A DNA stretch of 33,841 bases from Planctomycetia bacterium (GTDB taxonomy: Bacteria; Planctomycetota; Planctomycetia; Pirellulales; UBA1268), in NCBI GenBank assembly GCA_009926295.1, contig RFPF01000004.1:1-33841 (forward strand), given 5' to 3'. Below the pieces are notes generated by a model, which did no database searches, had not been told where the DNA came from, and was given only the letters and a program-made list of their open reading frames with translations. Numbering within the stretch: position 1 is the first letter of the stretch; each line of letters begins with the position of its first letter. Below, piece after piece: positions 1-33,841 of the stretch. The position numbers were made by a program, and so were the translations under genes.

Positions 1-456
1 TGCGAGGGCATCGAGCATGTCGGCATCGTCGGCAGCGAGGAGGTAGATGCCCTTGTCGAGAATGGGCAGCTCCGCGAGCTCGGCGTGGGCGATCTCCGCC
101 GCGCCGGTGGCGATCGCGGCGTCGAACACGGTCGTGTAGCCGAGAGCGGCGTAGAGGGCTCCGGTGGCGTGGATCGTGGGCACGGCGGCCGGGCCCGAAG
201 CGCGGTGACGGGCGAGGTGGGGCGCGATCCGCCGACCTGCGTTCACCTTCGGGCCGGCGACATGGCTGTGGAGATCGACGCCGCCCGGCATCACGACGAG
301 CCCGGCGGCATCGACGATCGCGAACGCCGCCGGATCGGCCGGCCGGCCGACGATCACGCCGTCCTCGATCCAGATGTCGGCGACAAGGCCGTCACGGTCG
401 TTGGCAGGATCGTGGATCGTGCCGCCGCGCACGACGATACGGTGCGATGAGCTCAT
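1..456 (-). CDS. fhcA: Formylmethanofuran dehydrogenase subunit A (FhcA), N-terminal part, truncated by window edge
   Basis: Reverse-strand reading MSSSHRIVVRGGTIHDPANDRDGLVADIWIEDGVIVGRPADPAAFAIVDAAGLVVMPGGVDLHSHVAGPKVNAGRRIAPHL...; the amidohydrolase-type GGVDLHSHVAGPKVN motif is typical of FwdA/FhcA. ATGA overlap with the upstream fhcB stop. Confidence 0.82.
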   Translation of the reverse strand, partial: MSSSHRIVVRGGTIHDPANDRDGLVADIWIEDGVIVGRPADPAAFAIVDAAGLVVMPGGVDLHSHVAGPKVNAGRRIAPHLARHRASGPAAVPTIHATGALYAALGYTTVFDAAIATGAAEIAHAELAELPILDKGIYLLAADDADMLDALA

Positions 457-1337
457 CGCAGCCCCCCGGTCGGCCGGCTCTCCACCGCCGCCAGCAAGAC
501 CCCGAGCGGCTCCGGGTCGGCGGGCACGCGGAATACCTCCAGACCGTCGCAGCGCCGAGCGATCGCCTCCTCGACTTCGTCGACGACCCGGCCGACGGCG
601 AGCACGCAATCGACTTCGCCCCGCCCGATGATCCGTCGGGCGGATGCCTCGGCGGGCAGGAATCTTCCACCGTCGCGATCGGCGCGGGCGATCGCCCCCG
701 CGGCCCCATATCTCCAGGTGCATACCGCCGCCGCCGCGGAGTGGTCGGCGGCACGCAGTGGAATCTCGAACGCCGGCTTGTGGTGGGCGATCTCGCGGAC
801 GAGGTGCGTGATGGCCCACGGCTCGATGCCCAGTGGGTCGGCGGAGTCGTCGGTGACGACCGCCACGCACGCGGCGCGCACGATGGCATCCCGTGTGGCG
901 GCACAGTCCGCGGTCCACGGGGCATCCAGGTCGGGTGGCGTGCCGGAGCGCACCATGTGGTGGAGCATCCGGGCGGCGGTGAGGGCATCCGCGCCAGCCG
1001 GCGGCATCCGGATGATCGTGGCCCGGGGCGATACGAGCGCCGCGATCCCGTGATGCGAGCGTGCCGGATCGCAGTTCCAGAGGATCACGAGATCGGCCCG
1101 GTCGCGCATCTCCTCCGGCGCCGCCGTCACCGCTCCGGCCCGGGCGATCGTGGGCCCGGAGGGCCGATCGACGTCAGCCTGCCCGAAGTCGACGGCGGCC
1201 CCCACCGCCTCGGCGATGTCGCACGCGGCGGCTGCGGCCTCGACGGAGGCCCCGACGAGTCCCGTGACGAGCACGCGGCGCGCGGCGGCGAGACGGGCCG
1301 CAGTGCGGGCGAGGTCGGCGGGATCCAGCGGGTTCAT
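453..1337 (-). CDS. fhcB: Formylmethanofuran dehydrogenase subunit B (FhcB)-like
   Basis: 295-aa ORF from MNPLDPADLARTAARL; contains VILWNCDPARSHHG as in FwdB/FhcB molybdopterin-fold proteins; directly upstream of fhcA. Start placed at 1337 because the longer ORF (to 1388) overlaps the preceding gene. Confidence 0.72.
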   Translation of the reverse strand: MNPLDPADLARTAARLAAARRVLVTGLVGASVEAAAAACDIAEAVGAAVDFGQADVDRPSGPTIARAGAVTAAPEEMRDRADLVILWNCDPARSHHGIAALVSPRATIIRMPPAGADALTAARMLHHMVRSGTPPDLDAPWTADCAATRDAIVRAACVAVVTDDSADPLGIEPWAITHLVREIAHHKPAFEIPLRAADHSAAAAVCTWRYGAAGAIARADRDGGRFLPAEASARRIIGRGEVDCVLAVGRVVDEVEEAIARRCDGLEVFRVPADPEPLGVLLAAVESRPTGGLR

Positions 1338-1362
1338 CGACGATTCCGGGGAGCGGGGGCCG

Positions 1363-2712
1363 TCAGGCCAGGCCCGTGAGCGGGCCATCGCCGCAGTAGT
1401 CTGGGTTGCCGAACCGCACGAGGCTGGTGTGGCCCATCGCGTGGGCGAGCGCGAGATGCAGCCGGTTGTGGGGCACGCCGGGATACTGGAGAGCCCGGCC
1501 CATCGTGAACCCGAGGCCGTTGCCGATCATCACCCAGGGGATGTCGTCGAGCGAGTGGGAGTTGCCCTCGCCGAGTTCGTTCGTCCACAGGATCGTCGTG
1601 TGGTCGAGGAGCGAGCCCGCCCCGCCCGGCTCCGGAGTCTCGGAGAGTCGCTTCGCCAGATGCGCGATCTCGCCGGCGTACCACGCGTTGATCCTCGTCA
1701 GCTTCTCCTGGGCGGACTCGTTCGAATTCGGCTCGTGCGAGAGCTCGTGCTGCCCCTCGTCGACGCCGAGCCACTTCATGTGCGGCTGGCCGACGGAGTT
1801 CGTGAACTGCAGCGTCATCACGCGGGCGAAGTCGGCGGCCAGCGACGAGACGACGAGCTCGATCTGCATCCGGCTGATCTTCGGCATCTGGTCGTTCTGC
1901 TCGACGATGCCCTGCTCGAGCACCGGCACCGCATGGTTCACCGGGGCCCTGTTCCCCGCAAGTTCCTTCTCGAAGTCACGCACGAGGGCCGTGTGCTCGT
2001 CGAGGATCCGCCGATCCTCCGCGGGCAGGCCGGCGGCGACCTTCGCGAGGTCTTCGTGCAGTTCGTCGAGCACGCTCTGCATGCTCTCCCGGTCCTTCAG
2101 CTGGCCGTAGAGCTTGTGGAACATCTGGTAGGGATCGTCGATCGGGGCCACGGGCTTGTTGGGCCCGGCGTAGACCATGCGGGTCCACGTGTCGGCGCGA
2201 TTGGGCACGAGCACGCCGAATTCGAGCGAGCCGAAGCGAGTCGCCGTCTCGGGCTGCGACTGCAGATGGCCCTTGAGCTCCTGATCGATCGAGAGGCCGC
2301 TCGACCAGCCGGCGGGCGTCTCGCCGCCCCCCTGGATGTTGCCGGGGAAGAGCTCGATGCCCGTGAGCAGGCAACCCATGCCGCGCATGTGGCGGTCGCC
2401 GTCGCCACCCACCTTGTCGTGCACTCCCTGCAGCGTGAGCAGGCGATCGCGAAACGGCTCGAAGGGCTGGAGGATCGGCGGCAGTTCCGCGGGCACCCGC
2501 ACCGGGCCGGGGGTCAGGAACGGCCCGGCGACCGTCGGCCAGAAGTTTTTCTTCACGACGCCGTCGGGGCTGAATACGATGACGAGCCGGCGCTTTGGCC
2601 CGGCGGGGTCGGCGAGGGCGAGGCTCGGCAGGTTGCCGATGAATGGCAGCACCGCGGTACTCACGCCGAGCCGGCGCAGCAGATCACGGCGGGAAAGCGG
2701 GGGCGTCGTCAC
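1363..2712 (-). CDS. DUF1552 domain-containing protein with twin-arginine-like signal
   Basis: 449 aa, [34 protein letters not shown]...; DUF1552-like sequence ([13 protein letters not shown], ...[28 protein letters not shown]). Confidence 0.88.
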
Positions 2713-5066
2713 GGCACGGATTCCGGCGGGCGGGCAGCGGGCTGGACGCGGGCGAGGTCGACCCGTGGCTGCGTCGCGGCCACCACCATGATATCGACCA
2801 CCAGCCGTCGGATATCGAATCCGCCCGCCTCGAACGAGGCACGCAGGTTTTCGAGGGCGTCCGGGCCCCAGGCGCGCACGGGCTGCTTCACGACGGCGTG
2901 GAACAGGCTCTGTACGAATGCCTCCTGGGCGTCGTGGCTGCAGACGAGATAGGCGGCGAGTTCGCGGGCACCCTTGAACGTGGCCTCGCTGCCGTCCCGC
3001 GGCAGGTACGAGCCCGAGGCGTCGACCGGCTTTTCCACGCCGCCGAGCGTTTCGACGACACGGTGGCGACCGATCGCGTCGAACTCCTCGAGCGCGAACC
3101 CGAGCGGATTGATCATCGTGTGGCAGGTCTGGCAGGCGACGGCACTCGTCTGGAGTGCCACCCGCTCCCGCGTGGTCAGGTCGGGATGTTCTTCAGGGGC
3201 GAGCGGGGCCACCGCCTCCTCGGGCGGCTTGAGCACGTTGCCGAGCACGCTGCGGGCGAGGAACACGCCACGGTGGATGGGGGAGGTGGCGGACGTGTAG
3301 GAGAGCACGCTCATCATGTAGGGATGCGAGAGCACGCCGGCCCGCCGGCCATCATCGAGGCGAACGGGCTTGAAAGGGGCGTCGGCGGCGAGCTTCGCGC
3401 CGTAGAGCGGCGCCAGCCGGCCGTTGATCCAAACCTCCTCGGTGGTGAACAGCCGGCGGAAGTCGGCATGGCCTGTCCCGGCGCCGACGAGCACGTCGTC
3501 GATTGAAAGGAGCAGGCTCGTCCGCAGGTCGGCGGCCGCCTCCGACGAGAAGCCCGGATAAAGCGCCCTGTCCTTCCCGAGTTCCGGACCGTGGTCGATC
3601 CGCAGCCAGGAGAGGAGAAAGTCGCGGAGCTTCGCCTGCGAACGCCGGTCGATGACCATCCTTTCGGCCTGCTTTCGCACCTGGTCGGGCGTCGACAGCT
3701 GGTTGCGCTGGGCCGCGTTCCAGAGCGGCTGGTCGGGGATCGAATCCCAGAGGCCGAAGGAGAGTTGGGCCGCTGTGCCGAAAGGATCGGACTGGCCGGC
3801 TGCGACCGGCTCGCGAAACAGAAACCGTGGCGATCCGAGCACGAGCAAAAACGTGCGTTTGAGGGCCGCATCGAGGTCGGGTGCGTCGGCGAACGGCCGG
3901 TCGACGACGAGCGTCTTCAGGTCGGGCGACAGCGGCCGCCGGAAGGCACGTTCGGCGAAGGTCGCCGCGAACGCCTGCAATTTCTCGCGCCGGTCGGCTG
4001 CGTCGCGCCGCACGCCGGCGAGATGCTCGGCATGGTCGAGCACATGGCCGGCCGTCTCGCTCGCGGCGGCCGTGGCCGCCTGGAACCAGTCCTTCGAGAC
4101 GGCCGTGCCGCGTTCGTAGCCGATCGACCTGTCGTCGGGTGGAAACGGTGTCGTGAGCACGAATACGGGCGGGCAGTCGTCTGGAATCAGACACCGCGTG
4201 GGGACCGTCTCCAGCACCCCGTGCGGTGGCTTCCAGAGGAGTTGGATCGAGGCGTGCGTCGGCGGTTCGTAGCGCACGTTGTCCACGCCCTGATTGGCCT
4301 TCGAAAACTCGAGCCGGAGAGGGTAGGCGCGGCCTCCGAGAAGGAAGATCGTGCCCCGATATTCGGTCTCGTCGCCCGACTTCACTGAGGCGTCGATGAG
4401 CGGCGGCTCGTACCAGGCGGTGTTCAGTGCGAGCTTCGCCGAGTGGGCCGTGCGGACCACGAATTCGTAGTGGCCCGTCTCGGGTGGAACGATCGAGCCC
4501 GTCCAGCGGATCGCGAACCGATTCGGCTCGAACCGCTCGGGGTCGGGCCCCTCGAGGCCGAAGTCGAAGTCCACCTGCGGATCGACCTGCTCGTAGACGA
4601 GACTCGTGCCGCGGTTGAAGTCGCGGGTCCTGAAGTATTCGGCGTGCAGGCCGCGCCTGCCATCGACGCCGGGCCCCCGGCCCCGGAAGCTCGCGACGAG
4701 GTCGGCGACAGTGTTGCGATACTGCCTCACCGTGAGCCGTGAGAGTTCGACGCGGGCGGGCCGGTTGCGGTCGCGGGCCACGGGTGAATAGAACGCCCCG
4801 TGGATGTACTCGGCCACCTGCCGCGCCGCCTCTCCCGTGACCTTCGAGGGGTCGTCCTCCGGCATGGTCTCGTCGATGTAGGCGGCGAGCTGGTTGATGG
4901 AGCGTTCGCCCAGGAGCGGGTCGGGCACGTCCTTCGTGCCCGACCCGGTGTCGCCGTGGCAGCGGGCGCAGTGCTCCCTGTAGACGGCCAGGCCCGGGTG
5001 GTCGGCCGCGTCGACCGCGGCCGACCCGAGAATCGCGGCCGCGGCGAGGAGATGGGGGAATCGCAT
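2709..5066 (-). CDS. Planctomycete cytochrome c / PA14 / DUF1587-DUF1592-DUF1588-DUF1585-type protein
   Basis: 785 aa from [23 protein letters not shown]...; N-terminal heme motif CARCH, PA14-like section ([16 protein letters not shown]), C-terminal [22 protein letters not shown]. Start chosen at the signal peptide; the 1114-aa ORF in the track is over-extended. ATGA overlap with the DUF1552 gene. Confidence 0.85.
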
Positions 5067-5126
5067 GCCGGCTCTCTCGGTACAATCTCCATGATATTGA
5101 TCGGGTCGCACGGGAGAAAATATCGC

Positions 5127-6455
5127 ATGAAATCGCGTGCCTCGGCGCCGCACGGCAGGCTCGGACGGCGTGCGTTCACGGGCCTCGTCGCCGGGTTTCC
5201 CGGTTTTTTCGCCACGCACGGCTTCGGGGAGACGCCATCCGAGGGCCCCTCCGACAAGCTCAACCTCGCCATCGTGGGGATCGGCGGGCAGGGGGAGGCG
5301 AACCTTCGCGACCTCAAGACGCAAACGATCGTCGCGCTCTGCGACGTCGACGAGAAGCGGGGCGGCAGGTCGTTCGAGGCGTTTCCGCGGGCCCGGCGGT
5401 TCGCCGACTTCCGGAGGATGTTCGACGCGCTCGAGAAGCAGGTCGACGGCGTCGTGATCAGCACGCCCGACCACACGCACTTTCATCCCGCCTGGTGGGC
5501 GATCGAGCGCGGCAAGCACGTCTATCTCGAAAAGCCGCTGGCACACGAGGTGGAGGAAGTGCGGCGGATCACCGAGGCCGCTCGCGTGAAGAAAGTCGCG
5601 ACCCAACTCGGATCGCAGCGGCATGCACTGCCAGGGCTCCGCGCCGGGGTCGAGTTCGTGAAGGCGGGCACCATCGGCACGGTCACCGAGGTGCACTCGT
5701 GGATCGCCAGCAAGCGTGGGATGCCGAAGCCGCTGGGAGCCAGCGAGCAGCCGCCTGCGACGCTCGACTGGGATCTCTGGCTCGGGCCCGTGGCGGAGCG
5801 GCCCTACGCTCCGGGTCTGGCGCCCTATGACTGGCGGTTCTGGTGGGACTTCGGCACCGGCGAAGCGGGCAACTGGGGCTGCCACATCCTCGACATCCCC
5901 TTCTGGGCGCTCGATCTCTCCCACCCGGTGCGTGTCGCGGGCAGCGGACCCACGCCCGACCCCCGGCGGACGCCGACGCAGTTTGCCAGCCGGCTCGACT
6001 TTCCGGCCCGCACGTCGGCCGACGGCAAGGCCCTGCCCCCGGTCAGCGTGCATTGGTATCAGGGAATGCCGCCGGTGCTCGCCGAGCGCGGCATCGGCGA
6101 AGCATCCATCGAGAAGAAGAACACGCTGTTCGTCGGCACCGCCGGGATGCTCCTCTGCGGCTTCGACGGCTGGCTTTTGCTGCCGGAGAAGAAGTTCGCC
6201 GAGGTCAAGAATCCGCCGCAGACGCTCACCCCGTCGCCGGGCTTCCGCAGGGAGTGGGTCGACGCCTGCCGCGGCGGGCGCCCCGCCACCTGCAACTTCG
6301 ACTATTCAGGCCCGCTTGCCGAGAGCGTGCTCCTCGCGAACATCGCCTACCGCGTTCAGGCGGAGTTTTCCTGGGATGCATCCGCCATGAAAAGCGACCG
6401 CGACGACGTCAATGCGATGCTCGGGCGCAGGTATCGCGGGGGCTGGGAAATCTGA
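5127..6455 (+). CDS. Gfo/Idh/MocA family oxidoreductase with TAT-like signal
   Basis: LNLAIVGIGGQGEANLRDLK Rossmann motif, EKPLAHEVEEVRRI; N-terminus MKSRASAPHGRLGRRAFTGLVAGFPGFFATHGFG. Confidence 0.9.
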   Translation: MKSRASAPHGRLGRRAFTGLVAGFPGFFATHGFGETPSEGPSDKLNLAIVGIGGQGEANLRDLKTQTIVALCDVDEKRGGRSFEAFPRARRFADFRRMFDALEKQVDGVVISTPDHTHFHPAWWAIERGKHVYLEKPLAHEVEEVRRITEAARVKKVATQLGSQRHALPGLRAGVEFVKAGTIGTVTEVHSWIASKRGMPKPLGASEQPPATLDWDLWLGPVAERPYAPGLAPYDWRFWWDFGTGEAGNWGCHILDIPFWALDLSHPVRVAGSGPTPDPRRTPTQFASRLDFPARTSADGKALPPVSVHWYQGMPPVLAERGIGEASIEKKNTLFVGTAGMLLCGFDGWLLLPEKKFAEVKNPPQTLTPSPGFRREWVDACRGGRPATCNFDYSGPLAESVLLANIAYRVQAEFSWDASAMKSDRDDVNAMLGRRYRGGWEI

Positions 6456-6492
6456 CGCCGCGGTGCGGCGGGCCTCGGCCGGCGGCGCACGA

Positions 6493-7518
6493 TCAGGTGC
6501 GGGCGAATTCCGGGCGGGCGAACACGAGCCTTCCGGCCGACGTCTGCAGCGTGCTCGTGACGCTCGCATGCACCATCCTGCCGATCTGGTCGCGTCCCCC
6601 CTCCACGACGACCATCGTGCCGTCGTCGAGGTAGCCCACACCCTGCCCCGCACCCTCACCGGGCTTGACCAGTCGCACCTCGAGCAGGTCGCCCGCCACG
6701 AACGTGGGCTTGAGGGCGAGGGCGATGTCGTTCACGTTCACGGCCTGCACCGATCGGAACGCCGCGATCTTGACGAAATTCGGGTCGTTCGTGATCAGCC
6801 GGCCGCCAAGCCGCCGAGCCATGCCCACGACCCGCTGCTCGTCGGAACTCGCGGCGTCGGTTTCATCCAGCGGTGCGAGCACCTCGATGTCGACGAGTTT
6901 GTTCTCGCGGAGCCGCGCCAGGACGTCGAGTCCGCGTCGGCCGCGGAGCCGCCGCTGTCGATCCGCGGCGTCGGCCGCCTCCTGCAGTTCGTCGACCACG
7001 AAGGAAGGGACGACGAACCGGCTCTGAAAGAGTCCGGTTTCGGCGAGATCGGCCACGCGCCCGTCGACGATGGCGCTGGAGTCGAGGATGTTGGGCCGCA
7101 GTCCCTTCACGTCGCGGGCGAACTCGACGTAGGGGATCAGGAACCGGAAGTCGTCGCGCGTCTGCAGGAGAAGGCTCGTGCACACATAGCAGAGGAGCAT
7201 GCCGAGGATCAGCGGCAGCCAGGCAGTGACGGGATGGTTCGGGTCGGCGGGGAGGATCGGCGTGAGCGCGAGGATGGCCACATAGGTCACGAACACCCCC
7301 ACCAGCAGGCCGAAGTAGACCGCGGTGATCACCGTGAGGTCCTTGCGCTGCAGGGAGGAGTCGATGCCGATCGCGGAGAGCGGCAGGGCGACCATGCCGA
7401 CGAGCACGGTCCACGGCACCCACGCCTCGGTGTCGCGCATCTCCGGCGAGCTGATCATGAGCACGGCGATCCCCACGGAGACCGCCACGAAAATCGCCCG
7501 GAGCATGACGAGTGCCAT
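6493..7518 (-). CDS. Membrane PIN domain + TRAM domain protein (YacL-like)
   Basis: N-terminal TM helices, ILDSSAIVDGRVADLAETGLFQSRFVVPSFVVDELQ PIN motif, C-terminal TRAM-like GDLLEVRLVKPGEGAGQGVGYLDDGTMVVVEGG. Confidence 0.9.
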   Translation of the reverse strand: MALVMLRAIFVAVSVGIAVLMISSPEMRDTEAWVPWTVLVGMVALPLSAIGIDSSLQRKDLTVITAVYFGLLVGVFVTYVAILALTPILPADPNHPVTAWLPLILGMLLCYVCTSLLLQTRDDFRFLIPYVEFARDVKGLRPNILDSSAIVDGRVADLAETGLFQSRFVVPSFVVDELQEAADAADRQRRLRGRRGLDVLARLRENKLVDIEVLAPLDETDAASSDEQRVVGMARRLGGRLITNDPNFVKIAAFRSVQAVNVNDIALALKPTFVAGDLLEVRLVKPGEGAGQGVGYLDDGTMVVVEGGRDQIGRMVHASVTSTLQTSAGRLVFARPEFART

Positions 7519-7528
7519 GCCGCAAATC

Positions 7529-8677
7529 CTAGCACAGCCGCCGACCGTGATCCCATTCCAGGTAGCGATCGGTCATCCCGGCGATGTAGTCGGCGGTGCT
7601 CCGGGGCACGCCACATGCTCCCGCCCGGGCCCGGAAGCGGGCCGGCAGTTCCTCGGGGTGGGCCACATACCAGGCGAAGAGCTGCGAAAGTTTTTCCTGG
7701 GCGGCGGCCCGGACCGTCATCACGCGGTCGCTGCGGTAGACCTTCTGGAACAGGAACATCTCGAGCTGCTTCTTGCCGGCGGCCACGGGCGGACTGTGGG
7801 CGACCACCCGCACGCCCCGGCCGGCGCCGTCTCCGTCGAACACCGCGCGGACCCTCGCGACCGAGTCGATCGCGAGCCGCTCGATCGTGCCGCGGCTCTC
7901 CGCGACGAGGTCGGCCACCTGCAGGTCGACGAGTTCATGGAGCACGGCGCGACGCAGGTCGCCGCCGGTGACGTCCCCGAGCACCTCGCGGGCCCGCGTT
8001 GCCGCTTCGGCCACGATCGGCAGCTCCAGCAGCTCGTCGAGGCCGACGAGGCCGAGCTCGATGGCGTCGTCGGTGTCGTGGGTGTCGTAGGCGATCGAGT
8101 CGGCGGCGTCGACGACCTGCGTTTCGAGAAGGGGCGCGGGTGCCGAGCCGTCGCGTTTGCGGGTGGCCTGGGCGTCGAGCACCTCGCGGGAGAGGTTCAG
8201 GCCGGGGAACCGCGATGACAGCCCTTCGAGAAGCGTCATGATCCGCAGCGCCTGCGCGTTGTGGTTGAAGCCGCCCTCGGCGGCGAGCAGGTCGGCGAGA
8301 GTGTCTTCGCCGGCGTGACCGAGCGGCGGATGTCCGATGTCGTGGCCCAGGGCCAGCGTCTCGACGAGGTCCTCGTTGAGGGCCAGCGCCCGGGCCAGGG
8401 TGCGGGCGATGCTCGTCACCTCCAGCGTGTGCGTGAGTCGGCTGCGATGGTAGTCGTCGGCGAGTCCGGTGAAGACCTGCGTCTTGTGGGCGAGCCGCCG
8501 AAATGCCGCCGAGTGGACGATGCGGTCGCGGTCGCGCTGGTAGGGGCTGCGGAACGGATGCGGCTGCTCCGCGTGGACGCGGCCCGCCGAGTCGGCGGAG
8601 TGCATCGCCCAGGCGCCGAGCGTGTGCCCCTCCCGGGCCCGCCAGTCGGAGATGTTCGCCCAGTCGATCCCGGTCAT
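7529..8677 (-). CDS. dgt: Deoxyguanosinetriphosphate triphosphohydrolase-like HD protein
   Basis: RDRDRIVHSAAFRRLAHKTQVF, SRLTHTLEVTSIARTLARAL, LGHDIGHPPLGHAGE: dGTPase/HD motifs. Start set to 8677 (ATGA overlap with the HIT gene stop), not 9832. Confidence 0.9.
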   Translation of the reverse strand: MTGIDWANISDWRAREGHTLGAWAMHSADSAGRVHAEQPHPFRSPYQRDRDRIVHSAAFRRLAHKTQVFTGLADDYHRSRLTHTLEVTSIARTLARALALNEDLVETLALGHDIGHPPLGHAGEDTLADLLAAEGGFNHNAQALRIMTLLEGLSSRFPGLNLSREVLDAQATRKRDGSAPAPLLETQVVDAADSIAYDTHDTDDAIELGLVGLDELLELPIVAEAATRAREVLGDVTGGDLRRAVLHELVDLQVADLVAESRGTIERLAIDSVARVRAVFDGDGAGRGVRVVAHSPPVAAGKKQLEMFLFQKVYRSDRVMTVRAAAQEKLSQLFAWYVAHPEELPARFRARAGACGVPRSTADYIAGMTDRYLEWDHGRRLC

Positions 8678-9213
8678 CGCGACGCCCCCGCAGCCGACGT
8701 GAGCTGCTCCCACAGGCCGTCGAGCGACTGGGGCAGCACCCGCACGCCGGCCGTGGTCGGCATGAAATTCACGTCGCCGCGCCAGCGGGGGACGATGTGC
8801 CAGTGCAGGTGGCCGGGCAGGCCCGCCCCCGCGACGCTGCCCAGGTTGAGGCCGATGTTGAATCCCTGGGCCTGCATGGTGCGTTCGATCAGGCCGCACC
8901 AGCGCACGAGCTCGAGCTGCAGGTCGAGCAGGGCCTCCGCGTGGAGGTCGGCGAGCGCGGCGCGATGGTCGAGCGGCGCGACGAGCAGGTGCCCGTTTGA
9001 ATAGGGAAACCGATTCACGACGACGATGCTGCTGGCGGTCGCCGCCACCACTCCGAGCGCCCGGTGGTGGGCGGCATCGGCCGCCGCCGCCCTGCAGAGA
9101 AAGCAGCCGCGGTCGGCTCCGGGCCGCCACGCCTCGGGTTCGCCGGCCGCACCCTTCTCGTGCCCCTGCACGTATCCCAGCCGCCACGGTGCCCAGAGGA
9201 TTTCGTTCGACAT
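8674..9213 (-). CDS. HIT family hydrolase/phosphorylase
   Basis: HIT motif HLHWHIVPRW; Cys pair CFLC; start at MSNEILWAPWRLGYV. Confidence 0.9.
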   Translation of the reverse strand: MSNEILWAPWRLGYVQGHEKGAAGEPEAWRPGADRGCFLCRAAAADAAHHRALGVVAATASSIVVVNRFPYSNGHLLVAPLDHRAALADLHAEALLDLQLELVRWCGLIERTMQAQGFNIGLNLGSVAGAGLPGHLHWHIVPRWRGDVNFMPTTAGVRVLPQSLDGLWEQLTSAAGASR

Positions 9214-9277
9214 GACGTGATCGTACCCCAGGGGATCCGGCATTGACACGCCGTGGCCGGCCCCTGCAAATGGCCGC

Positions 9278-10042
9278 ATGGAATTCAGGGTCGCGACCGA
9301 AGTCTTCTCCGGGCCGATGGATCTCCTCCTCTACCTCGTGAGGAAGCACGAGGTGGACGTCGCCGAGGTGCCGATCGCGAAGATCGCCGAGGAGTTCGTC
9401 GCCTACCTCGACGTGCTCGAGGACCTCGCGATCGACCAGGTGGGCGAGTTCGTGGAGCTTGCGAGCGTCCTCCTCGAGATCAAGGCGAGGGCGCTCGTGC
9501 CTCGGCCGGAGGAGCAGCCCGAGGAGACCGTGGAGCCAGCCCGCGAGGATCTCGTGCAGCGGCTCCTCGAATACAAGCAGTATCGCGACGCGGCCGTGAT
9601 GCTCGAGGACCGCGCCCGGCAGTGGGAACTCCGGTTTCCGCGGCTGGCGACCGACGGGCCCGTGCACCGTTCCGGGCCGGTGGAGGTGACGATCGGCGAG
9701 GTGCAGGTGTGGGACCTGGTCGGCGCGCTGTCGCGCGTACTCCGCAAGCGCGAGCGGCGCAAGCCCCGGCAGATCGTCCAGGACGACACGCCGATCGAGG
9801 TGCACATCGAGCGGGTCGGGGCCCTGGTGCACGAACGTGGGAGGGTCGCTTTCTCCGAACTGCTCGAAGAAGACATGCCACGCAGCCGGATCATGGGTAT
9901 CTTCTTGGCGGTGCTGGAGCTCGTGCGCCGGGGCAGGCTCTCGACGCGTCAGGAGAGGCTGTTCGACGAGATCTGGCTGGAGCCACGGCCGGCCCCGGCG
10001 CCCGTCGTCGAGCCGGCGACCCCGTCCGCGGAGCCCTCATGA
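9278..10042 (+). CDS. scpA: Segregation and condensation protein A (ScpA)
   Basis: MEFRVATEVFSGPMDLLLYLVRKHEVDVAEVPIAKIAEEFVAYLD is a typical ScpA N-terminus; C-terminal winged-helix ...FLAVLELVRRGRL. Confidence 0.93.
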   Translation: MEFRVATEVFSGPMDLLLYLVRKHEVDVAEVPIAKIAEEFVAYLDVLEDLAIDQVGEFVELASVLLEIKARALVPRPEEQPEETVEPAREDLVQRLLEYKQYRDAAVMLEDRARQWELRFPRLATDGPVHRSGPVEVTIGEVQVWDLVGALSRVLRKRERRKPRQIVQDDTPIEVHIERVGALVHERGRVAFSELLEEDMPRSRIMGIFLAVLELVRRGRLSTRQERLFDEIWLEPRPAPAPVVEPATPSAEPS

Positions 10043-10878
10043 TCGACAACGCGCCGCTGCGAACCCTCGTCCACAAGGGGCTCACGATCGAGGGCTACTC
10101 ACGGGCGGCTGTGCAGAGCTACTGGCGCATCCCGGAGCTGAAGCTCGGCTTCGACCTCGGCGCGCAGCCATGGAGCTTCATGGCCACGAGCACCTGGTTC
10201 CTCACGCACACCCACCTCGACCACATCGCGGCCCTGCCCGTGTACGTGGCCCGGCGGCGGATGATGAAGATGGAGCCCCCCACGATCTACATGCCGGAGA
10301 CGGCGATCGAGCCGATCGAGAAGCTCCTGAGGGCCGTGAGCCGGCTCGACCGCGGGCGACTCCCCTGCACGCTCCTGCCGGCCCGGCCCGGCGACGAAAT
10401 CGAGCTCTCGCGCGAGCACGTTGTGACGGTCTCGAGCACCTGCCACACGCTGCCGAGCGTGGGCTTCGTGGTGTGGGAGCGGCGGCGGAAGCTCAAGCAC
10501 GAGTTTCAGGGGCTGCCCGGTGACAGGATCCGCGACCTCCGCCTCTCGGGCGCGGATGTGACGCACGAGGTGCGCACGCCGCTCGTGGCCTATCTCGGCG
10601 ACAGCTCGCCCGAGGGGCTCGACCGCTGCCCGGCGATGTTCGAGGCGATGGTGCTGATCACGGAGCTGACCTTCGTGGCCCACGCGCACCGCAAGGAGAA
10701 GATCCACAAGTTCGGCCACATGCACCTCGACGACCTGCTCGCCCGCCGCGAGCGGTTTCACAACGAGGTGATCATCGCCACGCATTTTTCCACGCGCTAC
10801 ACCGACGACCGGATCCGAAAGATCCTCGCCAAGAAGCTCCCCGACATGCTCGACGGCCGCCTGCACATTTGGCTGTGA
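10039..10878 (+). CDS. MBL-fold metallohydrolase, RNase Z-like
   Basis: [41 protein letters not shown]; metal motif [20 protein letters not shown]. ATGA overlap with the scpA stop. Confidence 0.85.
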   Translation: [279 protein letters not shown]

Positions 10879-10894
10879 TGGGTTCCCGCCCGCG

Positions 10895-11000
10895 CCGGCT
10901 CGCGGCTGCCCGGCGCCTCTCGCTTGACGTTCGCCTCGGCCCTCCCGGCCTCGGCTCACTGCATGTCCGCTTCGCTTTCGCCATCCATGGCTGCGCTCGC
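10895..11000 (+). repeat. Dispersed intergenic repeat, copy A
   Basis: ccggctcgcggctgcccggcgcctctcgcttgacgttcgcctcggccctcccggcctcggctcact...cgccatccatggctgcgctcgc aligns to the reverse complement of copy B (16724-16835). Confidence 0.7.
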
Positions 11001-11122
11001 TCCCATAGCCCGCTCGAGGGCACGGGCAGCCCCGAGCCTCCCGAACTGAACTTCATTGGGGGAGCCCGAAGCCGGCGCGAACGCGTAGACCAAGTCGCCT
11101 AAGCCGTATAGTGGCATAAGAG

Positions 11123-12253
11123 ATGAACGCTCGTCCCCGCCACGCCTATGTCCACGTGCCCTTCTGCCGGCACCGGTGCGGCTACTGCGACTTCACGCTC
11201 GTGGCGGGCCGTGACGATCTCATCGATCGTTACTTCGCTGCTTTGACGGTCGAACTCGAACGGCTGCGGGAGCCGCTCCAGCTCGATACGCTGTACCTGG
11301 GCGGAGGCACGCCCTCACACCTCGGGCCCGATGGACTGCGCCGGCTGTTCGACCTGCTAACACCGCGGCTACGGCTCGACACGAATGCGGAAGTCACGCT
11401 CGAAGCCAATCCGCTCGATGTGACCGACGACCTCGTCGCTGCCTGCCAGGATCTGGGTGTGACGCGCGTGAGCCTTGGCGCCCAATCGCTCGATGCCACG
11501 ACGCTCAAGGCGCTCGATCGCGACCACGGGCCAGCTGATGTACGGCGGGCTGTGGAGCGGCTGATCGCCGCCGGCTTCGTCGTGAACCTGGACGTGATGA
11601 CGGCCGCACCGGGCCAGTCGCTGGCCCACGTGGAGGCCGATCTCGCCGCGGGGGTGGCCCTCGGCGTGCAGCATGTGTCGGTGTACTGCCTTACCTGGGA
11701 GCAGGGCACGGCGTTCGAATCGGCTCGGGCTCGGGGCGAACTCGTGCCCGCCGAGGAGTCGCTCGAACGGGCGATGTTCGAGGCGGCGATCGACGGGCTC
11801 ACGGCGGCCGGGTTCGAGCACTACGAGGTGTCGAACTTCGCCCGGCCCGGATTCCGCTGCCGGCACAACGAAGCCTACTGGGACTGCCGGCCCTGGGAGG
11901 CCTTTGGGCCGGGTGCCGCACGGTTCGACGGCCGGACACGGATCACGAGCCACCGCAGCACGACGACCTGGATCAACAAGGTGCTCGCCGGAGACGACGG
12001 CACTGGCGATGTCGACGCCATGACCGCCGAGCAGGCTGCCAGGGAGCGGATCGTCGTGGGGCTTCGGCGCCGCGACGGCGTGGAGCGGGCGCCGTTTCAG
12101 GCGGCGAGCGGGTTCGATCTCGACGTGCTCGTGCGGCCCTCGATCGGCCGCTGGGTGGCAGGCGGACTGGCCACCGACGACGGCGTGCGCGTGCGGCTCA
12201 CGCGAGCTGGCCTGCTCGTCTCCGACGCCCTGTGGGCCGACGTGCTGGGGTGA
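11123..12253 (+). CDS. hemW: Radical SAM heme chaperone HemW
   Basis: YVHVPFCRHRCGYCDF (CxxxCxxC), TLYLGGGTPSHL, NLDVMTAAPGQS, HYEVSNFARPGFRCRHN. Confidence 0.92.
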   Translation: MNARPRHAYVHVPFCRHRCGYCDFTLVAGRDDLIDRYFAALTVELERLREPLQLDTLYLGGGTPSHLGPDGLRRLFDLLTPRLRLDTNAEVTLEANPLDVTDDLVAACQDLGVTRVSLGAQSLDATTLKALDRDHGPADVRRAVERLIAAGFVVNLDVMTAAPGQSLAHVEADLAAGVALGVQHVSVYCLTWEQGTAFESARARGELVPAEESLERAMFEAAIDGLTAAGFEHYEVSNFARPGFRCRHNEAYWDCRPWEAFGPGAARFDGRTRITSHRSTTTWINKVLAGDDGTGDVDAMTAEQAARERIVVGLRRRDGVERAPFQAASGFDLDVLVRPSIGRWVAGGLATDDGVRVRLTRAGLLVSDALWADVLG

Positions 12254-13681
12254 TCAGCCGCGCTGCAGGGCCGCGGTGAGATCGAGGATCGCCTTCTTGC
12301 CGTCGGCGAAATACATGAGCGTGTTGTCGGCCGCGAACAGGGGATTGGGGATGCCCGCGAAGCCGGGCGACAGCGACCTTTTCACAACGACCACGGTCTT
12401 CGCCTTGTCCACGTCGAGGATCGGCATCCCCGCGATGGGGCTCTGGGGGTCGGTGCGTGCGGCCGGGTTCACCACGTCGTTGGCACCGATCACGATCGCC
12501 ACGTCGGTTTCCGGAAACGTGGGGTTGATGTCGTCCATCTCCCGCAGTTTTTCGTAGGGAATGTCGGCCTCGGCCAAGAGCACGTTCATGTGGCCCGGCA
12601 TTCTCCCGGCCACGGGATGGATCGCGTATTCGACAGTCGCCCCACGCTTCTCGAGGGCGTTGGCGAGTTCCCGGACGGCATGCTGGGCCTGGGCCACGGC
12701 GAGGCCGTAGCCTGGCACGATCACGACCCGCTCGGCCCCCTCGAGCACCATCGCGATCTCCTCGGCGCTCGCGCTCTTCACCTTGCCGGCGTAAACGTCG
12801 TCGGCATTCGCAGCCGTCGTCGTGCCGAGGCCGCCGAAGAGCACGCCCGTGAGCGAGCGGTTCATCGCCTGGCACATGATCGCCGTGAGGATCAAGCCCG
12901 ACGCGCCGACCAGCGAGCCGGCGATCACGAGCACGGAGTTGTCGATCACGAACCCGGCCGCGGCGGCGGCGAGCCCTGAGTAGCTGTTCAGGAGGCAGAT
13001 CACGACCGGCATGTCGGCCCCGCCGATCGGCATCGTGAGCGTGCATCCAAGCGCGCTTCCCACGATCACGAGCAGCCAGTAGAGAAGGATCCACGACGGA
13101 TGGGAGCACACGCCCCAGATCAAAAGGAGCGTTGCCGCGGCCAGCGCGAGGTTGATCCAGTGCCGGTTCGGGTCGGTCCATGCCTTCTTGAACCGCGGCA
13201 GTTCCTCGAGCTTGGCGAAGGCCACGAAACTGCCCCATAAGGTGACGGCACCGATCAGCCCCGTGAACGCGGTCGCGATCGCGAACTGCGTCCAGGCGGG
13301 AAGCGGCACCTCCGCCGCGGAGGCTGCGTTCCAAAGTTCGGCCCCGGCGACGATCGCGGAGGCGGCGCCGCCGAAGCCGTTCAGGAGGGCCACCATCTGC
13401 GGCATGCCCGTCATCGGGTATTTGAGCGCCATCACGGCGCCGATCACGCTCCCGATCGCGGCGGCGATCGCGAGCCAGACGAGGTTGCCGCTGCCCACGC
13501 TCGTGAGCCGCGCGACCACCGGGCCCTCGCAGCATGCCGCAAGGATTGCGATCACCATGCCCGCCGCCCCCAGATAGTTGCCCCTCACGGCCGTGCGTGG
13601 GCCGGTCATGAGCTTGAAGGCCACGATGAACAGCATCGAGGCGGCGAGGTACGCGAGGTTGATCAGGGCTTGGCTCGACAT
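12254..13681 (-). CDS. pntB: NAD(P) transhydrogenase subunit beta
   Basis: 475 aa; multi-TM followed by RVVIVPGYGLAVAQAQHAVRELAN...MPGHMNVLLAEADIPYEKL...DVAIVIGANDVVNPAA. Confidence 0.96.
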   Translation of the reverse strand: MSSQALINLAYLAASMLFIVAFKLMTGPRTAVRGNYLGAAGMVIAILAACCEGPVVARLTSVGSGNLVWLAIAAAIGSVIGAVMALKYPMTGMPQMVALLNGFGGAASAIVAGAELWNAASAAEVPLPAWTQFAIATAFTGLIGAVTLWGSFVAFAKLEELPRFKKAWTDPNRHWINLALAAATLLLIWGVCSHPSWILLYWLLVIVGSALGCTLTMPIGGADMPVVICLLNSYSGLAAAAAGFVIDNSVLVIAGSLVGASGLILTAIMCQAMNRSLTGVLFGGLGTTTAANADDVYAGKVKSASAEEIAMVLEGAERVVIVPGYGLAVAQAQHAVRELANALEKRGATVEYAIHPVAGRMPGHMNVLLAEADIPYEKLREMDDINPTFPETDVAIVIGANDVVNPAARTDPQSPIAGMPILDVDKAKTVVVVKRSLSPGFAGIPNPLFAADNTLMYFADGKKAILDLTAALQRG

Positions 13682-13685
13682 GCGG

Positions 13686-14027
13686 CTACTTCTTCTTCGG
13701 GTTGAACATCTCGAGCATCCGGTGCGTGACGACGAACCCGCCGACCACGTTGATCATCGCGAGCACCACGGCGAGCAGGCCGAGCAGCGTGCCCAACCGC
13801 GTCGCCATCGCGCCGGCCACGACGATCGCACCCACGGCCGTGATGCCGGAGATGGCGTTCGACCCGCTGGTGAGCGGAGTGTGGAGTCGCTGCGGCACCT
13901 TCGTGATCACCTCGAAGCCCACCCACATCGCCAGCAGGAACACGGTGAGCAGGCGAATGAAACGCGTGGCCGGATCCTCCGGCAGGACCGCGTCGGCGAG
14001 AAGGACGGGCAGCAACGGGCTCGGCAT
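13686..14027 (-). CDS. pntAB: NAD(P) transhydrogenase subunit alpha part 2 (membrane)
   Basis: 113 aa; LLTVFLLAMWVGFEVITKVPQRLHTPLTSGSNAISGITAVGAI. Confidence 0.95.
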   Translation of the reverse strand: MPSPLLPVLLADAVLPEDPATRFIRLLTVFLLAMWVGFEVITKVPQRLHTPLTSGSNAISGITAVGAIVVAGAMATRLGTLLGLLAVVLAMINVVGGFVVTHRMLEMFNPKKK

Positions 14028-14040
14028 GGTCTGGCTCCGG

Positions 14041-15228
14041 TCAGGCGGGGGCGGCTTCGAGGGGCGGCAGGCCGGCCCGCTCCCGAACCTTGGGATGGAC
14101 GATCTGGCCCCCCTTCGCCACGAGCGTCTCGCGGCAGATCTCGTCGTCGGTGGACACCTCCGGGAGGCCGCACTTCGCGAGGTGAGCGACGAAGGTGGTC
14201 ATGTTCTTGGCGTAGAGCTGGCTGGTGTGAAACGGCACCTCGGCGGCGAGGTTCGTCGGGCCGAGGATCGTGACGCCGTCGACGACCACGGCCTGATCGG
14301 CGACGGAGCCCTCGCAGTTGCCGCCGCGTTCGGCGGCCATGTCGACGATCACGCTGCCGGGGCGCATGCGGGCCACCATTTCGCGGGTCACCAGCACCGG
14401 GGCCTTCTGGCCGGGGATGAGCGCCGTGCAGATCACGATGTCGCTGTCGGCCACGACCTTGCCGAGGAGTTCCCGTTGCCTGGCGTAGAAATCCTCGCCC
14501 ATCGCCTTCGCGTAGCCGCCGGCCGTCTCGCTCGCGCCTGTCTCGAGCGGCAGCTCGACGAACTTCGCCCCGAGGCTCTGCACCTGCTCCTTCACGGCCG
14601 GACGCACGTCGTAGGCGCTCACCTGGGCGCCGAGCCGCTTGGCAGTGGCGATCGCCTGCAGCCCCGCGACGCCCGCCCCGAGAATGAGCGCCCTCGCCGG
14701 AGTGACCGTCCCGGCGGCCGTCGTCATCATCGGCAGGATGCGGGGAAGGGCGGTGGCCGCCACGAGCACGGCACGGTAGCCGGCGATGTTGGCCTGGCTG
14801 GAGAGCACGTCCATGCTCTGGGCCCGCGTGATCCGCGGCACGAGTTCGAGCGCGAAGAGGGTGGCGCCCTTCTCGGCGGCCTCGTGGCAGCCGCCGGGCG
14901 CGCCGAGCGGGTCGCAGAGGCCGATGACGATGAGCCCGGGCCGGATGAGCTCGCGGTCGGTGCACCACGAATCGCCACATGCGCCGGCGGTGCGCACGGT
15001 GAGCAGGCAGTCTGCTGCGAATGCCGCGGCACGAGGCACGATCTCGGCCCCCGCCTTCACGTAGGTATCGTCGGGAAAGCCGGCGGCCGCCCCGGCGCCG
15101 CTCTCGACGAGCACGTCGACCCCGCCGGGGAGCGCGGCACAGGCTTTCTTCAGCGGGGCGATCGCGGCGGGCACGAGGGCCACCCTCCGCTCCCCGGGGA
15201 AAGTTTCCTTCGCGACGGCAACCTTCAT
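14041..15228 (-). CDS. pntAA: NAD(P) transhydrogenase subunit alpha part 1
   Basis: MKVAVAKETFPGERRVALVPAAIAPLKK; RALILGAGVAGLQAIATAKRLGAQVSAYDVRP; GSVIVDMAAERGGNCEGS. Start at 15228, not 16284 (that extension is antisense to rplM/rpsI). Confidence 0.96.
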   Translation of the reverse strand: MKVAVAKETFPGERRVALVPAAIAPLKKACAALPGGVDVLVESGAGAAAGFPDDTYVKAGAEIVPRAAAFAADCLLTVRTAGACGDSWCTDRELIRPGLIVIGLCDPLGAPGGCHEAAEKGATLFALELVPRITRAQSMDVLSSQANIAGYRAVLVAATALPRILPMMTTAAGTVTPARALILGAGVAGLQAIATAKRLGAQVSAYDVRPAVKEQVQSLGAKFVELPLETGASETAGGYAKAMGEDFYARQRELLGKVVADSDIVICTALIPGQKAPVLVTREMVARMRPGSVIVDMAAERGGNCEGSVADQAVVVDGVTILGPTNLAAEVPFHTSQLYAKNMTTFVAHLAKCGLPEVSTDDEICRETLVAKGGQIVHPKVRERAGLPPLEAAPA

Positions 15229-15471
15229 GTGGCGGGCCTTTGGCGGGAGGGGACGAACGGACGCCAAGTGTGATCCGCGGCAGCGGCCGTGGCAACCGCG
15301 GACGGTCGTGGTCGCGTTCGCGGCCCAAGCAGCCGGTTTTTCGTGCACCGCGGGCGGGAGCCCGGCCGCTTGCCGGGGGATGATGCCATTGGTAGTCTCC
15401 GGGGCTTCCCGATCCATCGCGGCCGGCGGCCGCAACACGTCACACGTCAGCTGAAAACAGGTTTCCGACCG

Positions 15472-15906
15472 ATGAAGACATTCATGGCCAAGCCCGGCGA
15501 AGTCGAGCAGCGTTGGTGGCTGGTCGACGCGAGCGACAAGATCGTGGGGCGGCTGGCGAGCGACATTGCGATGGTGCTGATGGGCAAGCATCGGCCGACC
15601 TTCACGCCCCACGTCGACACCGGCGACTACGTCGTCGTGATCAACGCGGAGAAGGTGCAGTTCACAGGCAAGAAGTGGCAGCAGAAGGAGTACCGTTGGT
15701 ACACCGGCTACCAGGGGTTGAAGGCTGAAACGGCGGAGCATCGGCTCAACCGACGGCCGGAACTCATCCTCGAGGAGGCCGTGCGCCGCATGCTGCCGAA
15801 GACGAGGCTCGGGCGGGTGATGCTCGACAAACTCAAGGTGTATGCCGGCCCTGAACACCCGCACCAGGCGCAGGAACCCGCCGCCCTCGAAGCAGGCGCG
15901 AAGTAA
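15472..15906 (+). CDS. rplM: 50S ribosomal protein L13
   Basis: [68 protein letters not shown]. Confidence 0.97.
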
Positions 15907-15957
15907 GCCCGCGGGTCCGTCACGATCCTTTCCAAGACCACACAGGAACCCCATTCG

Positions 15958-16377
15958 ATGGCCGCAGAGCAGTCTTCCAAGTCCGTCCGCTCCACCGACA
16001 TCCTCGCCACCGGCCGGCGGAAGACCGCCGTCGCCCGGGTGCGGCTTCGCAGCGGCTCGGGGAAGATCGTGGTCAACGGCCGCGAACTCGAGGCCTATTT
16101 TCCTGCCGTCAAGGATCGTGTGCTCGTGTCGGGCGCGCTCGAGACCGTGGGAAAGCTGACGGCAGTGAACGTCGACATCACGGTCGACGGCGGCGGGCCC
16201 ACCGGCCAGGCCGGCGCCTGCCGGCTCGGCATCGCGCGGGCGCTGAAAGCCTTCGACGCGGAACTCGCCGAACCGCTTCGCCACAGCAAACTCCTCACGC
16301 GCGACGGCCGCATGAAGGAACGCAAGAAGTACGGCCTCCGTGGCGCCCGCCGCGGCACGCAGTTCAGCAAGCGTTAG
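15958..16377 (+). CDS. rpsI: 30S ribosomal protein S9
   Basis: ILATGRRKTAVARVRLRSGSGKIVVNGRELEAYF...LLTRDGRMKERKKYGLRGARRGTQFSKR. Confidence 0.97.
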   Translation: MAAEQSSKSVRSTDILATGRRKTAVARVRLRSGSGKIVVNGRELEAYFPAVKDRVLVSGALETVGKLTAVNVDITVDGGGPTGQAGACRLGIARALKAFDAELAEPLRHSKLLTRDGRMKERKKYGLRGARRGTQFSKR

Positions 16378-16403
16378 TCGCTCGCGATCTCGGCACGTAG
16401 CTC

Positions 16404-16590
16404 GACCAGGGCCTGGTCAGCACCTTCGCCGGAAGTTCAGGTAGGCGATAAGTACCCGCATTCGGAGCCGGCGGCACGCTGCTCCATCGCCGAGGGCGAT
16501 CGCTAGTCTGCTTCACGGGAAGTCTCGGCATCCTGCCGAACTTCCCGTGGCCGACCTCCGTCGGCTGGTACGCACCCGGCCCTCCGGGCC
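16404..16590. other. Cluster of five consecutive perfect short inverted repeats (stem-loops) 3' of rpsI
   Basis: GACCAGggcCTGGTC (16404-16418), ATCGCCgagGGCGAT (16486-16500), CACGGGAAGTcTCGGCAtccTGCCGAACTTCCCGTG (16514-16549), GCCGACctccGTCGGC (16550-16565), GGCCCtccGGGCC (16578-16590). Confidence 0.75.
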
Positions 16591-16685
16591 TTGCGCTGTG
16601 TGATAGCGCGCGTATCTGCCCGTCGGCTCTTCCGCATCGCACCGACCGTCTCCGCCGAAAGTTCCCTGCGCCTACGAGTTGAGGA

Positions 16686-16827
16686 GGCTCGGGGTTACCC
16701 CTGCCGTTGAGACGGCGTATTTGACCAGCGGAGCCATGGATGGCGCAGCACAGGCAAATCCGAGTGAGCCGTAGCCTGGAGGGCGGAGGCGAACGTCCGG
16801 CGAGACGGTACGGGGTAACCCCGAGCC
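16686..16827. repeat. 142-bp element bounded by perfect 16-bp inverted repeats; overlaps dispersed repeat copy B
   Basis: Left ggctcggggttacccc (16686-16701); right ggggtaaccccgagcc (16812-16827), exact reverse complements. Confidence 0.75.
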
Positions 16828-16835
16828 GGCGCCTT
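16724..16835 (-). repeat. Dispersed intergenic repeat, copy B
   Basis: Reverse complement ccggctcggggttaccccgtaccgtctcgccggacgttcgcctccgccctccaggctacggctcact...cgccatccatggctccgctgg matches copies A and C. Confidence 0.72.
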
Positions 16836-16965
16836 CCCATGGCAGCGAGCGCCCGGCGATGAGTGGCACAACCGGCATATCCGGCCCGGAGGGCGGATTT
16901 CGCCGGGTCGGATGCCGAAGGCATACTTGTGGGGTAGGCCGACCCCAGTTTCCGGAGGATGCCCT

Positions 16966-17775
16966 GTGCTGCCGATCTCCCCGCGGCTCGCCATTGTCGT
17001 CGCCACGCTCGTCGTGATCGGCGCATCATCGCCGACGCACGCCCGCGAACCGGTCGCCCGGTCGCTCGCATCGAAGTCCGTCGATGCCCAGGATGTGCTC
17101 GAGGCCGAGGAGGCCGGTCTCGTCGACGTGCGGTACATACCCAACGATTCGCGGTCGGCCCAGATCATCGTCACCAACAGGTCGCGAAAGCCGCTCACGC
17201 TCCGGCTGCCCACGGCGTTTGCCGGAGTGCCCGTGCTCGCCCAGATGGGCATGGGCGGCGGTGGCGGCGGAGCCGGATTCGGAGCGGGAGGCATCGGCGG
17301 CGGCGCCCAAACCACCGGCGGCGGCGGATTCGGCCAGCAGGGCATGAACGGCATGGGCGGGATGGGAGGCGGTGGCGCCGGTGGCATGGGCGGCGGCGCG
17401 TTCTCGATTCCGCCCCAGAAGACGCGGGTGCTCCGCGTGGCGACCGTGTGCCTCGAACACGGCAAGCCCGAGCCCTCGCCGCGTTATCCCTACAGGCTCG
17501 AGGAGATCACGGCTTTTTCCAGCGATCCGAAGCTGGCGTTCGTGCTCGAGAGCCTCTCGCGCGGCGAGGTGCCGCAGAAGGTCGCCCAGGCGGCGGCTTG
17601 GCATCTCTCGAACGGGTTGTCGTGGGAAAAACTCGCCGCTGAAAAGATCGACCACGCTGGCGGCGTGCCGGACGAGGCGTATTTCACGGCGGCCGAACTC
17701 ATCGCCGCCCACCGCGTCGTCGAGGCAGCGTCGCGGGTGGCCGCTTCGCGGCAGCCCTCGTCGTCGGCTCAGTAG
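16966..17775 (+). CDS. Secreted hypothetical protein with Gly/Met-rich low-complexity insert
   Basis: GTG start preceded by ggagg; signal peptide-like N-terminus [77 protein letters not shown] insert. Confidence 0.7.
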
Positions 17776-18845
17776 TCGGCGCCGATCGATTCGGCTCCCG
17801 CCCGCGTGCCCAGCGCCCGCCACGTCGCGAGATCGATGCCCGACCCGATCGACCGCACCGAGCCGTCCATCATGGCCGTGTTGACCGTGTCCCGGTGGTG
17901 GCTGCGCGACGTGACGACCGCCTGCGTGAGGGCCGTCGCCGACGTCCCCTCGCGGGGTCCGCACACGTCGACGTCGTACTGCACCCCGTCGGTGTGGGTG
18001 TAGGGCACCACGGTGTTGGGTGCGAAGGTGGTCGTGACGCCGATGTGGAGGCTGCGTCCGCAGACCCACTCCGTGTGCCCGGACTCGACGCCCCACGTGC
18101 CGCCCGCCGCCAATGCCCCCGCTGCGGCGGGTGTGGCGGGGATTGCGGCGGGCATCGACGGGATGTCCTGGGCCCGCGGCGTCCGGGCCTTCACTTCCGC
18201 CATGGCCACGGTCTTGCTCAGGCCGTCGGGGTACGCAGCAGGCCGCAGTTTTCGAAACGGCGCGAACGCGCCGCCGCCGTCGGGCCGGGCGGGCGTGCTG
18301 GCGTCGAGAACGAGGTAGGCGCCCACGTTCAGGCCGTAGTTCAGCGGAAAATGCTTGGGCACGCCGTTGGCGTCGAACACGGGCGTGGCCTTCGTCTCCC
18401 CTGGGCACACGAGCACGTCGACCCGGGTCGCGGCCACGCCGTTGGGCGCGAACAGGGCCATGTTTACGGCGTTGCCGTACGGCAGCGAGAAGTCGATCTT
18501 CCGGAACAGGCTGTCGCCCTCGAGGTACGGCAGCAGAACCGCCTGTCCGGACCAAGGCGCCTGCGGCGCCCCGGCCACGACCACCTCGGCGCCCGACGGC
18601 GGGAAAGCCCGCTGGGAGTTTTCGTGGTTGTGGATCGCCAGCCCGAGTTGGCGGAGGTTGTTCTGGCAGGAACTGCGTCGGGCTGCCTCCCGGGCGCTCT
18701 GGACGGCCGGCAGAAGAAGGCTCACGAGCACCCCGATGATGGCGATCACGACGAGCAGTTCAACGAGCGTGAACGCGTCGCGAGGGGAATGCCCCGCGGG
18801 GGTGATCGACGTTCGGGAAGATGCCTTCGGAGCGATTTTTCGCAT
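17769..18845 (-). CDS. DUF1559 domain-containing protein with type IV pilin-like N-terminus
   Basis: [53 protein letters not shown]. Start chosen at MRKIAPK (18845). Confidence 0.9.
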
Positions 18846-18879
18846 GCTGAGCACCCTAAAATGCCAAGGTAAGAAGATT

Positions 18880-18896
18880 TTGAGACTCAGTATCAA
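18880..18896. promoter_or_regulatory. Fur-box-like palindromic operator candidate
   Basis: TTGAGACTCAGTATCAA; 11 of 14 non-N positions match the 7-1-7 Fur motif TGATAATnATTATCA; AT-rich island in GC-rich DNA; just downstream of a -10 element. Confidence 0.5.
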
Positions 18897-18902
18897 TACC
18901 GT

Positions 18903-18930
18903 AGTATAGGAGTTCCTCAGGCCGTGTCAA
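18903..18930 (-). promoter_or_regulatory. Sigma70-type promoter TTGACA-N16-TATACT for the DUF1559 gene
   Basis: Minus strand: TTGACA CGGCCTGAGGAACTCC TATACT (-35 at 18930-18925, -10 at 18908-18903). Confidence 0.65.
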
Positions 18931-19046
18931 CGGGCTTCTCTGAACCCCACTTCAATCCCCGAGGGTTGCCGCTACAACAACAGAGACCGCGATTTTTTCC
19001 GCGTGACGTCCTCGGACACCGTCTGCGAAGGGAAGGGTTCGATTCC

Positions 19047-19973
19047 ATGCACGCCGAACCGGCGACGGCTCGCGGGGCCGGGAGCGACGAGGTGATCGTC
19101 GCCGCCCGCAACCTCTCGAAAACCTACCGCGATTTCTGGGGACGCAGCAAGAAGGTGGCACTCAAGCCCCTCGACCTCGAGATCCGCCGCGGCGAGATCT
19201 TCGGGCTCCTCGGCCCCAACGGCTCGGGCAAGACGACGACGATGAAGCTCCTGCTCGGACTCATCTTTCCCACCTCCGGCGAGGCGCTCGTGTTCGGCCG
19301 CGACGCGACCGACGTCGCGAAGAACGAGCGGCTCGGCTACCTCCCGGAAGAGACGTATCTCTACAAATTTCTCGATGCCGAGGAGACCCTCGACTTCTAC
19401 GGCCGGCTGTTCGACATGCCGCCCGAAGAACGCAGGCGGCGGGCCGACGCGCTGATCGCGATGGTCGGGCTGTCCCGCGACAAGAAGCGGCAGCTCAGGG
19501 AGTACTCGAAGGGCATGACGCGGCGCATCGGCATCGCACAGGCGCTGATCAACGACCCCGAACTCGTGCTCCTCGACGAGCCGACCAGCGGCCTCGATCC
19601 GATCGGCACCCGCGAGATGAAGGATCTCATCATCGATCTCAAGCGGCGGGGCAAGACGGTGATCATGTCCTCGCACCTCCTCGCCGACGTCGAGGACGTG
19701 TGCGACCGGATCGCCGTGCTCCACCAGGGCGAACTCAAGGAACTCGGCCGCGTGGAGGACCTGCTGCGGGTCACGGACGTGACGCAGATCCGGGCCCGCG
19801 GCCTGCCGGCGGCAGCCGTCGAGGAAGTGCGGGCGGTGCTGCAGCGGCACGGCGGGGCCGATGTCGAGATCGGCAATCCCACGACGACGCTCGAGGAGCT
19901 CTTTCTCGAGGTGGTGCGTGACACCGAGGCTCGCCCCGGTCGGCGGGCCCGTCAGGCCGACAGGAGCGAGTGA
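19047..19973 (+). CDS. ABC transporter ATP-binding protein
   Basis: Walker [13 protein letters not shown], signature [15 protein letters not shown], Walker [14 protein letters not shown]. Confidence 0.93.
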
Positions 19974-20009
19974 GCCGGGAACCTCCCGGCCCCGCGGGGC
20001 TGACCACGC

Positions 20010-21836
20010 ATGGTGCTCGAAGAGGACATTCCGCGGTTCACGGCCTGGATCGGACCCGCGCTGGTCTCGTGGCTGTTCGCGGCCGGCCTCGTGGCGGTGT
20101 TCGCCGCGGCGCTGGCGTGGCTGGTGCAATCGGTGCTGCACGGGCCGCTGGCCGCCGGTGACCGCGTCTACCGCGGCGTGCTCACCACGCTCGCGGACCT
20201 GGCCGGGATGTCGCCGCGGCGGGTGTGGGCCCTGGCGCGGCTGGCCGTGCAGGAATCACTCCGCAGGAACGTGCTCGTCGTGCTCGGCGTGTTCGCCGTG
20301 ATCGTGCTCTTCGCCGGCTGGTTCCTCGACCCCGCGAGCGTCAATCCCGGCAAGCTCTATCTGGGGTTCATCCTCTCGGCGACGAACCTGCTCGTGTGCC
20401 TCGTGGTCCTCGTGCTCTCCGTGTTCAGCCTGCCTGCGGACATCAAGGCCAAGGCGATCCAGACCGTGACGACCAAGCCCGTGCGCACCGGCGAGATCGT
20501 GCTGGGCCGCATGCTCGGCTTCGCCCTCGTGGGCACCGTGCTCCTGGCGTTGATGGGGGCCGTCGGCTGGGCGTTCGTCGTGCGCAGCGTGCAGCACTCA
20601 CACCTCGTGGAGGCCGCCGACGTGGTGGAGCTCGAGGCGGAGGACGGCTCGACCGCCGGCTTCGAGGGCCGGACGAGCCTCGCCCGCGGTCACCGGCATC
20701 GCCTCGATCTCGGCCCCGACGGGGTCGGCCGCACCGACACCGTGCAGGGTCACCGGCATGCCGTGCGGGCCCTGTCGGGGCCGGCGGGCACGACCTACGA
20801 AGTGGGGCCACCGGAGGGCCTTCTCGAGGCCCGCAAGCCGCTGCGTGGCACGCTGCGGTTCCTCGACCGGCAGGGCAAGCCGAGCACGAAGGGGATCAGC
20901 GTCGGGGCCGAGTGGTCGTACCGGCAGTACATCGAGGGCGGGTCGCTGGCGGCGGCGATCTGGACCTTCGACGGCGTGAGCGAGGCGCGGTTTCCCGACG
21001 GCCTGCCGCTGGAGATGATCGTGCGGGTGTTCCGCACCTACAAGGGCGACATCGAGAAGGGGATCGCCGGCAGCGTGCGGGTGCGCAATCCGGCCAACGG
21101 CCTGCAGTGCGACCCGATCTACTTCACGGCAAAGGAGTTCACGATCGACTCCCTGCTCATTCCGCGGCAGCTCGCGGCCACCACCAACGACGGGGGCACG
21201 CGGCAGGTCGACCTGTTCACCGACATCGTCACCGACGGCCGCGTGGAAGTGGTTCTGCAGTGCCTCGAACCGGCCCAGTACTACGGGGTGGCCCAGGCCG
21301 ACTTCTACCTGCGGCAGGGCAGCGGTTCGTTCGCGGTGAACTATCTCAAGAGTTGCCTGGGCATCTGGTTCTCGATGCTCATCGTGACGGCACTCGGCGT
21401 GATGTTCAGCACGTTCCTCGCCGGGCCGGTGGCCCTGCTGGCGGTTCTCTCGGTGGTGCTGGTCGGCCAGTTCCGCGAGTTCATCCAGAGGCTCTTCGAG
21501 AGCCAGGTCACGGGCGACAGCCGTCTCGTGCCCGGAGGCGGGCCGATCGAGTCGCTCTACCGGATCGTCACTCAGACGAGCATCACGCTGGAACTCGACC
21601 CCTCGCCCGCCGTGAGCGCGATGAAGGCCCTGGACACCCTGCTTCTGGCGCCCATGCGGCTGGGCGCCGCCCTGTTTCCGTCGCTTTCTGCGCTCGGCAC
21701 GGGTGATTTCCTCGCCGGCGGCTTCGACATCCCCTACGATCTGATCGGGGCTCATGCCGTGGAAACGTTCGGGTATCTCGTCGCGTTTTTCATCGCCGGG
21801 GCCGTCTGCCTCAAGGCCCGGGAGGTGGCCGCATGA
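20010..21836 (+). CDS. ABC-2-type permease with large extracytoplasmic insert
   Basis: 608 aa; TM helices at both ends (ALVSWLFAAGLVAVFAAALAWL; VLVVLGVFAVIVLFAGWFL; AVALLAVLSVVLVG), follows the ATPase gene. Confidence 0.78.
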   Translation: MVLEEDIPRFTAWIGPALVSWLFAAGLVAVFAAALAWLVQSVLHGPLAAGDRVYRGVLTTLADLAGMSPRRVWALARLAVQESLRRNVLVVLGVFAVIVLFAGWFLDPASVNPGKLYLGFILSATNLLVCLVVLVLSVFSLPADIKAKAIQTVTTKPVRTGEIVLGRMLGFALVGTVLLALMGAVGWAFVVRSVQHSHLVEAADVVELEAEDGSTAGFEGRTSLARGHRHRLDLGPDGVGRTDTVQGHRHAVRALSGPAGTTYEVGPPEGLLEARKPLRGTLRFLDRQGKPSTKGISVGAEWSYRQYIEGGSLAAAIWTFDGVSEARFPDGLPLEMIVRVFRTYKGDIEKGIAGSVRVRNPANGLQCDPIYFTAKEFTIDSLLIPRQLAATTNDGGTRQVDLFTDIVTDGRVEVVLQCLEPAQYYGVAQADFYLRQGSGSFAVNYLKSCLGIWFSMLIVTALGVMFSTFLAGPVALLAVLSVVLVGQFREFIQRLFESQVTGDSRLVPGGGPIESLYRIVTQTSITLELDPSPAVSAMKALDTLLLAPMRLGAALFPSLSALGTGDFLAGGFDIPYDLIGAHAVETFGYLVAFFIAGAVCLKAREVAA

Positions 21837-23353
21837 CCGCGCCCGTGAAATCCTGGCTCGGCCTGCGACGGGAGACGCTTCTCGCCCTCGTCGCCATCGC
21901 CGTGCTGCTCGTGCCGCTTTCCGTGCTCAGCCAGCCGGCCGACTCGACGAGCGCCGGCGGCTTCCTGGCCCGGCAGCGGGCCAAGTTCGGGCTCTCGCAG
22001 GCGAACCTGGGCGAGGTCGATCCCACGAGCGAGACGATGCGGCTGGCGACGCTGGGCCTGAAGAACGTGGCCGTGACGCTGCTCTGGGACCGGGCCAACC
22101 ACTACAAGAAGGTGGAGGACTGGACGAACCTGTCGGCGGCCCTCGAGCAGATGACGAAGCTGCAGCCGAACTTCTACTCCGTGTGGGACTTTCAGGCCCA
22201 CAATCTCTCCTACAACATCTCCGTGGAGTTCGACGACTACCACGACCGCTACGCGTGGGTCATGAAGGGGATCGAGTTCCTCAGGCAGGGAATCTTTCTC
22301 AACCAGCGCGAGCCGAGGCTGCTCGGCAGGATGGGCTGGTTTCTCGGGCAGAAGATCGGGCGGGCCGACGAGAAGAAACAGTATCGCCGCCTCTTCAAGG
22401 CCGACGACGACTTCCACGAGCGCGACCGCCCTGGCCGCACGCTCCCGGAACGGGACAACTGGCTGGTGGCCCGTGAAAAATACGTCGCGGGTCAGCAGCT
22501 GGCCGACTCGGGTGCGCCGCTCCGGACGACGCCGCTCATCTTCCACAGCGAGCCGATGATGACGGCGATCAACTATGCGAGGGCGATCGAGGAGGATGGC
22601 GTCTTCGGGGAGACGGCCCGCGACGCGTGGAACCTCGCCGGCGACGAGATGCGCCGGTATGCCGTCCGCGAGATTCCCACGAGCTGGGATGTGCCGATCC
22701 GGCTCGGCCTGCGCGAGGCGGAACTGGCCCGTGCGCAGAAGCTGGCCGAGGAGCTCGAGGCGCTCGTCCCCGGCAAGTTCAAGGAACTCGAGGAGCGGCA
22801 GCGGGCGGCCCTCACGCCGGATCAGCGGGCCGCGCTCGACACGCCGCCGCTCGACCGCACCGAGGCCCAGCAGAGGGCTGCCGCCGAGGCGGGCGCAGCC
22901 TTGACCGTCACGTGGCCGATGGTCGCCCGTGAAGCGCCGGCCGCTGTCCGCGAGAGGGCCCGGGATCTTGCCCGTCGGTATCTCGAGGCCTCCGAGACCG
23001 CCCAGATCATCGAGCGCTACCGGGAGATCGTGAACTTCGACTTCTGGCGGGCGGCCTGCGAAGTGGAGGTCACTGAACCCGCGCTGCGGGCCCGCGAGAC
23101 GGCCTGGCGGGCGGAGCGGGAGTTCGAGAACGCCCGGCTCCTGCCGGCGAAGAAGGCCTACGAGGAGTCTTTTGCCGCGTGGCGGGAGGTGCTTGACGCC
23201 TCACCCGTACTCAAGGCGGACGACCTCACGGGCGATGACCTGGTGGAGTTGGTGGATCGCTACCGCAAGGTGCTCGAGCAGCTGGATGAGAAATTCCCGA
23301 AGCCGTTCATTCTCCAGGACGTGCTCGACAAGGCGCGGCCCGCGGGCGGCTGA
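21833..23353 (+). CDS. Membrane-anchored hypothetical protein linked to the ABC module
   Basis: 506 aa, N-terminal TM LLALVAIAVLLVPLSVLSQPA; ATGA overlap with the permease stop; C-terminal half shared with the next gene. Confidence 0.75.
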   Translation: MTAPVKSWLGLRRETLLALVAIAVLLVPLSVLSQPADSTSAGGFLARQRAKFGLSQANLGEVDPTSETMRLATLGLKNVAVTLLWDRANHYKKVEDWTNLSAALEQMTKLQPNFYSVWDFQAHNLSYNISVEFDDYHDRYAWVMKGIEFLRQGIFLNQREPRLLGRMGWFLGQKIGRADEKKQYRRLFKADDDFHERDRPGRTLPERDNWLVAREKYVAGQQLADSGAPLRTTPLIFHSEPMMTAINYARAIEEDGVFGETARDAWNLAGDEMRRYAVREIPTSWDVPIRLGLREAELARAQKLAEELEALVPGKFKELEERQRAALTPDQRAALDTPPLDRTEAQQRAAAEAGAALTVTWPMVAREAPAAVRERARDLARRYLEASETAQIIERYREIVNFDFWRAACEVEVTEPALRARETAWRAEREFENARLLPAKKAYEESFAAWREVLDASPVLKADDLTGDDLVELVDRYRKVLEQLDEKFPKPFILQDVLDKARPAGG

Positions 23354-23531
23354 CGGGGGGCTTGATACCAGGTGTCCGGCGGCGGCCCAGACGCCCGGAA
23401 AGCACGGGCCAGCGGCATCGACGCGGCCCCGGTGAACCCTCTCGGCCCGCGCGACGTATGGTTGGCAACACCGCGGATGAGTCCGTGCCACCCGGGGCAG
23501 GCCGCACCCACCGCTTCACAAGGAGTCAGTC

Positions 23532-24380
23532 ATGGCCACCATCGTCGCGCCCACCCACCGCCAGCATGCCTTCTGGCTGAGAGTCGTCGAGGATATCGCC
23601 CTGGTGATCGCCTGCACGGCCGTCGCCTGGATGCTCTACGCCGTCGTGGTGCTGCGGCCTGCATCGTGGCGGGAGACGCTGCCGCTGCAGGGGATCGTCG
23701 GCGGAACGTCCCCGCGCGAGTCTCTTCCGCTGCCGGTGGTGGCCGCCAGCCGGCCCATGATGGCCGCCATCGCAGCCGCGACGGAGCTCGAGGAGCATGG
23801 CGAGTTCGGCCCCCAGGCCGCGGCGGCCTGGGAGAAGGCTGCCGCCGAGTGCCGCAGGCTCTCGGTGCAGCCGATTTCCCGTCAGGGCGGCGTCCCGCTC
23901 ATGCTCTGGCTCCTGGAGGCCGAGCAGGAGCGTGCGGGCGAACTGGCCGCGGTCCTCGCGTCGCCCGGCACCCCTCCCGATGAAGTCGCCGCCCTCGAGA
24001 CCCTCCAGGCCGAGGCCACCGACAACGTGGCGTTGATCCAACGCTATCGGGACATCGTGAACTTCGATCACTGGCGGGCGGTGTGCGAGATCGGCACCAC
24101 CGCCGCCGGCCGCGAGGCGCACGCGGCGCAGTGGTTGGCGGATCGTGCCACAGCCGCGGGGCGGACCGCGGAAGCGAGGGAGGCCCACGAGGCGTCGTTC
24201 CGCGCCTGGCGGCAGGTGCTCGACGCCCGGCCCGCCCTCCTCGACGACGCGCTTGTGGTCGAGGACATCGCCGACAGGATCGGCAGTTACCGCAAGGTTC
24301 TCGCCGGTCTCGATGCGCCGTTCCCCGAGGCCTTCGTGCTCCGGGACGTCGTGGTCCGGGCCGGTGGCATCGCCGACTGA
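23532..24380 (+). CDS. Hypothetical protein, shorter paralog of the preceding gene
   Basis: LIQRYRDIVNFDHWRAVCEI vs IIERYREIVNFDFWRAACEV and SFRAWRQVLDARPALL vs SFAAWREVLDASPVLK; N-terminal TM IALVIACTAVAWMLYAVVVL; preceded by aaggag. Confidence 0.78.
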   Translation: MATIVAPTHRQHAFWLRVVEDIALVIACTAVAWMLYAVVVLRPASWRETLPLQGIVGGTSPRESLPLPVVAASRPMMAAIAAATELEEHGEFGPQAAAAWEKAAAECRRLSVQPISRQGGVPLMLWLLEAEQERAGELAAVLASPGTPPDEVAALETLQAEATDNVALIQRYRDIVNFDHWRAVCEIGTTAAGREAHAAQWLADRATAAGRTAEAREAHEASFRAWRQVLDARPALLDDALVVEDIADRIGSYRKVLAGLDAPFPEAFVLRDVVVRAGGIAD

Positions 24381-25670
24381 TCAGGCCCTCGTGACCAGCA
24401 GCTTGTCGATCCGCCGTCCGTCCATGTCGACCACCTCGATCGAGAGTCCCTGCCAGCGAGTTTTGTCACCCGTGGCCGGAATCCGCTCCAAAAGCGCGAG
24501 AACCAGCCCCGAGACGGTGGAATATTCGCGCGGCAGGGACTCGAGTTTGATGTCGAATCGCTCCGCGAGTTCCTCGACACCGGCACCGCCGTCGACCAGC
24601 CACGATCCGTCTTCGCGCTGTACGAACGCGGTCGCCTTGTCGCGCCGGTGTTCGTCGTGGATCTCACCCACGAGCTCTTCGAGGACGTCCTCGAGGGTCA
24701 CGAGCCCCTCTGTGCCGCCGTACTCGTCGAGCACGATCGCGAGCTGATTCCGCTCCTTCTGGAAGAGCTCGAGGAGCCGGTCGAGCGGCATGGTCTCGGG
24801 GACGAACAACGCGCGGTGGAGCATCTTCCGAAGTTCGATCGGCCAGCCCATCCAGTTGTGCCGCAGCACGTCCTTGAGCGACACGAATCCGAGGATGTGA
24901 TCGAGCGAGCCCTCGTAGACGGGCAGCCGCGAGTAGCCCGCCATCGCGATCGCCCCCAGGACCTCCGAGGGGGGCGTGTCGATGTCGAGGGCGTCGAGGT
25001 CGATGCGGGGCCGCATGATGTCACGCACGGTGCGGTCGCCGAGCCTCAGGGCCTCGGCGGCGACGGCCTGCTCGACGGCCTCGAGCACGCCCTCGGCGCG
25101 GCCGGCCTCGAGCAGGTGCTCGATGTCGTCGACCGAGACGGTCGGCCCGTCCTGCTTGTGGGCTCCGAGCACGAACAGCATGGCCGACGTGGCGGTGCTG
25201 AGTCCCCACACGAGCGGCTTTGTGATCCGCGCGAACAACTGCATCGCGGGGGCGACGATCCGGGCGATCGGCTCGGCCCGCCGCAGTGCCAGCCGTTTCG
25301 GCACGAGCTCCCCGAGCAGGAGCGTGAGGAACGAGAGGATCGCCACGAACGACGTGAGTGCGATCGAGCGGGCCACGGCCGGGGAAACCGACGGCCCGTG
25401 AGTGGTGATCCATTCCGCGAGGTCGCTGACGATCCGATCGCCTCCGTACGCCGCCGCCAGCGTCCCCACGAGCGTGATCCCGATCTGCACCGTGGGCAGG
25501 AACTTGTCGGGACTCGTCGCCAGTTCGAGCGCCTTGCCGGCGGCGGCGTCGCCGGCCTCGGCCATCTGCCGCAGCCGCCCGCGCCGGCTGGCGACGATCG
25601 CCATTTCGGCGCCCGAGAAGAACCCGTTGGCCAGGATCAGCGCCAGGACGATGAGAATTTCCTGCAGCAT
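24381..25670 (-). CDS. Hemolysin family protein (CNNM + CBS pair + CorC/HlyC domain)
   Basis: LILANGFFSGAEMAIVASRRGRLRQMAEAG; VRDIMRPRIDLDAL; LAIVLDEYGGTEGLVTLEDVLEELVGEI. Confidence 0.93.
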   Translation of the reverse strand: MLQEILIVLALILANGFFSGAEMAIVASRRGRLRQMAEAGDAAAGKALELATSPDKFLPTVQIGITLVGTLAAAYGGDRIVSDLAEWITTHGPSVSPAVARSIALTSFVAILSFLTLLLGELVPKRLALRRAEPIARIVAPAMQLFARITKPLVWGLSTATSAMLFVLGAHKQDGPTVSVDDIEHLLEAGRAEGVLEAVEQAVAAEALRLGDRTVRDIMRPRIDLDALDIDTPPSEVLGAIAMAGYSRLPVYEGSLDHILGFVSLKDVLRHNWMGWPIELRKMLHRALFVPETMPLDRLLELFQKERNQLAIVLDEYGGTEGLVTLEDVLEELVGEIHDEHRRDKATAFVQREDGSWLVDGGAGVEELAERFDIKLESLPREYSTVSGLVLALLERIPATGDKTRWQGLSIEVVDMDGRRIDKLLVTRA

Positions 25671-25681
25671 GGGACTCCGGT

Positions 25682-26839
25682 TCAGCCTGCGGCGTGGTCG
25701 CGACGTGTGATCGCGAGGTTGTCGCGGTGGATCACCTCCTCATACGGGCAGAAGCCGAGCATTCCTGCGATGCTGTCCGTCTTGAGGCCGGCGATGCGGC
25801 GCAGCTCTGCCCCCGAGTAGTTCACGAGTCCGCGGGCGAATTCCCTGCCGTCCTCGGCGGCGATCGCGACCACGTCGCCGGAGGCAAAGTCGCCCTCCAG
25901 CCGCCGCACTCCCGCCGCCAGCAGGCTCCGGCCGTTGGCCACGATGGCGTCACGGGCGCCCTCGTCGACGATCACCCTGCCGCGGGCATCGGCCGACCAT
26001 CCGAGCCAGCGCTTCCACGCCGGTACCGTCGCGCCCCGGCCGACGAAGGCCGTGCCGATGTCCTCGCCCGCCATCAGACGCTCCAGCACGCGGTCGTCGC
26101 GGCCGGAGGCGATGACGCAGTGGCTGCCCGCCTCGGTCGCGATGCGCGCGGCCGTGATCTTGCTCGCCATGCCGCCCTTCGACACACCGCCGAGGTGATC
26201 GCGCGCGAGGGCCTCGACGGCGCCGTCGATCCGCTCCACGAGCGGAAGCCGGGCCGCGCCCGGCTCGGCGGGGTGCCGGTCGAAGACGCCATCGACGTCC
26301 GACAGGAGCACGAGCAGGTCGGCCCCGAGGAGCGTGGTGACCAGGGCGGCGAGCCGATCATTGTCGCCGAAGCTCGTCCGCAATTCCTCGACGCTCACGG
26401 TGTCGTTTTCGTTGATGACCGGGATCGCGCCGTAATCGAGAAGGGCGCGAAGCGTGTTGCGGATGTTGAGGTATCGGGCGCGGTCCTGGAGGTCTTCGGC
26501 CACCAGCAGCACCTGCGCGGCATGGCGGCCGTGACCGCGGAAGGCCCGCTCGTAGGCCTCGATGAGAGAACTCTGCCCGATCGCCGCCACCGCCTGGAGG
26601 TGGGCGAGTTCCTGGGGCCGCTCCGCAAGCCCCATGCGGCCCATGCCCGCCCCCACGGCGCCGGAACTCACGAGCACGACCCTCCGGCCCTGGGAAAGCA
26701 AGGCGTCGAATTGTCGTCCCAAGGCTTCGATGCGGGCCGAGTCGAGCAGGCCGTCCGCCCCGGTGAGTACGCGGGTGCCGACCTTCACGATGATCAATCG
26801 CGAGGATTCGGCGAGGACCCGGCGCGTGGGATCAGCCAT
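25682..26839 (-). CDS. proB: Glutamate 5-kinase with PUA domain
   Basis: LIIVKVGTRVLTG, VLVSSGAVGAGMGRMGL, PVINENDTVSVEELRTSFGDNDRLAALV, GGMASKITAARIA; C-terminal PUA-like region. Start at MADPTRR (26839). Confidence 0.94.
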   Translation of the reverse strand: MADPTRRVLAESSRLIIVKVGTRVLTGADGLLDSARIEALGRQFDALLSQGRRVVLVSSGAVGAGMGRMGLAERPQELAHLQAVAAIGQSSLIEAYERAFRGHGRHAAQVLLVAEDLQDRARYLNIRNTLRALLDYGAIPVINENDTVSVEELRTSFGDNDRLAALVTTLLGADLLVLLSDVDGVFDRHPAEPGAARLPLVERIDGAVEALARDHLGGVSKGGMASKITAARIATEAGSHCVIASGRDDRVLERLMAGEDIGTAFVGRGATVPAWKRWLGWSADARGRVIVDEGARDAIVANGRSLLAAGVRRLEGDFASGDVVAIAAEDGREFARGLVNYSGAELRRIAGLKTDSIAGMLGFCPYEEVIHRDNLAITRRDHAAG

Positions 26840-26983
26840 GGACTTGGGAAGATTCGGTGCCGCGAAACGGTAACGGGCCCGAATCCTACCCTTCCGGTGT
26901 CGCGGTCGGCCACCGCCGCGCCGCCACGGCGAAAATCGCCCATCCCATCGGCATCGCCAATCCTGCCGCAGGAGTTCGGCCCG

Positions 26984-27013
26984 TTGAGTCGCGTCGGGGC
27001 GAACGGCTATAGT
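26984..27013 (+). promoter_or_regulatory. Candidate purF promoter TTGAGT-N18-TATAGT
   Basis: TTGAGT 26984-26989, TATAGT 27008-27013, 18-nt spacer, 46 nt upstream of the GTG start. Confidence 0.4.
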
Positions 27014-27059
27014 CACGAATACGTCGAGTGCCTGCCCGGCTGTCCCACGGTCCTTCCCG

Positions 27060-28628
27060 GTGAGCGAACTCCATCACGAGTGCGGCCTCGCGGCGATCTA
27101 CCACCTGCCGGGTGCCGAGCCGAGTCCGCTCTGCCCGGCACAGGGCCCGGACGAGGTGTCCCGTCTCCTGCCGCGGATGCTCCTCGACATCCAGAACCGC
27201 GGCCAGCTCTCCGCCGGGATGACCGCATGGAGCCCGGCCCGCAGCCAGCTCCTCGCCACGCTCAAGGACGTCGGCACCGTGAGCGAGGTCTTTCGGCTCG
27301 GCCACCGTGGCAAGTACGAGAGCCTCATGGAGCAGCACCTCGGCCGTGCGGCGATAGGCCACGTCCGCTACGCCACCTGCGGTGCCGACGACCGCGGCTA
27401 TGCGCAGCCGCTCGAGCGGCCGCACATCCAGAAACGGAAGTGGTTCTCCTTCGGATTCAACGGCCAGCTCGCCAACTATCCGGAACTGCGGACCGAGATC
27501 CTCGCCGGAGACGACAACCATCTCGTTCGTGACAACGACACCGAAGTGATCATGCACGCGATCGGCAACGAGCTTTCGCGCAACCCGGAAATGGCCCCCG
27601 CCGACCTGCTCGCGGCGATCTCGGGGCGTTTCGACGGTGCCTGGAACATCGCGATGCTCGACGCGTGCGGGCGAATGATCGTCGCGCGCGACCCGCTCGG
27701 CATCCGGCCGATGGAGTACGCCCGGCTCGGCCCGCTCGTGGCCGCGGCGAGCGAGAGCGTTGCCCTGCTCAACCTCGGCTTCCCGCCCGAGTCGATCCGT
27801 TCGCTCGAGCCCGGGACGGCGCTGGTCATCGACGAAGGACAGGTGCGGATCGACCGCTTCGCCGCCAGCCCGCGGCGGGCACACTGCTTCTTCGAGTGGA
27901 TCTACTTCGCCAACGTCGCGAGCACCATGGACGAACGCAGCGTGTATCTGACGCGGAAGCGACTCGGCGAGGAACTGGCCCGGCTCGAGACCGTTCCGAT
28001 AGATGCCGACACGGTGGTGGTGCCGGTGCCCGACACCAGCAAAGCCGCCGCCGACGCGATGGCCTACGCGCTGTCGACGCCCTGCGTCGAGGGCCTGATC
28101 CGCAATCGCTACACCGGCCGCACGTTCATCGACGGGGCCTCGAGCAGGCGGCAGAAGGCCGAGTCGAAATATACGCCGCTCCGCGAGGTCCTCGAGGGGA
28201 AGAGAGTCCTGCTCGTCGAGGACTCGATCGTGCGCAGCACCACGATGAAGGTGCTGCTGGGGAGGATGCGGTCGCTCGGCCGGGCCCGCGAGATCCACGT
28301 GAGGGTCGCCTGCCCGCCGATCATCGCGCCGTGCTTCTACGGGATCGACATGTCGACGATCGACGAGCTCTTCGCGCCGGCGTTCCTTCCCGACGGACGG
28401 CTTTCGGAGGAGGCGCAGGGGGCGATGGCCGCCAAACTGGGGGCCGACTCGCTCCGCTACCTGCCCGTCGCCGCGGTGGCACGGTCGATCGGCCTGGAGG
28501 CCTCGGAACTCTGCCAGGCCTGCCTGACGGGTGACTATCCCACGCCCGCCGGGGAGCGGCTGTACCAGGTCGCCCTCGCCCAGACAGCGCGAGGCCGAGC
28601 GTGCCGCACGTACGAGGCCGTTCCGTAG
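27060..28628 (+). CDS. purF: Amidophosphoribosyltransferase (divergent, Fe-S type)
   Basis: Short leader MSELHHE before catalytic Cys (CGLAAIYH); PRPP loop [39 protein letters not shown] start. Confidence 0.85.
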
Positions 28629-28630
28629 GA

Positions 28631-28654
28631 CGGGCCTCAGCCCGGCGCCTCTCG
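28631..28654. repeat. REP-like palindrome between convergent purF and trmB
   Basis: CGGGCctcaGCCCG hairpin; preceded by taggac; gcccggcgcctctcg is identical to 15 nt of repeat copy A. Confidence 0.5.
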
Positions 28655-29362
28655 GCGGCGAGCCGGGACCCCGGCGGAATCCGCTTCATCTCCGCTGCCG
28701 CGCACGACCGACGCGGGCCGGTCGTTGCGGGTGAGCAGCGCACGCCACACCGGAGCGCCCGCGAGGCGTGTGCGGCGCTCGAAGTGCGTGCGGTAGTCGA
28801 GGTCGTGCTCGGCCGGCCTGGGCTCGACCGCAGCCGGTTCGGCGAACAGGCCCGTGGCCCGCGATACCTCGAGCGATTCGAGGAAGTATTCCTCGACGTC
28901 GGTCCACACGTGAACCACGCCGCCGGGCGGGAGCACGCGGCCTGCGTGGCGGAGGAACGTCGGCGACAGGACGCGGCGCTTGCGGTGCCGGGCCTTCCAC
29001 CATGGGTCGGGAAAGTAGACGTGGATCGCGTCCAGGCAGGCGTCGGGCAGGAGGCCACGGACGAGCCACGTTGCATCGCCATGGATGATCCGCGCGTTCG
29101 CGGCGGCACGGCGGGCGAGACGGGCCGCGCACAGCCGGGCGTAGCCGGCGGCGATCTCCACGCCGAGAAAGTTGCGTTCGGGCCGGGCAGCCGAGGCCGT
29201 GTCGAGAAACAGGCCCTTGCCGCTGCCCACCTCGAGTTCGATCGGCGCCGGACGCGGGAAGAGCGTGGCCGGATCGAACAGGTCGGTCAGGTTGCCCAGG
29301 GCCACGAGATGCGTCGACAGATCGAGCGCCGGGTCGGGTTTCTTGGGCGGCCGGCGCGGCAT
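28637..29362 (-). CDS. trmB: tRNA (guanine-N7)-methyltransferase
   Basis: IELEVGSGKGLFL, NFLGVEIAAGYARLCA, IHVYFPDPWWKARHRKRRVLSPTFL. Start at MPRRPPKK, overlapping the fabZ-like stop (TGATG). Confidence 0.92.
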   Translation of the reverse strand: MPRRPPKKPDPALDLSTHLVALGNLTDLFDPATLFPRPAPIELEVGSGKGLFLDTASAARPERNFLGVEIAAGYARLCAARLARRAAANARIIHGDATWLVRGLLPDACLDAIHVYFPDPWWKARHRKRRVLSPTFLRHAGRVLPPGGVVHVWTDVEEYFLESLEVSRATGLFAEPAAVEPRPAEHDLDYRTHFERRTRLAGAPVWRALLTRNDRPASVVRGSGDEADSAGVPARRREAPG

Positions 29363-29889
29363 CAGTGGGCCGCCGCGCCGCCGGAAGACTGGAGCAGAAA
29401 GTCCATCGGCAACGGCACGCCCTTGATGACTCCGTCGACCACGATGCTCTCGCGGACGATGCCCTGGAAGCGGCACACGATCATGGCCTTCGGCCGCACC
29501 CGTACCCGCTCCACGGCGATCACGAGCCGGTCGCCCGGCACCACCGGCTCCCGAAAACGAACGTCTTCCATGCCGCCGAAGCCGATCACTTGGGCGTCGA
29601 GCAGGTTGTGCTTCTGGGTGTAGTAGCTGGAGAGCTGCGCGGCCGCCTCGCACATCAGCACGCCCGGCATGAGCGGCACCGCGGGGAAGTGCCCGCGAAC
29701 CCAGAATTCGTCGCGGGTCACATCCTTGTAGCCCACGCACAGACCGCGGCTCTGGTCCTCGTGCACGATCGCCGTCAACTGCTCCATCTCGAACCGCTGC
29801 TTGTTCCAGCGGCGGATCTCGTCGATGTCGGCGATGACGTGCTCGAGGTCGTATTCGCTCGGATGGATGATGTAGTCACGCGGGGCCAC
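29362..29889 (-). CDS. 3-hydroxyacyl-ACP dehydratase FabZ-like (hotdog fold)
   Basis: RGHFPAVPLMPGVLMCEAAAQLSSYY matches the FabZ active-site helix; 175 aa. Confidence 0.85.
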   Translation of the reverse strand: MAPRDYIIHPSEYDLEHVIADIDEIRRWNKQRFEMEQLTAIVHEDQSRGLCVGYKDVTRDEFWVRGHFPAVPLMPGVLMCEAAAQLSSYYTQKHNLLDAQVIGFGGMEDVRFREPVVPGDRLVIAVERVRVRPKAMIVCRFQGIVRESIVVDGVIKGVPLPMDFLLQSSGGAAAH

Positions 29890-29917
29890 GGCCGTGCTCC
29901 CTCGGGCAGCCAGCGGG

Positions 29918-30016
29918 TCAGGTGCGGATGTGCTTCCGCTTCATCTTCCGGGCCTTGCTGTTGGCGGGCCGGGCGCCGTGGTTGGCCTTCTTCAGGCCTC
30001 GATGGGGCTTTGCCAT
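29918..30016 (-). CDS. 32-aa highly basic small protein
   Basis: ATG...TGA: MAKPHRGLKKANHGARPANSKARKMKRKHIRT; SD-like GGAGAA about 7 nt upstream; sits in a co-directional cluster. Below the ORF-track length cutoff. Confidence 0.7.
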   Translation of the reverse strand: MAKPHRGLKKANHGARPANSKARKMKRKHIRT

Positions 30017-30097
30017 GATTGGTTCTCCGGGCGGATGAGATGGTCGGCGATCGGCGAGTTGTACCACGCCGCCGCCCCCGCCGCCACGCCGCCCGGT

Positions 30098-30619
30098 TCA
30101 GGGTCGGCGGTCCGCCGCCGCGGTCTCGCGCTCGGCCGCGATCGCCTCCCGGAGGCTCGTGCGGAGGATCTCCACGAAGCTCGCCCCGAGAAACCCGAAC
30201 AGGCCGCCGATCACGCCCGAAGACAGGCCACCGAGCGCCGCGCCCGCCCACGAGCAGGTCGTGCAGGTGACCAGTGCCGCCGCACCGATCACGGCTCCGG
30301 AAACCGCGCCGATCGTCGCGGACACCGCCGCGAGCCTTCCGAGGCCGCCTGTCCGCTCGAGGTGGGTGGTGCCCGCCGCGGGCAGCACCGTGGGCCAGAC
30401 CCTGATCCCGGCGTGCCTGGCGAGGTCGCGGTCGGTCGCGTCCCGCATCCTCGTGCCGAGGGCGTTGCCTGCGACGTGCGCCGCGAGGCTCGCGAGCACC
30501 ACGGCCATGGCCATCCAGCCCGCGATGCCGAGCCAATTGACGGCGGCGCAGGCGACCGCGACCACGACCACGAGCCAGGAGTAGTTGACCAGTCGCAAGG
30601 CGCCCTCCGCCACCATCAT
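30098..30619 (-). CDS. Hypothetical membrane protein
   Basis: MMVAEGALRLVNYSWLVVVVAVACAAVNWLGIAGWMAMAVVLASLAAHVAGNAL...; several TM helices; start near 30619. Confidence 0.65.
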   Translation of the reverse strand: MMVAEGALRLVNYSWLVVVVAVACAAVNWLGIAGWMAMAVVLASLAAHVAGNALGTRMRDATDRDLARHAGIRVWPTVLPAAGTTHLERTGGLGRLAAVSATIGAVSGAVIGAAALVTCTTCSWAGAALGGLSSGVIGGLFGFLGASFVEILRTSLREAIAAERETAAADRRP

Positions 30620-30642
30620 AGCCGCGGGCTGCGCGGAGGCGG

Positions 30643-32160
30643 TCAGAACTCGCTGTCGACCGCCTCTTCGCGATAGATCGGCAGCAGGCGGTAGTAGACC
30701 TCGAGCGTGAGCACGGCCAGCGCCGTGTGGGCCAGCCGGCCGCCGGGCGCCGTGTCGTGGTCGGCGAAGAACCAACTGCCGGCTTCGTGGCCGAACCGGG
30801 CCTGCTGGGCGACGATCTGGTCGCGGTTCTTCGCGTTCCACCGGGGCCAGACGGGGTGGTCGAGCTGGAGGAGCGCCTGCGACAGGTAGAAGTTTTGGTA
30901 GATGTTCGTGGGATGGGGGCCGGGCTTCGCCAGGTTCGTGATGCCCCGCTGGAGCGGCTCCTGGGTGCTGCCCCAGCCGGTGTACATGCGGCACAGAAGG
31001 CCGATCGCCGACGTGCATGGCTTCGCGGCCGGCGTGCGGTATCCGTAGGCGGCTCCGCCCTGCGTCTGTACGCGGTCGAGGAACCGCCGCGCCGCTTCGA
31101 TCGTCGGCGACGGCACCTCCATGCCGGCGAGCGCCGCGCTCTTGAGGGCCGCGATTTGCCAGGCCGTCACGGTGATGTCACCGGCCTGCCCGGGCAGGTA
31201 GCGCCAGCCGCCGCCGTGGAGATCCTGCGCCGTCTCGGTGAAGCGTATGGCATCGCGCAGGTAGGGCCGGAGCATTTCGTCGCGGGTCATGCCGAGGGCC
31301 TCGGCGAGCGCGAGGGTCGTGACGCCGTGCCCGTACATCGTGCCCTCGCAGAAGTCGCCGCCGCGGGGGGTTGGCTGCATCCGGCTGACGAGATAGTAGA
31401 TGCCGCGCGACACCGTCTGCTGATACGGTCCGTCCACGTGCGTGCTGCCCGCACCGAGGAATGGCAGGATTGCGATCGCCGTGCTCGCCGTCGAGCCGGT
31501 GAGCGTGCCGGGGTCACGGCACGCCCCGTCGCAGAGACAGCCCGAGAGGTTGAATTGCCACGAGCCGTCCACGGCCTGATGGCGTGCCAGCCACGCGAGT
31601 CCGGCCTCCACCGCGGCCTCGCTGGCCGCCGATCCACCCCGCGCCCGAGCGCCGGCGGTGCGGCCCTTCCCGCGCCGCGCTGCGAAGGCTGCCGTGCCGG
31701 TCGTGGCAGTCCGGATCGCCACATTCGAGCCTGCGGCCGCCGGTGCCGGGCCGCCACCGATCCGCACCGACACCGCCAGCGCCGGCGGGCCGGCGGGGTC
31801 GAACGGTTCCGCGCCGCTGCCCGGGACGTCGAGCAGGGCGGCGTCGGGTTCGGCGACGGCGACGACCGGCACCTCCTCGCTCGCCGGGGCGTCGGCGGCG
31901 GGCGGCGTTGCAGCGGCCGTTTCCGCCGCCGGGTCGCCAGCGTCCACGCCGACGTCGGCGAGCAGCGCGTCACCGGCCGCTTCGGGGCCGAATTGCAGGA
32001 CCAGCGGCCTCACCGGGTCGGGGCGATTCCCGTCGAGAAAGAACAGGGCCAACACGATGCAGATGAAGAGGTGCGCGACGAGGCTCGCGTAGCCTGCCCG
32101 CACGGTCGGGCTCGTGATCGCCCGTTCGATCCACGGCTTTTTGGGGTGCCCGTGCGGCAT
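30643..32160 (-). CDS. TM-anchored prenyltransferase/squalene oxidase-repeat protein (paralog 1)
   Basis: AGYASLVAHLFICIVLALFFLDG TM; repeats GLAWLARHQAVDGSW, AQDLHGGGWRYLPGQAGDITVTAWQIAALKSA, GLLCRMYTGW. Confidence 0.85.
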   Translation of the reverse strand: MPHGHPKKPWIERAITSPTVRAGYASLVAHLFICIVLALFFLDGNRPDPVRPLVLQFGPEAAGDALLADVGVDAGDPAAETAAATPPAADAPASEEVPVVAVAEPDAALLDVPGSGAEPFDPAGPPALAVSVRIGGGPAPAAAGSNVAIRTATTGTAAFAARRGKGRTAGARARGGSAASEAAVEAGLAWLARHQAVDGSWQFNLSGCLCDGACRDPGTLTGSTASTAIAILPFLGAGSTHVDGPYQQTVSRGIYYLVSRMQPTPRGGDFCEGTMYGHGVTTLALAEALGMTRDEMLRPYLRDAIRFTETAQDLHGGGWRYLPGQAGDITVTAWQIAALKSAALAGMEVPSPTIEAARRFLDRVQTQGGAAYGYRTPAAKPCTSAIGLLCRMYTGWGSTQEPLQRGITNLAKPGPHPTNIYQNFYLSQALLQLDHPVWPRWNAKNRDQIVAQQARFGHEAGSWFFADHDTAPGGRLAHTALAVLTLEVYYRLLPIYREEAVDSEF

Positions 32161-32281
32161 GGCTGTGCGTGTGGCGGCAACTTTTCCGACTGGGCAAATC
32201 GTAGGCTCGGGACGGTCCGCGTTCCCCGCGCAGACTGCGATCCCCGTGGACCACCCCTGGGTTTCATCGTCTGAACCGTGG

Positions 32282-32362
32282 GACGGGCTTCAGCCTGTCA
32301 CTGCCTGCCTCAACGTGCCCAATCCGGCTCGGGGTTGCCCCGTACCATCTCGGCGGACGCTT
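32282..32362 (+). repeat. REP-like hairpin plus dispersed repeat, copy C
   Basis: Hairpin GACGGGCttcaGCCTGTC (one G-T pair) at 32282-32299; ccggctcggggttgccccgtaccatctcggcggacg (32324-32359) matches the copy B reverse complement at 33/36 positions. Confidence 0.65.
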
Positions 32363-32437
32363 CCCGAACGATGGCGGCTGCGGCCAGAGTGAGGAGACTT
32401 TTGCCGCTCACCCGAAGCCAACGCGCGTTCCGCCTTC

Positions 32438-33841
32438 CTATTCTTTGAACTCCTCGTCGACGCTCTGCTGGCCGTAGAGCGGGAGATGTCGGTAGTAGAC
32501 CTCGAGGATCATCGTCGCCATCGAGGTCGTGTAGAGCCGGCCGCCCTGCTCGGGGCCGTGCCCCTTGTCGAATTCCTCGAACCAACTGCCGGTGGCATGG
32601 CCCTTGGTTTGTTGCGTCTTCACCAGCATGTCGCGCATCTTCGCGTTCCATGCCACCCACGCATCGCCCTCCACGTGGTGCAGGATCTGCGTCGCGTAGT
32701 AGTCGAAGTAGAGATCGGTGCCCGGGCCCTTTTTCGCGAGCCGCAGCACGCCGCGTTGGAGTGCAGGATTGTCCTTCTTCCAGCCGAGGTACATGCGGCA
32801 CAGCAGGCCCACGGCGGACGTCCCATAGGCATTGCCGGGATCGGTGTAGCCATACACCGCGCCGTCGTCCTGCTGCACGCGGTTGAGGAACTCGACCGCC
32901 TTCTTGATGGTCAGGGGGCTCACCTGGAGGAATGCCATGTGGCCGCTTTTGAGCGCCATCAATTGCCAGCCGACGGCGGACGTGTCGCCCGGCTGCTTGG
33001 GCGTGTACCGCCAGCCCCCGCCCACGGGATCCTGCGCCGCCATGATGTAGTTGAGGGCCAGTTGGGCCGGCCCCTGGAGCCGCTTGTCCTGCGTCATCGC
33101 ATAGGTCTCGGAGAGCGCGATGCCCGCGAGGCCCTGGGAATAGAGGTTGCCCCCCTTCTCGTACGCTTTGCCCTGGGTGTTCACCGTCAACCCCGCGAGG
33201 AACCCGATTCCGGCCTCGAACTGTTTCTTGTAGGGCCCCTCCTTGTGCGTGTAGCCCCGGCCGAGCATCGGGAGCAGCGCCATCGCCGTGGCGCCGCCAC
33301 GGTCCTGGATCTTGCCGGGATGGGAGCAGTTGCCCCCGCAGCTGGGGCACTTGCTGAAGTCGAAGCTCCAGCTCCCGTCGGGCAGCTGATGGTTGATGAT
33401 CCACTTGATGCCGGCCTCGACGGCGGCTTCGCTCTGGGCGTTGCCACCGCCGGTCTGGACGAGTTTCTTGCGCATCGAGGGGTCGGTGCGGCCGCCGAGG
33501 CCACCAGCCTGACCGCCGATCGCCCCGACGCTCGCGAGCAGGTCGGAGGAGGCGGCGGTTTCCGTGGAGAAGTCGGTGAACTCGACGGCGAGCGGCGCCG
33601 CGTCGAGGTCTGCCGCGTCGCTCACCACCTGCACGTTTTCCACGAAGGTGGCGTCGGGCAGCACGACCTCGTTCGACACGACCTCCGGCGAGTCGGGTTG
33701 CGGCTCGAGCGGCTGCTCCTCGAACTCCTCGAAATTCTCCACGACCTCTGGTGCGGACGACACGATGACCCGCGGCTTCTCCTCCTTGGGAGGCTCCTGC
33801 ACGATGAGCGCCATCGAGAGCAGGACCACGATGTGCAGGAG
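32438..33841 (-). CDS. TM-anchored prenyltransferase/squalene oxidase-repeat protein (paralog 2), N-terminus beyond window
   Basis: Open to the window edge (LLHIVVLLSMALIVQEPPKEEKPRV...); GIKWIINHQLPDGSW, AQDPVGGGWRYTPKQPGDTSAVGWQLMALKSG, GLLCRMYLGW; tandem paralog of 30643-32160. Confidence 0.85.
   Translation of the reverse strand, partial: LLHIVVLLSMALIVQEPPKEEKPRVIVSSAPEVVENFEEFEEQPLEPQPDSPEVVSNEVVLPDATFVENVQVVSDAADLDAAPLAVEFTDFSTETAASSDLLASVGAIGGQAGGLGGRTDPSMRKKLVQTGGGNAQSEAAVEAGIKWIINHQLPDGSWSFDFSKCPSCGGNCSHPGKIQDRGGATAMALLPMLGRGYTHKEGPYKKQFEAGIGFLAGLTVNTQGKAYEKGGNLYSQGLAGIALSETYAMTQDKRLQGPAQLALNYIMAAQDPVGGGWRYTPKQPGDTSAVGWQLMALKSGHMAFLQVSPLTIKKAVEFLNRVQQDDGAVYGYTDPGNAYGTSAVGLLCRMYLGWKKDNPALQRGVLRLAKKGPGTDLYFDYYATQILHHVEGDAWVAWNAKMRDMLVKTQQTKGHATGSWFEEFDKGHGPEQGGRLYTTSMATMILEVYYRHLPLYGQQSVDEEFKE

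Follow-up and report, generated by a model that had tools for sequence, protein, structure and literature searches.

A 32-residue basic reading frame next to a fabZ-like gene in a Pirellulales planctomycete is very probably the gene of the ribosomal protein bL37

The locus studied here raises the question of whether an open reading frame (ORF) of only 32 codons, situated immediately upstream of a fabZ-like gene in a 33,841-nucleotide stretch of DNA from a Pirellulales planctomycete (hereafter the window), encodes a protein and, if so, which one. The ORF lies at 29918-30016 on the minus strand, with its ATG at 30016-30014 and its TGA at 29920-29918, and its translation is MAKPHRGLKKANHGARPANSKARKMKRKHIRT; the plus strand of the same segment gives a peptide unrelated to it. 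A first-pass annotation of this DNA had described the ORF as bounded by an ATG and a TGA, preceded by a Shine-Dalgarno-like GGAGAA, located 28 nt upstream of the fabZ-like gene in the same orientation and composed of lysine, arginine and histidine for almost half of its residues, and the whole of this description is borne out on the minus strand. The GGAGAA motif (30023-30028, minus strand) ends 6 nt before the ATG, and a similar motif is found 5' of the ORF in 46 of 58 homologues. The fabZ-like gene lies on this strand too and begins at 29889, leaving a gap of 28 nt (29890-29917) after the stop codon of the ORF. The peptide contains 7 lysines, 5 arginines and 3 histidines, i.e. 15 of its 32 residues (47%), and neither aspartate nor glutamate, which corresponds to a pI of about 12 and a net charge of about +12. 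One ORF of 25-45 residues with at least 47% K/R/H and no acidic residue exists in the whole window, and none appears in 60 mononucleotide shuffles of it.

The search of NCBIfam (release 20) matches the 32-residue protein with the equivalog model NF047429.1, 'ribo_Plancto_bL37', over the totality of its 32 positions and with a score of 63.4 bits for a cut-off of 40. No other NCBIfam family is reported for the protein, and Pfam gives no match, whether the protein is submitted singly or with 30 homologues. By its sequence, the protein is thus a member of the curated family of planctomycete bL37, and we are highly confident that the ORF encodes, in this Pirellulales planctomycete, the large-subunit (50S) ribosomal protein bL37. 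The initial suggestion of a small ribosomal or ribosome-associated protein is supported by this full-length match above the cut-off. That annotation had not recognised the peptide as bTHX or bS22, and both candidates (the latter carrying the AURKAIP1/COX24 domain) were rejected here, since the 30 family members have no Pfam match and there is no second NCBIfam match. The gene is therefore already known in the sense that it is listed as a curated family, and it is an ordinary gene for planctomycetes. Our search of the literature and of structures returned no paper on planctomycete bL37, no structure of a planctomycete ribosome and no mass spectrometry of one, and the presence of the protein in this ribosome is proposed by homology. 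No relative of the planctomycete type was found in phage and plasmid records, nor one of the actinobacterial type in plasmid records.

Two of the checks suggested with the first-pass annotation, the survival of the frame in relatives and a comparison of the dN/dS type, speak in favour of a gene. In a translated search, the frame is found in 63 of the 72 genomes of the family to which the window belongs and in all 34 of those that are of good quality, as a single copy except for an extra weak partial match in four genomes. Over 30 loci of the family, the mean pairwise identity is 82.5% inside the 99-nt ORF and falls to 29.5% and 31.5%, i.e. near random, in the 60 nt before and after it. Codons differing at one base comprise 4351 synonymous and 392 non-synonymous pairs, which gives an omega-like ratio of 0.03; these pairs are counted without phylogenetic correction, and the contrast is far beyond any effect of that kind. 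The other frames over the same segment give ratios from 0.34 to 29, the value of 0.34 belonging to the reverse frame that is in mirror phase with the third codon positions. The ORF is a genuine protein-coding gene under strong purifying selection.

The neighbourhood of the gene leads to the first alternative, in which the ORF would be a leader peptide or upstream ORF controlling fabZ and devoid of a function of its own. The next gene downstream starts with a GTG and encodes a FabZ-like 3-hydroxyacyl-ACP dehydratase of 175 residues (29362-29889, minus strand; NF000582, 82.3 bits, E 2.9e-23, under the equivalog cut-off of 113), and it is followed by trmB, the gene of the tRNA (guanosine(46)-N7)-methyltransferase (28637-29362, minus strand; TIGR00091, 124.6 bits for a cut-off of 112.65). 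The short distance on the same strand would suit such a control, as would the linkage to fabZ, which is observed in most Pirellulales and, within the family, in 30 out of 30 loci. The genome scan gave 80 loci, of which 72 show it, and three of the eight exceptions are cut by contig ends. However, no fabZ match is found within about 1.5 kb of the bL37 gene in family f11, which belongs to the same class, or within 0.5 kb in more distant classes, and the protein is conserved there all the same. The loss of the linkage in these groups indicates that the bL37 gene is independent of fabZ and largely refutes a leader peptide, which is moreover contradicted by a conservation acting at the amino-acid level and by the curated ribosomal family covering the ORF; we regard it as very unlikely. 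As a separate observation, seven loci of this gene order (L101, L104, L108, L115, L127, L130 and L133) come from public metagenome-assembled genomes titled 'Candidatus Kuenenia stuttgartiensis', in which bL37, fabZ and trmB follow one another as in the window, with a FabZ identity of 78-92%; these titles are probably wrong.

Among the 394 Planctomycetota genomes of our survey, 119 are matched by NF047429 and 126 by the broader profile A1, whose six weakest matches (E 5e-4 to 0.009) are probably due to chance. Hand counts of the search tables give bL37 in 38 of the 39 genomes of the window's order outside its own family and in 44 of the 45 genomes of f11, and its occurrence in the remaining phylum is patchy (35 genomes). 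Neither NF047429 nor the A1 profile detects it in any of the 14 genomes of f12, f13 and f14, three families of the same class, which means that evolution can dispense with the protein. Two genomes that are 99% complete and belong to groups otherwise positive, G353 and G444, also lack a match. A search of the profile-negative genomes with the motif AAYCAYGGNNNNMGNSCN yielded many chance matches, of which 39 stretches, a part of the total, were read and revealed no bL37-like ORF.

In an alignment of 30 diverse Planctomycetota sequences (A1), M1, A11, N12, H13, G14 and R16 are invariant, and R6, K9 and P17 nearly so, P17 being conserved in at least 90%. Most of these positions fall in the core KKANHGARPAN (residues 9-19; 29960-29992, minus strand), which includes the KxANHGxRP motif at residues 9-17 and is common to actinobacterial bL37 and to the Tetrahymena mitoribosomal protein mL102. 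It is followed by a basic C-terminal tail (residues 20-32; 29921-29959, minus strand), in which AlphaFold2 predicts a helix at residues 20-28, with a mean pLDDT of 77 and a pTM of 0.38 that make the model only indicative. The sole loss of the core proline was seen in two loci of family f53, L097 (G134) and L098 (G158), where NHGKRAC replaces NHGKRPx; G178, another member of f53, retains it.

Actinobacterial bL37 is described by a separate NCBIfam model, NF047428, which is unreported for the window protein at E values up to 10. The two types nevertheless meet in three other comparisons. An M. smegmatis-like bL37 query, one residue off the PDB sequence that it matched, hits NF047429 with an E value of 0.0022. 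The profile of the 30 Planctomycetota sequences, run against the 177,635 sequences of the PDB, retrieves M. tuberculosis and M. smegmatis bL37 with E values of 0.0021 to 0.037 and just one unrelated protein, at E 0.9. Finally, hhalign aligns planctomycete with actinobacterial bL37 with a probability of 96% over 14 core columns. The core of the planctomycete protein is thus homologous in sequence to that of actinobacterial bL37, through a link that is short, some 14 residues, but firm. Against the identification stand the shortness of this link and the flanking helix, which is predicted on the other side of the core.

This homology permits a proposal for the role of the protein. The structures from M. 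smegmatis and C. acnes place bL37 deep inside the rRNA, in a pocket to which H39, H40, H41/H42, H72 and H89 (by its buried side) contribute, behind the peptidyl-transferase centre and under the tip of the 5S rRNA, and a steadying effect on H89 of that centre has been proposed for it (PMC5876184, PMC10085706). The planctomycete protein would be expressed constitutively and become part of the 50S subunit, where the KxANHGxRP loop would enter the pocket made of H39, H40, the base of H41/H42, H72 and the buried side of H89, below the 5S tip, clamp these rRNA elements together and steady H89. The C-terminal basic helix, absent in actinobacteria, would provide additional rRNA contacts, in the region through which the C-terminal end of Tetrahymena mL102 extends in the direction of the A-site tRNA. 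A sequence homologue now acting outside the ribosome, such as a peptide with antimicrobial activity or one that binds nucleic acids in general, would be in keeping with the highly basic character of the protein and with the inhibition of staphylococcal growth on discs by C. acnes bL37 (PMC10085706). Yet this disc activity may come from nothing more than the charge that a short basic peptide carries, a hydrophobic signal sequence is not apparent, the near-universal presence in whole orders is that of a housekeeping protein, and conservation is highest at the core residues, which the protein has in common with the ribosomal bL37 of solved structures; such a departure from the ribosome appears highly improbable. 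As for a chance ORF in GC-rich DNA between genes, where short ORFs are common and two longer antisense ORFs overlap this one (29365-30018 and 29894-30676), it is already refuted, with practically no chance left, by the frame kept in every good-quality relative, its omega-like ratio, the shuffles and the curated family.

The protein uL30 (PF00327) is detected in none of 45 Planctomycetota genomes, G000 included, with 13 of 14 controls positive, and the full-length Planctomycetota 5S rRNA matches (loci L220-L240) measure 107-110 nt, helix IV/loop D being shorter at its tip by several bases when the E. coli 5S sequence is used for the register. Both features fit an open pocket, without proving it. 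The idea that bL37 compensates for the lost uL30 was rejected, uL30 being missing from bL37-positive and bL37-negative genomes alike, and so was a tie between bL37 and the shortened 5S tip, which is found in genomes with and without bL37 and does not discriminate between them. Since they are common to genomes lacking bL37, neither of the two explains its presence.

The link with Tetrahymena extends the question beyond bacteria. mL102 (6z1p chain AQ) is the sole PDB match of the single window sequence (E 0.001) and the best PDB match of the 30-sequence planctomycete profile (E 4.3e-8). Its residues 62-89 out of 109, RNARPPKKANHGARPCSSVMRRLKKKYF, align with positions 3-30 of bL37, thereby covering the core and the basic tail, and the stretch KKANHGARP is identical in the two proteins; NF047429 scores this segment at 26.7 bits (E 5.3e-6), under the model cut-off. 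mL102 is located between the central protuberance and the L7/L12 stalk, in a structure paper whose main text does not mention bL37 (PMC7326499). By our own reading, this location is the neighbourhood of the bL37 pocket, and we predict from the alignment that mL102 would hold the same position as bL37. The wider model that we propose has, in our judgement, an even chance of being correct: mL102 would be a mitochondrial bL37, and bL37 a patchily kept family with a core that fills the pocket behind H89, present in actinobacteria, in planctomycetes and in one or more mitochondrial lineages, where it would have outlasted the loss of 5S rRNA; the basic tail of the planctomycete and mL102 form would reach towards the A-site tRNA. 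If so, bL37 would not be an actinobacterial novelty, and the 'mitochondria-specific' mL102 would be a bacterial protein.

In conclusion, the ORF very probably represents a real ribosomal gene of a kind that length-limited gene callers can miss, and the curated family together with the present survey gives bL37 a wider range than the actinobacterial one of published belief. What remains of interest is this published actinobacterial-only view, the rebuilt helix and mL102. Compared with the planctomycete 50S protein defined by NF047429, the window protein is a member and presents no difference, and the more distant Planctomycetota members found here score under the cut-off of that model. Other proteins fill the same cleft as bL37, namely an N-terminal extension of uL30 in Borrelia, which resembles bL37 only partially (PMC10618245), and CLaSP in Coxiella, which has no substantial sequence identity to it (PMC13392368). 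mL102 differs in being a mitochondrial protein of 109 residues with extensions on both sides of the bL37-like segment, in a mitoribosome devoid of 5S rRNA. Actinobacterial bL37 (M. smegmatis 5o60 chain 3, M. tuberculosis 7kgb chain v, C. acnes 8crx chain V) is, like the planctomycete protein, very short and basic, with the core ANHGKRP; it begins with a basic helix of some 13 residues and continues with a loop that carries ANHGKRPN at its end (PMC5876184). Of its 24 residues almost none follow the core, whereas the planctomycete protein is shorter by about 5 residues before the core and longer by 13 after it, and is thus without most of the N-terminal basic helix and endowed instead with a basic C-terminal tail, helical by prediction. 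The actinobacterial arrangement of a helix and then a loop is therefore replaced by a core and then a predicted helix, which would sit on the opposite side of the core and hints at a way in which such a plug can be remodelled.
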